Below, one piece after another: positions 1-64,000 of a stretch of DNA of 64,000 bases. Under the pieces are notes generated by a model that worked only from the letters and a program-made list of their open reading frames with translations, was not told the DNA's origin and did not search any database. Each line of letters starts with the position of its first letter. Position 1 is the first letter of the stretch. The DNA is from Rhizobiales bacterium Y(2018). Its GTDB lineage: Bacteria; Pseudomonadota; Alphaproteobacteria; Rhizobiales; Aestuariivirgaceae. The stretch is taken from the NCBI GenBank assembly GCA_005502925.1, contig SCPD01000003.1:186001-250000 (forward strand), given 5' to 3'. A program made the translations under genes and the position numbers.

Positions 1-419
1 TTTTTGTCGGCACCGGCCCGCTCGCAACGCCCATTGAAAGACTGGCGCGTGAGCTTGGCGTGGCGGACCACGTCAAGCTGCTGGGCTTTTCCGACAATGT
101 GCGGGCGCATTTGCGCGAGGCGCATGTCTTCGTCATGCATTCGCGCCAGGAAGGCATGCCGCTCGCCTTGCTGGAGGCCGGCGCCGAAGGGCTTCCCGCC
201 ATAGCAACGCCGGTTGGCTCGATACCCTCGCTGCTCGCGGAAAAACGCGGCATCCTGGCCACCGGTGACGAGTTTGCCGGTGCACTGCGGCACGTCATCG
301 ATCATCCCGAAGAGGCCGTGGCCATGGGCGCCCGGCTGCAAGACTACATTGCCGCCCATCATTCGATGGCGACGGTCGCCGCCATGCATGAGCGGCTATA
401 TGCGAGCCTCGTCGGGTAG
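1..419 (+). CDS. Glycosyltransferase family 4, C-terminal part (cut by window edge)
   Basis: The frame is open from base 3 and about 138 residues are visible. They form the second Rossmann domain of a GT-B glycosyltransferase. It has a GTGP turn at the start, then a LLGFSDNV segment, then the nucleotide-sugar-binding EX7E motif (QEGMPLALLE), followed by a TPVGSIPSLL segment. It would transfer a sugar from a nucleotide donor to a lipid-linked acceptor on the cytoplasmic face of the membrane. Context supports an exopolysaccharide role. The acceptor-binding half lies outside the window, so the donor and linkage cannot be predicted. The stop at 417-419 lies inside the end of the convergent glycosyltransferase gene, so the two coding ends overlap by 24 bases. 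Confidence 0.88.
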   Translation, partial: FVGTGPLATPIERLARELGVADHVKLLGFSDNVRAHLREAHVFVMHSRQEGMPLALLEAGAEGLPAIATPVGSIPSLLAEKRGILATGDEFAGALRHVIDHPEEAVAMGARLQDYIAAHHSMATVAAMHERLYASLVG

Positions 420-1586
420 CGCCGGATCGGGCGGTGCGCCAACCGTCCCCGCCCGATCACGCCCCTCGATGATGGACACGGTCGCGGCGGCGACGGCAGT
501 GCTTTCGAAACGCTCCTCGCAAATGCGCCGGCCGGCTTTGCCCATCTTCGCCGCCAGCTCCAGATCCGAGCCGAGCCGCAACATCGCGTCGGCAAGGGCG
601 CCGGCGTCATGCGATGGCACCAGCAGTCCGGTGACGCCCTCGATGACCGTCTCGCGGCAGCCAACGACATCGGTCGTGATGATGGCGCGGCCGGTCGCCA
701 TGGCCTCCAGATTCACCCGCGGCGTGCCCTCCCGATAGGAGGGAAGCACAAAGATATGAGCTTCCCCCAAGGCTGAGCGCGGATCTTCCAGATGGCCGCG
801 ATAGTCGATCAAGCCCTCCGCGACCCAGCCGTCCACCTCCGCTTGCCGAATGGCGGTGGGATTGGAGTCGGGTGCTCCCACCAACAGAAACCGGGCGGCG
901 GGCAGGCGCTGCCGGACCTTGCGGGCCGCCGCGATGAATTCATAGACGCCTTTATCGCGCAGGAGCCGTGCCATCATCAGGAATACCGGCGGCCCCGGCG
1001 GGAGCGTCTGCTCGGAATACTGGCCGATGTCGACGCCCGAGCCATTGACCCGGCCGACACGCAAATGCCTGCCCAACAGGCCCCATTTGCGGAAGCTCGC
1101 AATGTCATCGTCGTTCTGGAAGACGACCACATTCGCCTGGGACAGCGCCGCCCGGTAGCCGAGCCAGCCGAGGCCTTGGGTGATCTTCCCGCTCAGCGTT
1201 TCACCATGCATGAAAGCATAGCCGAGACCGGTGATCATGGCCGTCCGCCAGGGGACACCGACGAGGCGCGCCGCGAGCATTCCGTAGATGACCGGCTTTA
1301 TCGTGTAGCCGAAGAAAATATCCGGCCTGACCTGCCGCAGAAGCCATGCAAGCTTCACCACGGCGACCAGATCAGGCACCGGGTTGCGGCCGGTCCGACG
1401 GATGTCCCAAGGACAAAAGACCGCTCCCAGTTCCTCGATCCGCGCCCGATAAGGACCGGCCTGCGGCGGCGCCGCCGCGAAGACCTGATATCCCCTACGC
1501 ACAAACTCCTTGATGAGCGCGCTGCGGAATCGATAGAGATTCCCAGCATCATTGCTCAACAGCAATACCCTCGGGCCTGCAGTCAT
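396..1586 (-). CDS. Glycosyltransferase family 4 protein
   Basis: A complete GT-B glycosyltransferase of 396 residues, close to the usual family length. The N-terminus (LLLSNDAGNLYRFRSALIKEF) matches the Glyco_trans_4-like acceptor domain found in capsule and N,N'-diacetylbacillosamine transferases. The C-terminal domain holds the EX7E element (REGTPRVNLE) and a TTDVVGCRETV segment. The ATG at 1586 is preferred because AGGGAAAA lies just upstream. A TTG at 1604 would add six residues. It probably adds one sugar of the exopolysaccharide repeat unit. It is read in the same direction as the sugar-phosphate transferase 70 bases upstream, and the two are probably co-transcribed. The exact sugar is unknown. 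Confidence 0.9.
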   Translation of the reverse strand: MTAGPRVLLLSNDAGNLYRFRSALIKEFVRRGYQVFAAAPPQAGPYRARIEELGAVFCPWDIRRTGRNPVPDLVAVVKLAWLLRQVRPDIFFGYTIKPVIYGMLAARLVGVPWRTAMITGLGYAFMHGETLSGKITQGLGWLGYRAALSQANVVVFQNDDDIASFRKWGLLGRHLRVGRVNGSGVDIGQYSEQTLPPGPPVFLMMARLLRDKGVYEFIAAARKVRQRLPAARFLLVGAPDSNPTAIRQAEVDGWVAEGLIDYRGHLEDPRSALGEAHIFVLPSYREGTPRVNLEAMATGRAIITTDVVGCRETVIEGVTGLLVPSHDAGALADAMLRLGSDLELAAKMGKAGRRICEERFESTAVAAATVSIIEGRDRAGTVGAPPDPALPDEARI

Positions 1587-1656
1587 TTTTCCCTGTGATG
1601 CCAAAATCTCATCGCCACGGCGATGCGTGAGTTTCCATGGCCGCGTGCCGCCGGGC

Positions 1657-2970
1657 CTATCGCGATCCGAAGCCCGTCAGGATCGTCTTGATCGTCTTGA
1701 TGACGATGAGCAGATCCAGGGACGGGGAAAAGTGCTTGATGTAGTAGAAGTCGTAGTGGAGCTTGGCGGTCGCGGCGTCGATCTCGGCGACGTTGCCCTG
1801 ATTGATCTGCGCCCAGCCGCTGATGCCGGGCCGCACCGCATGGCGATAGGCGTAGAACGGGATGTCGCGCTCATACCATTCGGCGAGCTCGACCGCCTCC
1901 GGCCGTGGACCTATCCAGCTCATCTCCCCCTTCAGGATATTGAAGATCTGCGGCAGCTCGTCGATCCGGTATTTGCGGATCAGGCGGCCGATCCTCGTCA
2001 CGCGAGAATCCTGTTCCAAAGTGAAACGGCGGTCATCGCCCAGGTCATGCCGCATGGAGCGCAGCTTGTAGATGGTGAAAGACTTGCCTTGGTAGCCCAT
2101 ACGCGACTGGCAGAAGAAGACGGGCCCGCCGGATTCAAGCTTGATCAGCGCCGCCGTAAAGGCGATCACCGGCAGGATGAGCGGCAGCAACGCAATCGCC
2201 GCGGCAAAATCCGCGAGGCGCTTGATCTTCAGATAAAACGACGACGGCAGCACGGAACCGAAGCTGTTCTCCGACAAATGCTCGATGGCGACCTGGCCGG
2301 TCAGTGACTCGGTAATCTGCTTGACGTGATAGACGGGCCTGGCGCTCAACACGCATTTGGCGATGAATCTCTGCCAGTCGGGAGAGAAATCGGCCCTGAG
2401 ATCGGCGACGACGCCGTCAAAGGCGAAGATATTCGCGTCGGGCTCGCTGAGCCGCTGCCAGCGCGCACCCCGGATGTCCGTCACCCCCTTGTCCTCGCCG
2501 CCCGGAACAAGCGCCAGGCGAGGCTCGCGGTCCCTCCGATACATGCTGTGAAGGGAATAGAACCAGATGACGGCAGCGAGAAAGCTCACGGCGAACTGGA
2601 ACCGGGAGTAATCGATGCGCCAGAAGAAGAAGATCAGCGCGACAATGCCATAGGCCGCGAGAAAGCTCGGGATCACATAAGACGCCGTCCGCACAGTCGG
2701 AAAGCCGCTGAATTCACGCAGCAGCACATAGCCGCCGATCAAAGCGCAAAAGGTACCCACGAGGGCATATTCGGCGGAGCCGAAGGAAAGAACTTCGGGA
2801 AGGAAGATCTGCGGCCCCTGGCGCAACAAGACCGGCAACAGAACGGCGATCAATATTCCGCCGCCCAGTTGTATCCGGTTCAACCGCAGATAGGCGCCGA
2901 TACGCCTGTCGCCTGCTGGAATTGCTTGAAACGGTTGTTCCCGCGCAATGCGGCCGATTGGAACTACCAT
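1657..2970 (-). CDS. Exopolysaccharide polyprenyl glycosylphosphotransferase (sugar transferase)
   Basis: About 437 residues with the layout of WcaJ/ExoY-like initiating enzymes: about four or five hydrophobic segments in the first half, a CoA-binding-like linker, and a C-terminal bacterial sugar transferase domain. That domain opens with a hydrophobic segment (ALLPLILPVIAFTAALIKLE) and shows GPVFFCQSRMG, KLRSM, RKYRIDELPQ, MSWIGPRPE and RPGISGWAQI, all signature elements. It transfers hexose-1-phosphate from a UDP-sugar to undecaprenyl phosphate at the inner membrane, which starts repeat-unit assembly. The ATG at 2970 is chosen. A GTG at 2994 is the alternative and neither has a strong ribosome site. 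It likely commits flux into the neighbouring polymer pathway. Confidence 0.92.
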   Translation of the reverse strand: MVVPIGRIAREQPFQAIPAGDRRIGAYLRLNRIQLGGGILIAVLLPVLLRQGPQIFLPEVLSFGSAEYALVGTFCALIGGYVLLREFSGFPTVRTASYVIPSFLAAYGIVALIFFFWRIDYSRFQFAVSFLAAVIWFYSLHSMYRRDREPRLALVPGGEDKGVTDIRGARWQRLSEPDANIFAFDGVVADLRADFSPDWQRFIAKCVLSARPVYHVKQITESLTGQVAIEHLSENSFGSVLPSSFYLKIKRLADFAAAIALLPLILPVIAFTAALIKLESGGPVFFCQSRMGYQGKSFTIYKLRSMRHDLGDDRRFTLEQDSRVTRIGRLIRKYRIDELPQIFNILKGEMSWIGPRPEAVELAEWYERDIPFYAYRHAVRPGISGWAQINQGNVAEIDAATAKLHYDFYYIKHFSPSLDLLIVIKTIKTILTGFGSR

Positions 2971-3257
2971 TCGAGGGCCCCGATAGACACACACTCAGCA
3001 CGAAAAGAAAGCGCGGCGCATAATGCTTACCCGCTTTTTTGTCGTTCTTCGGTGTCGCAGCCGCCTCATCGTTTTTGTATATGCGTTTGAGTCGATTGAC
3101 AACCCGGAAAAATCCTTGAAACAGATATTGTCGCTCCAAAACCACAGAGGTCCTCATGCTTCTGACCATAGGTCATCGCTTTCTGTGTCATTCTTCCAAC
3201 GGAGATTGGCGTTACGGCAAAAATCGTCCCGTTTTTAATTGAACATACGAGCATCTC

Positions 3258-3860
3258 ATGGACCGCATCACGACAATCGCTCGTATCATCAATCGCCTGG
3301 ACGGTGTCGCTTCGATCCTGGACGCAGGGTGCCGAGACGCGGCCTTGGCCGGACGAATACCAAAAAACATCTCCTATAGCGGCGCAGACCTCGTTCCAGG
3401 TGAGCGCATTAAGTATGTCGGCGATATCACCGCAATGAAGATCGACGAGAAATTCTCTCTTGTCGTAGCCGCGGACATTCTGGAGCACCTTGAGAAGCCC
3501 TCGACCACCTTCGACAAGCTCGCCGGGCTCACCGAGCGCTATATGATCGTATCGCTGCCGAACTGCTACGACATGAAAAGCATCATCAAATTCGTCAGAA
3601 AACAGCACCTCGGCGAGAAATACGCCTTCTCGGTCGACGAACCCCTCGACCGTCACCGCTGGCTGATGAACTTCAATGAAATCAATCTCTTCTACGAAAC
3701 AAAGGCGACGCAACACCGCATGAAGCTCGAAGTCGTGGCGCCGCGCTATGGCGACTCGGGTGCCAAAGGCGCGCGGGCCGGAGTTGCACGCCTCCTGCGC
3801 GATGTCATGCCGGCACGCCTATGGGTGCCGACGGTGTTCGGCGTCTTCGAAAAACACTGA
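3258..3860 (+). CDS. Class I SAM-dependent methyltransferase
   Basis: A 200-residue protein with a reduced class I methyltransferase core. SILDAGC near residue 20 is motif I, the SAM-binding glycine loop. SGADLVPG follows, and ADILEHLEKP near residue 75 is the usual motif IV. The fold is completed by a YMIVSLPNCYD strand. It lies alone between divergent and convergent exopolysaccharide genes, so methylation of a sugar or of a terminal cap on the polymer is the likely role. That is inference from position only. The ATG at 3258 has only a weak ribosome site. About 290 bases separate it from the divergent sugar transferase gene and probably carry promoters for both. Confidence 0.78.
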   Translation: MDRITTIARIINRLDGVASILDAGCRDAALAGRIPKNISYSGADLVPGERIKYVGDITAMKIDEKFSLVVAADILEHLEKPSTTFDKLAGLTERYMIVSLPNCYDMKSIIKFVRKQHLGEKYAFSVDEPLDRHRWLMNFNEINLFYETKATQHRMKLEVVAPRYGDSGAKGARAGVARLLRDVMPARLWVPTVFGVFEKH

Positions 3861-3970
3861 ATCTTTTAAGCTACTATCGCCCCGGTTGCAACTCCGCCCG
3901 ATGATGCGGAGAGCGGGATGGCCCGGCCCGCCGGCGATTGGAATCATATTTCAACAGCTTAGCCTCCGCC

Positions 3971-5950
3971 TCACTTTCGATCGAGGCGTCCCAAGGAAAC
4001 ATACTCGCCATTTACGGTTGCGTTTATCGCCAGATGCGGGCCGGCGTCGTCAGCGAACAACCGCGCCCGGCAGGTGACGTCGGAGTTGAGCAAGGTAAGA
4101 CGGACGCTCGCCCGCGCCAGACGTGCCAATCTGATACGAGACGACTCGACCAAGCCGCCAAGGCAGTTCGCGAAGGCGTAAGCGTCGAAATCCTCCAGCT
4201 CGATGAAGCCGAGGCCGTCGGCGCCTAATTTCGGAACCGCTTCATTGCTGCAGCGGAATCGCTTGCCGGCATTCATGCTCCCATCGGCAACGGAAACATG
4301 GCCACCGACATAGGCCTCGCCCGTGACGATGAGCCGGGTCGGCGCGCCTCCGACATTGACGCGATAACAGCCGTTCTCGCGCGCGTCCGACTGATCTTTC
4401 AGAAGGATCAGGTCCTTGGCACTGAGCGCGACGCCATCGACACGTGCGCCTTCAACATAATCCCGGGCGAGCTTTCCGGCCCGTGTCGTCGCGACTCGCA
4501 CCACGGTGATGAAATTCGAACCGACGCTGCTGTCGACGACAACCCGATAGCGGCCGCCGGTGCACCCATATGCGATCTGCCCATTCGTCATGAGGGAGAT
4601 GTCGGGTGTCGTCGTTATGCCGTCATCGAGCCCGCCATGGAGAATGGACTTGGTCGGGCCGCTCAAGATGGCGGAACCACCGCCAATGGAGATTCTGCTG
4701 ACACCCGCGCATTGGAAGAGCGTGTTGTAGACCGCCTCCCCCGCATCGCAATCGGCAATATCGATCCGCTCGAATGCGATGTCGTCGCCCAGAAGCTCCC
4801 CGGCATTGTAGATGTAGAAGAACGGCTGATGGCTGATATTCCGGGCACGGAAATTCCGCACGCGCAGATCTCGAACATTGCGGGCATGTATCCCGAATTT
4901 AATCGTATTTTCACGGTATCCGTAAGGCGGAGCGCTGTCCTTCGTATGCCCGGGATCGAGATCGAGGAAACCGATGTCGACGGATTCGACGAATTGCCGC
5001 GCATGGAGTCCCACCAGGCCAATGCAAGCTCCACGGACAGAGCCGATGCGCACGGCGCGAATTGGCTGCGAATTGGGATTCGGCTCGAGATCGATCGTGT
5101 ACAAGCCGCAGGCATCGGCCTCCACATGTCCAAGCGTGATGTTCTCGCCGCCGGTGATGCTGACCACGTTCCGCAGTATGTTCCTGCCGCGGACGTCACC
5201 GATCGCGACATTGCGCACCTCGGCCCCTGTCACGCCGGCGACGATGATCACGTCGCCACGGATCTCCTCGCCGATGACATTGCCGATCCGGATGTTGGCA
5301 ATGAAGCCCTCACCGCGAATGAGAATGCCGTGATTCTGCTCTCCCGTATCGATGGCGATATTCCCGATAAGCCTTAGATCATCCAGGACAATCTCCGATC
5401 CCGCCAGCACGAGGCAGGGTGTCCCCGGCGGAACACCGGCGATCTGGCGCAGCACTGTCGCTGCCCCATCAGTCCTGATCCGCTTGCGGTCGCCGACCTT
5501 CAGGGTCGAGATCAAATAGGTCCCGCGACCGATCGTTACATCGTCAAACGCATCGATCGCTGCCTGGGCGATCGCCGTACTATCCGCTGACGCGTCACCG
5601 CGGGCGCCGAGCATGCGCAGATCGACACTCGCTTCGGCAAGCCGCCACCAGGCGCCGTCGGCGGACTGCCCTGCCGCCGCGCGGGGAATACCGGCGGGCT
5701 CCTCGGCCGCACGCACATAAACAGCGCCGCCGCCATCGCCCGGGGCGTGGTAACCCGCTGTACGAAAATAATTCACATGTTGATGGATTTCCGCCGACCA
5801 CGCCTCGGCAAGCACCGGATAGTCACGATCGATAAATCCGTTGGCTGGAAGTCGCACCGTGCGGTCATAGCTGGAAAAGGGTGCTGGGCCTCTCATGAAC
5901 CCGACATACCGCGAGAAGAGGGCGAGGTCGACCATCGTTGTGATCCGCAT
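3971..5950 (-). CDS. Right-handed parallel beta-helix protein (pectate-lyase-like)
   Basis: About 659 residues. An N-terminal module ends with a GYHAPGDGGGAVYV motif, which is common at the head of tailspike-like and glycan-associated beta-helix proteins. LRMLGARGDASADSTAIAQAAI follows, the classic start of the pectate-lyase superfamily fold, and then many short NIRIGNV-like and VRNVAIGDV-like rungs to about residue 430. The C-terminal third is beta-rich and unassigned. Its position inside an exopolysaccharide cluster suggests a polymer-trimming lyase or hydrolase, or a surface-binding protein. No catalytic residues could be assigned and no signal peptide is obvious. The frame stays open to 6112, but that would overlap the divergent gene, so the ATG at 5950 is preferred. 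The ATG at 5935 is also possible. Confidence 0.72.
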   Translation of the reverse strand: MRITTMVDLALFSRYVGFMRGPAPFSSYDRTVRLPANGFIDRDYPVLAEAWSAEIHQHVNYFRTAGYHAPGDGGGAVYVRAAEEPAGIPRAAAGQSADGAWWRLAEASVDLRMLGARGDASADSTAIAQAAIDAFDDVTIGRGTYLISTLKVGDRKRIRTDGAATVLRQIAGVPPGTPCLVLAGSEIVLDDLRLIGNIAIDTGEQNHGILIRGEGFIANIRIGNVIGEEIRGDVIIVAGVTGAEVRNVAIGDVRGRNILRNVVSITGGENITLGHVEADACGLYTIDLEPNPNSQPIRAVRIGSVRGACIGLVGLHARQFVESVDIGFLDLDPGHTKDSAPPYGYRENTIKFGIHARNVRDLRVRNFRARNISHQPFFYIYNAGELLGDDIAFERIDIADCDAGEAVYNTLFQCAGVSRISIGGGSAILSGPTKSILHGGLDDGITTTPDISLMTNGQIAYGCTGGRYRVVVDSSVGSNFITVVRVATTRAGKLARDYVEGARVDGVALSAKDLILLKDQSDARENGCYRVNVGGAPTRLIVTGEAYVGGHVSVADGSMNAGKRFRCSNEAVPKLGADGLGFIELEDFDAYAFANCLGGLVESSRIRLARLARASVRLTLLNSDVTCRARLFADDAGPHLAINATVNGEYVSLGRLDRK

Positions 5951-6090
5951 CTGCAGCCAATTTCCGACTGTCGCGTCAAGGCGATCACTTGACCTTTCGT
6001 AATAACTTAGCACGAACAACAGGTTGCTTTTTTTCACCTGCTTCGCTACTTTGTTCGCGGGCGGCTCTGATTTCGTTTCCCGGAGGAAAC

Positions 6091-6531
6091 ATGCGGGGCT
6101 TTTTTGTTGCAATAGTGGCGAGCGTGATGATGGCGGGTCCGGTCCTGGCCGCGTCGCCGATGGGCCAGCTCAAGGACATTGATGGAAAAGTTTATGTAAA
6201 TCGTGGCGAAGGCTTCGTGCCGGCGCGCGGCAATACCGAACTTTTCCAGGGCGATCGCATCATGGTCGGGGAAAATGGGTCCGCCACGATCAATTATTAC
6301 CTCGCCGACTGCGATGTCATGCTCTCCGCCTCCTCGATGACGAGCATCTCAGCCAAGGCGCCGTGCAAAGGCGGCAGACAGGCTGCCACTGAAGGCCTCA
6401 CAACTTCCGGTGGATCGATCTCAACTGGCGGGATGATCGTGACAGGTCTGGGCGTCGGCGGCATGGCCGCGCTGGGCGCGGTCGCGTCCAGCAACGAAGA
6501 CAAAAATGAGGATGAAGGGCAAAGCCCGTAA
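6091..6531 (+). CDS. Secreted FecR-like small protein
   Basis: A 146-residue protein. An AGGAAAC ribosome site sits directly before the ATG at 6091, which decides the start. Residues 1-20 are a signal peptide ending near VLAAS. The mature part reads like a minimal FecR/SH3-like beta domain, with GKVYVNRGEGFVPA, LFQGDRIMVGENGSA and a two-cysteine segment (DCDVML to APCKGG). It ends in a hydrophobic glycine-rich stretch (MIVTGLGVGGMAALGAV) and an acidic tail, so it may be membrane-tethered. FecR-like domains of this kind occur in polysaccharide and cell-envelope loci, but their function is not settled. It is first in the forward export operon, 15 bases before the polymerase gene. Confidence 0.7.
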   Translation: MRGFFVAIVASVMMAGPVLAASPMGQLKDIDGKVYVNRGEGFVPARGNTELFQGDRIMVGENGSATINYYLADCDVMLSASSMTSISAKAPCKGGRQAATEGLTTSGGSISTGGMIVTGLGVGGMAALGAVASSNEDKNEDEGQSP

Positions 6532-6546
6532 CGGCCGTTCCCGAAT

Positions 6547-8118
6547 TTGGCCGGCTTTCGTATCGCCAGCGGGTCCCAAACCGAGATCGCTCCGCGCGAT
6601 GAAGATTGGGCCCGCACAATCTGGTTCGGACTTGTAAGCGGTTACCTCCTCCTCGCCTTGATTGCCGGGGGAGCCGCGCGTTATGGCGCGTCTTTCACCA
6701 CCGCCTTGGAACTGCTCAGCCTTCCGGTCGTGCTGATTGCCGCGGTGTGGATCGTAAGTAGCCCTCTGACCGGGACGATCAAAGCCGGTCTCCTCATCTG
6801 CGCCGGAATTCCTGCGATCCCCTTGCTGCAACTTATTCCATTGCCTCCGGTCATTTGGACGGCATTGCCGGGCCGCGGCTTCGTGGTGGACGCCTTCGAG
6901 GCCGCGAAGCTGCCGATGAGCTGGATGCCTCTCAGTCTCAGCCCGCCAGCCACCCTGCGCAGCTTCCTGTCCCTCTTCCCCGCTCTGGCAATTTTTCTCG
7001 CCACTCTCACTTTGGGACACCGGCCGCGACGCCTCATGACGCTCGGCCTCATCGGCGTTGGCCTCATCTGCGTTCCTTACGGATTGGCCCAGGTCGCATC
7101 AGGCCCCGCCAGCGGACTTCGGTTGTATGAAGTCACCAATGTGAATTCCGCCGTCGGCTTCTTCGCCAACCGGAATCACTATGCGGCCCTCCTCTACTCA
7201 ATCGTGCCCTTCATTGCCGCGTGGATGATCCATCAGGCCCGCTCGCGCGGCAGCGGCCGGCTCGGCTGGATCGCCCTCATGATCGTGATCTACGGAGTTC
7301 TGATACTGGGCCTCGGCATGTCGGCTTCGCGAGCAGGCATCGCGCTGGCGATGGTTGCCATTTTCGCCTCGGTCCTTCTGGCCTGGTGGCGACAACAGCC
7401 GAGCCGGAGAAATCCGGCCTCCAGGGCCGTTATCATGGCCGCGCTCATCGGCTCCTGCGTGGTCCTGCAGTTCGGATTGGCGAGCATATTGGACCGTCTG
7501 CAGCATGATCCGCTCGAGGACGGGCGCCTTACCTTTGCCCAGGTCACGCTGCGTGCCGCCGCCAGCGTGTTTCCGTTCGGATCGGGCCTCGGTAGCTTTG
7601 TCCCATTTTATGCCATGTTCGAAACGCCGTCGGATATCAGCCACAGCTACGTCAATCACGCTCACAACGACTGGTTGGAATTGGCGCTCGAGACCGGCCT
7701 GCCGGGCCTGATACTGGCCCTCCTGTTCCTCGCCTGGTTTGCCGTCGCAACATACCGGATCTGGCGGCAGAGTGACGCCGGCATCGACAGCCTGCTGGCA
7801 CAGGCAGCAACGATCACCGTTACCTTGCTCCTCGCGCATTCACTGGTCGATTACCCGCTTCGCACCACCGCCCTCGCCTGCCTGTTCGGTTTCGTATGCG
7901 CGTTGTGCGTGCCGCCGCTGAATCAGATCAAGGCGGGCACGGAAAATCTGTCGCGGCGTAAGACCAAAACAGGCAACAGATCGCACAAAGATCATCGGTC
8001 TTCACGATCCGTCGCAAAATCCCCACAGTTTCGCCTTAAAGCGACTATCGAAGAGTTCGTGGCCTCTTCTTCCAGCATAGAAGATGACGCCGGCAGCTTG
8101 GGGCGGCGGAGGGGGTAG
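6547..8118 (+). CDS. O-antigen ligase / Wzy-like polysaccharide polymerase
   Basis: A 523-residue polytopic membrane protein with about ten to twelve hydrophobic segments. The Wzy_C signature is visible around residues 372-388 (NHAHNDWLELALETGLPG), preceded by a large periplasmic loop with FANRNHYAALLYS and GMSASRAGIALA. It would polymerise lipid-linked repeat units or ligate them at the periplasmic face. The C-terminal 70 residues are basic, polar and not predicted to be in the membrane, which is an unusual tail. The start is a TTG at 6547 because no suitable in-frame ATG precedes the first membrane segment. The gene ends 8 bases before the phosphatase gene, consistent with one transcript. 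Confidence 0.88.
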   Translation: MAGFRIASGSQTEIAPRDEDWARTIWFGLVSGYLLLALIAGGAARYGASFTTALELLSLPVVLIAAVWIVSSPLTGTIKAGLLICAGIPAIPLLQLIPLPPVIWTALPGRGFVVDAFEAAKLPMSWMPLSLSPPATLRSFLSLFPALAIFLATLTLGHRPRRLMTLGLIGVGLICVPYGLAQVASGPASGLRLYEVTNVNSAVGFFANRNHYAALLYSIVPFIAAWMIHQARSRGSGRLGWIALMIVIYGVLILGLGMSASRAGIALAMVAIFASVLLAWWRQQPSRRNPASRAVIMAALIGSCVVLQFGLASILDRLQHDPLEDGRLTFAQVTLRAAASVFPFGSGLGSFVPFYAMFETPSDISHSYVNHAHNDWLELALETGLPGLILALLFLAWFAVATYRIWRQSDAGIDSLLAQAATITVTLLLAHSLVDYPLRTTALACLFGFVCALCVPPLNQIKAGTENLSRRKTKTGNRSHKDHRSSRSVAKSPQFRLKATIEEFVASSSSIEDDAGSLGRRRG

Positions 8119-8125
8119 CGCGCAG

Positions 8126-8926
8126 ATGATCGACCTGCACTGTCATATTCTGCCCGGCATCGACGATGGCGCAGCGGATCTGGAAGCTGCCGTCGAGATG
8201 GCCGCCATGGCTGTCGCCGACGGGATAACAACTACGGCGTGCACTCCCCACATCATGCCGGGCGTCTACGACAATGCCCCCAAGGCCATTCGCCTACATG
8301 TCGATGCCTTGCAAAAGTCGCTGCGCGAAGCGGGCATTCCGCTGCAACTGGTGGTCGGGTGCGACGCTCACATGCGCCCGGACTTCTCCTCGGCGCTGAA
8401 CCAGGATCAGCTCCTTGGCCTCAACGACTCGCGCTATGTGCTCTTCGAACCGCCGCATCACGTCGCTCCGCCGCGGCTGGAGGAGTGCCTGTTCGGCCTC
8501 CAGATGGCGGGTTATGTTCCCATTCTGACACATCCGGAACGACTTTCCTGGATCGAGTCGCGCTACACGCTGCTCGCGCATCTGGCCAAGTCCGGCGTCT
8601 GGATGCAGATCACCGGCAGTTCCATTTCGGGACGATTCGGCAGGCGCCCGAAATATTGGGCGGAACGCATGCTCGGCGAAGGCCTCGTCTATATTCTGGC
8701 GAGCGATGCACATAACTGTACCTCGCGCCCGCCCTTGCTCTCGCAAGCCTACGACCTCGCCGTGGGGCTGGTCGGCAAGGATGAGGCCGCCAATCTGGTC
8801 CTCACACGGCCGGCGGGCGTATTGAAGAATGTCGATCCCGGTACCCTGCCCGAACCCTTGGTGGTCACAGCGCCGCCGAAGCACATTCCCGTCTGGAAGC
8901 AAATCATCAACGCCGTGAGAGCGTGA
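8126..8926 (+). CDS. PHP-family tyrosine-protein phosphatase (CpsB/CapC type)
   Basis: A 266-residue PHP-fold enzyme. Metal-binding motifs are all present: DLHCHILPGIDDG at the N-terminus, TPHIMPG near residue 35, a HPERL motif near 135 and ASDAHN near 190. The family removes phosphate from the tyrosine-rich tail of Wzc/CpsD-type kinases, so it should act on the kinase encoded two genes downstream and tune polymer length or export. The ATG at 8126 follows a strong GGAGGGGG site. An upstream frame extension to 8084 would overlap the polymerase gene and lacks that site. It sits 15 bases before the export lipoprotein gene. Confidence 0.9.
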   Translation: MIDLHCHILPGIDDGAADLEAAVEMAAMAVADGITTTACTPHIMPGVYDNAPKAIRLHVDALQKSLREAGIPLQLVVGCDAHMRPDFSSALNQDQLLGLNDSRYVLFEPPHHVAPPRLEECLFGLQMAGYVPILTHPERLSWIESRYTLLAHLAKSGVWMQITGSSISGRFGRRPKYWAERMLGEGLVYILASDAHNCTSRPPLLSQAYDLAVGLVGKDEAANLVLTRPAGVLKNVDPGTLPEPLVVTAPPKHIPVWKQIINAVRA

Positions 8927-8941
8927 TCGAGGAAAGCCCGC

Positions 8942-9718
8942 ATGTTCCGCCCGGCAATCTTGGCACTAGCACTTCTGGCTCCCATCCTGATCGGATGTGG
9001 CGGTCCCCGGTTGGGCGATACGCCGCGCAGCTCCGCGGGCTTTACCGAAGGCACCGGCAAGGCGCCGGCCAAGCTCGAAGGCGCGGCGGCCACCAGCGCG
9101 CAGGCGGTGTTTTCGGGGTCCGTCGCCACGGCGGCGGGCAAGAATGTCGTGCCGCCGCCCGAGGACTATAAGATCTCGCCACTGGACGTCATCGAAATCT
9201 CGGTCTTCCAGGTCGACGAGTTGACCCGCACCGCCCAGGTCAACACCAGCGGCCAGATATCGCTGCCGCTCATCGGGGCGGTGACCGCCGGCGGCAAGAC
9301 GACGGGCGAGCTCGAAGCGACGATCGCGAAGAAGCTCGGCGAAAAATATCTGCAGTCGCCCCAGGTCACGGTCTTCGTCAAGGAATATACCAGTCAGCGC
9401 ATCACCGTGGATGGCGCGGTCAGGAAGCCCGGCATCTTCGCGACGACGGGACGGCTCTCGCTGCTCCAGGCCGTGGCCCTCGCCGAGGGCCTGAACGAAG
9501 TCGCGGACTCGAGCGGCGTGCTCGTCTTCCGCACCGTCAACAATCGACGCATGGCGGCGCGCTTCGATCTCGATGCCATTCGCAAGGGAGCTGCCGATGA
9601 TCCCTTCCTCATGGCCGGCGACGTCGTGATGGTCGATGAATCGCGCGCGCGGACAACCCTGCGGGACGTCAAATCCGCGCTCTCGATTCCCGGGTTGTTC
9701 ACATTGCTGGCCCTGTGA
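8942..9718 (+). CDS. Polysaccharide export outer-membrane lipoprotein (Wza/OPX type)
   Basis: A 258-residue protein. It has a lipoprotein signal peptide with lipobox LIGC and acylated Cys19, then a low-complexity Ala/Gly linker. The Poly_export domain begins at EDYKISPLDVIEISVFQ near residue 78, followed by an SLBB-like domain (QRITVDGAVRKPGIF). It is shorter than E. coli Wza (about 379 residues), as are many rhizobial OPX proteins, and has one SLBB-like repeat. It forms the periplasmic and outer-membrane part of the export channel and partners with the Wzc-like kinase whose start codon overlaps its stop. Confidence 0.92.
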   Translation: MFRPAILALALLAPILIGCGGPRLGDTPRSSAGFTEGTGKAPAKLEGAAATSAQAVFSGSVATAAGKNVVPPPEDYKISPLDVIEISVFQVDELTRTAQVNTSGQISLPLIGAVTAGGKTTGELEATIAKKLGEKYLQSPQVTVFVKEYTSQRITVDGAVRKPGIFATTGRLSLLQAVALAEGLNEVADSSGVLVFRTVNNRRMAARFDLDAIRKGAADDPFLMAGDVVMVDESRARTTLRDVKSALSIPGLFTLLAL

Positions 9719-12042
9719 CGGCATCGGACCTCCAAATGTTTCCTCGCGACACAAATATTCCCGCCGACCCCTCCAAGGACGGTAACCTGCCCACCACCGT
9801 CCATACCGGCCGGGCCGTCGGCTATCCGCGGCCCTATGGCTATCCGGACGCGACCGCCGATGTATTCGACAATGACGCCTTCGACATCCGCAAATATCTA
9901 CGCATCCTCTACAAGCGCCGATGGCTCATTCTCGGCTTCATGGGAGTGTCCGCCCTGCTGGGCATCATTGCCAGCTATCTGATGACCCCGATCTATCAGG
10001 CGACCGCTACACTGCAGATAGACCGCGAGACCGCTTCAGTGGTGCAAGTCGAGGGCCTGCAGACCACCGAGAATATCGGAGATCCGCAATTCTATCAGAC
10101 GCAATATGAACTCCTGCAGAGCCGAACCTTGGCGGAGAAGGCGGTTTCAAGCCTGGGCCTCGCCGACGATCAGGCGTTTCTCGTCAAGCCCCGGCAATCG
10201 CCCTTGATGTGGGTTCGCGGCCTTGTCGGCTCCCTTCTCGCCCCTCCCAGCAAGGAAGACCCGGATGAGTCGGCGAGCGACAGCATCGCCGACAAGAAAC
10301 AGAAGGTCGCGGTGGGAATCCTGCGAATGGGGCTCACGGTGATCCCCATCCGCAATTCGAGGCTCGTGCGCGTCACCTACAGCCATCCCGATCCGGGCGT
10401 CACCGAACGGGTGGCGAATGGCGTCGCCGAGGCCTTCATCGCGGAAAATCTCGATCGCAAATACGATGCGTCTTCCTATGCCCGGAAATTCCTCGAAGAG
10501 CGGCTGCAACAGCTGAAGATCAAGCTCGAGGAGTCGGAGGCGCAACTCGTCGCCTATGCGATGAAGGAAGGCATCATCAATCTGGACGACCGGCAGAGCC
10601 TCAAGGGCAGCGATCTCGCCGCCATCAACACCAAGCTACTCGAGGTCCGCAACGAACGGATTCGCCTCGAAGGACTTTGGAAGCAGGCGCAGACTTCCAA
10701 GGGCTTCGGCCTCGTGCAGATCATGGACAACCCGACGATACAGGAAAACCGGAAGCTCAGGGCGCAGCTCGCTGCCGACTATCAACAGAAGCTCGGTCTC
10801 TACAAGCCGGCCTTTCCGGCGATGATCCGCCTGAAGGCGCAGATTCGGGAGCTCGACGCCCAGGCCGAGGAAGCGATCGACGCGATCAAACTGTCCATCA
10901 AAGCCCAGTATGACGCGGCCAAGAACGAAGAAGCCATGCTGTCGCAGCAGGTGGACTCGACGAAATCGGCTGTGCTCGACCAGCGCAGCCGGAGCATCCA
11001 GTACAATATTCTCCAGCGCGAGGTCGACACCAACAGATCGCTCTATGATGGGCTCTTGCAGCGCTACAAGGAGATCGGCGTCGCCGGCGGCGTCGGCACC
11101 AACAATGTCTCCGTCGTCGATCGGGCCGAGCGTCCCGGCGCTCCGTCCTCCCCGCGGCTTCTGCTCAATGTTATGGCGTGCCTCTTGGCGGGAACGGTTC
11201 TGGGCATCGCGGGCGCCTTCGGCCTCGAATATATCGACGATACGTTCAAGTCCCCGGAAGACGTGGAGAGCGGCCTCGCAATGACGGTAATCGGGATCAT
11301 CCCGAAGCCGGAGCACGGCTTCTCGATCGCGGATGCCCTGGTCGACTCGCATTCGGCGATTTCGGAAGCCTATCGGTCACTGCGCACCGCACTGCAATTC
11401 TCGACCGCCGAAGGGGTGCCTAAGACGCTGCTCGTCACCAGCTCCCGTCCCTCCGAAGGCAAGACAACCACGGCGGCGAGCCTGGCCACCGCCTTCACCC
11501 AGATCGGCATGAAAGTCCTGATCATCGATGCGGATCTGCGCAATCCGTCCCTGCACAAGGTGCTCAAACGCCCCAATGAGATCGGCTTGAGCAACTACCT
11601 GGCCGGGGCCAAGCTGCCGCAGGACGTGGCCCAGGAGACGACCATCAACAATCTGACCTTTATTTCTTCGGGCCCATTGCCTCCCAATCCGGCCGAGCTT
11701 CTGGCCGGGGCGCGACTCGTATCGCTCTTGAGTCTCGCCGCCGAGACGTTCGACCTAGTGCTGGTCGATGGTCCGCCCATCATGGGCCTCGCTGATGCCC
11801 CCCTGCTCGCCAGCAACGTATCCGGGACTCTTCTCGTCATCGCGGCAAACGAAACCCGGCGTGAGGCGGCAAAACTGGCGGTGCGGCGGCTGAATTTCGC
11901 GCGGGCGCCGATCGTCGGCGCCCTGTTGAGCAAATTCGACACGCGGCAGGTCGGCTACGGCTACAGCTATGGCGGCTATGAGTATCACAGTTACGGCGAG
12001 CGAAACGCGCCACGGCTCGCCGCCACCGATGCCGGGGAGTAA
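9715..12042 (+). CDS. Polysaccharide co-polymerase with tyrosine autokinase domain (Wzc type)
   Basis: A 775-residue inner-membrane protein. Residues 50-90 carry the Wzz domain start and first membrane helix, and a long periplasmic coiled-coil region runs to about 460. The second membrane helix is near 483-505. A BY-kinase domain follows, with Walker A (SEGKTTT, Lys583), Walker A' (IIDADLR, about 603-609) and Walker B (VDGPP, about 684-688). The tail has a tyrosine cluster with seven Tyr between 748 and 760, the autophosphorylation site. It regulates chain length and export together with the OPX lipoprotein and is probably dephosphorylated by the PHP phosphatase. The GTG start at 9715 overlaps the previous stop. 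An ATG at 9736 is an alternative. Confidence 0.93.
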   Translation: MTASDLQMFPRDTNIPADPSKDGNLPTTVHTGRAVGYPRPYGYPDATADVFDNDAFDIRKYLRILYKRRWLILGFMGVSALLGIIASYLMTPIYQATATLQIDRETASVVQVEGLQTTENIGDPQFYQTQYELLQSRTLAEKAVSSLGLADDQAFLVKPRQSPLMWVRGLVGSLLAPPSKEDPDESASDSIADKKQKVAVGILRMGLTVIPIRNSRLVRVTYSHPDPGVTERVANGVAEAFIAENLDRKYDASSYARKFLEERLQQLKIKLEESEAQLVAYAMKEGIINLDDRQSLKGSDLAAINTKLLEVRNERIRLEGLWKQAQTSKGFGLVQIMDNPTIQENRKLRAQLAADYQQKLGLYKPAFPAMIRLKAQIRELDAQAEEAIDAIKLSIKAQYDAAKNEEAMLSQQVDSTKSAVLDQRSRSIQYNILQREVDTNRSLYDGLLQRYKEIGVAGGVGTNNVSVVDRAERPGAPSSPRLLLNVMACLLAGTVLGIAGAFGLEYIDDTFKSPEDVESGLAMTVIGIIPKPEHGFSIADALVDSHSAISEAYRSLRTALQFSTAEGVPKTLLVTSSRPSEGKTTTAASLATAFTQIGMKVLIIDADLRNPSLHKVLKRPNEIGLSNYLAGAKLPQDVAQETTINNLTFISSGPLPPNPAELLAGARLVSLLSLAAETFDLVLVDGPPIMGLADAPLLASNVSGTLLVIAANETRREAAKLAVRRLNFARAPIVGALLSKFDTRQVGYGYSYGGYEYHSYGERNAPRLAATDAGE

Positions 12043-12047
12043 CGCTC

Positions 12048-12689
12048 TTGCCCCAGCGCCCGGCCATCGAGATCGCGCTTGATCTGAAGGAGATGCCTTC
12101 GCTCGTCAAAACCGTGCGCAAAAGACCGCTGCCGCCCGATGTGACACCGGTCATTCGCGTGGCTGCCGGTTCAGCCGAGCTGACCCAGGAATTCGCACAG
12201 AAATATAGCCGCTCCGACAACCATATTCGCGAAGCCTGCATATTCTTCCTGCAGCAGGCGGTCCTCCATTCAGGAGCCGACAATTTCCGCACCCTCGGAG
12301 TCAATCCCGGGGCGGCTCACGACCAGATCCACGCGCATCGGCGCTGGCTTCTGATGTGGCTTCATCCCGATCGCAACCAGAACCGCTGGGAAAGCGCCCT
12401 GTTCGACAGGGTCCAGGCGGCCGCCAAAGCGCTCGCCGGCGGTGCGCCTCCTGTCGTCAGGCCGACCAGGCGACTGACAAAAAGGCAGCCCAAAGGCAGG
12501 AAGCAGTTGCAATCTGCCAAGCGGCCGCGGTCCCGCCAGCCCAAGACTGCCAAGATCAAGCCCCTGGTCCTGCTGATCGTCGTCGTGGGCGCCATTCTGG
12601 TCAGCGTCGCGACCATCGCCAATGTCTTCGGTGCTGGGCTGGAGTACATGCGCGAAACGGGCCACGCTACGATCGGATGGCTCCCCTAA
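12048..12689 (+). CDS. J-domain-like membrane protein in exopolysaccharide operon
   Basis: A 213-residue protein starting at a TTG 5 bases after the kinase gene. Residues 78-130 resemble a J domain: a helix (HAHRRWLLMWL), the HPD tripeptide at 106-108 that contacts Hsp70, then a helix (ALFDRVQAAAKAL). A basic Lys/Arg-rich linker leads to a single membrane helix near 175-197 (LVLLIVVVGAILVS). With a C-terminal anchor, the J-like part would face the cytoplasm. A role in recruiting DnaK to the polysaccharide machine is inference. The similarity may also be structural only. The tight spacing before and after argues that it works with the export genes. Confidence 0.6.
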   Translation: MPQRPAIEIALDLKEMPSLVKTVRKRPLPPDVTPVIRVAAGSAELTQEFAQKYSRSDNHIREACIFFLQQAVLHSGADNFRTLGVNPGAAHDQIHAHRRWLLMWLHPDRNQNRWESALFDRVQAAAKALAGGAPPVVRPTRRLTKRQPKGRKQLQSAKRPRSRQPKTAKIKPLVLLIVVVGAILVSVATIANVFGAGLEYMRETGHATIGWLP

Positions 12690-12690
12690 C

Positions 12691-13887
12691 ATGCCCAAGG
12701 TGCCATATCTCATAAGTGCCGCCATTGCGCTTCCGCTGATCGTCGTTGCCGGGGTGATCGTCGGCTTCGATGCCTCGAACATCGACATCGCACGCCCGCC
12801 ATCGCTCGAAAAAAAAGTCACGGATACCGCATCGTCCGGCAGTTCCGACGATACGCAGGCCCTGCAGGCGAGCTTGCGGGCCGATCCGCTCGACCGCTAC
12901 GCCCTCTACCTGCTGAGCCGGACCACCGCAGGCGATGTCGATCGGAGCAGCCTTCTGCGCCTGGCGGCGGAACGCTCGCGCAGGGACGCCGAGATACAAG
13001 CCGCAAGCATCGGAGCGCTGCTCAAAGAGAACAATTATCCGGAAGCGATCGAGCGCCTTGACGGGTTGGTGCGCTCCACACCGCCAATCCGCTACAAGCT
13101 CTATGATGCAATCGCGATTTTCGCCCAGAGCACGGCCAGTCGAGCGCCCCTGATCGCCCTTCTGGCCAAGAATCCGCCTTGGCGAGTGGACTTCCTCTCC
13201 TATCTTCCCCGCACCTCCACCGACATACAAACCATCTCGCTGCTCGTTGCCGAACTGCGCACCGCGAAATCTCCGCCGATGTCGAGTGAGCTCGCCCCCA
13301 TCGTCGCCAAGCTCATTGCCGACGGCGCCGTGGAGCAGGCCTATTCACTCTGGCTCACATCATTGAATGAAGACCAATTGGCGCGGGCCGGAAATATCTA
13401 CAACGGCAATTTTGAAGCGCGACTAGCGCAATTGGGTCCGTTCGACTGGATCATCGTCCCGGCCAAAAATATAGTGACCCGGAGCGTGTCGACGACCTCC
13501 AATGACAGAGGCACGGTGCTGGAAATCGCCTTCGCCAACTCGCAGATCTCCTATCGCAATGTTTATCAGCGCTTGATGCTGCCCCCCGGCAAATTCACCC
13601 TGACCGGACAATACTGGGCCAACAGGCTCGAAAATGATCGCGGGCTCGCCTGGAGAATTGTCTGCGAGACAAAGTCCCAACTGGTTCTGGGCGAAGGCCC
13701 TCCGATGAAAGGCACGCGCGACTGGGGGCCCTTCGACTTCACATTCACTGTTCCCGACCAGGACTGCACGTCGCAGCTTCTGCGGCTTGAACTGAATGTA
13801 CGCGCCAAACTCGATCTCAAGGTCAGCGGTATGCTCAGATTCGACAATCTGAGAATAAAACGTGCTGACGGTGGCGACGGGCTCTGA
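12691..13887 (+). CDS. Membrane-anchored protein with TPR-like middle and jelly-roll-like C-terminus
   Basis: A 398-residue protein I do not recognise by name. Residues 6-26 form a signal anchor (LISAAIALPLIVVAGVIVGF). The middle, about 45-230, is helix-rich with alternating DPLDRYALYLLSRTT-like and NNYPEAIERLDGLV-like units, as in TPR or Sel1-type solenoids. Residues 245-395 are beta-rich with conserved aromatic residues (NFEARLAQLGPFDWII, GQYWANRLEN, FDNLRIKR), like a carbohydrate-binding jelly roll. The ATG at 12691 sits one base after the J-like gene stop, so the two are probably translationally coupled. As the last gene of the operon it may be a periplasmic scaffold or polymer-binding factor. 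That is inference from context. Confidence 0.6.
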   Translation: MPKVPYLISAAIALPLIVVAGVIVGFDASNIDIARPPSLEKKVTDTASSGSSDDTQALQASLRADPLDRYALYLLSRTTAGDVDRSSLLRLAAERSRRDAEIQAASIGALLKENNYPEAIERLDGLVRSTPPIRYKLYDAIAIFAQSTASRAPLIALLAKNPPWRVDFLSYLPRTSTDIQTISLLVAELRTAKSPPMSSELAPIVAKLIADGAVEQAYSLWLTSLNEDQLARAGNIYNGNFEARLAQLGPFDWIIVPAKNIVTRSVSTTSNDRGTVLEIAFANSQISYRNVYQRLMLPPGKFTLTGQYWANRLENDRGLAWRIVCETKSQLVLGEGPPMKGTRDWGPFDFTFTVPDQDCTSQLLRLELNVRAKLDLKVSGMLRFDNLRIKRADGGDGL

Positions 13888-13890
13888 GCT

Positions 13891-14880
13891 TTACGAGACC
13901 GCGACGACGGCCCGTCCGCGCACCTCGCCTTTGAGGATTGCCGGACCCAGCTCCGCAAGATCCTCAAGCCGCACGGACCTGATCATGGCGGCGAGCTTGT
14001 CGCGCGGCAGGTCAGTCGCGATGCGCCGCCATGCGGCCTCGCGGCGCGCGAAGGGCTGCATGACGGAATCGATCCCCAGAAGATTGACGCCCCGCAGCAG
14101 GAAAGGGATGACGGTAGCCGGAAGCTGCACGCCGCCGGCGAGCCCTACCGCCGCAACCGAGGCGCCATATTTCATCTGACCGAGCAGGCGCGCCAGCATG
14201 GCGCCGCCGACATTATCTATGGCGCCGGCCCAGCTCTCGCTTTCAAGCGGGCGTTTCGAGATTTCGGCGAGATCGGCTCGCGGCACGATGCGGCCGGCGC
14301 CGAGCTCCTTCAGATAGGCCTCGCTTCCCGGCCGGCCGGTGACAGCCGCCACCTCATAACCGCGTGAGGCGAGAAGCGCCGTTGCGACCGAGCCGACACC
14401 CCCAGTTGCGCCGGTGATGAGCACCGGACCACGATCCGGCGACAGTCCATGTTCTTCGAGCGCCATGACCGCCAGCATCGCGGCAAGCCCCGCGGTGCCG
14501 ACGCCCATCGCCTCGCGCGCCGTCAGCCCTCCGGGCAGCGGCACCAGCCAGTCGGCCTTGACTTTGGCCTTCTCGGCATAACCGCCCCACCAGACTTCGC
14601 CGACACGCCAGCCGGTGAGAATGACCTTGTCGCCAGGCCGGTAGCGCGCATTGGCTGAGCTTTCGACCGTTCCGGCGAAATCGACGCCCGGCACATGCGG
14701 ATAGGTGCGGACCAGACCGCCGCCGCCCGTCAGGCAGAGTCCGTCTTTGTAGTTCAGCGTCGAATAGTCGACATTCACGACGACATCGCCGGCGGGGAGC
14801 TGAACTTCCTGCAGCTCACGGATGCTCGATGTGACGGTGCCGTCGGCGCTCTTGTCGACGACCAATGCTCTGAAGCTCAT
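13891..14880 (-). CDS. acuI: Acrylyl-CoA reductase family protein (AcuI/YhdH-type MDR)
   Basis: A 329-residue zinc-free medium-chain reductase. Recognisable blocks are YSTLNYKDGL, YPHVPGVDFAGTV, ILTGWRVGE, then the NADPH-binding ITGATGGVGSVA and the GRPGSEAYLKELGA specificity segment. AcuI reduces acryloyl-CoA to propionyl-CoA with NADPH. YhdH homologues act on related alpha,beta-unsaturated compounds. It ends the nine-gene reverse operon, 31 bases after the ABC ATPase, so it probably handles an unsaturated CoA intermediate from the hydratase and ligase upstream. The frame stays open to 15123, but homology begins at the ATG at 14880. Membership in the AcuI/YhdH family is clear, whereas acryloyl-CoA as substrate is not proven. 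Confidence 0.82.
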   Translation of the reverse strand: MSFRALVVDKSADGTVTSSIRELQEVQLPAGDVVVNVDYSTLNYKDGLCLTGGGGLVRTYPHVPGVDFAGTVESSANARYRPGDKVILTGWRVGEVWWGGYAEKAKVKADWLVPLPGGLTAREAMGVGTAGLAAMLAVMALEEHGLSPDRGPVLITGATGGVGSVATALLASRGYEVAAVTGRPGSEAYLKELGAGRIVPRADLAEISKRPLESESWAGAIDNVGGAMLARLLGQMKYGASVAAVGLAGGVQLPATVIPFLLRGVNLLGIDSVMQPFARREAAWRRIATDLPRDKLAAMIRSVRLEDLAELGPAILKGEVRGRAVVAVS

Positions 14881-14911
14881 GATGGAATACTCTTGGTTGT
14901 TGTTCGGGATT

Positions 14912-15973
14912 TCAGGCGCCGGCCAGGACAACTGTATCGGCGATGGGCAGGCCGAGGCGGATGCGATGCCCGGGCTCAGGCAGGTTCTGACGCCCCGGCT
15001 GGCGCAAGGACAGGACGGCGCCATCGGCGAGCTCGACCTGCACCAGGACGGAGTCGCCCTGGAACAACGCGCTCCGCAACGACCCTTCGATGAGATTCTG
15101 TCCGGCCGGCAGCTGGCCGTCACGCAGCAGTTCGAGCTTCTCGGGTCGGATCACCAGATGCGGAGCGGTGCCGATCGCCTCCGGCGCGCAACCCGGATTG
15201 ATCGGCGCGCCGTTCAACATCAATCGGCCGGCCTCGCGATGCAGCGGCAGGATGGTCGAGTCGCCGATGAAGTCGGCGACAAACAGACTCTTCGGCTTCT
15301 CATAGAGAGCTGCCGGGGCATCCACCTGCGCGATGCGCCCTTCATTGATCACGGCAATGCGGTCCGACATGGTCAACGCCTCGCGCTGATCATGCGTCAC
15401 ATAGATCGTCGTGATGCCGAGACGGTCATGCAGGTCGCGGATCTCGATCTGCATGTGCTCACGCAGCTTCTTGTCGAGGGCGGATAGCGGCTCATCCATC
15501 AGAAGAATGCGCGGGTCGAAGGACACGGCGCGGGCGAGCGCGATCCGCTGCTTCTGCCCGCCCGAAAGCTGGCTCGGATAACGCTCGCTCAATGCCTCGA
15601 GCTGGACGATCTTCAGCGCCGCTTTGACCTTGTCCGAGATCTCCGCCTTCGAATAGGAGCGGCGCTTCAACGGGTAAGCGACATTCTCGCCGACCGTCAT
15701 ATGCGGGAAAAGTGCGTAGTTCTGGAACACCATGCCGAGATCGCGCCGATGCGGCGGCACACGCGTCATGTCCTTGTCGCCGATGAGAACCTGGCCGGCT
15801 GACGGGCGGATGAAACCCGCGATCACCATCAGCAAGGTGGTCTTGCCCGAGCCCGACGGCCCGAGCAACGTCATGAACTCGCCGCTGCGGACATCGAGAT
15901 CGACGCCGTCGAGCACGGTCAGCGCGCCATGCGCCTTGGTGAGGGAGCGTATGCTGATCGGGAGCGAGGTCAT
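14912..15973 (-). CDS. ABC transporter ATP-binding protein, spermidine/putrescine class (PotA-like)
   Basis: A 353-residue ATPase. It has Walker A (GPSGSGKTT), the Q-loop (FQNYALFPH), the ABC signature (LSGGQKQR), Walker B (LLMDEPLSALD) and the switch His (VTHDQ). A C-terminal TOBE-type domain is seen around residues 240-350. Its ATG overlaps the stop of the amidohydrolase gene by four bases (ATGA), which indicates translational coupling. The permeases and binding protein of the same operon are of the PotB, PotC and PotD classes, so it powers import of a polyamine-like or other small cationic or acidic solute. The specific substrate cannot be read from the ATPase. Confidence 0.92.
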   Translation of the reverse strand: MTSLPISIRSLTKAHGALTVLDGVDLDVRSGEFMTLLGPSGSGKTTLLMVIAGFIRPSAGQVLIGDKDMTRVPPHRRDLGMVFQNYALFPHMTVGENVAYPLKRRSYSKAEISDKVKAALKIVQLEALSERYPSQLSGGQKQRIALARAVSFDPRILLMDEPLSALDKKLREHMQIEIRDLHDRLGITTIYVTHDQREALTMSDRIAVINEGRIAQVDAPAALYEKPKSLFVADFIGDSTILPLHREAGRLMLNGAPINPGCAPEAIGTAPHLVIRPEKLELLRDGQLPAGQNLIEGSLRSALFQGDSVLVQVELADGAVLSLRQPGRQNLPEPGHRIRLGLPIADTVVLAGA

Positions 15974-17097
15974 GCCGTCTCCGTTTTCGCGAACCACTGG
16001 GGCGTCAGCGGATGACGCTTCACCAGGGCCGCGACAATGGTTTTGGCCAGCGGGCCGTCCTCGGGATAAAACGCCAGGGGATCCTTGATATCGAGCGCGC
16101 GGCCGATCAGGCCGGCGGCAATGGCGTAAGCGCAGAAGGCGGCATGGGCCGGGTTGTAGCCGCCCTCCTGAATGGCGACGAGGCGCCCCTCACATAAGCG
16201 GTCGGCGGCATCACGCAGAAGCCCGGCCAAACGATGAAAGCCGCGCATGCTGACCAGCTGTCGGCCGTTGGGATCGAACTGCCCGGCATCCTGGCCATTG
16301 GCCACGATGATGAGGTCCGGCTTGAAGCGGTCGAGCGCCGGAAGGACGCAGGTCTCCATCAAGTGGATATAGGTGTCGTCGCCGCAGCCCATGGGAAGCG
16401 GCAGATTGATATTGTAGCCCTTCCCCGCCCCACGGCCAACCTCATCCACGCCGCCCGTCTGCGGATGCGACTCTCCCCAGGGGCCATGGTCCATATGGAT
16501 CGAGATCGTCAGCACATCGGCGCGATCATAGAAACCCTCCTGCGTGCCGTTGCCATGGTGGACATCCCAGTCGACCACGGCGATACGCCGGCAGCCGCGC
16601 GACAGAGCATCAAGCGCCGCCACGCCGACGGCATTCACAAAGCAATAGCCGTCGGCCACGGCTGGCGCGGCATGGTGGCCGGGCGGGCGCACCAGCGCGT
16701 AGCTGCACCGGGCTTTGCCGGCGAGCACATGGCGGGCTGCATCGACCGCGCAACCCGCCGCGATACGCACCGCCGCGAGGCCGCCTTTGGGCAAATAGGT
16801 CGTGCTCGTCGCCCAGGCGCCCTCCTTGTCCCAGTCCTTCACGGTCGCGAGATAGGGCGCTGTGTGAAAGAGCAGGATCTCGGCGTCGGTGGCCGGACGT
16901 CCCGGCTGCCAATCGATATCACCCGCCATCGGCCCGCGTTTCAGGATGGAGCGGATATTGGCGATGCGATCCGGCCCTTCCACCGAGGGCAGCTGATAGT
17001 CGAGCAAGGGAGACGGCACCTGATCGAACAGCCCGTCGGGCGTCCGTACAGCAAGCACGGCATCGTCGAAAAATACAGCGAGGCGTTCAGGCGTCAT
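15970..17097 (-). CDS. Histone deacetylase-fold amidohydrolase (acetylpolyamine amidohydrolase-like)
   Basis: A 375-residue arginase/deacetylase-fold enzyme with the catalytic set intact. RPPGHHA gives His141/His142, DWDVHHGNG gives zinc ligands Asp178 and His180, GQDAGQFDP gives Asp270, and EGGYN gives the transition-state Tyr314. Bacterial members such as AphA remove acetyl or other acyl groups from polyamines. Its place between a PotA-like ATPase and a PotC-like permease strongly suggests that the imported solute carries an N-acyl amide which this enzyme opens in the cytoplasm. The reaction class is well supported. The acyl group and amine are unknown. Spacing to the permease gene is 22 bases. 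Confidence 0.88.
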   Translation of the reverse strand: MTPERLAVFFDDAVLAVRTPDGLFDQVPSPLLDYQLPSVEGPDRIANIRSILKRGPMAGDIDWQPGRPATDAEILLFHTAPYLATVKDWDKEGAWATSTTYLPKGGLAAVRIAAGCAVDAARHVLAGKARCSYALVRPPGHHAAPAVADGYCFVNAVGVAALDALSRGCRRIAVVDWDVHHGNGTQEGFYDRADVLTISIHMDHGPWGESHPQTGGVDEVGRGAGKGYNINLPLPMGCGDDTYIHLMETCVLPALDRFKPDLIIVANGQDAGQFDPNGRQLVSMRGFHRLAGLLRDAADRLCEGRLVAIQEGGYNPAHAAFCAYAIAAGLIGRALDIKDPLAFYPEDGPLAKTIVAALVKRHPLTPQWFAKTETA

Positions 17098-17119
17098 CCC
17101 GGCACTCCATGTGTAAGGG

Positions 17120-17938
17120 TCATTGGTGCGACTTCCGATTGGCGAGCTGTACCACCAATACGATCGTCACCGAAACCAGCACCAGGCATGTCGACACAAC
17201 TGTGATCAGCGGATCGATTTCGTCGCGCAGCGAATTGAACATTACCCGCGTGATGGTCGAATTGTCGCCTCCGGAAATGAACAAGGCGACATTGACCTCA
17301 TCGAGCGAGGTCAGAAAGGATAGCAGCACGGCATTGAGAATGGCTGGGCGGATCTGCGGCAAGGTCACGGTCCAGAAGGCCAGCCAGCGCGGCGCGCCCA
17401 AGCTGCGCGCCACCCGCTCCTGGTTCATGTCATAGGTTTTGAGACCGGCCAGCACGGTGATCACCACCAAAGGGATCGCCAGCATGGCGTGGGCGAGAAC
17501 GAGCCCCAGCTTGGTATTGAGCAGTTCCAGGCGCGCATAGATGAAATAGAGGCCGATCGCCACCATGATGACCGGCACCATCATCGGCGACAGGAGAATG
17601 GCATGCACGCCGGACATCGCAGCGAGCCGCGATTCATGAATGGCATAGGCCGCCAGCGTGCCGAGCGGCGTGGCGACCAGGACCGTGAAGACCGCCACGA
17701 GGAGAGAGGTCTTGGTGGCCATCAGCCAGGTGGAGGACTGGAAGAAGGTCCGATACCAGTCGAGCGACCATCCGGTCGGCGGGAATGTCAGATATTTCGA
17801 ATCCGAAAAGGACATCGGGATCACGATCAGAGTGGGCGCGACCAGGATGATCATGACGAGGATGGCGATGGCATAGAGCCACAGGCGGCGGTAATGGGCC
17901 ACCTGATCCCAGGCCGGTGAGGCGAGCCAGCGGATCAT
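17120..17938 (-). CDS. ABC transporter permease, PotC-like
   Basis: A 272-residue permease with six predicted membrane helices. It has the EAA-type cytoplasmic loop (ERVARSLGAPRWLAFWTVTLPQIRP) that docks with the ATPase. The sequence LVAPTLIVIPMSFSDSKYLTFPP after the first helix is typical of spermidine/putrescine-class PotC subunits. The ATG at 17938 overlaps the stop of the PotB-like gene by four bases. It forms the heteromeric channel with the next gene product. An upstream in-frame start at 17980 lies inside the partner gene and is unlikely. Confidence 0.92.
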   Translation of the reverse strand: MIRWLASPAWDQVAHYRRLWLYAIAILVMIILVAPTLIVIPMSFSDSKYLTFPPTGWSLDWYRTFFQSSTWLMATKTSLLVAVFTVLVATPLGTLAAYAIHESRLAAMSGVHAILLSPMMVPVIMVAIGLYFIYARLELLNTKLGLVLAHAMLAIPLVVITVLAGLKTYDMNQERVARSLGAPRWLAFWTVTLPQIRPAILNAVLLSFLTSLDEVNVALFISGGDNSTITRVMFNSLRDEIDPLITVVSTCLVLVSVTIVLVVQLANRKSHQ

Positions 17939-18846
17939 GACATCACCGGGCGGTTGCCGCGGTTGCGCCGCCAGATCCACAGGCCGAGCAGCAGCACCAC
18001 AGCGGTCACGACGAGCAGCACGACGGCCAGCGCGCTGGCCGCGCCCCAGTTCGGATAGAGGGCGACACTTTTCTGGATGCGCATCGCCACCATCGTGACC
18101 TTGCCGCCGCCCAGCAGCGCCGGCGTCACATAGAAGCCCAGCGACAGAACGAAGACGATGAGCGCGCCGGCGCCGAGCCCCGGCAAGGACAGCGGGAAAC
18201 TCACCGTCCAGAAGCGCACGATCGGGCTGGCGCCCAGATTTGCCGCGGCGCGCACAAGATCGCGGTCGATCGCCTTCATCGACCCGTAAAGCGGCAGAAC
18301 GAGAAAAGGCAGCATGATATGCGACATGCCGATGACGGTGCCGGCATAATTGTGCAGGAGGGCAATGGGTTCGTCGATCACGCCGAGCTTGAGCAGCGCG
18401 CTGTTAACCAGCCCCTGCTTCTGCAGCAGCACCATCCAGGCATAGGTCCTGACCAGGAGTGAGGTCCAGAACGGCAGGATGATCGCCAGCATCGCAAAGC
18501 CGACGGCACGGGGCGGCAATTGCGTGATGAAATAAGCGAGCGGATAGCCGAGCAGCACGCAGATGATGGTGATGACCGCGGAGATCTCGAAGGTGGTCAG
18601 GAAGATGGCGAGATAGGCCTTGTTGTCCACCAGGCGCTGGTAGTTCTCCAGGGACAGGTTCCCCTGCGCGCCAATGAAGGACAGCGCCAGGAGACTGCCG
18701 ACCGGAATGATCAGGCAGACGGTGACCAGCAACAGCGCGGGGAGCGAAAGGCCGGCAATGGTGAGCCTCTCGCGCCGTTCGTCATGCTGGAGGGCGGTCG
18801 CGCTGCCCGCCTCGGCCGATCCCGTAAAATAACTCGCCGCGGTCAT
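17935..18846 (-). CDS. ABC transporter permease, PotB-like
   Basis: A 303-residue permease with six predicted helices and an EAA loop (LVRAAANLGASPIVRFWTVSFPLSLPG). The first periplasmic region (SFIGAQGNLSLENYQRLVDN) and the TSLLVRTYAWMVLLQ segment are typical of PotB subunits. The ATG at 18846 leaves 8 bases to the hydratase gene. A start at 18882 would overlap that gene. It works with the PotC-like, PotA-like and binding-protein subunits of this operon. Confidence 0.91.
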   Translation of the reverse strand: MTAASYFTGSAEAGSATALQHDERRERLTIAGLSLPALLLVTVCLIIPVGSLLALSFIGAQGNLSLENYQRLVDNKAYLAIFLTTFEISAVITIICVLLGYPLAYFITQLPPRAVGFAMLAIILPFWTSLLVRTYAWMVLLQKQGLVNSALLKLGVIDEPIALLHNYAGTVIGMSHIMLPFLVLPLYGSMKAIDRDLVRAAANLGASPIVRFWTVSFPLSLPGLGAGALIVFVLSLGFYVTPALLGGGKVTMVAMRIQKSVALYPNWGAASALAVVLLVVTAVVLLLGLWIWRRNRGNRPVMS

Positions 18847-18854
18847 GCCGTCAT

Positions 18855-19664
18855 TCAACCCTCGAACTGGCTCTCCCGCCATTTGATCGCCGCCCCGAGC
18901 CCATCCTTCTTGCGGACCGCATCGAAAGTGCGCAGCGCCTCGGTGTCGGAGGCGTCGAGCATCGCCCCCTGCTCCACGCCATAGGTGATCGCATTGCGCA
19001 GGCCGCCGATCTCAGCGCCCTTGTTGATGGAGGCCTTGGTGGTCTGCAGAGCTTCGATGGAGATGGCCGACATGCGGCGGGCCAGCTTGAATGTCTCCTC
19101 TTCGAGCTTCTGGTCGGGGACGACCCGGTTGACCATGCCCCATTGCAGCGCCTGCTCGGCGTCGATCGTGTCGCCGGTGTAGAGCAGCTCGCGCGCCTTC
19201 TTCAGCCCGACGATCCACGGCATGATCACCGCGGGCGGCGACGTCGAGAAGCGCACTTCGGGCTCACCGAATCTGGCATTGGCGCTGGCGACGGTCACAC
19301 AACACATCATGGCCAGCTCGCAGCTGCCGGCCAGGCAATAGCCGCGTACCATGGCGATCACCGGCTTGCTGCAGTCCCAGGGCGCATATTCGAAATCGAC
19401 ACAGTCGAGCAGCATGCGGCGCTGGCCGAGAACGCTGCGGCCATAATGCTCGCCCCATTTGAATTTGAGATCGTAGCCGGCGCCGAAATGCTCGCCCACG
19501 CCGGAGAGGACGATCACCGATATCTTGGGATCCTCGTCGAGCTCACGGATCAGCGCCTTGAAATCGCGCATCATGCCGGGGTGAATGGCGTTCATGGCCT
19601 TCGGGCGATTGATCCGGACATGAGCAACCCGGTCGGTGACTTCCTTCAGGAATTCTTCTGACAT
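18855..19664 (-). CDS. Enoyl-CoA hydratase/isomerase family protein
   Basis: A 269-residue crotonase-fold protein. The CoA-binding and oxyanion-hole elements are present (GEHFGAGYDLKFKWGE, MVRGYCLAGSCELAMMC). Both usual catalytic glutamates are kept, one in CELAMM and one in FGEPEV. These features fit hydration of a 2-enoyl-CoA. The sequence does not match the feruloyl-CoA hydratase-lyase pattern at the first glutamate position, so a lyase role is not supported. The ATG at 19664 has a GGAGA site. It lies 10 bases after the CoA ligase gene, and the two probably catalyse consecutive steps. Confidence 0.88.
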   Translation of the reverse strand: MSEEFLKEVTDRVAHVRINRPKAMNAIHPGMMRDFKALIRELDEDPKISVIVLSGVGEHFGAGYDLKFKWGEHYGRSVLGQRRMLLDCVDFEYAPWDCSKPVIAMVRGYCLAGSCELAMMCCVTVASANARFGEPEVRFSTSPPAVIMPWIVGLKKARELLYTGDTIDAEQALQWGMVNRVVPDQKLEEETFKLARRMSAISIEALQTTKASINKGAEIGGLRNAITYGVEQGAMLDASDTEALRTFDAVRKKDGLGAAIKWRESQFEG

Positions 19665-19674
19665 GTTTTCTCCA

Positions 19675-21765
19675 TTAATTACTTTGTGGCCGGCGCGGGA
19701 CGATCAAGGCGTCGACTGCCCGGATGCCCTTTTCGCCGACAATCAGAGGATTGACGTCGACTTCGGCGAGGAACTCGCCGAGATGCGAAATCATGACCGA
19801 AAAGCGGGCAAAGGCCTGAGCCAAGGCCGCGACATCGAGGGCCGGCTTGCCGCGCACGCCATCAAGGACCTTGCGCATCGCCAGCCGGTCGATGAAGCCA
19901 TGCGCCTCCGGCACGTCGAAGGGCGGGATGGCCAGCACAGCGTCCTTCTGGATCTCTATGAGGGTGCCGCCGGCGCTGATCATCGCCACCGAACCGAATT
20001 GCGGATCGGCGACGAAACCCAGCGCCACCTCGGCGCCAGGGGCCGCCATCTCGGCGAGGAGCACACGCGGCCCCAGCCGGCCGGCAATATCCTCATACAC
20101 GGCGGCGACCGCATCCCGATCGGCTAGGCGCAATCTGACGCCGCCGACATCCGATTTGTGATTTATGCCGGGCTCGGCCGTCTTCAACGCAACGGGAAAG
20201 CCGATCGTCTCCGCCGCCGCTACCGCCTCAGCCCGGTTTGTTGCCAGCCGATGTGCCACGACAGGGATGCCGAAGTCTTTCAGCAGCGCCAGCCCTTCCG
20301 CTTCGTCGAAGGCGGAGCCTGCTTCGCAGCGTTTGCGCCATTGCGCCACGACGTCCGGCGCTGGCGGCATTGGCGGATTGCTCGCCGGGCGGGCGCGAAA
20401 GGCGCGGTAGTCGAGCGCTGCCCGCGTGGCGATCATGGCCCCTCGCATGCCTTCGAGGACAGGAACACCGGCATCGCGCAGGCGCGTCGCGAGATCGGTG
20501 TTGCGCGCCTTGGCGAAACATGTGGCGAAAGCCAGCGGCTTGTCGCTCAAGCCTGCAATCCGTGCCGCAGCGGTGGCGTACTGCTCATGATAGTGCGTTC
20601 CATCGCGCAGATCGGCGACCCAGATGCCGAGAGCGGCATGGGGATCTTCGAGGAGCGACTGCATGCAATCGTGAAAGATGTCCTCGAAGCCATGGCCCGT
20701 CCCCCAGGCATCGAGCGGGTTCTCGGGCGTCAAACCATATTCAAGGCGGCCCGCGAGCTTCGCCTGTGTCGTATCGGTGAGTCCGGCGAAGGTCACACCG
20801 TGTTCCGTCGCGATGTCGGTCAGCAATTCGCGCTCACCGCCGGAATCGGTGATCGCCACCACCGAACCATTGCCGCGCAGGCGTTTGCCGCAGGACAGCA
20901 ATTGCAAACAGGCGACCAGCTCGTCCGGGTCGTTGACGCTGATCGCGCCGTAACGCTTGAAGATGGCGTCATAGACGGCGGCGTCGCCGGCAATGGCGCC
21001 GGAATGGCTGACGGCAAAACGCTTGGCCGCCTCGCTGCGCCCGACCTTGTTGATCACGACCGGCACATCGGCTTCGGCGGCGCGCTCGAGGACGGCGACG
21101 AATTTTTCCGGGCTGCGAACGGTTTCGATGAAGAGGCCGATGGCGCGCGTGGTTTCGAGGCTCAGCGCAAAATCCATGTAATCGGCTACATTGGTGGCGA
21201 TCTCCTGGCCCGACGAGACGGTGAGATTGAAGCCGAGACGTCCGTCATTTTGGTTCACCGCTGCCCAGATCGAGCCCGACTGCGAGATGAAGGTGACCGG
21301 ACCCGGCGCCTGCGATCCGCTTCCGCCCAGCTGAAATCGCACCTTGTGGACGCGATTATAGAAGCCCGATCCGTTACCGCCGCATACGAGGAGCCCCGCC
21401 TCCCGGGCCTGCGCCTTCAAGCGATCGAGCAAAGGCACCGGATTGCCGTCGTCGAGATAGCCGCTGCCGAAGATGGTCGCGGCCTTGACGCCGGCGGCGA
21501 TGACGTCGCTCAAGACCCGCTCGATACGGGCATTGGCCACCATCAGCACGGCATGATCAGGGACATGCGGAAGCGACTTGAGGTCGGGGTAACAGGCGAG
21601 ATCGTCGATCCGCTCGTATCCCGGATTGACCAGCGAGATGCTCCCTTCAAATCCTGCCTCGCGGCAGGCCTCGACCATGCCGCGCCCATAGGAGCCCGGC
21701 TTCGGCGACGCGCCGACAAGAGCAACGGATCGCGGACGCAGCAAAGGATCAAGCCGATGACTCAT
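19675..21765 (-). CDS. ADP-forming acyl-CoA synthetase, fused alpha-beta type
   Basis: A 696-residue protein with the standard order. A CoA-binding Rossmann domain comes first (RSVALVGASPKPGSYG). A succinyl-CoA-ligase-like domain follows (TFISQSGSIWAA) with the phosphorylatable His254 in SHSGAIAG. An ATP-grasp domain from about 470 carries the second conserved His in HKSDVGGV. The family makes acyl-CoA from acid, ATP and CoA, releasing ADP and phosphate. Members include acetyl-CoA synthetases, pimeloyl-CoA synthetase and the feruloyl-CoA synthetase FerA, so the substrate cannot be fixed. GGAAGG precedes the ATG at 21765. With the hydratase and AcuI-like reductase it forms the CoA branch of the operon. 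Confidence 0.88.
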   Translation of the reverse strand: MSHRLDPLLRPRSVALVGASPKPGSYGRGMVEACREAGFEGSISLVNPGYERIDDLACYPDLKSLPHVPDHAVLMVANARIERVLSDVIAAGVKAATIFGSGYLDDGNPVPLLDRLKAQAREAGLLVCGGNGSGFYNRVHKVRFQLGGSGSQAPGPVTFISQSGSIWAAVNQNDGRLGFNLTVSSGQEIATNVADYMDFALSLETTRAIGLFIETVRSPEKFVAVLERAAEADVPVVINKVGRSEAAKRFAVSHSGAIAGDAAVYDAIFKRYGAISVNDPDELVACLQLLSCGKRLRGNGSVVAITDSGGERELLTDIATEHGVTFAGLTDTTQAKLAGRLEYGLTPENPLDAWGTGHGFEDIFHDCMQSLLEDPHAALGIWVADLRDGTHYHEQYATAAARIAGLSDKPLAFATCFAKARNTDLATRLRDAGVPVLEGMRGAMIATRAALDYRAFRARPASNPPMPPAPDVVAQWRKRCEAGSAFDEAEGLALLKDFGIPVVAHRLATNRAEAVAAAETIGFPVALKTAEPGINHKSDVGGVRLRLADRDAVAAVYEDIAGRLGPRVLLAEMAAPGAEVALGFVADPQFGSVAMISAGGTLIEIQKDAVLAIPPFDVPEAHGFIDRLAMRKVLDGVRGKPALDVAALAQAFARFSVMISHLGEFLAEVDVNPLIVGEKGIRAVDALIVPRRPQSN

Positions 21766-21842
21766 GGAGCCTTCCGATGGAGAGCACATATTTCGAGATT
21801 GGGAGGAGAGCACCCGTCGTACCCGGATACTCTCCCCGGCAG

Positions 21843-22883
21843 TTATTTCTGGGTCAGAAAGTCGTCCCAGCGTTCCTGCAATTCGCCGCCATGATCGCCC
21901 CACCAGATGGCGTCGTAAACGAACTGCTTGGCCGCGTTCTCCGGCGAGGAGTTCAGGCCAGGCAGCTTTTCCGCCGGAATCTTGCCGGTATCGAAGGCCT
22001 TGATGTTGATCGGGCCGTAATCGATATGCCGCGGGATGTTGGCCTGGAGTTCGGGAGACGTGAACTGCGCCAGCGCCTTCATGGCGAGGTCTTTCTTCTT
22101 CGAGCCTTTCGGGATGACGAAGCAGCCATAATCGAGCTCGCCCTGGTCGAAGGTGAAGTCGACCTCGGCGCCGGCCTTCTGGGCGGCGATAGCGCGGCTC
22201 ACCCAGATGGCGATCATGTCGACCTCGCGGTCCTTGAGAAGCTGGGTCGTCTGGGCGCCTGACGTCCACCACACGGTGATGGCGGGCTTGATCTCTTCCA
22301 TCTTCTTGAAGGCGCGGTCGACATCGAGCGGATAGAGCTTGTCCTTTTCCACGCCATCGGCGATCAGCGCGAGCTCCAGCGGCCCGCCGGGGCTGTTGTG
22401 CAGCGACCGCGTGCCGGGGAATTTCTCGACATTCCAGAAATCGGCCCAGTTCTTGGGCGGATTGGCGCCGTATTTCGCCTTGTTCCAGGCGAGCACGACC
22501 GAATAGAACATCGAGCCGACCCAGTGATCGCTGAAGCTTCCCGGAACGAAGCCGTCCTTGTTGATCACATTGAAATCGAGCGTCTCGAACAGCCCTTCCT
22601 TGGCGCCTTGGGCGCAATCCGAGCTGCCGAGTTCGGCGATGTCCCAGGACACCGCGCCGGACTGGACCTGAAGCCGGACATCGACGATGCCGGAGAGCGT
22701 CTCTTCCTTGATGGTGATGCCGAGCGCTTTCGCGGCGGGCTCGAAGAAGGCAGCGCGTTCGGCGTCCTGATAGACGCCGCCCCATGATGCGACCGTGATG
22801 CTTTCCTCTGCGTGAGCGGCTCCCGTCCCCAGCAGCGCACTCGACGCGAGCAGAGTCAGCGCAACGATTTTTCTTGTAAACAT
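21843..22883 (-). CDS. ABC transporter periplasmic solute-binding protein, PotD/PotF-like
   Basis: A 346-residue secreted protein with a signal peptide cleaved near AAHA-EES, residue 24. The mature start ITVASWGGVYQDAERAAFFEP and later WDIAELGSSD, FYSVVLAWNKAKYG and DYGPINIKAF blocks are typical of the spermidine/putrescine-binding group (SBP_bac_8 type). A clear GGGAGGA ribosome site before the ATG at 22883 fixes the start. It captures the solute and delivers it to the PotB/PotC-like permeases. It is the second gene of the operon. A 77-base spacer before the ligase gene may hold an mRNA-processing element, as is usual after highly expressed binding-protein genes. Confidence 0.92.
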   Translation of the reverse strand: MFTRKIVALTLLASSALLGTGAAHAEESITVASWGGVYQDAERAAFFEPAAKALGITIKEETLSGIVDVRLQVQSGAVSWDIAELGSSDCAQGAKEGLFETLDFNVINKDGFVPGSFSDHWVGSMFYSVVLAWNKAKYGANPPKNWADFWNVEKFPGTRSLHNSPGGPLELALIADGVEKDKLYPLDVDRAFKKMEEIKPAITVWWTSGAQTTQLLKDREVDMIAIWVSRAIAAQKAGAEVDFTFDQGELDYGCFVIPKGSKKKDLAMKALAQFTSPELQANIPRHIDYGPINIKAFDTGKIPAEKLPGLNSSPENAAKQFVYDAIWWGDHGGELQERWDDFLTQK

Positions 22884-22943
22884 AAGTTCCTCCCTTTGCT
22901 TGTTATGTGACACGGACTTCTAAACTGACCGTTGCCCTCCGGT

Positions 22944-24182
22944 TCAATCCAGCACGCAGAGATCACGCGGGATCCGACTGGCGATACGCGCTCCCTCGGC
23001 TGAGAAAATGAAAGTGTCGATGGTGAGTGAGAGCCCACTTTGGCGCGGGCCGAAGAACACGGCCTCGTGATTGACGACCGTCATCGGCAGGAACCTGTCG
23101 CTCGGCTTCGAGATGCTCTTGTCATAGATGAAAGGCCCGACCCAGTCGGGCGGAAAGGCGACGCCCAGCTCATAGCCGCCGATCCAATAGGCTTCGTCGA
23201 GCACGCCCTGCTCGGCATAATAGGCATGCGCGGTGTCGATGAGAGTGGCGACCTCCATGCCCGGCCGTAAGATCGGCTCGATCGCCTTGAAAACCGCCGC
23301 CACGCGATTGTGGAATTCGAGGATATCCTTGGGCGGATCGCCGACATAGAAGCCACGCGCCATGTTGCTGTGATAGCGGTTGTAGACGCCGCAGACATCG
23401 ACATTGACCCTCTCGCCCTTGACGATCTTCTTGCGGGTCGCGATCGGATGGCTGCAATTGGCCCGAAAGCCCGACATCACCGGCGGCAGGATGCCGGGGA
23501 ACTCCCCACCGGCACGCGTCATCGCGGCGATCATCTCGCCGAAGACTTCGAGCTCGGTGACGCCAGGACGGATCGTCTCCTTCGCGGCGATCATGCCGAT
23601 ATCGGCGATGCGGGTCGCCTCCTCGATGCATTTCATCTCGAGCGGCGATTTGATGTGGCGCGCTTCGCGAATGATGTCGGTCGCATCGACAACCGTCAGT
23701 CCTTCCTTCTGGAAGGCTAAGACATATTGCTCGCTGACGATCGGATTCGGCCGGTAATTGTAGCGCTCGAGACCGGCCGTCCCCTTCAGGTAGCCGGCTG
23801 CCCGCAATTCATCGATGATGAAGGTCAGGCCGTCGCGGCGCGTGCCGATCGGGAAAATGCGGATGTCGCTCGATATGGTCGACACGCGCGACAGGATGGC
23901 CTCGCTCGGCGTCTCGAAATGAATGAAATCGTCGCGATCGGCGCGGATGGCGATGCCGCTCGAAGGCGGAAAAGGACGGCCGCTTTGCGCCTGGTACCAT
24001 TCGGCCTGGAAGCCGGTCAGATAGAAGATGCTTTCGGGCGCGCTGACAAAGAGAAGATCCAGCTTGCGGGCGGCCATGCCGGCCCTGACCCGCTTCAACC
24101 GGTCGGCATATTCCTCGCGCGGGAACGGGGCCTCGCGATGGCTTTCGACATTGGCGAGTACCTCGTTGAAATTCTTTCTCAT
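22944..24182 (-). CDS. M24 (creatinase/aminopeptidase P-like) family protein with altered metal site
   Basis: A 412-residue pita-bread-fold protein. It has a creatinase_N domain (EYADRLKRVRAGMAARKLD, about 24-42) and a catalytic domain from about 185. True metallopeptidases carry two Asp, one His and two Glu. Here the first Asp is kept (VDVCGVY, Asp262), the second is Asn273 (HSNMAR), the GHGIG-type His is lost (GGYELG) and both glutamate regions remain (NHEAVFF, SAEGARI). Loss of metal ligands is known in creatinase, which is metal-independent, so this is more likely a C-N hydrolase for a small molecule than a peptidase. It leads the operon and has a GAGGGGGAAA site at the ATG at 24182. Confidence 0.83.
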   Translation of the reverse strand: MRKNFNEVLANVESHREAPFPREEYADRLKRVRAGMAARKLDLLFVSAPESIFYLTGFQAEWYQAQSGRPFPPSSGIAIRADRDDFIHFETPSEAILSRVSTISSDIRIFPIGTRRDGLTFIIDELRAAGYLKGTAGLERYNYRPNPIVSEQYVLAFQKEGLTVVDATDIIREARHIKSPLEMKCIEEATRIADIGMIAAKETIRPGVTELEVFGEMIAAMTRAGGEFPGILPPVMSGFRANCSHPIATRKKIVKGERVNVDVCGVYNRYHSNMARGFYVGDPPKDILEFHNRVAAVFKAIEPILRPGMEVATLIDTAHAYYAEQGVLDEAYWIGGYELGVAFPPDWVGPFIYDKSISKPSDRFLPMTVVNHEAVFFGPRQSGLSLTIDTFIFSAEGARIASRIPRDLCVLD

Positions 24183-24268
24183 TTTCCCCCTCTGGCCAAA
24201 GCCGGCAGTCATTTTTCATTTGCTTGGGAGGGAGATTGATGTGAGATAATTTTGCTGTCAAACCCGTA

Positions 24269-24291
24269 ATTCTCATCATATAGTTGAGAAA
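24269..24291. promoter_or_regulatory. Candidate LysR operator between divergent genes
   Basis: A perfect inverted repeat TTCTCA-N9-TGAGAA (24270-24290) lies in the 133-base gap between the M24 gene and the LysR gene. Size and position fit a T-N11-A type LysR box controlling both directions. No biochemical support is possible from sequence alone. Confidence 0.5.
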
Positions 24292-24315
24292 TATAAACAC
24301 ATCTGGAAAGATGAA

Positions 24316-25215
24316 ATGCGGCGCCATTTGCCCTCGTTGAACAGCCTGGTCGCCTTCGAAGCCGTCGGCCGGAATGGCAATCTGCAGCGGGCGGCGCGCG
24401 AGCTTCTGGTCACGCACAGCGCGGTCAGCCACCAATTGCGCTGTCTCGGTGAGCAGGTGGAAACGGCGCTCTTCGAAAAGAACGGCCGCAAGCTCGAGCT
24501 GACACCGCGCGGACGGCGCCTGCTCGAGACGGTCACCAGCTCACTCGACCAGATCGAAAGTGTGCTCAGCGAGATCAACCGCGATATCGGCGACCGCAGC
24601 CTCAAGATCGCCACCACGCCGGCGATCGCCAGCGCGCCCATCCTCGAATATGTCGCGGAGTTCATCGAGCAGAATCAGCTGGCCGAATTCTCCTGGGTGC
24701 CGGTCGATCAGATCGACGAGACCGTCGACCTGATCATCTCCTGGCGGCCCGTGCATGTGCCGGGCGAGAAGGAAGTCACCCACATTCATACGAATTACTT
24801 TCCCGTCTGCAGCCCAGGCCTCCTGCATCGCAGCGACCGTCTCACCAGCATCGAGGATCTGCGCGGCCATATTCTCATTCACGGGAACTATGACGGGGCG
24901 GACTGGAAGCACTTTCTCGCCGGCCTCGGCCATGAAGGCTTTCAGCCGAAATCCCACATGTATCTCGGCGATACATTCGTGGCCCATCAGGCGGCACGCG
25001 GCGGCTGCGGCATCGCGATCGGGGACGAGATCCTGGTCGATCGCGACCTGCGCGAAGGCAGCCTGGTGCGGGCGCTGCCGATTTCGGTGCCGGCGCCGGC
25101 GCCCTTCTGCATCGTGACGCCCTATCACAGCCAGAGCAATGAGATGGTGCAGAGCTTCAAGCGCTGGTTCATGCGCAAGGTGGCGGAGACGCCGATACGC
25201 GCTGTTTCGCCGTGA
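24316..25215 (+). CDS. LysR-family transcriptional regulator (GcvA-like)
   Basis: A 299-residue regulator. The N-terminal winged helix-turn-helix reads PSLNSLVAFEAVGRNGNLQRAARELLVTHSAVSHQL, the GcvA/AmpR subgroup pattern. A periplasmic-binding-protein-like effector domain follows from about residue 90. It is divergent from the nine-gene catabolic and uptake operon, with an inverted-repeat candidate operator between them, so it probably activates that operon in response to its substrate or a pathway intermediate. GGAAAG precedes the ATG at 24316. Confidence 0.92.
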   Translation: MRRHLPSLNSLVAFEAVGRNGNLQRAARELLVTHSAVSHQLRCLGEQVETALFEKNGRKLELTPRGRRLLETVTSSLDQIESVLSEINRDIGDRSLKIATTPAIASAPILEYVAEFIEQNQLAEFSWVPVDQIDETVDLIISWRPVHVPGEKEVTHIHTNYFPVCSPGLLHRSDRLTSIEDLRGHILIHGNYDGADWKHFLAGLGHEGFQPKSHMYLGDTFVAHQAARGGCGIAIGDEILVDRDLREGSLVRALPISVPAPAPFCIVTPYHSQSNEMVQSFKRWFMRKVAETPIRAVSP

Positions 25216-25240
25216 GGGGTATGTGACGTCCACCTCATTT

Positions 25241-25289
25241 CCCCTTCTCCCGCTTGCGGGAGAAGGTGGCCGAAGGCCGGATGAGGGTG
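25241..25289. repeat. Palindromic intergenic repeat, copy A
   Basis: A 49-base element with two hairpins: CCTTCTCCCGC-TT-GCGGGAGAAGG followed by GGCCGAAGGCC, ending GGATGAGGGTG. The layout resembles rhizobial mosaic intergenic elements (RIME-like). It is the mirror partner of copy B at 25377-25427. Confidence 0.8.
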
Positions 25290-25376
25290 TTCTCTCAGCT
25301 GCTGCGAAGCCGCAAGCGTGAGAAGTGCTGAAGCTTAAGTATTTTTCTCTTGAAGCGCTGTCGTGGGCTGAACCAA

Positions 25377-25427
25377 CACCCTCATCCGCCCTGTCGGGCA
25401 CCTTCTCCCGCAAGCGGGAGAAGGGGG
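25377..25427. repeat. Palindromic intergenic repeat, copy B (inverted)
   Basis: Reverse-complement relative of copy A. It starts CACCCTCATCC, has a GCCC-GACA-GGGC-type small hairpin and ends with the CCTTCTCCCGC/GCGGGAGAAGG hairpin. With copy A it bounds a segment of about 187 bases. Its right end touches the truncated kinase sequence. Confidence 0.8.
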
Positions 25428-25763
25428 AATGACGAGGTGCTCAATCTGATCCGCAACGCGACTGAAGCGATGACGCAGAGCGAAAGGCGTCTGCTCTCCG
25501 TATCGACGAAGCTCATCGGAGACTCGCTGACCGTCAAGGTCGAAGATACGGGGGCGGGCATCCCCGCCGACATTGCCTCTCGCCTGTTCACGCCCTTCAT
25601 GACGACCAAGCAAGACGGCATGGGCATCGGCCTTTCCATCTCGCGCACGATCATAGAAGCCCATGGCGGCAAGATATGGTACGAGGCGGCCCCAGGCGGC
25701 GGGGCGGCCTTCAGCTTCACGCTTCCGCGCATCGCCCAAGACGAACTAGATTATGCCGCTTGA
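25428..25763 (+). pseudogene. FixL-like sensor histidine kinase remnant (ATPase domain only)
   Basis: About 110 residues of a histidine kinase C-terminus: the N box (EVLNLIRNATEAM), G1 (DTGAGIP), F box (LFTPFMTTK), G2 (GMGIGLSISRTIIEAHGG) and the final beta strands. The sensor, dimerisation and phosphorylated-His regions are absent. Upstream of the N box the sequence is the palindromic repeat, not kinase. A frame is open from an ATG at 25350 through the repeat, but that leader is repeat-encoded. This looks like a 5' deletion. The stop overlaps the FixJ-like gene start by 11 bases, preserving the original fixLJ layout. Confidence 0.8.
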
Positions 25764-26388
25764 AACCATCCACGTCGTCGATGACGACGAAGCCGCGCGC
25801 GATTCGCTGGCTTTCCTCCTGCAAAGCGTCGGCTTTACCGTCAAATCCCATGCGTCCGCCACGGCCTTCCTCATCGATCTGCCAGCGCTCCCGACCGGCT
25901 GCCTGATCACCGATCTGCGCATGCCGGAACTTGATGGACTGCAGCTGCTGAGTGAGTTGAGGCGGCGGCATGTCGAGATGCCGGTGCTCATCATCACCGG
26001 CCATGGCGACATTCCGCTCGCCGTCGAGGCGATGCGAGCGGGCGCCCTCGATTTCCTCGAGAAGCCCTTCGACGATCAGGCGCTGCTCTCCAGCGTGCGC
26101 GCGGCGTTCGCGAGCCAGCAGGAGCAAAACCGCCAGACCGGCCAGAAATCGGAGATCGCGGCGCGAATCGAGCAGCTTTCCACACGTGAGCGCCAGGTCC
26201 TCGAAGGTCTCATCGCCGGTCATCCCAACAAGGTGATCGCCTATGATCTCGGCATCAGCATCCGGACGATCGAAATCTATCGCGCCAATGTCATGAACAA
26301 GATGCGCGCGACAAGCCTTTCCGACCTCATCCGCATGACGATGACAGTCCCCCTGCCACCGCCGCCCCGGCAGACCGCCGCAGAGTGA
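25753..26388 (+). CDS. FixJ-type response regulator with LuxR DNA-binding domain
   Basis: A 211-residue two-domain regulator. The receiver has the acidic pocket VVDDDE, phospho-acceptor Asp54 in ITDLRMPELDG, and ITGHGD and EKPF switch residues. A LuxR-type helix-turn-helix runs from about 143 to 200 (LSTRERQVLEGLIAG, ISIRTIEIYRANVM). It matches FixJ/TodT-like regulators over its full length. Its cognate kinase gene just upstream is truncated, so phosphorylation would need another kinase or a small phosphodonor. The reading frame itself is intact. It ends one base from the convergent hydantoinase B gene. Confidence 0.9.
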   Translation: MPLETIHVVDDDEAARDSLAFLLQSVGFTVKSHASATAFLIDLPALPTGCLITDLRMPELDGLQLLSELRRRHVEMPVLIITGHGDIPLAVEAMRAGALDFLEKPFDDQALLSSVRAAFASQQEQNRQTGQKSEIAARIEQLSTRERQVLEGLIAGHPNKVIAYDLGISIRTIEIYRANVMNKMRATSLSDLIRMTMTVPLPPPPRQTAAE

Positions 26389-28272
26389 TCAATCGCGATA
26401 GTCACGCGTCATCGCGCCTTCGGAAACATAACCATCGCGGACATCCTCTTCGAGGGCTTCGCGCGACCGGCGGGCCGGATCGCCCCAGCCGCCGCCGCCC
26501 GGCATCACGACCTTGACCCTGTCGCCCTCCCTGATCCGCACATTGGCGAACTTGCTCGGCGACACTTTGCCATAGACGGCGCGCGCATCGCGCCAATCGC
26601 GCTCACCATCGAGCATGAAGCGCGTGCTCGCCAATCCCGCCGGCTTCCCCTTGTGCAAACCCCAGGGCGGCACTTGGTGCCGGTCGCCGACATGGCTGAC
26701 CGTCACTTCAGGCGCCAGACAACGAATAGTCTTGCTCATGCCGAGCCCGCCGCGAAACTCTCCAGCACCGCCCGAATCGCAGACCAGCGACCAATCCTCG
26801 ACGAGCCAGGGATAGCGGATCTCATAGACCTCGACCGGAATGGTGCGGCAATTGCCGTTCATGCTGCCGACCGCGTCATTGCCATCGGCACCGGGCCGCC
26901 CGCCCCAACCGACCGTGTGCAGGTCATAAGACGTATAATATTCGCCGCTATCGGGATGGGTGCCGCCGAACAGAAAGTTGGACCAGGTTCCGCCATCCGC
27001 CGCAGGAACCCGATCCGGCACGGCGCCGGCAAGGGCTCCCAGAACCGTATAGACGATGCGCGGATGGCATTCGGTGTTACCGCCCACAGAGGGCGCCGGG
27101 AACTCGACATTGAGCAGCGAGCCCGGCTCGACTAGCACCTTGATGGGACGGAAGCAGCCGGCATTCTTCGGAATGGTGAAATCCGAGATCTGCAGGAAGG
27201 CGTTGAAGGATGCCGCCTGAGGGATGCTGAGCGGCGTGTTCATCGGTCCCTTCGTCTGCGGCGAAGTCCCGTGATAGTCGACGATCGCCTCGGCGTCCTT
27301 CACGAAAACGGTGACCTTTATGGTCAGGCGCTCGGCCACGACACCGTCATCTTCCATGACGTCTTCGAAACTGTAGCGGCCATTGGGAATCTCGGCGATT
27401 TCCGCCCGCATGCGCGCCTCGGAATAATCGAGAAGATCGGCGACGGTCTCCTCATAGGCCGCCACACCATAGCGCCCGATGAGATCGAGCAGCCGCTGCT
27501 CACCCAGATCGACGGCGGCGATGAGCGCGCGGTAATCGCCATAATTGGCGCGCGGGGTGCGCACATTGGCCAGCATCATCTTCCAGATGTCCGGACAATC
27601 CTTGCCGGCGCGTTTGATCTTCACCGGCGGAATACGCAGGCCTTCGGCAAAGGTCTCGGTCGCTTCGGCGAAGAAGCTGCCCGGCACCATGCCGCCGATC
27701 TCACCGATATGGCCGATCGCCCCGGCGAAACCGACCAGCGCGCCATCGAGAAAGATCGGCTTGAGGAAGGTGTGCTCGGGCGTATGCATGCCGCCCCGAT
27801 AGGGATCGTTATGCACGATGACATCGCCTTCCGACATGTCCTCGAGCGGGAATTCCTGCACGATCGCCTTCACGATGAGAGGCATGCCGCCGATCATCGA
27901 CGGACAGAAGTCGCCGACCGCGATCATCTCGCCCTGGCGATCGAACAGGCCGCAGGTGAAATCGAGCGACTCACTGAAGATCGGCGAATAGGCCGTGCGC
28001 ATGACCGTGACGCCCATGTCGCGGCAGATCGAGGCGAGATTGCCATCGAGAATGGTGAGGTCGACGACGCTGGTGCGCCCGGCATAGCTCATCTTCGCGT
28101 TGGGCAAAGGCAAACCGCGGGCCCGCTCCTCGGCCCCGGCGGAGAACCAGGAAGCACACCAGTCGCCGCAGAATTTGCGCTCATCATCTTTCGCCGCGCC
28201 ATAGAGCAGCACGCCGCAATTGCAGCATTTGTTATAGGTCTCTACATAGAAGCCATTGCCGGAAAAACGCAT
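26389..28272 (-). CDS. hyuB: Hydantoinase/oxoprolinase B-family subunit with N-terminal Cys cluster
   Basis: A 627-residue protein. Residues from about 70 onward form the hydantoinase B/oxoprolinase domain: LDGNLASICRDMGVTVMRTAYSPIFSESLDF, FCPSMIGGMP, NDPYRGGMHTPEHT and a C-terminal VVMPGGGGWGDP. HyuA/HyuB-type pairs open lactam or hydantoin rings with ATP. The first 60 residues add a CxxC (Cys16, Cys19) plus Cys35-x3-Cys39 cluster resembling a small zinc finger, which is not part of the core family domain. It lies two bases after the A subunit gene, so equal production is expected. It is the last gene of the reverse operon with the ribose-class importer. Confidence 0.88.
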   Translation of the reverse strand: MRFSGNGFYVETYNKCCNCGVLLYGAAKDDERKFCGDWCASWFSAGAEERARGLPLPNAKMSYAGRTSVVDLTILDGNLASICRDMGVTVMRTAYSPIFSESLDFTCGLFDRQGEMIAVGDFCPSMIGGMPLIVKAIVQEFPLEDMSEGDVIVHNDPYRGGMHTPEHTFLKPIFLDGALVGFAGAIGHIGEIGGMVPGSFFAEATETFAEGLRIPPVKIKRAGKDCPDIWKMMLANVRTPRANYGDYRALIAAVDLGEQRLLDLIGRYGVAAYEETVADLLDYSEARMRAEIAEIPNGRYSFEDVMEDDGVVAERLTIKVTVFVKDAEAIVDYHGTSPQTKGPMNTPLSIPQAASFNAFLQISDFTIPKNAGCFRPIKVLVEPGSLLNVEFPAPSVGGNTECHPRIVYTVLGALAGAVPDRVPAADGGTWSNFLFGGTHPDSGEYYTSYDLHTVGWGGRPGADGNDAVGSMNGNCRTIPVEVYEIRYPWLVEDWSLVCDSGGAGEFRGGLGMSKTIRCLAPEVTVSHVGDRHQVPPWGLHKGKPAGLASTRFMLDGERDWRDARAVYGKVSPSKFANVRIREGDRVKVVMPGGGGWGDPARRSREALEEDVRDGYVSEGAMTRDYRD

Positions 28273-28274
28273 GA

Positions 28275-30302
28275 TCAGGCTCCCTTCTTGATCTCGAGAT
28301 TACCGAACATATCGACGGTGAGGCCGTAGCCCGGGCGGACGACGGTCACCGACACGGCCTCCTCGACCAGAGCCGGGCCGGCAAAGGCATGGCCCGCGGC
28401 CAAGTCCTGGCGGCGATAGACCGGCGTCTCAAAGGTGCCCTCCTCGAAGACCACCTTGCGTCGTGAGGCCGGTTCCGCCCCGCCCGCGGCCTCGGCAATC
28501 CGCGGCAGCTCCGGCTTCGCCATGTGAGCGATGGCGGTGCAGCCGATATCGACTATTTCGATGGGCGCATCGGGCAGGCTGAAGCGATAACGCTCCTCGA
28601 ACAGGCGATGGAAGTCGCGCCAGACCGCTTCCATCCCTTCGGGCGTGAAGCGCTCGACGAGAATCGGCAACGAGAGCTCGTAATTCTGTCCCAGGTAACG
28701 CATCTGGAGCGAACGGATCAGCTTGATCTCGCCGTCATGCGCCTGACGCCGCAGATCGTCGCTCACCGATTGGGCCAGCTCGGCCATGATGGCATTGGCG
28801 CGCTCGACATCGAAATTGCGCGAGTTGAGCAAGGTCGAGCGGCGCCGGTCGCTTCGGGCGTCGGCCATGGTGAAGCCATAGGCCGAGAATTGGCCGGGAT
28901 GGTTGGGCACGATGCCGAGCGGGATATTGGCGTCGTTGAGCAGATCGCAGACATGGAGTGGCCCCGCGCCACCATAGGTCAGCAGCGAAAACTGACGGGG
29001 ATCGTAACCCTGCTCGATAAGCACGGCACGCAAAGCGCCGACCATATTGTTGTTCATGATGCGGATGATGGCGAGTGCTGCCTCCTCCACGCTCCAGCCA
29101 TGCGCCGCGGCAACGCTGCCAATGGCGCGCCGCGCCGCCTCGGCGTCGAGGCGCATCTTGCCACCCAGGAATGAATTGGGATCGATGCGGCCGAGCACCA
29201 GATTGGCGTCGGTGACGGTGGGCTCGGTACCGCCGAAGCCGTAGCAGGCCGGACCAGGCCGGGCGCCGGCGCTGCGCGGGCCGACATGAAGGCCGCCCAC
29301 CTTGTCGAGCCAGGCGACCGAGCCACCGCCCGCGCCAATGGTGCGGATGTCGATCATCGGCACCCGCAGCGGAATACCGAATTCGAGCTCGTAATCATCG
29401 GTGAAGCGCTCCTGACCGTCGACGACGATCGACACGTCGGTCGAGGTGCCGCCGATGTCCAAAGTGGCCAGGTTGCGGATTCCCTTGGCGGTTGTCAGAT
29501 GCTTGGCGGCGATGACACCACCGGTCGGTCCCGACACTGCGAGATTGATCGGCCGCTCCTCCGCGGCTTGCGTCGAGACCTCGCTGCCATTCGACTTCAT
29601 CATGGCGATGCGGCCCGAAATGCCGGCGGCCAAAGCGCGCTCTCGGAAGCTCTTCACCTGGCGCCGCACCAGTGGCTTGATATAGGCATCGGCGAGCGTC
29701 GTCATGGCGCGCTGGTCTTCCTTCCAGCGCGGATCGATCTCGAAGGAAAGCGAGACCGGCAGCCCTGGGGCTTCCTCGGCGAAGATATCGCGGATGCGCA
29801 ATTCGTGATCCGGCCTGACGAAGGAGAACAGCAGATTGACAGCGACGGCCGCCACTTCCCCTTCATCGCCGAGCCGCTTGGCGAGCGCGTGGATCTCTGC
29901 CTCATCGAGCGGGGCAAGGATACGTCCCTTGTGATCGATACGTTCATTCACTTGGTAAGCGTCGCGGCGCAGACAGAACGGCTTGGGCTTCACCCAGGAC
30001 AGATCATAGTGCGAGCGGCGATTGCCGCGCTGGATGAACGGAACGTCACGGAAGCCACGTGTCGCTATATAGGCGACACGGGCGCCTCGCCTTTCCAGCA
30101 AGGCATTGGTGGCAACCGTCGTCCCGAGCCGGATCGAGGCGATGCGCGACAGGTCCTGGACCTGGCTCAACCCTTCGATCACCGCCGCCGTCGGATCCCC
30201 TGGCGTCGACAGCACTTTCCAGGCGCGCATGCCCTTGCCGCCGTCATAGAGCATGAAATCCGTGAAGGTGCCGCCCGTGTCTATTCCAATATGCAAGCTC
30301 AT
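28275..30302 (-). CDS. hyuA: Hydantoinase/oxoprolinase A-family subunit
   Basis: A 675-residue protein of usual length. The N-terminal actin-like ATPase motif is DTGGTFTDF, and TVATNALLERRGARVAYIATRGFRD follows. The central domain has NLAVSGPTGGVIAAKHL and LDIGGTSTDVSIV, the phosphate-binding loops of the fold, and GAGGGSVAWLD. This subunit activates the amide or lactam carbonyl with ATP and works with the B subunit. Family members act on hydantoins, 5-oxoproline and, more distantly, acetone. The substrate is probably the compound imported by the adjacent ABC transporter. The ATG at 30302 has an AAGAGAG site. Confidence 0.9.
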   Translation of the reverse strand: MSLHIGIDTGGTFTDFMLYDGGKGMRAWKVLSTPGDPTAAVIEGLSQVQDLSRIASIRLGTTVATNALLERRGARVAYIATRGFRDVPFIQRGNRRSHYDLSWVKPKPFCLRRDAYQVNERIDHKGRILAPLDEAEIHALAKRLGDEGEVAAVAVNLLFSFVRPDHELRIRDIFAEEAPGLPVSLSFEIDPRWKEDQRAMTTLADAYIKPLVRRQVKSFRERALAAGISGRIAMMKSNGSEVSTQAAEERPINLAVSGPTGGVIAAKHLTTAKGIRNLATLDIGGTSTDVSIVVDGQERFTDDYELEFGIPLRVPMIDIRTIGAGGGSVAWLDKVGGLHVGPRSAGARPGPACYGFGGTEPTVTDANLVLGRIDPNSFLGGKMRLDAEAARRAIGSVAAAHGWSVEEAALAIIRIMNNNMVGALRAVLIEQGYDPRQFSLLTYGGAGPLHVCDLLNDANIPLGIVPNHPGQFSAYGFTMADARSDRRRSTLLNSRNFDVERANAIMAELAQSVSDDLRRQAHDGEIKLIRSLQMRYLGQNYELSLPILVERFTPEGMEAVWRDFHRLFEERYRFSLPDAPIEIVDIGCTAIAHMAKPELPRIAEAAGGAEPASRRKVVFEEGTFETPVYRRQDLAAGHAFAGPALVEEAVSVTVVRPGYGLTVDMFGNLEIKKGA

Positions 30303-30344
30303 CGAACTCTCTTGTCTTGAATTGATGCGACCGGCTCAATCCGC

Positions 30345-31331
30345 TCAACGTTTCTTGCGCCGCATCTGATCCAGCCAGACGATCAGCACGATCAGCGCGC
30401 CAGCGATGATACGCTGCCAGAAGGGATTGATGTTGAGGAGATTGGCGCCGTTATTGATTGTGGTCAGCAGAAGGGAACCCAGAACGGGCCCCAGGACATT
30501 GCCGACGGCCCCGAAGAGGCTGGCGCCGCCGATCACAGCGGCGGCGATCGACTGCAGCTCCCAGGATTCGCCCGTGGTCGCGACGCCGATCGAAATACGG
30601 CTGGCGGTGAGAATGCCGGCGAAGGTCGCGCAAGAGGCCGAGGTTATGTAGACGAGATAGATCGTCCGCGAGATGCTGACCCCGGAAAGGCGCGCGGCTT
30701 CGGCATTGCTGCCGACGGCGTAGATGTAGCGGCCCCAGCGCGTGTGATGGAGCAGCATGAAGGCCGGAATGGCGACGATCAGGGCCATCCAGGCGAGCGC
30801 CGGGATGCCGAGAAAGCTCTCGCGCGAGAAATTCACGAATTCATCGGGAAGCCCGGTGATGGTCAGGCCATCGGTGAGCAGAAGGCCGATGCCGCGCAAG
30901 CCCGTCATCGAGGCCAGCGTGATGATGAACGGCGGCAGCCCCATGCGCAGAATACCGAAGGCGTGGAATGCCCCCACAATCGGACCGATCAGCATGGTGA
31001 TCGCGACCGCCGCCCAGATCGGAAACCCGGCCTTGAGCAGGATCGACACGACCGTGCTGGACAGTCCGACAATGGCGCCGACCGACAGGTCGATGCCGCC
31101 GGTAATGATCACGAAAGTCTGCCCGATGGCGATGATCGCCCAAAGCGATGTCTGCCGCATGAGGTTGGTCATGTTCTGGGTCGTCAGGAAGCTCTCGGTC
31201 GCCAGCGACAGAGCGATCCAGATCAAGAGCAGAAGACCGAGCAGCGTCAAGCCGCGCAGAAACTCGAATTTGGACTTCGCCTTTTGCGGCGCCGGCGCCA
31301 TGCCGGGATCCGACGGCGTGTTCTCACTCAT
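30345..31331 (-). CDS. ABC transporter permease, ribose/autoinducer class (RbsC-like)
   Basis: A 328-residue polytopic permease of the BPD_transp_2 family. It carries the typical GQTFVIITGGIDLSVGAIVGLSS motif and the later NAEAARLSGVSISR segment that contacts the ATPase, and has about eight to ten hydrophobic stretches. It is the membrane part of a CUT2-class importer with the ATPase and binding protein upstream. AAGGAA lies before the ATG. The 119-base gap to the ATPase gene holds a palindromic repeat. Confidence 0.93.
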   Translation of the reverse strand: MSENTPSDPGMAPAPQKAKSKFEFLRGLTLLGLLLLIWIALSLATESFLTTQNMTNLMRQTSLWAIIAIGQTFVIITGGIDLSVGAIVGLSSTVVSILLKAGFPIWAAVAITMLIGPIVGAFHAFGILRMGLPPFIITLASMTGLRGIGLLLTDGLTITGLPDEFVNFSRESFLGIPALAWMALIVAIPAFMLLHHTRWGRYIYAVGSNAEAARLSGVSISRTIYLVYITSASCATFAGILTASRISIGVATTGESWELQSIAAAVIGGASLFGAVGNVLGPVLGSLLLTTINNGANLLNINPFWQRIIAGALIVLIVWLDQMRRKKR

Positions 31332-31400
31332 TCAACGTTCCTTAAAGCTGGTTCGCGTCCGGTTTCGATGCGGGGCAATGTGTGGGGCCTTACCTGCTCT

Positions 31401-31428
31401 CCCCTTCTCCCGCTTGCGGGAGAAGGGG
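31401..31428. repeat. Palindromic repeat, half copy
   Basis: A single hairpin CCCCTTCTCCCGC-TT-GCGGGAGAAGGGG between the ATPase and permease genes. It is identical to the larger hairpin of the repeats near 25.2-25.4 kb but lacks the second hairpin. It may affect stability of the operon mRNA at this junction. Confidence 0.75.
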
Positions 31429-31450
31429 AAGTAATGGAAAGACCTGCGTC

Positions 31451-33004
31451 TCATCGCCGGCTTCCTTGCGTTTCGATGGCATCGCCGAGAATGACGTCAT
31501 GCCCGACCTCGCCCGCCGCATAGGCGGCCACCTGACGGCCGGCCCGGAAGACATGCAGCGTGTCGCAAAGATCGTAGACTTCCGGCAGATAGGACGAGAT
31601 CATGATGATCCCCGCCCCGTTTTTCAGAAGCTCGGCGAAGATTTTGTAGATCTGCACCTTGGTGCCAACATCGACACCGACGGTGGGCTCGTCGAAGATA
31701 AAGAGATCGGCGCCGTGATTGAGCCATTTGCCGATCACGATCTTCTGTTGATTGCCGCCCGAGAGTGTGAAGGCCTGGGCATGCCGGCCGGCGGTGGCGA
31801 TGGCGAGATCGCTGATCTGCTTTTCAACCGCCGCGCGCTCGGCGCCACGCTGCACCAGGCCCATCGGGCTGAGGCGCCGGAAGATCGGCAAAGCGAGATT
31901 GAAACCGACATCGAGATTGAGGCAAAGCCCTTGGTCGCGGCGGCTTTCGGGAACCAGCACAATGCCGTTGCGAATGGCGTCCGCCTCCGAGGCGATCTTG
32001 ACGGCCGCGCCGCGCAGAGAGACACGCCCGGCACTTTTGGGCTGACGGCCATAAAGACATTGAACGAACTCGCTGCGCCCGGCGCCGATCAGACCGTAAA
32101 GGCCGACGATCTCGCCGCGTCGCACGGTGAGCGAGACATCCTTGAAACCCGGTCCCGACAGGCCGTCGACCTCGAGCAGCAGCTCACCCTTTTTGATCGC
32201 TTCCTTGTGATGAACCTGGTCGATGGAGCGCGCGACCATGTCGCGGATCAATTGCGCCTGGCTGGTCTCGCCGATGGCGCGGCTCGCCACCAACTGCCCG
32301 TCGCGCAGGACCGAGACCCGGTCGGCGAGCTCGAAAATCTCTTCCAGCCGATGGCTGATATAGACGATGGTCACGCCTTCGCGCTTAAGGCGCCGGATCA
32401 GCGAGAAGAGCAGATCGGTTTCACCGCGCGCCAGATAGGCGGTCGGCTCATCGAAGATGAGAAGCTTCGTGCCCCGCATCGCCGCGCGCGCCGCGGCGAC
32501 AAGCTGCTGCTGGCCAATAGTCAGGCTGTTGAGAGGCGCCGCGGCCGGCAGCCTGAAGCCCAGATCGTCGAGCGTCGCCTGCGCCCGCTGGATCATCGCG
32601 CGCTGGCGCATGAGACCGAAACCCTGCTCCTCGATGCCGAGGAACATATTGGCCGCGACACTCAAATGCGGGCAGAGCACGACTTCCTGATGGACCGCGT
32701 TGATGCCGAGGCCGAGCGCTTCCTGGGGTGACCGGAGGCCGATTTCGCGACCTTCCCACAATATTGTGCCGGAACTCTTCTCATGGGCGCCGGTCAGGAT
32801 CTTGATCAGCGTCGATTTACCGGCGCCATTCTCGCCGATAATGGCGTGGATCTCGCCCTTGTTCAGCGTCAGATCGATGCCCTTCAAGGCATGCGTGCCG
32901 ATGAAGCGTTTATGGACCGCCTTGAGCTCGACCAAGGGCGCATTCGAGTCCCCCGCCGCAGCGCGCGGTGAGGGAGTAGAAGTGTGCGGCTTGTTCGAAG
33001 GCAT
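31451..33004 (-). CDS. ABC transporter ATP-binding protein, ribose class (RbsA-like)
   Basis: A 517-residue tandem ATPase. The first nucleotide-binding domain has Walker A (GENGAGKSTL), signature (LTIGQQQLVAAARA) and Walker B (LLIFDEPT). The second has the degenerate GLIGAGRSEF loop usual for CUT2 ATPases, then LSGGNQQK and LFIFDEPT. The ATG at 33004 is preferred over a TTG one codon upstream. It energises import of a sugar or sugar-like solute with the adjacent permease and binding protein. Confidence 0.93.
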   Translation of the reverse strand: MPSNKPHTSTPSPRAAAGDSNAPLVELKAVHKRFIGTHALKGIDLTLNKGEIHAIIGENGAGKSTLIKILTGAHEKSSGTILWEGREIGLRSPQEALGLGINAVHQEVVLCPHLSVAANMFLGIEEQGFGLMRQRAMIQRAQATLDDLGFRLPAAAPLNSLTIGQQQLVAAARAAMRGTKLLIFDEPTAYLARGETDLLFSLIRRLKREGVTIVYISHRLEEIFELADRVSVLRDGQLVASRAIGETSQAQLIRDMVARSIDQVHHKEAIKKGELLLEVDGLSGPGFKDVSLTVRRGEIVGLYGLIGAGRSEFVQCLYGRQPKSAGRVSLRGAAVKIASEADAIRNGIVLVPESRRDQGLCLNLDVGFNLALPIFRRLSPMGLVQRGAERAAVEKQISDLAIATAGRHAQAFTLSGGNQQKIVIGKWLNHGADLFIFDEPTVGVDVGTKVQIYKIFAELLKNGAGIIMISSYLPEVYDLCDTLHVFRAGRQVAAYAAGEVGHDVILGDAIETQGSRR

Positions 33005-33030
33005 CAAGGCAGTCCCGTTTTGCCGTCGGC

Positions 33031-33999
33031 TCAGTCGATCTTCGGCGTGAGCAGCTCCTGCGAACGCGGCTCGTTCATGTTCTCCTTGGTGATGACATTG
33101 ACGCCGGTATCGACATTGGCTGGGACCTGCTCACCCTTCGAGGCCGCATGCGCGATCTTCACCGATTCATACCCCATGCGGAACGGGTCCTGGACGATGA
33201 GGGCCGTGACGACGCCATCGGCGAGACGTTTGACCAGCTGGTCGTTGCTGTCGAAGGCGACGACCTTGATCTTGTCTTCCATCTTGTTCTCGGCGACAGC
33301 CTGGCTGACACCCAGCGCCATCTCCTCCGAGCTCGCGAAAGCACCGCGCAGATTGGGCTTCGCAAGGATCACATCGTTCATCATATTGAGGCCGGTGGTG
33401 ATCTGGCCGTCGGCGACCTTGTCGGCGACGATGGTGATGCCCGGATATTTCTCGGCGAGGACTTCCTTGAAACCCTGGGCGCGCTGATCGAGGGAACCCG
33501 CTCCCGGAACCGACGTGATGAGCATCACTTCGCCTTCGGCCTTGCCATAGGTCTTTTCGATGGCTTGCGCCAAAGCTTCACCCGCGGCGCGGCCGCCGGC
33601 GACATTGTCGGTGGTGACGAAGGACGCATAGGATTTGCTGTTGGCGCCGGAATCGACACCGATCACCTTGGTCTTGCCGGCGGCTTCATCGATCGGCTTG
33701 CCCAAAGCTTCGAATTGCGAGGCGGCGATCACGATAGCCAAAGGATTATTGGTGGCGGCGCTTTCCAGGATGGAGATCTGGCCGGTGATATCGGTATCGT
33801 TCTGCGGTCCGAGCTCCGGCACCTTGATGTTCAGTTCCTTGCCGGCCTTGCGGGCGCCGGCAAGCAATACCCGCCAATAATAAGTCGATGTATTCTTGAC
33901 GATGACCGGAATGGTGTCTTCCGCCCAGCTGGTGGACGGCGCAACCATGGAAAGAGTGAGGCTCGCGGCAAGCACCGCGACGACCGAAAATTTCCGCAT
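33031..33999 (-). CDS. Sugar-type ABC periplasmic binding protein (RbsB-like)
   Basis: A 322-residue secreted protein. The signal peptide covers about residues 1-26 (VVAVLAASLTLSMVAPSTSWA). The mature part is a periplasmic-binding-protein type I domain with IPVIVKNTSTYYWRVLLAGARKAGKEL and later EVMLITSVPGAGSLDQRAQGF and VVAFDSNDQLVKRL blocks. GGGAG precedes the ATG at 33999. It delivers the solute to the RbsA/RbsC-like complex. The substrate may be a sugar acid or lactam rather than ribose, given the hydantoinase, DapA and UxaA neighbours. Confidence 0.92.
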   Translation of the reverse strand: MRKFSVVAVLAASLTLSMVAPSTSWAEDTIPVIVKNTSTYYWRVLLAGARKAGKELNIKVPELGPQNDTDITGQISILESAATNNPLAIVIAASQFEALGKPIDEAAGKTKVIGVDSGANSKSYASFVTTDNVAGGRAAGEALAQAIEKTYGKAEGEVMLITSVPGAGSLDQRAQGFKEVLAEKYPGITIVADKVADGQITTGLNMMNDVILAKPNLRGAFASSEEMALGVSQAVAENKMEDKIKVVAFDSNDQLVKRLADGVVTALIVQDPFRMGYESVKIAHAASKGEQVPANVDTGVNVITKENMNEPRSQELLTPKID

Positions 34000-34117
34000 G
34001 TTTCAACTCCCTTGTTTATTATGCTGGATAGGCGCGTAAGCGCTCGCCGTGCCGAGAGCGCAGCGGCGAGCTTTTCTTTGCCGCCCGCTTGTCCTGCGGA
34101 CGTCTCTCAGTTCCCTG

Positions 34118-35014
34118 TCAGGCTGCTTTGCGCGCGAGCGCCGCAATGGCTTCCTGGATGATCGCCGACGCCTCACGCCGGTCGGCGTCGGCGAGCGGCA
34201 GGCGCGGACGGCGCACCGCATCGGGCGCGCCATAAACGAGATGTTCGGCAAGCTTGATGTATTGGACCAGCTTGACGCTGGTATCGAGATGGAAGGACGG
34301 CGTCAGGATGCGGTAAAGCTTCCGCGCCTCGTCGAAATTTCCATCGCGACACAGATTGAACAGACGCACACACTCCGCCGGCCAGGCATTGGTCATGCCG
34401 GAAACCCAGCCGGTGACGCCGAGCGCCACGCTTTCGAGGATGAGATCGTCGACGCCGCAGAAGACCGCATAACGGTCGCCGACGCGATTGTAGATGTCGG
34501 TGATGCGACGGATGTCGCCGCTCTCTTCCTTGATGCAGACGATGGTCTTCACGTCGCTCAGCTGCGCCAGCTCTTCCGGGCCGACATCGACGCGATAAGC
34601 GATCGGATTGTTGTAGATCATGATGGGCAGGCCCGAGGCGCCGCCGACGGCGCGATACCAGGCCACCGTCTCACGCGAGTCGGTGCGGTAGGCGAGGCTC
34701 GGAAACACCATGAGACCTTCGGCGCCTAGCTTCTCGTAGTTGCGCGCCGCCTTGACCGCGTCTTCCTCGGAGAGTTCGGCCAGGCCAGAGAGAAGCGGCA
34801 CACGGCCGGCGACGACTTCCTTCGCAGCACTCACCACCGCGTCGCGCTCGGCCTGGCGCAGCGAAGCATTCTCACCCAGCATCGGCAGCACGATCACACC
34901 CGAAACGCCATTGGCGATCAGCCGGTCCAGGCTGGCCTGGGTCGCCTTGATGTCGATCTCACCGTCGCTCCGCATTTTCGTGGTCACGGCAGGAAAAACA
35001 CCAGTCCAGGACAT
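34118..35014 (-). CDS. Dihydrodipicolinate synthase (DapA)-family aldolase/lyase
   Basis: A 298-residue class I aldolase-fold enzyme. The Schiff-base lysine is Lys162 in VCIKEESGD and the catalytic tyrosine is Tyr134 in IMIYNNPIAY. The usual TTGE loop is replaced by MLGENAS (about 45-51). Catabolic DapA-family members cleave or form 2-keto acids, for example 2-keto-3-deoxy sugar acids or hydroxyproline-derived compounds. As the first gene of the reverse operon, divergent from a GntR regulator and a UxaA dehydratase gene, it is probably catabolic rather than lysine-biosynthetic. GGAGAA lies before the ATG at 35014. Confidence 0.87.
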   Translation of the reverse strand: MSWTGVFPAVTTKMRSDGEIDIKATQASLDRLIANGVSGVIVLPMLGENASLRQAERDAVVSAAKEVVAGRVPLLSGLAELSEEDAVKAARNYEKLGAEGLMVFPSLAYRTDSRETVAWYRAVGGASGLPIMIYNNPIAYRVDVGPEELAQLSDVKTIVCIKEESGDIRRITDIYNRVGDRYAVFCGVDDLILESVALGVTGWVSGMTNAWPAECVRLFNLCRDGNFDEARKLYRILTPSFHLDTSVKLVQYIKLAEHLVYGAPDAVRRPRLPLADADRREASAIIQEAIAALARKAA

Positions 35015-35068
35015 ATCTCAGTTCTCCATTTGCAAGGGGATGGTTCCACCAGACGGAACCAAGGAATG

Positions 35069-35087
35069 TCGAATGCATACATTTCGA
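35069..35087. promoter_or_regulatory. Candidate GntR operator, site 1
   Basis: TCGAATGCATACATTTCGA lies between the divergent DapA-like and GntR genes. Its core AATG-CATA-CATT (35072-35083) matches the AATG-N4-CATT core found again before the UxaA gene. Confidence 0.55.
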
Positions 35088-35168
35088 GGTCCGCCCTTGC
35101 AAGCACTTTGTCGAAAAGCTAGAAAACTAGGAAGATCAGGGCGGCGAACAACCGAGTCTCTTGTGAAA

Positions 35169-35807
35169 ATGGATACAAAAATCAGCGATGTGGGTACCGC
35201 AGCCACGCAGGCCGCCCGCGAGATCAGGCGGCGAATCATCAGTGGTGCCTATCCGAGCGGCATGCGCCTGCATCAGGAGAATATTGCCGCCGAGCTCGGC
35301 GTCAGCCGCAGCCCGGTGCGCGAAGCCTTCCGCCAGCTCGAGGCCGAAGGTCTCGTCATTCTCACCTCGCAGAAAGGCGGTAAGGTCGCGCCGATCCGCG
35401 CCGAGGAAGTCGTCGAGCTGTTCGAGCTGCGCCTCTTGATCGAGCCGCATCTGCTGGCGCTCGCCGTGCCCAACTTCACCGATGCCGACGTGGCGGCGGC
35501 CGAAAAGATCATCGCCGAAATGGACGGGATCGATGTAGCGCAGTGGGCGGAGGCGAACTGGCGGCTCCATATGGCCTTCTACGAACCCGCCAAACGGCCG
35601 ACCACCACACGCCAGCTCGAGCGGATCCATTCCGGCATCGACCGCTATCTGCGCATGCAGATCACCCTCACCGAAGGCCGCGACCGTGCCCATGCCGACC
35701 ACAAGGCAATTCTCTCGGCCTGTCGTAATCACGACGCCGAGCTGGCAGTCGCCCTGCTCCGGAGTCACATCCTCGCCGCGGCCCGGTCTTCCGTACCGGC
35801 CAGCTGA
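35169..35807 (+). CDS. GntR-family regulator (FadR/FCD subgroup)
   Basis: A 212-residue regulator. The N-terminal winged helix reads AAREIRRRIISGAYPSGMRLHQENIAAELGVSRSPVREAFRQLEAEG, a textbook GntR motif. An FCD-type all-helical effector domain follows from about residue 75 with the conserved LRLLIEPHLLALA, WRLHMAFYEPA and DHKAILSACR histidine and Asp positions. It is divergent from the importer and hydantoinase operon and lies 41 bases upstream of the UxaA gene. It probably represses both transcripts through the paired AATG-N4-CATT sites. The frame is open upstream, but homology starts at the ATG at 35169. Confidence 0.9.
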   Translation: MDTKISDVGTAATQAAREIRRRIISGAYPSGMRLHQENIAAELGVSRSPVREAFRQLEAEGLVILTSQKGGKVAPIRAEEVVELFELRLLIEPHLLALAVPNFTDADVAAAEKIIAEMDGIDVAQWAEANWRLHMAFYEPAKRPTTTRQLERIHSGIDRYLRMQITLTEGRDRAHADHKAILSACRNHDAELAVALLRSHILAAARSSVPAS

Positions 35808-35818
35808 TATCCAACTTT

Positions 35819-35836
35819 ATGCATAATGTGTGCATT
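35819..35836. promoter_or_regulatory. Candidate GntR operator, site 2
   Basis: ATGCATAATGTGTGCATT lies just before the UxaA-family gene. It has an ATGCA-N7-TGCAT inverted repeat, and its AATGTGTGCATT core differs by one base from the reverse complement of site 1. Confidence 0.55.
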
Positions 35837-35848
35837 CTGGAGATGATA

Positions 35849-37363
35849 ATGGCAAATGCTCCCCTGCTGAGACTGTCGCCGGCCGATCAGGTGGCGGTCG
35901 CGCTGTCGGCCATTGCCAGCGGCACCCCTCTCGCCCCCTTCTCATCAGCGGCGGCATCGAACGACATTCCGGCCGGTCACAAGGTCGCTCTCTCTCCGAT
36001 TGCCGAGGGCGCGGAAGTATTCCGGCTTGGGCAGCCGATCGGGCTGGCCGCGCGGGCGATCGCCGCGGGCGAGCATGTGCATATTCACAATCTCAGCTAT
36101 CCGGGATCACTCGCCGACCCCAAGATCACCGTGACGCGCCGCGCCAGCCCCACGCAAAAGGAAATTCCGACCTTCCTCGGCTTCCGGCGCGCCGATGGCC
36201 GCGTCGGCACGCGCAATTATGTCGGCGTGCTCACCACGGTGAATTGTTCGGCGCGCGTCGCCAAGCTGATCGCCGGACATTTCAACGGGCCTCAGGCCGG
36301 TGGCATAGTCGACGGCGTCGTTGCTCTGACGCACAGCTCCGGCTGCAGCGTTTCCGACGGCAGCCCGTCGATGGACATGCTGAGGCGCACCATCGCCGGC
36401 TATGCGCGCAATCCGAATTTCGCCGGCGTGCTCATCGTCGGGCTCGGTTGCGAAGACAATCAGATCGATCTTCTCTGCGCACAGGAAGGATTGGCGCTCG
36501 ACGGGCGCGTGCGCAGCCTCGGCATTCAGGACACCGGCGGCACCACACGCACCGTCCAAGCCGGCATCGCCATTGTCGAGCAACTCATCGCTGATGCCAG
36601 CTTAGCGCGGCGCGAGGCCGTACCCGTCAGCGAGCTGATCGTCGGCCTGCAATGCGGCGGCTCCGACAGCTTCTCCGGACTTACCGCCAATCCGGCGCTC
36701 GGCGCCGCGGTCGATATCCTGGTCGGCTATGGCGGCACCGCCATTCTCTCGGAGACGACCGAAATTTACGGTGCGGAGAATCTGCTGCTGCAGCGTGTCG
36801 CCAATGACGATGTCGGCCGCCGGCTGATCGGCCTTCTCGACTGGTGGAAAGTTTATACGGCCAAGGAACCGAAGGGCTTCGACAACAACCCCTCACCCGG
36901 TAACAAGGCCGGCGGCCTCACCACCATCCTTGAAAAATCACTCGGCGCCGTCGCCAAGGGCGGTTCCACGACGTTGATGGAAGTCTATCGCTATGCCGAG
37001 CGCGTCGCGGAAAAGGGCCTCGTCTTCATGGATTCGCCGGGCTACGACCCGGTCTCGGCCACCGGCCAGGTCGCCGGCGGCGCCAATCTCATCTGCTTCA
37101 CGACCGGGCGCGGCTCCTGCTTCGGCTGCCGTCCCTCGCCGTCGCTGAAACTCGCGACCAATTCCGCGCTCTTCGCCCATATGGAAGACGACATGGACGT
37201 CAATTGCGGCGTCATCCTCGATCAGGGACTCTCGATCGAGGACATGGGACGGGAGATTTTCGAGCGCATGGTCCGCACCGCCTCGGGCGAGCCGACCAAG
37301 AGCGAGATATTGGGCTATGGCGATGACGAGTTCGCGCCCTGGCATATCAATGCGTGGCTGTAG
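35849..37363 (+). CDS. UxaA-family sugar-acid dehydratase (altronate/galactarate dehydratase-like)
   Basis: A 504-residue protein. An N-terminal SAF-like domain (about 1-90, with HKVALSPIAEGAEVFRLGQPIGLA and GEHVHIHNL) is fused to the large UxaA domain. That domain carries FRRADGRVGTRNYVGVL, VVALTHSSGCSV, LGCEDNQ, LQCGGSD, ETTEIYGAE and TTGRGSCFGC. These cysteine-containing motifs bind the catalytic metal in altronate and galactarate dehydratases. It removes water from a sugar acid to give a 2-keto-3-deoxy acid, the type of compound the nearby DapA-family aldolase could cleave. GGAG at 35839 sets the ATG at 35849. Confidence 0.88.
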   Translation: MANAPLLRLSPADQVAVALSAIASGTPLAPFSSAAASNDIPAGHKVALSPIAEGAEVFRLGQPIGLAARAIAAGEHVHIHNLSYPGSLADPKITVTRRASPTQKEIPTFLGFRRADGRVGTRNYVGVLTTVNCSARVAKLIAGHFNGPQAGGIVDGVVALTHSSGCSVSDGSPSMDMLRRTIAGYARNPNFAGVLIVGLGCEDNQIDLLCAQEGLALDGRVRSLGIQDTGGTTRTVQAGIAIVEQLIADASLARREAVPVSELIVGLQCGGSDSFSGLTANPALGAAVDILVGYGGTAILSETTEIYGAENLLLQRVANDDVGRRLIGLLDWWKVYTAKEPKGFDNNPSPGNKAGGLTTILEKSLGAVAKGGSTTLMEVYRYAERVAEKGLVFMDSPGYDPVSATGQVAGGANLICFTTGRGSCFGCRPSPSLKLATNSALFAHMEDDMDVNCGVILDQGLSIEDMGREIFERMVRTASGEPTKSEILGYGDDEFAPWHINAWL

Positions 37364-37420
37364 AGCCCTTCCCGTTTTGATCGAATCGTTCCGATTCGAT
37401 CAAAACGGGAAAAAGGGCTC
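37363..37420. repeat. Long perfect hairpin after UxaA gene
   Basis: Two perfect 18-base arms, CCCGTTTTGATCGAATCG (37371-37388) and its complement (37392-37409), enclose a three-base loop. GAGCCCTT/AAGGGCTC adds an outer stem with a small bulge. There is no T-run on either strand, so it is more a repeated extragenic palindrome than a standard terminator, though it could stop or protect either transcript. Confidence 0.8.
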
Positions 37421-37437
37421 GAAAAACATATAATCTG

Positions 37438-37485
37438 GAGCGCTTCCTTATCGCCAAAGTCGAGCAACTTTGGCGGGAAGCGCTC
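37438..37485. repeat. Second hairpin between convergent genes
   Basis: GAGCGCTTCC pairs with GGAAGCGCTC and the inner CGCCAAAGT pairs with ACTTTGGCG, with a TTAT bulge on one arm. It lies 5 bases from the CtlX gene end and may act as its transcription stop. Confidence 0.75.
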
Positions 37486-37489
37486 TCGC

Positions 37490-38413
37490 TTAATCGCGCG
37501 CCGCCAGATGTATGCCGGCGAGCGTGCAGCGCACTGATCCACCGGCCATCTCGATCGTCGGAATGTCGAGCGCGGCGATCTTCGCGGATGCCTCGATGCG
37601 GGCGATCTGCTCGCGGGTGAGCGCCGCATGGGCGGTGCGCGACAGCGCCAGGATCCGCCCCTCCCTGCCCTGCAGCTCGATCGCATTGCCGGCGAAACGC
37701 GCGATCTGGCCACGATCGAGCGCGATGACATCGCGGCCCGACTGCTCCAGGCGCCGCACCACCTTCTGCCAGCCCTCGGGGCCAACCATCAAATCAGTGC
37801 CGATCATGGCAAAGTCGGTGGCGACGCACATCAGCACATTGGTGTGATAAACCGGCACACCCTTGGCGTCCTCGGCCGGGAAGACGATAGGCTCGAAATT
37901 GAAATGGGTGCAGAAGCGCTCGAGCGCGACCGGGTTGGTGCGATCGGACTTCACCGCATAGGCGACCCGGTCGACATGGTCGAGAACCATGGATCCCGTA
38001 CCTTCAAGGAAAAGCCCGTCGGGCTCCAGCCCGGAATAGTCGATCACATCCTGAACACGATACTGGCGCTTCAGCAATTCGATGATATCCGCCCGGCGCT
38101 CCTTGCGCCGGTTCGGCGCCTTCATCGGATAGATGGCGATGTGTCCGCCCGCATGGGTCGAGAACCAGTTGTTCGGAAATACCGCGTCCGGCGTATCGGT
38201 ACCGGCATCCTCGAAGAGATGCACGCCGACGCCCAAATCGCGCAGCACCTCGGCGGCCCGGGTGATCTCCTGATAGGCACAGGCCGCATGATCAGCGCTT
38301 TCGGAGATCTCGACCTGGAAGGCATTGTCGGCCGCCGTCTGGGTATTGATCGTGAAATGATGCGGACGCACCATCACCACCGCGGCGGGCGCCTGGGGCG
38401 AAGGGATCGCCAT
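37490..38413 (-). CDS. ctlX: Citrulline-utilisation hydrolase, arginine deiminase/DDAH superfamily (CtlX)
   Basis: A 307-residue guanidino-modifying-enzyme fold. Recognisable blocks are VVMVRPHHFTINTQTAADNAFQ at the start, PDAVFPNNWFSTHAGG with substrate-binding Asp and Asn, LEGTGSMVLDHV, YHTNVLMCVATDFAMIG and the catalytic Cys296 in GGSVRCTLAG near the end. It resembles CtlX, implicated by bacterial fitness data in citrulline use, more than true arginine deiminase. It likely forms ornithine from citrulline or a related ureido or guanidino compound. It lies 12 bases after the ornithine cyclodeaminase gene, which would use ornithine. Confidence 0.82.
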   Translation of the reverse strand: MAIPSPQAPAAVVMVRPHHFTINTQTAADNAFQVEISESADHAACAYQEITRAAEVLRDLGVGVHLFEDAGTDTPDAVFPNNWFSTHAGGHIAIYPMKAPNRRKERRADIIELLKRQYRVQDVIDYSGLEPDGLFLEGTGSMVLDHVDRVAYAVKSDRTNPVALERFCTHFNFEPIVFPAEDAKGVPVYHTNVLMCVATDFAMIGTDLMVGPEGWQKVVRRLEQSGRDVIALDRGQIARFAGNAIELQGREGRILALSRTAHAALTREQIARIEASAKIAALDIPTIEMAGGSVRCTLAGIHLAARD

Positions 38414-38425
38414 CGAGCCAGTCCC

Positions 38426-39475
38426 CTATACCGACCGGGCGCGCTGCAGCATGCCGAAGAGATCGCGCGGATCATCCGGGTCGGCGATCATGTCGAGCAG
38501 CTCGGCGCAGTCGGTTCCCACGAGCCGATCACGCACATAACGTAGCGCGGAGAAATCCTCGACGGCGAAGCCGACGCCATCGAACAAGGTCAGTTGACGA
38601 TCCGAGACTCGTCCCTTCGCCTTGCCGGTGATGACTTCCCACATTTCGACGACCGGAAAATCGGCCGGCATCTGCTGGATGTCGCCTTCGATGCGGGTCT
38701 GCGGCGGATATTCGACGAAGACATCGGCGCGGCGCAGAATATCGGGATGGATCTCGGTCTTGCCGGGGCAATCGCCGCCGATGGCGTTGATATGGACGCC
38801 AGCGCCGATCATGTTGTCGGTGAGGATGGTGGCATATTGCTTGTCGGCGGTGCAGGTGGTGATGATGCCGGCGCCTTCGATAGCCTCCTCAGCGGTGCGG
38901 CAGCTCACGACCTCGAGACCGAGCGGCGCCAGATTGCGATGGGCCTTGCGGGTCGCCGCCAGATCGATGTCGTAAAGCCGGACCGCTTCGATGCCGCAGA
39001 CCGCCCGCATGGCCATGGCCTGAAACTCGGCCTGGGCGCCGTTGCCGATCAGCGCCATGGTGCGCGTGCCCTTGGGCGCCAGATGCCGCGCCACCATGGC
39101 GGAGGTCGCCGCGGTGCGCAGAGCAGTGAGCAGAGTCATTTCGGTGAACAGCACGGGATAACCGGTCGCTACTTCGGCAAGGAGGCCGAGCGCCGTCACG
39201 GTCTGGAGACCTTCCCGGGTATTCTTGGGATGGCCGTTCACATATTTGAAGCCATAGACTTCGCCGTCCGAGGTCGGCATCAGCTCGATGACGCCGTCGC
39301 GGGAATGGCTCGCCACGCGCGGCGTCTTGTCGAACAGCTCCCAGCGACGGAAATCCGCTTCGATATAATCGGCAAGCTCCTTGAGAACCGTCTCGACTCC
39401 GATCTGATGCACAAGGCGCATCATGTTCTCGACGCTCACGAAAGGCACGAAAGCCTGGGGGGACGGTTCAAGCAT
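38426..39475 (-). CDS. Ornithine cyclodeaminase
   Basis: A 349-residue member of the ornithine cyclodeaminase/mu-crystallin family, at full length. Substrate-binding Lys lies in GFKYVNGHP, the NAD-binding loop is MALIGNGAQAEFQ, and the catalytic Asp region is LTLFDGVGFAVEDFSALRYV. It converts ornithine directly to proline and ammonia with catalytic NAD. The extended C-terminus is typical of the bacterial ornithine enzymes rather than of alanine dehydrogenase-type members. It is followed by the CtlX-like gene in the same transcript and faces a divergent Lrp gene, suggesting ornithine- or amino-acid-responsive control. Confidence 0.88.
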   Translation of the reverse strand: MLEPSPQAFVPFVSVENMMRLVHQIGVETVLKELADYIEADFRRWELFDKTPRVASHSRDGVIELMPTSDGEVYGFKYVNGHPKNTREGLQTVTALGLLAEVATGYPVLFTEMTLLTALRTAATSAMVARHLAPKGTRTMALIGNGAQAEFQAMAMRAVCGIEAVRLYDIDLAATRKAHRNLAPLGLEVVSCRTAEEAIEGAGIITTCTADKQYATILTDNMIGAGVHINAIGGDCPGKTEIHPDILRRADVFVEYPPQTRIEGDIQQMPADFPVVEMWEVITGKAKGRVSDRQLTLFDGVGFAVEDFSALRYVRDRLVGTDCAELLDMIADPDDPRDLFGMLQRARSV

Positions 39476-39601
39476 GTTTTTCAGCCGCTTATGTAAAGTC
39501 GTGAAAGCGTAGATTGAACAGATTTCGACTGAAACGCCTGAAACTTGTAATATCTGCTATATTTCTGATAGCTTTGCCTAGTCAGATTGAGCATATTCAC
39601 A

Positions 39602-40048
39602 ATGCCGAAGAAAGAAGTCGCCAAATACGCCTTTGACGAGCTGGATCGCCGCCTCATCGCCCATCTGCGTGGCGACGGCCGGGCGCCGTTGTCGAAGCTC
39701 GCCGAAGCGCTCGGCGTGTCGCGCGGGACGGTGCAGAACCGGCTTGACCGCCTGATCGAGACGGGTGCCGTCGCCGGTTTCACCATCAGGGTGCGCGAAG
39801 ACTATGCCACCGATATCGTCCGTGCGGTGATGCTGATCGAAGTGGTCGGCAAATCGACCACGCAGGTCATCAAGAAGCTGCGCGGCCTGCCGGAGATGCA
39901 GGCCCTGCACACGACCAACGGCAAATGGGATCTCGTCGCCGATATCCGTACCGACAGCCTGGCCGAATTCGACCGCGTCCTGCGCGAGGTGCGCATGATC
40001 GACGGGATATCGAACAGTGAAACCAGTCTTCTCCTCAGCTCGCTCTAA
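39602..40048 (+). CDS. Lrp/AsnC-family transcriptional regulator
   Basis: A 148-residue regulator. The winged helix (LDRRLIAHLRGDGRAPLSKLAEALGVSRGTVQNRLDRL) spans about residues 13-50. A RAM/ligand domain follows with VMLIEVVGKSTTQVIKKLRGLPEMQALHTTNGKWDLV. Lrp-type proteins of this size bind amino acids and often control a divergent catabolic gene, here ornithine cyclodeaminase and CtlX. The AT-rich 126-base gap between them is the probable control region. The stop overlaps the end of the xylulokinase gene by four bases. Confidence 0.92.
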   Translation: MPKKEVAKYAFDELDRRLIAHLRGDGRAPLSKLAEALGVSRGTVQNRLDRLIETGAVAGFTIRVREDYATDIVRAVMLIEVVGKSTTQVIKKLRGLPEMQALHTTNGKWDLVADIRTDSLAEFDRVLREVRMIDGISNSETSLLLSSL

Positions 40049-41517
40049 CCTGCGACCGCCGGCCAGATCGGCACCAGCGCCTTGTAGAGCGCGCGAAAGG
40101 CCTGCAAGCGTGGCTGATAGGCTTCGTGCAGTGCAGGGTCGGGCTCGATGACATCGCGGATCGGCGGCGGTACGACGACCGTCTCAGCGGCTTCCTTCGT
40201 CGCCGCGAGACGCGCCAGTCTGGCGGCGCCGAAAGCGGGACCGCGATCGGACGCCTCATAACGCACCAGGCGCAGATCGAGCGCCGAGGCGATGAGCTTC
40301 GCCCAGAAGGGGGAGCGCGCCCCGCCGCCGATCAAAGCCAGGCTCTCCGGCCGCGGCTTGTTGCCGATCAGAGCATCGAGACCATCACAGAGCGAGAAGG
40401 CGATGCCTTCGAGCACCGCCTGCACCATGTCGGCCCGCGTCGTCGAATGTGTCATGCCGACGATCGCGGCGCGCGCCAACGGGTCATTATGCGGCGTGCG
40501 CTCGCCGAAGAGGTAAGGCAGTGCCAGCAAATAGGATGGCCCGCGGAAATTCGCCTCCACCTCGGCAAGGAGTGCTGCGACATCGCCATCGCCGGTCCAG
40601 CGCGCCGCCGCGGAAAGCGGGCCGGCGCCATTCAGCAGCGCGGCCATCCGGTACCAGCGGTCCGGCAGCGCGTGGCAGAAGGCATGAACCAGCCGGCCCG
40701 GATCAGGATGATGCGCCGTGTCGGCGAGGAAAATCTGCGCCGAGGTGCCGAGCGAGATGAAGCCGTCGCCCGGATTGATGGCGCCGGCGCCGATGCCGCC
40801 TGCCGCGACATCACCGGCGCCGGCGGCGATCACCACATTGGCGGGCAATCCCCAGCGGGCCGCGAGATCGCGTTTCAACGTGGCGCTTGCCTCGGGCGAT
40901 TCCATCAAGGTCGGTAGCAGCGCGCGGTCGATCCCACAGGCCTCGAGCGCCACACTCGACCATTGCCGCTTTTCCTCATCGATCAGCCAGGCGCCCGCCG
41001 CATCGCTGATATCGGTGACTTTTTCACCCGACAACTTCAGCCGCACAAAATCCTTGGCGAGGAGCAAAGAGCGCGTGCGCTTAATAGCGTCCGGCTCGTT
41101 GCGCTTGAGCCAGAGAAATTTCGGACCGGTGAAGCTCGGCATGGGCAGAACGCCCATGGTGCTCTGGAGCTCTGTCCCCAATTGTGCCAGCTCGGCGGCC
41201 TCACGGGCGGAGCGGCCGTCATTCCACAGAATCGCCGGACGCACCGGGATGTCCGCTTCATCAAGAAGGACGGCGGCATGCATCTGACCGGACAGGCCAA
41301 TGGCCCTGACGCCCGACATGGCGTTGCGATGATCGCGCGCCAGGAGGTCGAGGCCGTCCGCCACCGCTCGCCACCAGTTCTCGGGATCATCCTCCGACCA
41401 TTGGGGCTTCGGCTGAACCGGGTGCAGCGGCCGTTCGATATTCGCCACCAACGCCTGCGCATCGTCGACAAGAAGGAATTTGACGGCGGAAGTGCCGATA
41501 TCGATACCGATATACAT
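40045..41517 (-). CDS. xylB: Xylulokinase
   Basis: A 490-residue FGGY kinase. The first ATPase motif is IGIDIGTSAVKFLLVD, WSEDDPENWW is a xylulokinase-like block, GLSGQMHAAVLLD gives the substrate site, and the catalytic Asp lies in GAGDVAAGGIGAG. The C-terminal LIGGGARSPFWAKLIA is the second FGGY signature. It phosphorylates D-xylulose to xylulose 5-phosphate with ATP. It is 14 bases after the transketolase gene, which can use its product, and in the same transcript as the CUT1 ATPase. The specificity is likely xylulose, but a related ketose is possible. Confidence 0.9.
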   Translation of the reverse strand: MYIGIDIGTSAVKFLLVDDAQALVANIERPLHPVQPKPQWSEDDPENWWRAVADGLDLLARDHRNAMSGVRAIGLSGQMHAAVLLDEADIPVRPAILWNDGRSAREAAELAQLGTELQSTMGVLPMPSFTGPKFLWLKRNEPDAIKRTRSLLLAKDFVRLKLSGEKVTDISDAAGAWLIDEEKRQWSSVALEACGIDRALLPTLMESPEASATLKRDLAARWGLPANVVIAAGAGDVAAGGIGAGAINPGDGFISLGTSAQIFLADTAHHPDPGRLVHAFCHALPDRWYRMAALLNGAGPLSAAARWTGDGDVAALLAEVEANFRGPSYLLALPYLFGERTPHNDPLARAAIVGMTHSTTRADMVQAVLEGIAFSLCDGLDALIGNKPRPESLALIGGGARSPFWAKLIASALDLRLVRYEASDRGPAFGAARLARLAATKEAAETVVVPPPIRDVIEPDPALHEAYQPRLQAFRALYKALVPIWPAVAG

Positions 41518-41531
41518 TCGCGGGTCCGGAC

Positions 41532-43523
<1,992 letters not shown>

Positions 43524-43563
43524 ATGGACTGCCTTCCTTGAGAGGCAAGATTGAGAGGCTTGT

Positions 43564-44631
43564 TCAGTTGAGACGCCGGCCGGTGCTTTCGTCGAAGAGG
43601 TGAACGGCATCGAGATTGGGCGTGATGGGCAGCGCCTCACCGGGCCGCGCCGCAACCCGCTCCCGGAACACGCCCACGATCTTCTGGCCGCCCAGCTTGG
43701 CGAAGACCTGTGTTTCGGAGCCGGTCGGCTCGATGACCGTGACCTCCGTCGCGAGCCCGTCGCCGCCGAGAGACAGATGCTCGGGCCGGATGCCATAGAT
43801 GACCGGCCGGCCATCGGCACCTGACGGCGCGGACGTCAAAGGAAGTGTCACGCCACCATCTGTAGTCACGAAGCTGGGGCGGCCATTGATGCGAATCTTA
43901 CCTTTGAGCAAATTCATCGCCGGCGAGCCGATGAAGCCGGCGACGAAGACATTGTTCGGCCGGTCATAAAGCTCGAGCGGCGAGCCCGTCTGCTCGACGA
44001 TGCCGTCATGCATCACCACGATGCGGTCGGCCATGGTCATGGCCTCGACCTGATCATGCGTCACATAGACCGTCGTGGTCTTAAGGCGTTGATGCAACTC
44101 CTTGATCTCGGCACGCATCTGCACGCGCAATTTGGCGTCGAGATTGGACAAGGGCTCGTCGAACAGGAACACCGCCGGGTCACGCACGATGGCGCGGCCC
44201 ATGGCCACGCGCTGGCGCTGACCACCCGACAGCTGGCGCGGATAACGTTCGAGATAAGGCATGAGGCCCAGGATCTCGGCGGCCCGCTTGACGCGGGTTT
44301 CGATCTCCTCCTTGGGCGCGCGGCGCAGCTTGAGGGCGAAACCCATATTCTCCGCCACCGTCTTATGCGGATAGAGCGCATAATTCTGGAACACCATGGC
44401 GATGTCGCGATCCTTGGGCGGCAGGTCGTTGACTATTTTTTGGGCAATCTTGATATCGCCCTTGGTGATCGCCTCGAGCCCGGCGATCATACGCAGCAGC
44501 GTCGACTTTCCACAGCCCGATGGCCCTACCAGAATGACGAACTCGCCATCCTCGATGCCGATCGACACACCGTGAATGACCTCATGCGTGCCATAGGCCT
44601 TGCGCACATCGACAACGTCAACCGAAGCCAT
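43564..44631 (-). CDS. CUT1-class sugar ABC transporter ATPase (UgpC/MalK-like)
   Basis: A 355-residue ATPase. It has Walker A (GPSGCGKSTLLR), Q-loop (FQNYALYPH), signature (LSGGQRQR), Walker B (FLFDEPLSNLD) and switch His (VTHDQ). A C-terminal MalK/UgpC-type regulatory domain contains VYGIRPEHL-like YGIRPEHLSLG. It heads the transketolase and xylB transcript, while its binding protein and permeases are on the divergent transcript, so both should be controlled together. AAGGGGG precedes the ATG. Confidence 0.93.
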   Translation of the reverse strand: MASVDVVDVRKAYGTHEVIHGVSIGIEDGEFVILVGPSGCGKSTLLRMIAGLEAITKGDIKIAQKIVNDLPPKDRDIAMVFQNYALYPHKTVAENMGFALKLRRAPKEEIETRVKRAAEILGLMPYLERYPRQLSGGQRQRVAMGRAIVRDPAVFLFDEPLSNLDAKLRVQMRAEIKELHQRLKTTTVYVTHDQVEAMTMADRIVVMHDGIVEQTGSPLELYDRPNNVFVAGFIGSPAMNLLKGKIRINGRPSFVTTDGGVTLPLTSAPSGADGRPVIYGIRPEHLSLGGDGLATEVTVIEPTGSETQVFAKLGGQKIVGVFRERVAARPGEALPITPNLDAVHLFDESTGRRLN

Positions 44632-44709
44632 GGAGCCCCCTTCCGCTCAGCATTCTTTGCACGGAGCGAACCTATTGCAACTTCCGACTTTGGTCGAGGT
44701 GCAATCTCA

Positions 44710-44736
44710 CGGTGATTGTGAATGATCACATCACCG
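44710..44736. promoter_or_regulatory. Candidate operator between divergent sugar operons
   Basis: CGGTGA-T-TGTGA-ATGA-TCACA-TCACCG is a near-perfect inverted repeat (11-base arms, one unpaired T) in the 271-base gap between the ATPase gene and the binding-protein gene. It is well placed to control both directions. The regulator is unknown; the DeoR protein at 52.5 kb is one candidate. Confidence 0.55.
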
Positions 44737-44902
44737 CGTTGAAAATGATCGAAATTCCTCGCTGATTTTCGCTGCAGTGCACCAGCAGATTCGTCATACA
44801 AAACCAAATCGGACGGTTGTGCTTTCTCTTCAAGAATGTATGCTCGCCCCGTCAGATCAAGCCAGAGCGCGCTTGCGCAACTGGTTAAAATGGGAGGAGT
44901 AA

Positions 44903-46552
44903 ATGATGCATCCACTCAAGTGGCCGCTTTTTGCTTTACCCGCATTGGCGTTGCTCTCGCTGCCCGCCTCTGCCGGCCAGAATGTCGAATGGAAGGATGA
45001 CGGAACGGTCCTCATCAAGCTCGGCGAGGCTTATAACAACGCCGTGATCCAGACCACGCGCGAAGAACTCGGCACCGAATTCGGTCCCGACAAGCAACCG
45101 TTCAAGGATGTGACCATCTCGGTCACCGTCAACGGCGCCGGCCCCAAGGGCGGCATCAGTGGACCGCTTTATCAGTTCCGGCCGATCTGGGAAGAACTGT
45201 CGGGCGGCAAGCTCAACATCGTCGAGCTGCCTTTCGCCGAGCACTACACCAAGATGATGCTCGATCTGAGAAACGGCACCGGCCAGTATGATGCCTTCAT
45301 GGTCGGCGCCTTCTGGTATGGCGATATCGCACCCGCCGGCTATGCCTTTCCGATCGATGAGCTGAACAAGTCCGGCAAATATCCGAAATGGACCTATGAC
45401 GACATGCCCGATTCGCTCCGGGCCCTGCATCAGTGGAAAGGTGTCGGCTACGGCGTCCTGAATGATGGCGATGGCCAGGTGCTGTATTATCGCAGCGACG
45501 TTCTCGCCGACAAGACGCATCAGGAAGCGTTCAAGAAGGAATATGGCTACGATCTGCCGAATCCGCCGCAGACCTGGCAGCAACTTCTCGACGTCTCCAA
45601 GTATTTCAACGGCAAGAACTGGGATGCGACGGATGCCGATCCCGACAGCGGCACGGTGCTGCATCTGAAAGTCGGCGAGCAAGGCCACTATCACTTCCAG
45701 ACGCTGTCTTCGTCCTTCGTGCTCAATCCGGGCGACAAGGTCACGCGGACCAAGAATGTCTACTGGTTCGATCCGGAAGACATGAAGCCCCTGATCAACA
45801 GCCCGGGCCATGTGAAGGCGCTGGAATTCCTGCAGGAACTCCACAAGACAGGCCCGCAAGCGCAAGTCGGCTGGTCGCTCGGCGAAGCCTGGGACTATTT
45901 CCTGCGCGGCAAGGCGGTCTTCGCCTTCAGCTGGGGCGATCTCGGCGCACTCTGCCAGGATGAAAGCCGTTCCAAGGTGAAGGGCAAGTGCTCGGCTACC
46001 GCCATTCCTTCCTCGACTGAATATTACGACTTCGAGAAGAAGGATTTCGTCAAGCTCGACCAGCCCCGCTTGGTTGGTAACACGGTCGGTGGCTCCTGGC
46101 ATGGCGTGATCTCGAACTTCTCGGCCAATCCGGAAGCGGCCTATTCGCTCCTGTCGCTGATGGCGATCAAGCCCGCCTCGAAGCTCATGGCGACGGTCGG
46201 CTGGGACGGCGTCGATCCGGGCTTCAAATATCAGTTCCTCAAGGAAGACGGCGGCACCGCCGAAGTCGAGGACTATGTGAAGGCCGGCTGGGACGCCAAT
46301 GACGCCAAGAGCTATGTGCATGCCTATCAGCAGGTGTTCACCGCTCCCGTCATGATGCCCTATCTGCGCATTCCAGGATCGTTCGAATACTGGGATATCC
46401 TGGACAAGAATCTCTCGGCGACGATGAGCGGCTCCAAGACCGCCCAGCAGGCGCTCGACGAGACGGCGCAGTCCTGGGAAGCGGTGACCGACCGCATCGG
46501 CCGTGACAAGCAGAAGGCCGACTATCAGGCGGCCATCGGCTACACGCCTTAA
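44903..46552 (+). CDS. Extracellular solute-binding protein, CUT1 sugar class (family 1)
   Basis: A 549-residue secreted protein. The signal peptide ends near PASA-GQ, residue 25. The mature chain matches large SBP_bac_1-type binding proteins of rhizobia: FRPIWEELSGGKLNIVELPFAEHYTKMMLDL, YDAFMVGAFWYGDIAP, YRSDVLADK, FSWGDLGALCQDE and GNTVGGSWHG. It is longer than MalE-type proteins (about 400). A strong GGGAGGAGT site lies before ATGATG at 44903. It feeds the two following permeases. The imported carbohydrate is unknown, but kinases and aldolase nearby suggest a monosaccharide or polyol. Confidence 0.93.
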   Translation: MMHPLKWPLFALPALALLSLPASAGQNVEWKDDGTVLIKLGEAYNNAVIQTTREELGTEFGPDKQPFKDVTISVTVNGAGPKGGISGPLYQFRPIWEELSGGKLNIVELPFAEHYTKMMLDLRNGTGQYDAFMVGAFWYGDIAPAGYAFPIDELNKSGKYPKWTYDDMPDSLRALHQWKGVGYGVLNDGDGQVLYYRSDVLADKTHQEAFKKEYGYDLPNPPQTWQQLLDVSKYFNGKNWDATDADPDSGTVLHLKVGEQGHYHFQTLSSSFVLNPGDKVTRTKNVYWFDPEDMKPLINSPGHVKALEFLQELHKTGPQAQVGWSLGEAWDYFLRGKAVFAFSWGDLGALCQDESRSKVKGKCSATAIPSSTEYYDFEKKDFVKLDQPRLVGNTVGGSWHGVISNFSANPEAAYSLLSLMAIKPASKLMATVGWDGVDPGFKYQFLKEDGGTAEVEDYVKAGWDANDAKSYVHAYQQVFTAPVMMPYLRIPGSFEYWDILDKNLSATMSGSKTAQQALDETAQSWEAVTDRIGRDKQKADYQAAIGYTP

Positions 46553-46565
46553 CCGGCCAGCGATC

Positions 46566-46588
46566 GGGGCGGCCCTTAGGGTCGCCCC
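46566..46588 (+). terminator. Intercistronic hairpin after binding-protein gene
   Basis: GGGGCG and CGCCCC arms flank GCCCTTAGGGT, which itself can form CCC-TTA-GGG. It lies 13 bases after the binding-protein stop and 27 bases before the permease start, with no T-run. It likely stabilises the upstream mRNA or partly stops transcription so that binding protein exceeds permease. Confidence 0.6.
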
Positions 46589-46615
46589 GGCAGTCTTTCG
46601 ACCGAAGGACCTCGA

Positions 46616-47563
46616 ATGCGTTGGACCGGAAAAATCCGCTTCCTGTTTCTTGCCCCGGCCGTCATCTGGGTGCTTGCCTTCACGGTCTTCCCGCTCGGCT
46701 ATTCGCTCTATCTGGCTTTCTACAAGATCGAGCAGAAGGTCGAGGTGAAGCGCGAGAAGCAGCCGATGCTCGATGCCGCCGGCCAGCCCGTGCTCGATGA
46801 TGCCGGGCAGCCGCGCACCAAGAATGTCGTCATCAAGGAGCAGGTGAATACCGCCACCTTCATCGGGCTCGACAATTTCAAGCGCATGCTCACCGACACG
46901 CAGGTGCATGAGGCCGTGCGCGTCACGCTGACCTTCGTGCTGATCGCGGTGCCACTCGAATTGGTGCTTGGATTCCTGCTCGCAGTGCTGTTCAACCAGC
47001 ATATATTCGGGCGACCTATATTACGCGCCTTCATGATCCTGCCGATCTTCGCGACGCCGCTGGCGGTCGGCTACACCTTCTTCACCATCTTCTACGAAGT
47101 GGGCGGCCCTCTCGCCTGGACCGGCATCCCCTTCCTGTCCAATCCCACCTGGGCGCTGATGTCGGTCATCATCGTCGATGTCTGGCAGTGGACGCCTTTC
47201 TGCTTCCTCGTCTTCCTGGCGGCGCTGCAGGGCGTGCCGGACGAGCTTTATGAGGCGGCGCGCGTCGATGGCGCCAATGCCTGGGACATGCTCAAGGAAG
47301 TGATGCTGCCGCTGCTCATTCCGACCATCGTCATCGTGCTCTTGCTGCGCATGGCGGAGGCGCTCAAGCTGTTCGACATACCTTTCGCCCTCACCGGCGG
47401 CGGACCGGGTGTCGCCACGCAGCCTTTCTCGATGCTGGCTTTCCGCACGGGCCTGCGCTTCTTCGATCTCGGCTATGCCAGCGCCATGTCCTATGCCTTC
47501 CTGGCCGTCATCATGATCGTCATCACCCTCTTCTTCCGACGCCTGAGAGCAAATTATGGCTGA
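46616..47563 (+). CDS. CUT1 sugar ABC transporter permease, MalF/UgpA-like
   Basis: A 315-residue permease with six predicted helices and the EAA loop (YEAARVDGANAWDMLKEVMLPLL). Between the first and second helices is a periplasmic insert with a duplicated LDAAGQP/LDDAGQP segment (about residues 50-65), which is uncommon in this family. It pairs with the MalG-like subunit whose start overlaps its stop by 8 bases. GAAGGA precedes the ATG. Confidence 0.93.
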   Translation: MRWTGKIRFLFLAPAVIWVLAFTVFPLGYSLYLAFYKIEQKVEVKREKQPMLDAAGQPVLDDAGQPRTKNVVIKEQVNTATFIGLDNFKRMLTDTQVHEAVRVTLTFVLIAVPLELVLGFLLAVLFNQHIFGRPILRAFMILPIFATPLAVGYTFFTIFYEVGGPLAWTGIPFLSNPTWALMSVIIVDVWQWTPFCFLVFLAALQGVPDELYEAARVDGANAWDMLKEVMLPLLIPTIVIVLLLRMAEALKLFDIPFALTGGGPGVATQPFSMLAFRTGLRFFDLGYASAMSYAFLAVIMIVITLFFRRLRANYG

Positions 47564-48416
47564 TCGCGCACCCGGCTCCAGAAACGGTTGGGGCGAAGTC
47601 ACCGCCTCGCTCGTCGCCGTCACCGTGGCGCTGCTTTTCGCCTTCCCGATCTATTGGGCCTTCTCGCAATCCTTGCGCAACCCGATCGACACCTACACGG
47701 TGGCCGGGCTCGGTGTGCCGTGGATCAATTTCACCCCGACCCTCGATAACTGGATCGACCAGCTCGGTACGCCGGAAACCGTCAAGGCCCTCTATAACAG
47801 CACGATCGTCTCGGTGAGCGCGGCGCTTCTCGCTCTGGTGCTCGGCACACCCGCCGCTTATGCGATCGCCCGCTTCCGCTTCGAACGCTGGAAGAACCGC
47901 GACATCACCGTATGGTTCCTGTCGCAGCGCATCCTGCCGCCGGTCGCCACCGTCATCCCTTTCTATCTCACGATGCGCTATCTGGGCCTGCTCGACACCA
48001 AATTCGCGCTCGTTCTGATCAACGCCACCTTCGTGCTGCCCTATGTGGTCGTCATCCTGCGCCAGACCTTCCTCGATCTGCCCGTCGAAATCGAGGAGGC
48101 GGCCCTCATCGACGGCGCCGGCCATTTCGGCGCCTTCTGGCGGGTGGCACTGCCGCTCGCCGCACCATCCATGGCGGCGGCGGGCCTCATCATCTTCGCC
48201 TTGACCTGGAACGAGTTCCTGTTCGCGGTGGCGATCGGGTCGAGCGACGCCATCATGGTGCCCGTGCATATCGCCGGCGCCATCGACACGCGCGGCGTGC
48301 AATTCTGGTTCATGGGCGTGCGCGCCATGACGGCGATCATCCCGCCGCTCATCATCGCGCTGATCGCCCAGCGTTATATCGTGCGCGGCCTGACGCTGGG
48401 CGCGGTGAGAGGTTAG
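47556..48416 (+). CDS. CUT1 sugar ABC transporter permease, MalG/UgpE-like
   Basis: A 286-residue permease with six predicted helices. The EAA loop is EEAALIDGAGHFGAFWRVALPLA, and WFLSQRILPPVATVIPFYL is typical of MalG-type subunits. Its start overlaps the MalF-like gene. The FGGY kinase begins 5 bases after its stop, implying that imported sugar is phosphorylated by that kinase. Confidence 0.93.
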   Translation: MADRAPGSRNGWGEVTASLVAVTVALLFAFPIYWAFSQSLRNPIDTYTVAGLGVPWINFTPTLDNWIDQLGTPETVKALYNSTIVSVSAALLALVLGTPAAYAIARFRFERWKNRDITVWFLSQRILPPVATVIPFYLTMRYLGLLDTKFALVLINATFVLPYVVVILRQTFLDLPVEIEEAALIDGAGHFGAFWRVALPLAAPSMAAAGLIIFALTWNEFLFAVAIGSSDAIMVPVHIAGAIDTRGVQFWFMGVRAMTAIIPPLIIALIAQRYIVRGLTLGAVRG

Positions 48417-48420
48417 GCGC

Positions 48421-49956
48421 TTGGCCTCTCCGCTGCTCGCGAGCCTCGATCTCGGCACCGGGCGCGTGCGTGCCGTGGCGGTCGATCTCAAGGGCCGCAT
48501 CGTGGCGGAGGCCGCCGAGCCGACGCCGACGCATTTCCCGCAATCGGGCTGGGCCGAATATCATCCCCAGGAACTATGGCAGGTTATCCGGCGCGTCCTT
48601 TCGCACCTCGCCGAAACCGCCAAGTCGTTGGGAACTATACAAGGCTTTGCCACCGGCAGCATGGGAGAGGCCGGCGTCCTCATCGACCAGGACGGCCGTG
48701 AGCTCGGTCCCATCATCGCCTGGTATTGCGGACGCACCGTCGCCGACGGCGAGAAGATGCGCGCCACGCTCGGCGATGATTACATCTTCCGGACCAGCGG
48801 CGTCACCGGCTCACCAAGCTTCAGCCTCGCCAAGATCCTGTGGTGGCGCCGCTGTCATCCGGACGTTTTCGCCAAAGCGCGACGCTGGCTCAATATGGCG
48901 GACTGGGTGGCGTTCCGGCTGACCGGGGAGGCGCGCACCGATTACACCCTCGCCTCGCGCACCAATGCCATCGATCTCGGCAAACTCGCCTGGGCCGGCG
49001 ACTTGCTGGGCAAGCTCGATATCGATCCCGATCTCTTCGCGCCGCTCATCGCCAGCGGCGCCGTGGTCGGGCATGTCCATGCCAAGGCCGCGGAGGAGAC
49101 CGGATTGCCGCTCGGTCTTCCCGTTTCGGGCGGCGGGCATGATCACGTCATCAGCACGGTCGCCGCCGATACGACGGCGACCGGCATCCTGCTCGACAGC
49201 ATGGGCACGGCGGAGGGCCTCATCCTCGCCAATGACCGGCCGATCTTCGAGGATGCCTTGCGCCGCGGCGGCAACCAGCAAAGCGCGCTTTATCTCGACA
49301 GCCCCCGCTACAAGCTGATGTGCGGGCTCACGACGTCGGGCGGTGCCATCGAGTGGTTCCGCCGCCAGGTGGGCGGGACCAGCTATGAGAGCCTGATCGC
49401 CGAAGCCGGGAAGCTGCCGCCCGGCAGCAACGGCCTGTGCTTCCTGCCGCAACTGCGCGGTGGTGACCAGCCCTACCCCAATCCGCATGCCCGCGGCGTC
49501 TTCATCGGCATCACCGGCGACGCGTCGCCCGGCGCCCTGTTCCGCAGCGTGCTGGAAGGCCTTTGCCTCTCGACCCGTCTCGGTTTCGATCACTTAAGCG
49601 CGATCAAGGGCGTCACTCCGATCAGCCGCATCCGCATCATCGGCGGCGGCACGCGCAACGACCTCATGATGAAGATCAAGGCCAGCGTCTATGGAAGGCC
49701 GCTCGAAGTGACCCCCTTGAGCGAGGCCACCTGCCTCAGCGCCGCGATTTTGGGCGGGCTCGGCGCCGGCGTCTTCAGCTCCATCGCCGAAGCGCAAGAG
49801 CGGATGGCCGAGGGACTGGGCACAGCGCGCCTCGTCGAGCCCGATCCGCATTGGGCGGCGCGTTATGACGAGCTCTATCACACCGTCTATGCGCAATTGC
49901 CGTTAGCATTGGGTCCGAGCCATGATGCGCTCGCCCGCTTCCGCGCTGGCGCATAA
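48421..49956 (+). CDS. FGGY-family carbohydrate kinase
   Basis: A 511-residue two-domain kinase. The N-terminal phosphate loop is LASLDLGTGRVRAVAVD, WAEYHPQELWQ follows, and the catalytic Asp lies in SGGGHDHVIST. The C-terminal domain has SMGTAEGLIL and IIGGGTRNDLMMKIKASVYG, the second FGGY signature. It differs clearly from the xylB at 40.0-41.5 kb. It probably phosphorylates the imported sugar or polyol. The start is a TTG at 48421, five bases after the permease. The TTG is accepted because homology begins immediately. Confidence 0.88.
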   Translation: MASPLLASLDLGTGRVRAVAVDLKGRIVAEAAEPTPTHFPQSGWAEYHPQELWQVIRRVLSHLAETAKSLGTIQGFATGSMGEAGVLIDQDGRELGPIIAWYCGRTVADGEKMRATLGDDYIFRTSGVTGSPSFSLAKILWWRRCHPDVFAKARRWLNMADWVAFRLTGEARTDYTLASRTNAIDLGKLAWAGDLLGKLDIDPDLFAPLIASGAVVGHVHAKAAEETGLPLGLPVSGGGHDHVISTVAADTTATGILLDSMGTAEGLILANDRPIFEDALRRGGNQQSALYLDSPRYKLMCGLTTSGGAIEWFRRQVGGTSYESLIAEAGKLPPGSNGLCFLPQLRGGDQPYPNPHARGVFIGITGDASPGALFRSVLEGLCLSTRLGFDHLSAIKGVTPISRIRIIGGGTRNDLMMKIKASVYGRPLEVTPLSEATCLSAAILGGLGAGVFSSIAEAQERMAEGLGTARLVEPDPHWAARYDELYHTVYAQLPLALGPSHDALARFRAGA

Positions 49957-49983
49957 AAAGACGCCGGACCTTTCGATCCGGCG
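49956..49983 (-). terminator. Rho-independent terminator for the aldolase gene
   Basis: Read on the minus strand, CGCCGGA-TCGAAAGG-TCCGGCG is followed by TCTTTTTA. The hairpin plus T-run, about 35 bases after the aldolase stop, is a standard terminator. It also sits just after the convergent kinase stop. Confidence 0.8.
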
Positions 49984-50016
49984 CAGTCCAGGGAGTAACA
50001 CTCTTCTATTCGGTTC

Positions 50017-51066
50017 TCAGGCTGCCTTGAGCATGCCCTTCTTGAGCGGTTCCTCGGTGATGACGCGGTCTTCGTCGAGCGAGCGGAATGGCTTGAGACC
50101 GAGCTTCTGCAATTCGCCGTGATAGGCGCGCACCGCCTCTTCGGGACTGATCGCGCCGTCGGTGACTTTGCGCATGAAGGTGAGAAGCGTCAGGGGCGCC
50201 TCGGCCTGGTTGATCTTGCGGCCGAACAGCGCCACGCGGGCGCCGTAGCGTTCCGCCTGGTGCAGAAGCTCGAAGGTGTCGCGATTGGTGCCGCCGCCGC
50301 CGCCCAGAATGCCGATGACGAGGCTCGGATCATAGGCCGCCAGCTCCTCCAGCGCCTTGGGACCGTTATAGACGATCTTCAGGAATTGCGGACGGTCGGC
50401 CTTCATGACGCCGGCGAGGCAGCGCAGGAGGCTGTCATTGATAAATTCGCCGAGATGCTCGCGCTCCATATTGTGCGGCGTATTCGGATTGAACACTTCG
50501 AGGAAATATTTGAAGCCGTTGAGGGCGGCCTCCGCGCGGAAATCGCGGAAGGCTTCCATGGTGCGCAGATCGGCCTCGAGATCGTTCATCATGGTGATGG
50601 AGTAGAGGCCGAGATCGGTGCCGTAGATCTTCTTGGCGCCCGGTGCTTTCAATGGGGCCGCCGCGTTGTACATCACACGCGGCAGGCTCGCGGTGCGGAA
50701 GGGACGCGAAGCGAGCTTCGGATAGACGCCATGGCGCACCAGGCCCCAGCAATCCGTCGTGTCATTGGCACGGATCACCGGCTTGACCTTGCTCTTCTTG
50801 AACACGCCGCGCTCATGCAGCAATTCGAGATTGGAGGCCGAAACCAGCATGACGTCGACGATGCCCTGCTTCACCACCGCCGCGATGTCGTCGAGATATT
50901 CGGCGCGGGTCTTGCCGCGCAGCCGGGTGCCGTCGGGCGCGCGCTTCGGCGCAGCGCCGAGCACGCCGGCGCCCATATCGCCATCCTTGGCGTCGGCGAT
51001 GATGAAATCCGACCGCTTGTATTTGCCGGCCCGGATCCGTGCCAGCTTCTCGTCCAATTTGGTCAT
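50017..51066 (-). CDS. Class I (DhnA/LsrF-type) aldolase
   Basis: A 349-residue TIM-barrel protein of the DeoC/FbaB/LsrF group. IADAKDGDMGAG near the N-terminus, VDVMLVSASNLELL, YFLEVFNPNTPHNM and the Schiff-base lysine Lys230 in PQFLKIVYNG lead to a glycine-rich phosphate-binding loop (IGILGGGGGTNRD). It should cleave or form a phosphorylated ketose or keto compound. It is longer than DhnA (about 260-290) and its exact substrate is unknown. AGGAGA lies before the ATG at 51066. It is divergent from the ADP-dependent-type kinase, so the two may act in sequence: second phosphorylation, then aldol cleavage. Confidence 0.75.
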   Translation of the reverse strand: MTKLDEKLARIRAGKYKRSDFIIADAKDGDMGAGVLGAAPKRAPDGTRLRGKTRAEYLDDIAAVVKQGIVDVMLVSASNLELLHERGVFKKSKVKPVIRANDTTDCWGLVRHGVYPKLASRPFRTASLPRVMYNAAAPLKAPGAKKIYGTDLGLYSITMMNDLEADLRTMEAFRDFRAEAALNGFKYFLEVFNPNTPHNMEREHLGEFINDSLLRCLAGVMKADRPQFLKIVYNGPKALEELAAYDPSLVIGILGGGGGTNRDTFELLHQAERYGARVALFGRKINQAEAPLTLLTFMRKVTDGAISPEEAVRAYHGELQKLGLKPFRSLDEDRVITEEPLKKGMLKAA

Positions 51067-51226
51067 GACCTGTCTCCTGAGCTGATGGGAGGTTTCCTAT
51101 CATTCGCGCCATAAATGAGCAATAACTATCAATATCTACCAACAAAGATCGAATAAAATTTCTCAACCGTCTGATTATTATAGATAAATCTAAATACTCG
51201 ATCGTTCCAAAGTCTCTCAAATTCGA

Positions 51227-51256
51227 TTGACAGAAACAGGCATCTGGCTCCTTATG
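51227..51256 (+). promoter_or_regulatory. Candidate promoter for the ADP-dependent-type kinase and deoR genes
   Basis: TTGACA at 51227-51232, an 18-base spacer and CTTATG at 51251-51256 lie about 20 bases before the kinase start, in an AT-rich 209-base divergent gap. The -35 is consensus and the -10 is weak. Confidence 0.4.
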
Positions 51257-51275
51257 CGTTCCAATGAGAGGAATC

Positions 51276-52538
51276 ATGACCCTGAACGCGGATTGGGCCG
51301 GCCTTTATCGTGATCTCATCGCCGATATCCCGCGTATCGCCGGCGCGGCACCGCTGATGCTGTTCGGCCTCAGCGCCTGTGTCGATGCCCGCATTCTCGC
51401 CCATGAGCTGAAGCCCCTGTTTCGCCCAAGTGCCCCTGCCGAAGCGCAAGCCTTTGGAAAACTGATCAAGGAACGCGCAGCTGCCGGCATTGGCGGCGAG
51501 GTGCGGATCGATTGGCCGGAGGGTCCCGGCTGGCTCGCCGGGCATGTGCCGATCGCTTACGCGCTCGGCGGCACCGGCCCGCAGGCCGCATGGTCGCTCG
51601 CCGCGATCGGCGCGCCTGCGCTGATCGCGCTCGAAGACCGCAGTGCCCATAAGCTCGGCCAGGTGCATCCCGACATTCTCATCGCCGAGAACGGCAAGGC
51701 TGTCCGCGCCGCCGAGGTCATCGCACGCGGGCCACGGCAGCCGGAAATCTTCATCATCGAATATACCGCCGGGCAAGCCATCGATGATGTGACACCCAAA
51801 CGCTCGTCGCGCATCATCGTGCGCTTCCATGATCCGGGCCTCGAACATGATGCGCAGTTCGATGCGCTCAGCGTGGCACTCGCGCACAAGGCCGGCGCCG
51901 GCCTCATCTCCGGCTTCAACAGCATCCCTTACGAGCTGATCGATTCAGAAGTCGCACCCGTCACACGCATGCTGGCGAAATGGCGCGAAGCGGGCGTTGC
52001 CCCGATCCATCTCGAGCTTGCCGGCTATGACACACCGCGGCAGCGCGACCGGGTGATCGACAGGCTCACAGGCTCCATCACCTCCATCGGCATGAGCCAT
52101 TCGGAATTCCTGCCGCTGATGCCCGGCAGCGCCGATCTGGCGCGCGACATGTGCGCTCTGGGCGACAGGCTCGGCCTCGAGCGTATCTGCGTCCATGCCG
52201 ATCACTGGGCCGCCGCGGCGACGCGCGGCGATGCGGAGACGGAACGTCAGGCGTTGATGATGGGATGCCTGCTCGCCGGCACGCGCGCCTCAGTCGGTAT
52301 TCCTGCTTATCCCAAGGGTATCGATGCGCGCGCGACCTTCGCCACGCCGCCGCTTCCTACCGTGACTCGAAACGTCGACTGGTCGGTCGTCGCCTGCGCC
52401 TCGCCCTATCTCGAACATCCGGGCGGCACGGTGGGCCTCGGCGACAGCTTCACCGGCGGCTGTCTCCTGATGCTCGGTTCGGCCCACTCCAGAATTTCAG
52501 CAAGGATACCTCATGGAGAGCACGTCAAAGCGGGTTGA
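51276..52538 (+). CDS. Kinase of the ADP-dependent phosphofructokinase/glucokinase family
   Basis: A 420-residue ribokinase-fold protein. Residues 98-101 are a GGTG substrate loop, FHDPGLEHDAQF lies at 184-195, and HLELAGYD at 245-252 with SIGMSHSEF at 270-278 matches the HxEFAS and SxGMNExEL blocks of ADP-dependent kinases, with His replacing the usual Asn. The catalytic GLGD is at 387-390 (Asp390). Known members in archaea and animals phosphorylate glucose or fructose 6-phosphate using ADP. The nucleotide used here is not provable from sequence. GAGAGGA sets the ATG at 51276. The deoR gene start overlaps its end by 26 bases. Confidence 0.8.
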   Translation: MTLNADWAGLYRDLIADIPRIAGAAPLMLFGLSACVDARILAHELKPLFRPSAPAEAQAFGKLIKERAAAGIGGEVRIDWPEGPGWLAGHVPIAYALGGTGPQAAWSLAAIGAPALIALEDRSAHKLGQVHPDILIAENGKAVRAAEVIARGPRQPEIFIIEYTAGQAIDDVTPKRSSRIIVRFHDPGLEHDAQFDALSVALAHKAGAGLISGFNSIPYELIDSEVAPVTRMLAKWREAGVAPIHLELAGYDTPRQRDRVIDRLTGSITSIGMSHSEFLPLMPGSADLARDMCALGDRLGLERICVHADHWAAAATRGDAETERQALMMGCLLAGTRASVGIPAYPKGIDARATFATPPLPTVTRNVDWSVVACASPYLEHPGGTVGLGDSFTGGCLLMLGSAHSRISARIPHGEHVKAG

Positions 52539-53313
52539 GATCATGCCGGCCAAGCGCCGCGCCATGATCCTCGAACGCCTGCGCAAGGATGGCGCCGCCT
52601 CGATCCTCGATCTCGCCGATGAGATCGGGGCCTCGGCCTCGACCATCCGCCGTGATCTGGAGCAGCTGACCGAAGGCGGCTATCTGGAGCGCACGCATGG
52701 CGGCGCCCTGCTGGTGCCGCCGCTGCAGGCGACCTTCGAGCACGAAGCCTCGCTCAATGCCGAGCTGCAGCATCCGCAGAAGCGCGCCATCGGCATGCTC
52801 GCCGCGCAGCGCATCAATCCGCGCGAAAGTGTCATCTTCGATACAGGATCGACCGTGCTCGAAGCCGTGCGGGCGACGGTCGAACGCCAGATCCCCTTGA
52901 CCGCGGTGACCAACAGCCTCGAGACCGCCAGCCTCTGCGCCACCTGCCCCGGCTGGCGGGTGATCGTGCCGGGGGGCACCGTGCGTGCGGGCTCGCAGAT
53001 GATGGTGGGCGATCCCGGCAAGGACTTCCTCGCGACGATCCACGCTGATCTGTGCCTGGTCGGCGCCTATGCCGTCACCGGCCGGCTCCTCACCGATGCC
53101 TCGCTCGAAGTCGCCTCGCTCAAGCGGGCGATGATCCGGTCGGCCCGCCGCATCATCCTGCTGGTCGATTCAACGAAATTCACCGCGCCGGCCTTCTCCG
53201 CCTTCTGCGACATTTCGGCGATCTCGGAGATCATCACCGATGACGGGATCAGCGCCGAGCAGCTCGCCGCTCTGCGCGCCTTCGACGTCAAGGTGACCAT
53301 CGCCACGGTCTGA
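52513..53313 (+). CDS. DeoR-family sugar-responsive repressor
   Basis: A 266-residue regulator of usual length. The N-terminal helix-turn-helix reads ILERLRKDGAASILDLADEIGASASTIRRDLEQLTEGGYLERTHGGALL, the DeoR signature. The C-terminal DeoRC sugar-phosphate sensor domain has VIFDTGSTVLEAVRA and VDSTKFTAPAFSAFCDISAISEIITDDG. It probably senses a phosphorylated sugar made by the kinases nearby and controls this locus. It starts inside the kinase gene, so translation is coupled. Its end is 2 bases from the convergent tail-module gene. Confidence 0.92.
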   Translation: MESTSKRVEIMPAKRRAMILERLRKDGAASILDLADEIGASASTIRRDLEQLTEGGYLERTHGGALLVPPLQATFEHEASLNAELQHPQKRAIGMLAAQRINPRESVIFDTGSTVLEAVRATVERQIPLTAVTNSLETASLCATCPGWRVIVPGGTVRAGSQMMVGDPGKDFLATIHADLCLVGAYAVTGRLLTDASLEVASLKRAMIRSARRIILLVDSTKFTAPAFSAFCDISAISEIITDDGISAEQLAALRAFDVKVTIATV

Positions 53314-53315
53314 CC

Positions 53316-53630
53316 CTACTGCTTCTTCTTCGGCTTCGCGGCGGCGCGCTTGGGCGTGACGGCGCGCAATGGCGGCGGCGTCGTCGGTTTGACGCCGGAA
53401 ATGCCGTCCAGCTCCGCCTTCTCCTGCGCGATGGCGCTGTCATAGGCGGCGATCGCCTTCTCGCGCCGGAACGACAGCGCGTCGATACGGGCCTTGAGAT
53501 CGGCGATGCGTTGCTGGCGCTGCGTTTCGGGCAAGGCGAGTGCGGCCGCATCGACCTTGTCGAGCAGCGGCTGCTTCACCAGCTGCTCCAGCCATGCCGC
53601 GTTTTCCTTGAGGAGTTTGTCGAGAGTCAT
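53316..53630 (-). CDS. Small coiled-coil protein of the tail-like locus
   Basis: A 104-residue protein not recognised by name. Residues 1-75 are heptad-rich and charged (LKARIDALSFRREKAIAAYDSAIAQEKAEL), predicted to form a coiled coil. The end is proline- and lysine-rich (TPPPLRAVTPKRAAAKPKKKQ). It is the last gene of the tail-like transcript, 14 bases after the beta-helix gene. A chaperone, adaptor or fibre-associated role is possible, but there is no direct evidence. Confidence 0.6.
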   Translation of the reverse strand: MTLDKLLKENAAWLEQLVKQPLLDKVDAAALALPETQRQQRIADLKARIDALSFRREKAIAAYDSAIAQEKAELDGISGVKPTTPPPLRAVTPKRAAAKPKKKQ

Positions 53631-53644
53631 CGAAAGGCCTTTCT

Positions 53645-56600
53645 CTAATTGAGGACAATATTGGGCGTGGCGGGCGGCGTAAAGTTGATGGCGTCCCCCG
53701 CTATGACGTTGCCGGTGAATGTTCCGGGCATGTTGTTGAAGTTCACCGACGGGAAGAACCGCACGGTGGACTTGATCTGATTGCCGAGCACGGCCGCGGC
53801 GCGCCCGACCAGCCACACGGTCGCCGCCCGTCTCGGCTCCGCATTCGGCGAGGCAAAGTGCCAGCAATGATTATTGCTGAAAGCCACGCGCTCGAAGCGG
53901 ACGATGGTGCGGTCGTTGATCCGCATTTCGCGCAACTCGACCAAGGCGGAGCGGCCGGTGCCGATGAAGCGGTTGCCCAGGATATGGGCAGCAAAGCCGA
54001 GCGCGATGATATCGGCGTTGACCCAGATCTCCAGGGCGCCGCGCATGATGAGCGCGCGGTCCTCCCGCGTGACGCTGCGCGCGCCGGCATTGCCATAGGT
54101 GACCTGATTGCCCTCGACACGCGCCTCGAGCACCAGATCGCCCATGATGCCGTAATCGACCTTCGACCGCGCCTGCGCGGTGCCGTCGCTGCCCGAGTTG
54201 AACACCTCATTCTCCGAGATGTTGGCTTCACCCACGATGGAATAGCAGCCGATCGAGAAAGCGAGATCGGACATCTGGCTGGCGCAGCGCGCCAGCCGGT
54301 TCCCGATGATGTCGAGCCGCTCGGCGATCGAATAGGCATAAACGCCCCAGAAATCGAGCGGATCCATCCGGTTGCCGGCGACCTGCGGCGCCGTCTCGCC
54401 GATCAGCGTGATGCCGAACCCGCCGGCGCGGCAATCATTGCCCGACAGGCGATTGCGCCTGCCGTTGCTCAGGACGATCGCCGCATTGGCGCCACCGATC
54501 CGGTTGCCCGATATCTCCGCCCCGTCGATACGCGTGGCAGTGAGACCAAAACCCAGCCGGCCGGCCGCCAGAGCGTCGATCACATTGCCATTGATGACGA
54601 GACGCGAGGCGTCGATGCAGGCGATGCCATGCTGCAGGCCGGCCAGTGTATTGTTGGCGACGATGCCGGCGAGGACAGGTTTGGGCGCATCCGTCCCGAC
54701 GCCGCCGATCTGCACGGCGACCGGCCCCTGGTTGTTCCGCTCCTTCAGCCGCGCGATCACGGTGTTCCCGCTGACCTCGCAGAACGAGCCGGCGATACGG
54801 ATGCCGATATAGGTCGGATCGGCATATTGGATGCGGTTGCCGGCGATGCGGCAACCATCGGCTGCGACATCGATCGCCGCCGAGCGGAAATTCGCCGGAC
54901 CTTCCGGATTGGAGGGACACAAGACGAAATTATCGGTCACCAAAGAGAGATCCGCCAAGGAATCCGCCTCATCGAAGGGACGGTCATTGACGATGATGCC
55001 GAAGGAGGCGCCCGACACCCAGTTGCGGGTAATGCGGCAGGCGAAGGCCGACTCCATATAGGCGATGCCGAAGACCGCGATGTCGCGGCCGGAATTCTCG
55101 ACGATATTCCCATCGGCCTCGAAGACTTCGCAGCGCTCGCGCACCAACATACCGCCGCCCAGATTGGCGAAACGCGACGAGAGGACGCTCAGATGATCGC
55201 TGGTCTGCGCGACCAGTCCGATGAAGGTACGGTTTTCCTTGGCCGTGACGCCGCAATGGGAAATGCGCACGCGCGACGCCCTGATAACGGTGATGACGCC
55301 GGCCCCGTCGGCGCCGGCGGAGCCTGCTTCGAAGTCGATGCCGAGGACATCGACGCCCTCGATGCGCTCGCGCCCGCCGCCGATGATGAGAACGGGTCCA
55401 TCGGCCGCCGAACGAACGGTCGTTCCCGGGCTTTCCGCCTTGAGCACGATGCTGCCCCGCGTGATGCGCAAGGGGGCACGGGCGACATGATCTCCGGTCT
55501 TGAGGCAGACGCAACCGCCCTGCGGCGGCAGAGCGTCGATCCCGGCCTGGATGTCTTCGCCCGGCCGGACGATGATCGTGCAGCAGCAATCGCCCGCCCC
55601 CTGCTGCGGCGGTGGCGGCCGGCAGTCGCTGATGACGGGCGCCGCTGTCCCGAGCCCGCTGATCGCGGCGACCTGCACATAATGATGGCGGATGCCGCGC
55701 GGCGGCGCGTTGACGAGCTCCTCGATCGTCGCCGTCGCGGTGCGCGCCCAGAACACCCAGTAATCGCCGGTGCGGAAAGAACCACCAGCGGGATCGGCCG
55801 AGAAGTCGATCTCGATGCCGTCTTCGATGGCGATGGGTCCGGCTGCGGTCAGGATCAGACCGTCGGCATCGATCGTGTTACTGCTGGCGGTCTGATCCCA
55901 GCGCTGCACTCTCGTATGACGGCCGGCGATCTCCGCCGTGGTGGCGCCAAAGGGCCGTGTCGCGGGCCGCGGCAAGGCCCGGTCGAGCACGATCCGGCGA
56001 TTGGTCTCGTCGATATCGACGATGAGCGCCATATCGCCGCTTTCGCCGGCGAGCTCGCGGTGATCATCGGTCACGCTCACCCAATCGCCCGCGCGGAAGC
56101 GCAGGAAGGCGTCGCGGCCGATGCGGTTGACGGTGAGTGTCGTCTGCGTGCCGCTGACCGCGATCTCGCGCACTGCCGAGACGATCGAGCCATTGTCGCG
56201 CGACCATTTGAACCGCGCCGTGCCGAGTGCCCCGCCTTGCTGTATCTCCACGCGATAAAGCCGGTTCTCAAGCCCACGATAACCGGAGGCCGGCGGCAGA
56301 ATGCAGGGATCATCGGGCGCCGGTGGTGCTATCGCCCGGCTGGTCAGGCGTCCGGCGGAAGGCGGATCACCCACCGGCATGCCGCAGGCGGCGGCCCGTC
56401 TCGGATCGACACGCAACTGCCAGACGGTTTGCCGGCGCGTGGTCGTATCGGCGCCGCCGAGCGCCGGATCGAGCAGTCCGCCGTCCTCGATATAGGTGAC
56501 CTCGCGCTCCCACACATCGAGATAGACGACGGCGTCGCCCGAGGCCGGCAGCGTCAAAGGCGGGTGGAAGGGCTGGTTACGATAAGTGGCGCCGTCCTCG

Positions 56601-56884
56601 GCGAAGCACTCGATTTGGATACCGTCGACATAGAGCCGGCCGGGGCCGATCGAAAGATCGGCAGGCGGCCCCGGGATAAACCCAATCTTGAAGGCATCCG
56701 GGCTCACTTCATAGGGAACGCCGATCGGTCCCAGCGTGTCGAGAGCGGTGGTGCGCAGGCGGCGACGCAATATGTCGATCTCTTCATTCCAGTCGGAATC
56801 GATCTGGACACGGCCCTGCTGCATGAGCACGCCTGAGTAGCGCTTGCGGGGCTCGAAAGTGAATCTCGTATAATCACCACTCAT
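53645..56884 (-). CDS. DUF6519-type protein with right-handed beta-helix
   Basis: A 1079-residue protein. The N-terminal part (about 1-470) begins FEPRKRYSGVLMQQGRVQIDSDWNEE, the pattern of DUF6519 proteins encoded with phage-tail-like systems. ADLSIGPGRLYVDGIQIEC and VVYLDVWEREVTYIEDGGL follow. From about 480 a Cys-rich hinge (CCCTIIVRPGEDIQAGIDALPPQGG) starts a NosD-like parallel beta-helix with many short NRI/GNxV rungs to about 1000. This looks like a surface-displayed spike or receptor-binding component, possibly acting on glycans. AAAGGAG precedes the ATG at 56884. It lies 20 bases after the gpI-like gene. Confidence 0.78.
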   Translation of the reverse strand: MSGDYTRFTFEPRKRYSGVLMQQGRVQIDSDWNEEIDILRRRLRTTALDTLGPIGVPYEVSPDAFKIGFIPGPPADLSIGPGRLYVDGIQIECFAEDGATYRNQPFHPPLTLPASGDAVVYLDVWEREVTYIEDGGLLDPALGGADTTTRRQTVWQLRVDPRRAAACGMPVGDPPSAGRLTSRAIAPPAPDDPCILPPASGYRGLENRLYRVEIQQGGALGTARFKWSRDNGSIVSAVREIAVSGTQTTLTVNRIGRDAFLRFRAGDWVSVTDDHRELAGESGDMALIVDIDETNRRIVLDRALPRPATRPFGATTAEIAGRHTRVQRWDQTASSNTIDADGLILTAAGPIAIEDGIEIDFSADPAGGSFRTGDYWVFWARTATATIEELVNAPPRGIRHHYVQVAAISGLGTAAPVISDCRPPPPQQGAGDCCCTIIVRPGEDIQAGIDALPPQGGCVCLKTGDHVARAPLRITRGSIVLKAESPGTTVRSAADGPVLIIGGGRERIEGVDVLGIDFEAGSAGADGAGVITVIRASRVRISHCGVTAKENRTFIGLVAQTSDHLSVLSSRFANLGGGMLVRERCEVFEADGNIVENSGRDIAVFGIAYMESAFACRITRNWVSGASFGIIVNDRPFDEADSLADLSLVTDNFVLCPSNPEGPANFRSAAIDVAADGCRIAGNRIQYADPTYIGIRIAGSFCEVSGNTVIARLKERNNQGPVAVQIGGVGTDAPKPVLAGIVANNTLAGLQHGIACIDASRLVINGNVIDALAAGRLGFGLTATRIDGAEISGNRIGGANAAIVLSNGRRNRLSGNDCRAGGFGITLIGETAPQVAGNRMDPLDFWGVYAYSIAERLDIIGNRLARCASQMSDLAFSIGCYSIVGEANISENEVFNSGSDGTAQARSKVDYGIMGDLVLEARVEGNQVTYGNAGARSVTREDRALIMRGALEIWVNADIIALGFAAHILGNRFIGTGRSALVELREMRINDRTIVRFERVAFSNNHCWHFASPNAEPRRAATVWLVGRAAAVLGNQIKSTVRFFPSVNFNNMPGTFTGNVIAGDAINFTPPATPNIVLN

Positions 56885-56904
56885 CGTCGCGCTCCTTTGA
56901 ACCC

Positions 56905-59160
56905 TCAAGTCATGTAAATGAGGCCGTAATCGAGGCCGAAGGGCAGATATTCCTTGAGCCGCAGATGCAGATTGGCTTCGCGCTGCGGCTGCTTGAGATG
57001 GCAATAGGCGCCCATTTCCGATCCGTCGGCCGCGCCCTTGGCGATCTCTTCCGGCCCCTTGAGCGACAGTTGCAGATAGGCGGGCTGGCCATAGGCTTCG
57101 GCCGTGTATTCCGGCTTCACGCGCAGCCGCACCCGATCGCGCAGGGTCTGCTTCTCGGCCGCCGTCAGCGGCCCTTGCCGCGCCTCGGCTTCCGCGATCG
57201 CCTTGCTTGTGGCGAGATCGGGCTGGCAGCGATAACGGCGGGGCAGCCGCGATGCGGGCGGCGCATAGGAGAAGCGCACGCAGCCCTTCTGCACGCGCGC
57301 CGTGTCGACAAGACCATCGAAAATCGTCTCGGTGGCGAGCGTGACCTCGCGCAGCAGGCAGCGGCCGCGGATCGTCACACGTTCGCAGCGCAGGGCCGGG
57401 CCTGGCCGGTTCGCCGCCTCGACGCCGGTAATCGCATCCTGGCCGGCGCCGTCGACGATGCTGTCGAGGATGGTGAGGCCCTCGGCATGGGCCGGCAGCC
57501 GGATCGCGCCCACGATCGAAAAGGCGATCTCGACCGCGAGCTCCTGATTGGCAAGGCCCCCGCTCGCCAGAGTGGCGACGGCCTTGAGGCTCGGCTCGGT
57601 CTGGACCGGTGGCGGCGGTTCCGTCTCGGCGATCGAGCCGCCCGGCACCACCGTCGAATGAAGGACGCGGAGCCGATGCAACGAGCCCTCGATGGTGACA
57701 CGCCCCTCGATCAACAGGCCGCTCAGAGTCACGGCGAAGTCGGGGCGATTGCCGGAGATCGCCAATGGACCACGCAGACGCAGATGCGGACGCATGCCGT
57801 CGGCGGCTTCGAAGGCGAGCGTATTGCCGGTGGCGCTGGTGACATCGACGGCAATTGTCTCATCATAGGTGCGGTTGTCGCGGATGCTGATGATCGCGTT
57901 GCGCCGGCCATCGCTTGCCCAGTCCAATAGCGCTGCGGCAATGGTCGGGTGACCGGTGGCGCCGCCGACTGCGATCACCCTTACATCGGCAGCGAAGTTG
58001 CGGCGGATGAGCCAGGCGCGGCGGCGATAAGGCCCACCGCCCAGATCAGCCGGGAAGCCATAGTGATAGATGACCTCGACCTTGCTGGCCGGGAGCAGCG
58101 CCGGGCCTAACGCCAAGCGCCCGCGCGCGACATCGATGGCGATCCGGTCGGTGGAGGGCTGCGACCAGGTCGAGAGATTGCGGCAAATGACTTGCCATAG
58201 CGGAATCTCGACCCCGTCGACATAAACGGTAAGGCTCGGGACATCGGACGCCGGTCCATAAAAATCGGCAAAGCCGGAATAGAAACGCGCCGGACGGATC
58301 GGTTGCGGCACGTGAAGCTCGGTGGCGAGACCGGTCTCGTCGCCTTCGCGCCTCGCCCGGCTGAAGAGCGGCGCCGACTGACCGAGCGGGCTGAAGAAAT
58401 AACGGAAGTCGCCAACGCCTGCGACGCGACGCGCTTCGCTCCGCTCCAGCGCATAGGCTTGGAGCCGCCAGAGATGGAAGCCGATATTGCGGATATTGTA
58501 CCAGCCTTCGTCCTGCGCCACCGGGCGCACATCGACCGTGTGCGAGATCTCATCGAAAGCGCCGCCAAGACGGTCGAGACGCTCGACCGAGCGCATATCG
58601 GGGGTGCGCAAGGCATGCGGGCGCAGATGATTGCGCAGATATTGCGTCCAGCCAAGCAACTCGAAATATTCGACCGCATGGGCGGGCCAGCCGGTGACGT
58701 CGCGGGCCAGCTCCTCGAGCATCGGCAGCGTACCCTTGCGGCGGCGGTAATAGATCGTCTTGGCGACATCGGCGCGCGAGCGCAGCGCCACGAAGGGCCG
58801 CAAGCCGCGGCCCGGCAGACTGCGTTCGGCGCGGCCATTGAGCGCCTTGATGCGGCGGTCCTCCGCCCCTTCGAGATCACGGAAGAGCTCGACCGCCGTG
58901 TCGCCGTCCTTGACGCGGCTTTCATCGAAGAGCGGCGTGGTGCCCACCAAGTCGCCAATATAAGCGACGGCCCAAGGCTCGCAGGTTTCGATGAAGGCAT
59001 TTTCCTGAAGCTGCCTGATATCCTCTTCGATGACATCCGCCTGGCCGTCGACGATACCGAGAAGGGCGCGCAGCGCTTCACCGCTCTCCTGGTCACGCGC
59101 GCGGATGAAGGCCGGCAGGAGATCATAGAGGCGATCACGTTCGGCGTTGGAGAAAGCCAT
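56905..59160 (-). CDS. Phage tail protein, gpI-like N-terminus with long beta-rich extension
   Basis: A 751-residue protein. The first 180 residues match P2 gpI-type tail proteins of contractile systems: NAERDRLYDLLPAFIRARDQESGEALRALLGIVDGQADVIEEDI, FIETCEPWAVAYIGDLVG and a LPMLEELARDVTGWPAHAVEYFE block. Such proteins join the baseplate to fibres. The remaining 550 residues are beta-strand rich, with GPLAISGNRPDFAVTLSGLLIEG resembling beta-helix rungs, and are unassigned. Its ATG shares one base with the stop of the baseplate gene. Confidence 0.8.
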   Translation of the reverse strand: MAFSNAERDRLYDLLPAFIRARDQESGEALRALLGIVDGQADVIEEDIRQLQENAFIETCEPWAVAYIGDLVGTTPLFDESRVKDGDTAVELFRDLEGAEDRRIKALNGRAERSLPGRGLRPFVALRSRADVAKTIYYRRRKGTLPMLEELARDVTGWPAHAVEYFELLGWTQYLRNHLRPHALRTPDMRSVERLDRLGGAFDEISHTVDVRPVAQDEGWYNIRNIGFHLWRLQAYALERSEARRVAGVGDFRYFFSPLGQSAPLFSRARREGDETGLATELHVPQPIRPARFYSGFADFYGPASDVPSLTVYVDGVEIPLWQVICRNLSTWSQPSTDRIAIDVARGRLALGPALLPASKVEVIYHYGFPADLGGGPYRRRAWLIRRNFAADVRVIAVGGATGHPTIAAALLDWASDGRRNAIISIRDNRTYDETIAVDVTSATGNTLAFEAADGMRPHLRLRGPLAISGNRPDFAVTLSGLLIEGRVTIEGSLHRLRVLHSTVVPGGSIAETEPPPPVQTEPSLKAVATLASGGLANQELAVEIAFSIVGAIRLPAHAEGLTILDSIVDGAGQDAITGVEAANRPGPALRCERVTIRGRCLLREVTLATETIFDGLVDTARVQKGCVRFSYAPPASRLPRRYRCQPDLATSKAIAEAEARQGPLTAAEKQTLRDRVRLRVKPEYTAEAYGQPAYLQLSLKGPEEIAKGAADGSEMGAYCHLKQPQREANLHLRLKEYLPFGLDYGLIYMT

Positions 59161-62100
59161 CAGAGCACCTCCACGGCGGTGAGATTGAGATCGGTCGCCG
59201 GATCCTCGATGAAGGCCTGCTCGGCGGCCAGGACCGGCGGCGGCGCTCCGGTGAAGCCGGCGCGGGCATAACGGTCGATCAATGCCAGAGGCGGCGTCGG
59301 CCGCGCCGGAAAGATGCGGATATGCGGCTGGCGCGGCGCCAGATCGACGGCGCGCGAGGCCTGCTCGACGGGGCTCAGCTCTTCATAATGCTTGAGCTGG
59401 AAGACATCGAGATCGACGGCGGCAACACCTTTGGCGCCCTGCAGGACCGTATAGATCTGGCTCGCGAAAACCGCCTCGCCGAGCGGCAGCGCGTCGAAGG
59501 CGAAGAATGCGAGGAGCCGCGTGCGGGCATCTTCGAGCATCGCGTCCGCTTCGAAGGCGGGATCGCGCAGCAGTCTCGCTTTGACCACGATCGGCACACG
59601 CACGAAATTGGCCAGGAACAGCGGCCGGTTCGGATCGCGCACCCTGTCGAGCGCACCGCGCAGGCGCATCAGCGAGGCCGCGGATAGAACATCGCCTTGC
59701 GGCCCCGCCACGGTGACGTGAAGAGCCCGCTCCGTCTCGCTCCAGACCCAAGTGACCGAAGCCCGCGCCGCGAGGCCGGACGCGGTGGTGATCGCCTCGA
59801 AATCGGCGAGCGACACGGCGCGGCCAAAGGTGCGGACCGAATTGGGTGCTCCGTCACGCGCTTCATCGCGGGTCTCGGGATCAGCCCCTCCATCCGCCGG
59901 CAGCGGGTTGCTGACGGATCTGAAGCCGACCGGGCGCTCGAGCGGGATCGACAGCTGCTCGCGCTTCATCCGGCCCTGCAGGCCGAGACCGGTCCGGTAG
60001 GTCGCCATGATGTTCATGGCGCCCGACGGCAGTCGTGCGCCGGTCGCGCCATCGCCGAACATGATCTGCGTCTCGCCGGCGTCGTTCTGGCGCGCCGTAT
60101 AGACACGTTCGGTGGATTTGCGGGAGAAGAAACTCGGCGCCTCGTTCCACAACTCGCCATTCACCCGAACTTCCAGGGCCGCGGCGCCCTCGAGTGACGT
60201 CGCCGATTGGAGATAGGTCAAACCGGGTCGCGACAGCTTGAATGTCTGAAAACCCTTGGCCCCTTCGCCGTGACCCAGAGCCTCCACCGGCTGAGTCTCG
60301 CCATGGCTTGCATTCGCGACATTGCCGAGGAGCTTGACGTCGCTGAGTGCAATTTCGGGACCCGGTGTGAAATCGACGAACAGGTGATCATCGGGCCCGC
60401 CCGGTATCGCTGCAAAGGGTTTCACCGCGATGACCGTCACCGGATCGAGCCCCGCCGATGAGCGCAACAAAACGCGCCGCCCCTTGGCGATATTGCCTAC
60501 CGTCCGAGCGCCGGGATGCATGCGCAAAGCAAGCCGGCCCTGCTTGATCCTGTCGGGGTAGTCGTAACCGCGGAAAACGATGTCGTCGGCGGCGATGCGA
60601 TAGATGGCAGTCTTGCGCCGGTCGGGAATGGCGCCGATGCCGTCACCATGGCTTGTCCATGGCGTCCAGCTGCTGCCGATCAGCGCGCGCGATGTGATGC
60701 CGCCATCGCCGCCGCGCGCATAGACATGAAGGCCGAGGGCGTCGCGCCCGGCCACCGGCGCGGAGGTGAGACGGCCGGCGAGAGAGATCCATTCGCTCCA
60801 GGTCTCACCGTTACGCGTGATCATCCACAAGGCACCGTCCTTACCGCGCGCGAAGATATCGAGCCGGTCGGGTGCGCCGGCCACAAGTGCCAGATCGCCG
60901 GTGAGCTGGCCGCCGAGGGAGCGCCAATCGCTCCAGACCGTGCCGTTCCATTTGCGATGAATGACGCCGCCTGCATCATCGAGGGCGGCAACATCGATCC
61001 GGCCGGCGCCGGCCGAAGCCACTGCCGGTCCACCGGCAAGCTCGCCCTTCAGCGATGTCCAATCCGACCAGGTGGCGCCGTCGCGCAGGCGATACCAGAG
61101 CGCGCGATCGGTGCTGCGAACAAAAACCGCAACCGCGCCAGGCTTGTGCGATACAGGCGCCGGCGCCGAGGTGAGGATGCCGTTAAGTCCCATCCAGCTT
61201 CCTGGCGTGCCGGAAGTGACGTCGATCGCCCAAAGACCTAAGTCGGTTCCCCGCACGAAGACGAGGACAGTGCCTCCCAAAACGGCCACCGGCCGCGGCT
61301 CGGAGGTCAGAATGCCGCCATGGTCGACCCAGCCGCTCCAGACGCCCGAAACAGATCGGCGCTGGCGCAGGCGGAGATTGCTATCGCGGACAAAGATGTC
61401 CTGACCCGCCGCCCCCACCGCGACAGCGTGGACGTCGGACGACGCGTCCATGAGATCGCGATAGACCCATCGCCGTGTGACCGCCGGCGGGTCGAGCGCC
61501 AGAACAGCGCCAGTGCCCGAGCGCGCATAGACACCGTGAATCCCGGCCGCAGGTGCCGCGATACTCGGCCCCCCGCGCAAAGTCTGGCGCAACTCGACCT
61601 GCGTTACCGTGTCGGTCAATTGATCGATCGTACCCAGATGCGCGGGCCGGTCTTCCGATCTCACGATCGCCGCGGTGCGCAGGCGCGGCACCGCATCGGG
61701 ACCGGCATCGATGAGCAGTTGCGCGCCGGTCGCAATGTCGGTGTAGCGCGTGTCGAGCGGATAAAGCACGGTCTCGGCACCAAGCGAGGCATCGACCGTC
61801 TGCAGCTCCCATTTGGGCCAGGTGGTCGGCGTCGGCGCCGGCACATAGACATTCACCTTTTCCGGCGCCGTATGCCCAAAGAACCGCAAACGGCCATCGA
61901 GCTTAGTGAGACGCGCGACATCGCCGGACGATTGCGGCATAGCGACCGCCGGTTCGAACGCAATCACCTCGCCGTCGGCGCGTGGCTTCAATGCCGTCAG
62001 GGTTTTCTCTTCGATCCTGCCGAGGCCGAAGAGAACGAGCTTCGCCCCTGGCGCCAGCTTCTCCGGACGGGCCACGATCGGACCACCAGTCGATCCGAGT

Positions 62101-62642
62101 GCGAAGCCATTGAAAGGAATGGGCGGTGCGAAGGCGGCCGCCTCATTGAGATCGCCATGCGCGGCGATCGCCTCGATCGTCTCGAAGATCTGGGCCTTCT
62201 CGTCCTGGCCGGGGACGCTCATCACCTTGAAGCCCTTGCGGATGCGCGTCTCGGCGCCGGCATCCAGCGCGAAGCTCAGCAATGTCTCGGCGGCCAGGCC
62301 CGGACGCAGACGATAGCCAAGCAAACGCGTCAGGCGCAGAAGCGAATCCCGTTCACGCGCCGTGCGCAGATAGAGCTCATTGGCGATGCGCTCATTGTAG
62401 AAGCTCAAGACATCCGCGGCCGCGGCGAAAAGCTCGAGGATGGTTATGGCATAGTCATCGCTCTCGCGCGTGGTGAGATGGGCGAGCGCCGCCTCTTGCG
62501 AGATCGACAGCAGCATCGCCTCGCGGAAACTGGCGCAAGTGCCGACCCGATAGGCGATCTCGGAAAGTCCAGGACGGTTGAAGATAGCGATGGGTGTGGC
62601 GGTCACATCGCCGGAGCAGCCACAGAAACCGTCATGAGCCAT
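59160..62642 (-). CDS. Baseplate-assembly (gpJ-like) protein with embedded PLL-like beta-propeller
   Basis: A 1160-residue protein of the putative baseplate assembly group. The N-terminus has AALAHLTTRESDDYAITILELFAAAADVLSFYNERIANE and LGYRLRPGLAAETLLSFALD, and the C-terminus has FGDGATGARLPSGAMNIMATYRTG, all typical. Between about 365 and 680 lie seven repeats of about 45 residues with WSxW and (L/I)(G/T)SxP cores, described separately. The protein probably sits in the baseplate, with the propeller facing outward. The ATG at 62642 is followed by a CGCSGD cysteine motif. It is 2 bases after the other baseplate gene. Confidence 0.85.
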   Translation of the reverse strand: MAHDGFCGCSGDVTATPIAIFNRPGLSEIAYRVGTCASFREAMLLSISQEAALAHLTTRESDDYAITILELFAAAADVLSFYNERIANELYLRTARERDSLLRLTRLLGYRLRPGLAAETLLSFALDAGAETRIRKGFKVMSVPGQDEKAQIFETIEAIAAHGDLNEAAAFAPPIPFNGFALGSTGGPIVARPEKLAPGAKLVLFGLGRIEEKTLTALKPRADGEVIAFEPAVAMPQSSGDVARLTKLDGRLRFFGHTAPEKVNVYVPAPTPTTWPKWELQTVDASLGAETVLYPLDTRYTDIATGAQLLIDAGPDAVPRLRTAAIVRSEDRPAHLGTIDQLTDTVTQVELRQTLRGGPSIAAPAAGIHGVYARSGTGAVLALDPPAVTRRWVYRDLMDASSDVHAVAVGAAGQDIFVRDSNLRLRQRRSVSGVWSGWVDHGGILTSEPRPVAVLGGTVLVFVRGTDLGLWAIDVTSGTPGSWMGLNGILTSAPAPVSHKPGAVAVFVRSTDRALWYRLRDGATWSDWTSLKGELAGGPAVASAGAGRIDVAALDDAGGVIHRKWNGTVWSDWRSLGGQLTGDLALVAGAPDRLDIFARGKDGALWMITRNGETWSEWISLAGRLTSAPVAGRDALGLHVYARGGDGGITSRALIGSSWTPWTSHGDGIGAIPDRRKTAIYRIAADDIVFRGYDYPDRIKQGRLALRMHPGARTVGNIAKGRRVLLRSSAGLDPVTVIAVKPFAAIPGGPDDHLFVDFTPGPEIALSDVKLLGNVANASHGETQPVEALGHGEGAKGFQTFKLSRPGLTYLQSATSLEGAAALEVRVNGELWNEAPSFFSRKSTERVYTARQNDAGETQIMFGDGATGARLPSGAMNIMATYRTGLGLQGRMKREQLSIPLERPVGFRSVSNPLPADGGADPETRDEARDGAPNSVRTFGRAVSLADFEAITTASGLAARASVTWVWSETERALHVTVAGPQGDVLSAASLMRLRGALDRVRDPNRPLFLANFVRVPIVVKARLLRDPAFEADAMLEDARTRLLAFFAFDALPLGEAVFASQIYTVLQGAKGVAAVDLDVFQLKHYEELSPVEQASRAVDLAPRQPHIRIFPARPTPPLALIDRYARAGFTGAPPPVLAAEQAFIEDPATDLNLTAVEVL
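60603..61550 (-). other. Seven-repeat PLL-like beta-propeller region within the baseplate protein
   Basis: Seven units of about 45 residues (about 365-410, 411-457, 458-503, 504-547, 548-593, 594-637, 638-680). The best-conserved units share FVR.TD..LW, then WSDW.SL.G.LT..P. This matches the pattern of DUF346/PLL-type seven-bladed propellers, some of which bind fucose or galactose. Confidence 0.7.
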
Positions 62643-62644
62643 GA

Positions 62645-64000
62645 TCAGAGTCCTCCGACGGCGGTTAGGCGCAGCACGCCGTTCTCGGCGAGATTGCGAT
62701 CATTGTCGAGGCGGGGAATCTCGAAGGGCGTCATGATGATGGCGCCTTTGTCGAGCTCACCACGCGAGGGATCCCAATAACGTTTGAAGAGCGTCACCTC
62801 GGCCGAATTGACGCCTTCGACCGCGACGACGGCGGCATAAAGCTGCGACAGATAGACGGCGGCGCCGAAGCCGAAGCGTAAGGGGAAGAAGAAGCCGGTC
62901 GTACCGTCGCCATAGGCCCGGTTGGACAGAACACGCCCGACCTCGGCCAGCACGTCGCCGCGAAAATGCCCATCACCGACACAGAGGCGGATATCGATCT
63001 CGAGCGGCACATAGATGGCGGCGCGGATATCGAGATCATAGCCGGCAAGCTTGAACCGCGTGAGAAACGCCTTCATGCGCTGGGCGAAGAGCGGCTGCAA
63101 TTCGACTCCGCCCCCCGGCAGACGCTTTAGATTGGCAGGATCGGCCGGATGGATCGCGATGAAAACGGTGTGCCACGAGCCGGTCCAGCGGAAGCTCGCT
63201 TTGGCGGCTGCGACATCCGGATGGCGCAGCGCCATCTCCTCCCAGTCGCGCTCGGTGACGGCGCGGAACTGCACCGCGCGGAAAGCCTCGGGCGCGATCT
63301 GGCGGACCTGCTCGATCGTCTCCGGGATCTCACCGCCCGTGGCGGGCAGCGGCTGCCACACGCGGGTGACCGGCGGAATGACGACGATTCCCGGATCGAC
63401 CAGATGCACCAGCGTCCCCCAACCGGCATTTCCGGAACGCCCGTTGCCGATCCTATAGCGGGCGACGACACGTTCGGCGTCATAGGGACGCCGGCCATAC
63501 TGATCGTCACCGAAACGCAGAGACGTGAGGCCCAGATTGTCGGTCTCCACTACGAAATGCTGGTCGAATGACTGGCTGTCGAGCAGGTTCGGCACCGGCA
63601 GCCACTTTTCGGCGGCGGGCTCGCTCGGGAAGAAAATGTCGAGCCCGATGGCGGGATCCGGCAGATGGCTCAGCGGTGCATCCGGAAGGGTGAGATCCGG
63701 AATGGGCCAGCGGCCGGCGCCCATGCCGGGAAGTCGGATTTCGTTTTTCAGGCTGTCGCGCGTGATGCTGCGCCCATGATCGACGGCGGCGATGTTGCCG
63801 CGCGCCACGGTGACCGGCGCGATCTCCAGATGATCGACGGTCTCGGCCGAGATCCGCGGCGCAAAGGCCAGCATTTCACCCGCGGCGAAGGCAACGCGCA
63901 GCAAGGGCAAGGCCGGATCGGCGGGATTGGTGCGGGGCGTCAGCAGGCCACCGGTCAAAACCGACGTGAAAGCGGCGTCTTCGGTCGCCTGGACGTGATC
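62645..64000 (-). CDS. Baseplate J-like protein, C-terminal part (cut by window edge)
   Basis: The frame is open to base 64000 and shows about 451 residues without a convincing start. Blocks such as NLGLTSLRFGDDQYGRRPYDAERVVARYRIG, VTERDWEEMALRHPDVAAAKASFRWTGSW and YDLDIRAAIYVPLEIDIRLCV match baseplate J-like proteins, with the usual EVDIRL-type strand and a C-terminal GVNSAEVTLFKRY segment. It would build the baseplate wedge together with the following gpJ-like protein. More tail genes (sheath, tube, spike, AAA ATPase) would be expected to the right of the window. Confidence 0.85.
   Translation of the reverse strand, partial: DHVQATEDAAFTSVLTGGLLTPRTNPADPALPLLRVAFAAGEMLAFAPRISAETVDHLEIAPVTVARGNIAAVDHGRSITRDSLKNEIRLPGMGAGRWPIPDLTLPDAPLSHLPDPAIGLDIFFPSEPAAEKWLPVPNLLDSQSFDQHFVVETDNLGLTSLRFGDDQYGRRPYDAERVVARYRIGNGRSGNAGWGTLVHLVDPGIVVIPPVTRVWQPLPATGGEIPETIEQVRQIAPEAFRAVQFRAVTERDWEEMALRHPDVAAAKASFRWTGSWHTVFIAIHPADPANLKRLPGGGVELQPLFAQRMKAFLTRFKLAGYDLDIRAAIYVPLEIDIRLCVGDGHFRGDVLAEVGRVLSNRAYGDGTTGFFFPLRFGFGAAVYLSQLYAAVVAVEGVNSAEVTLFKRYWDPSRGELDKGAIIMTPFEIPRLDNDRNLAENGVLRLTAVGGL

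Follow-up and report, generated by a model that had tools for sequence, protein, structure and literature searches.

A PLL-Type Propeller Inserted in an eCIS Baseplate Protein of Alphaproteobacteria, with a Putative Role in Glycan Binding

Introduction

What would a lectin-like ring do inside a baseplate? Target recognition by extracellular contractile injection systems (eCIS) is usually ascribed to fibers, and the lectin fold considered here is predicted to lie inside the firing baseplate itself. It is encoded in a stretch of 64,000 nucleotides (the window) on contig C31 of a 7.1-Mb genome of the genus Aestuariivirga. A sequence-only reading of the window had described seven repeats within a gpJ-like baseplate protein, likened them to PLL/DUF346 propellers, and suggested that they form a sugar-binding ring and might be a mobile module. 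The questions raised by the locus are what these repeats are, how they came to be in a baseplate protein, and whether they are likely to bind a target, the producing cell, or no sugar at all.

The eCIS operon

The operon that contains the repeats runs from a sheath gene, located outside the window, to a DUF6519/beta-helix gene at positions 53645 to 56884. The encoded proteins are, in order, the sheath (PF17482), the inner tube (Phage_T4_gp19, 7.2e-44), a T4_baseplate protein, a Pvc16_N protein, an AAA ATPase, and two eCIS_core proteins, followed by a CIS_tube protein (27.9 bits, just over the cutoff of 27), a 380-amino-acid protein with a VgrG-related match below the cutoff, Phage_base_V, gp25, two TIGR02243 proteins, a protein of 751 amino acids, and the DUF6519 protein. 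Judged by Pfam, the genes for the sheath, inner tube, gp25, spike V, AAA+ ATPase, Pvc16-type, and eCIS_core proteins are all present, and the locus is on these matches an eCIS; a phage origin was rejected, as the neighboring genes are eCIS genes. The two eCIS_core proteins (L004:732-2417, 561 amino acids, and L004:2424-5957, 1177 amino acids) are encoded in the same operon outside the window and are likely cargo or cargo associated; no further domain was recognized in either by Pfam or NCBIfam.

Two divergent Baseplate_J wedge proteins are encoded side by side. The first TIGR02243 protein (859 amino acids; 2.8e-65 for the whole protein) lies directly upstream of the second, on the minus strand from 62645 to the window edge at 64000 and onward to 65224; it has no propeller, and it matches the second at 1.8e-7. 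Downstream of the pair, between the baseplate and fiber genes, the 751-amino-acid protein (56905 to 59160, minus strand) matched no family in Pfam or NCBIfam, and its homologs adjoin the baseplate gene in all seven other insert-bearing genomes described below and in the insert-free relative G165.

The last gene of the operon (53645 to 56884, minus strand) encodes a candidate tail fiber with a DUF6519 domain (PF20129, 1.2e-58) and a right-handed beta-helix (NosD, 4.7e-12; Beta_helix, 5.5e-12). DUF6519 is listed as eBAP5, a fiber domain, in a 2026 catalogue of eCIS receptor-binding proteins (PMC12923769), and that work defines the eBAP5 fiber type by a DUF6519 protein encoded after the baseplate genes, the arrangement found here. 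Homologs were present in G165 and in six of the seven other insert-bearing genomes, the contig of the seventh (G651) ending before that place. By its family matches, then, the operon encodes a fiber candidate of its own, separate from the propeller.

An insert in the second TIGR02243 protein

The second TIGR02243 protein (59160 to 62642, minus strand; 1160 amino acids) matches the NCBIfam family "putative baseplate assembly protein" through the flanks of the insert, with 4.3e-62 and 210.6 bits against a curated cutoff of 155.8, and matches the baseplate chain 9gtp_1K at 6.1e-7. Its N-terminal baseplate part (residues 1 to 356; 61575 to 62642) is 41 to 45% identical to that of G165. The C-terminal Baseplate_J part (residues 673 to 1160; 59160 to 60626), which aligns profile positions 342 to 656 of TIGR02243 with residues 776 to 1079, is 49 to 50% identical. 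Between them, in frame, lie residues of approximately 357 to 672 (60627 to 61574, minus strand), which are missing in G165 and other homologs.

This insert is made up of seven repeats, each about 45 residues long. At a lag of 45, 73 residues were self-identical; in 500 shuffles, the count peaked at 41 over lags of 20 to 79. The repeats could be aligned as blades in all eight insert-bearing homologs: blade 1 (residues 367 to 412; 61407 to 61544), blade 2 (413 to 456; 61275 to 61406), blade 3 (457 to 501; 61140 to 61274), blade 4 (502 to 546; 61005 to 61139), blade 5 (547 to 591; 60870 to 61004), blade 6 (592 to 636; 60735 to 60869), and blade 7 (637 to 672; 60627 to 60734), all on the minus strand. 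The first blade is degenerate in several of these proteins, including those of Aestuariivirga, and recognizable in G542 and G651. The seven repeats inside a baseplate protein that had been read from the sequence were thus confirmed; the span given for them, 60603 to 61550 (residues 365 to 680), is displaced by about 8 residues from the one that the homologs indicate.

Predicted fold of the insert

Searches with the window baseplate protein point to Photorhabdus lectins. The best PDB sequence match by phmmer was PHL (5mxe, 8.8e-47), with PLL3, PLL2, and others also matched, and PLL/PHL lectins made up eight of the nine PDB sequences listed up to an E value of 1. Pfam and NCBIfam, searched to the same E value, did not match the 1160-residue protein to any propeller or lectin family. 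A separate PLL-like protein of 368 amino acids (L057) matched all eight insert-bearing homologs (E values of 2.2e-20 to 5.1e-72), compared with none of three insert-free homologs and none of 1,000 shuffled propellers, up to an E value of 100.

Structure prediction gave a consistent picture. An AlphaFold2 model of the insert alone, built on two sequences, had a pLDDT of 67.7 and a pTM of 0.74, with values below 50 for blade 1 (the first 46 residues). The best 22 Foldseek matches of this model were all PLL-family lectins (E values of 2.6e-16 to 2.5e-14). In VIA-align, the model aligned with PLL4 over its range 1 to 313 (299 aligned residues; Z, 32.1; rmsd, 2.8); Z scores of the PLL-family entries were 30.6 to 32.1, followed by the lectins BP39L (27.7) and CV39L (24.8), and the others among the best 50 did not exceed 23.7. 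Full-length prediction of the window protein together with L009, L010, and L058 had a mean pLDDT of 29 and cannot serve to orient the propeller on the baseplate.

The PLL-type fold predicted for the insert is well supported by sequence comparison and modeling alike, and the proposal of a PLL-type propeller embedded in a Baseplate_J/TIGR02243 protein is upheld by the PHL match, the TIGR02243 flanks, and the alignment to PLL4. A closed seven-bladed ring, which had been left to structure prediction to decide, is very likely from the alignment of the model to PLL4, the low-scoring blade 1 being the one part of the ring to which the model does not extend this support.

Homologs with and without the insert

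Full-length insert-bearing homologs were found in at least eight genomes, every one from the same class as the window, Alphaproteobacteria; the larger genome searches scored the best two or three candidate places per genome, and their insert-bearing counts are lower bounds. Three of the five genomes of the genus carried the insert (G000, G001, and G004). In the family, nine of 69 genomes had any match and none beyond these three was insert bearing, the other six showing weak propeller-only or baseplate-only matches. Wider searches added G377 and G381 from the order (any match in 17 of 397 genomes), G542 and G651 from the class (12 of 385; both are of one family, of which they are the sole sampled members), and G1099, again of the window's class, from a sample of the phylum (12 of 398). 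No further insert-bearing genome was found in the family of G1099 (any match in 22 of 248, G1099 included), the family of G377 (4 of 28), or the genera of G377 and G381 (3 of 14 and 4 of 13), and a second class of the phylum likewise gave none (any match in 14 of 210).

We compared 40 homologs at the insertion site, a chosen rather than random sample that includes some near copies. The site spans 323 to 334 residues in the eight insert-bearing proteins, 7 to 141 in 18 others, and 20 to 101 in 14 more. In none of the 32 insert-free homologs is the site long enough for a propeller, the longest stretches being those of G992 (141) and L150 (101). The insert is therefore not an ordinary part of every member of the family, in agreement with what the sequence-only reading had supposed, and its interpretation as a normal part of the baseplate protein is ruled out. 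Additions of 35 to 90 residues at other loops (around G165 residues 199 to 298) occur in L103, L106, L104, L058, L146, and L147, indicating that the middle of this protein tolerates insertions.

The closest insert-free homolog, that of G165, has 29 residues at the site. Both states occur in one genus, with the insert in G377 and without it in G165 and G336, which makes the role of the baseplate in recognition directly testable. The G165 locus has a homolog for each of 14 compared operon proteins, both eCIS_core queries matching a single open reading frame, and the genes from CIS_tube to DUF6519 stand in the same order and on the same strand as in the window operon. In G165 (L046 and L047), the half from sheath to eCIS_core adjoins on the other strand, unlike in the insert-bearing genomes for which both halves were seen.

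Other collections were searched as well. Scanning of named bacterial genomes by exact short peptide matches gave two loci, L009, which is G001 again, and L010 (Methanosaeta), whose listed range spans more than one gene and whose true homolog (L010:7692-10343) lacks the insert. A search of viral contigs with A1 gave two loci, L058, without the insert, and L059, a weak partial match; searches of the same contigs with the window propeller and the L057 protein gave no match. Among 50,697 phage records and 72,556 plasmids, 15 and 41, respectively, were matched, in no case over 80% of the query. At the sensitivity of these searches, the embedded propeller was not found in any phage or plasmid of the collections.

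Origin of the insert

In a tree of the baseplate part alone, the eight insert-bearing proteins formed one group with support of 89/87, which is under the starred level of the tree program, and G165 was the sister at 100/99. The tree holds 20 of the 26 site-compared rows (Ensifer, G992, G905, G595, G295, and G476 were left out), with long branches flagged for G162, G1134, G427, and Strep and odd composition for Nostoc, Strep, Methano, and vir058. One change of label is enough to explain presence and absence, and 90% of 200 bootstrap trees agree. A single acquisition of the propeller, followed by joint inheritance with the operon, is favored by these sequence comparisons rather than proven; an earlier gain, before G165 branched off, with later loss from G165 is a conceivable alternative at the cost of two changes.

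Over the 28 pairs of insert-bearing proteins, which are not independent, propeller and baseplate identities were correlated (r = 0.92), and propeller identity (27.5 to 94.4%, against 42.5 to 95.1% for the baseplate) was below that of both flanks in every pair. These observations fit one acquisition, joint inheritance, and faster change of the ring. Of the suggestion that the propeller is a mobile module, what stands is its presence and absence within one genus (G377 versus G165 and G336); the tree favors a single acquisition over repeated mobility.

Separate PLL-like proteins of other genomes, such as L057, are a possible source of the propeller. The G1185 protein is probably of this kind. An open reading frame at L133:8686-11889, which includes a masked stretch, has highly regular PLL-like repeats in its C-terminal part; as none of the other genes on that 20-kb stretch matched the eCIS operon proteins, it is probably a separate PLL-like protein.

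Candidate sugar sites

In PHL, fucose is bound by Thr194, Trp199, Trp214, and backbone atoms, at sites on the face that bears the termini, and galactose is bound by Arg186, Glu188, Trp202, and others (PMC5584973). Among blades 2 to 7, which were scored, blades 3 and 4 carry the complete fucose triad (T/W/W) in the three Aestuariivirga proteins, the window protein among them, and no blade does so in the other five. The Trp pair corresponding to W199/W214 is kept in one to three blades of each of the eight proteins; in blade 6 of the window protein it is retained with Lys at the Thr position. Neither the Thr nor the first Trp is present in blade 1 of any of the eight. The galactose-type set of Arg, Glu/Asp, and Trp, for which only these three positions were scored, occurs in no blade from 2 to 7 of any of the eight.

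Sugar binding by the propeller is plausible on these residues, and since site residues differ between lineages, the ligands probably differ as well. With the fucose triad lost in five of the eight proteins and the galactose-type set in all eight, some members may have lost sugar binding and may bind nothing. Moreover, the termini join the baseplate here, and the face with the candidate sites may be partly buried, given the position of the PHL fucose sites on the termini face.

Comparison with known systems

The insert shares with the Photorhabdus lectins PLL to PLL5 and PHL (5mxe, 6t96, 8q82, and others) seven W-motif blades and a strong match in sequence and predicted fold. Those lectins stand alone and have many sites, whereas the window ring lies inside a baseplate protein and retains the residues of two canonical fucose-type sites and of no galactose-type ones.

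Published eCIS structures describe Baseplate_J proteins of this kind as wedges round the spike. One of them, Alg11 of AlgoCIS (Algoriphagus machipongonensis), has a "spike cage" (domain IV, residues 278 to 643) that resembles two carbohydrate-binding modules, tilts outward on contraction, and has been proposed to aid attachment (PMC8894135). Alg11 and the window protein are alike in being Baseplate_J-type wedge proteins that carry a sizeable extra domain; they differ in that this domain comprises two CBM-like modules in Alg11 and a predicted seven-bladed propeller, not a CBM, in the window protein. The sequence similarity of Alg11 to the window family was not significant (7aeb_G, E value of 0.65), and a profile of the middle region of the window protein, made to place the Alg11 insertion site, had no PDB match up to an E value of 10.

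As an inserted domain with carbohydrate-binding modules was already known from Alg11, a protein of the same kind, the propeller is a variant rather than a new kind, and to call an embedded sugar-binding part unusual was an overstatement. What appears to be new is another fold of the sugar-binding type, the PLL propeller, in the baseplate of a DUF6519-type eCIS, sugar binding here being putative. This points to a counterpart of the AlgoCIS sugar-binding extension in a different eCIS lineage, built on a different fold.

The Streptomyces coelicolor CIS baseplate chain 9gtp_1K (652 residues) shares a homologous Baseplate_J core with the window protein (6.1e-7 with the single sequence and 3e-21 with a profile), the propeller part being unmatched; it is probably Cis11, since the entry has 12 chains. 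Cis11 of S. coelicolor is described as peripheral and surface exposed, and the authors observed no fiber-like component of the particle (PMC12237407). The DUF6519 eCIS loci of G165 and of a Streptomyces europaeiscabiei plasmid (NZ_CP109155) follow the gene order of the window from spike/gp25 through both TIGR02243 genes to DUF6519, with 29 and 36 residues, respectively, at the insertion site, versus 323 to 334 in the insert-bearing proteins. Beta-propeller lectin domains are also reported for eBAP3 tail fibers (PMC12923769), on fibers, whereas the window propeller lies inside a wedge protein; the words DUF346 and PLL are absent from the main text of that paper. Among the open-licence papers listed, judged by title and abstract opening, none describes a propeller of the PLL type within a baseplate protein of an eCIS or a phage.

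Proposed role of the propeller

The reading toward which we lean, by a modest preponderance, is that, in a DUF6519-type eCIS, a loop of the Baseplate_J-type wedge protein received an in-frame PLL-type propeller, most likely once, and that the ring serves as an accessory adhesin that binds glycans multivalently and with low affinity. Several alphaproteobacteria would since have passed the insert on together with the operon. By analogy to Cis11 and Alg11 in the solved systems, the wedge protein is expected in at least six copies around the spike, and a ring of propellers should accordingly be exposed close to the tip of the particle. This ring could provide multivalent, weak docking to glycans at the baseplate, once the DUF6519 fiber has bound or in addition to it, and before contraction; with a separate fiber gene present, it would not be needed for the first contact. 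As the least conserved part in 28 of 28 pairs, the propeller behaves as expected of a surface-recognition part; a relaxed, nonessential domain would show the same.

A purely structural propeller, which would stabilize the wedge, pack against a neighbor, or enclose the spike like a cage and would have no sugar ligand, seems to us improbable, but it deserves serious consideration. Most lectin-site residues vary across the eight-member set, TIGR02243 homologs have additions at other loops, and there are precedents in Anabaena, where the cage domain of Cis11 has no assigned function and contacts with Cis12 seem to be stabilized by a further extra domain (PMC8894136). A packed interface, however, would not be expected to be the least conserved of the three parts of the protein; G165, moreover, has a matching eCIS locus without the propeller, and aromatic pairs have been retained in some blades.

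Binding to glycans of the producer itself, such as polysaccharide or matrix, so that particles are retained or arrayed there rather than brought to a target, is quite unlikely in our estimation. The thylakoid CIS is kept inside its own cell by baseplate and fiber extensions (PMC8894136), and PLL-type proteins bind cell-surface sugars (PMC5584973). The protein has no hydrophobic anchor (the top 19-residue hydropathy is 1.57) and the operon has a fiber-type gene, both of which count against retention at the producer, though they are compatible with it all the same.

Still more doubtful is a reading in which the propellers of the loaded particle hold the wedge iris closed, and multivalent engagement of sugars tilts them outward and licenses contraction. 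Such a glycan-sensing latch would place target sensing inside the baseplate, with or instead of the fiber. That the propeller match is an artefact of Trp/Gly-rich repeats is scarcely credible: HMMER noted a composition bias of 9 and 24 bits on two stretches of the best match, but the shuffle control (0 of 1,000) rejects composition as the cause, seven blades align in eight genomes, and a model built on two sequences recovers the PLL fold.

Other open reading frames near the operon

An open frame of 992 amino acids (53858 to 56836, plus strand) lies antisense to the DUF6519 fiber gene and is probably a by-product of high GC content and codon bias. Downstream of the eCIS operon, an open reading frame of 349 amino acids (50017 to 51066, minus strand) had a subthreshold match (E value of 0.2) to an RnlA toxin DNA-binding domain.
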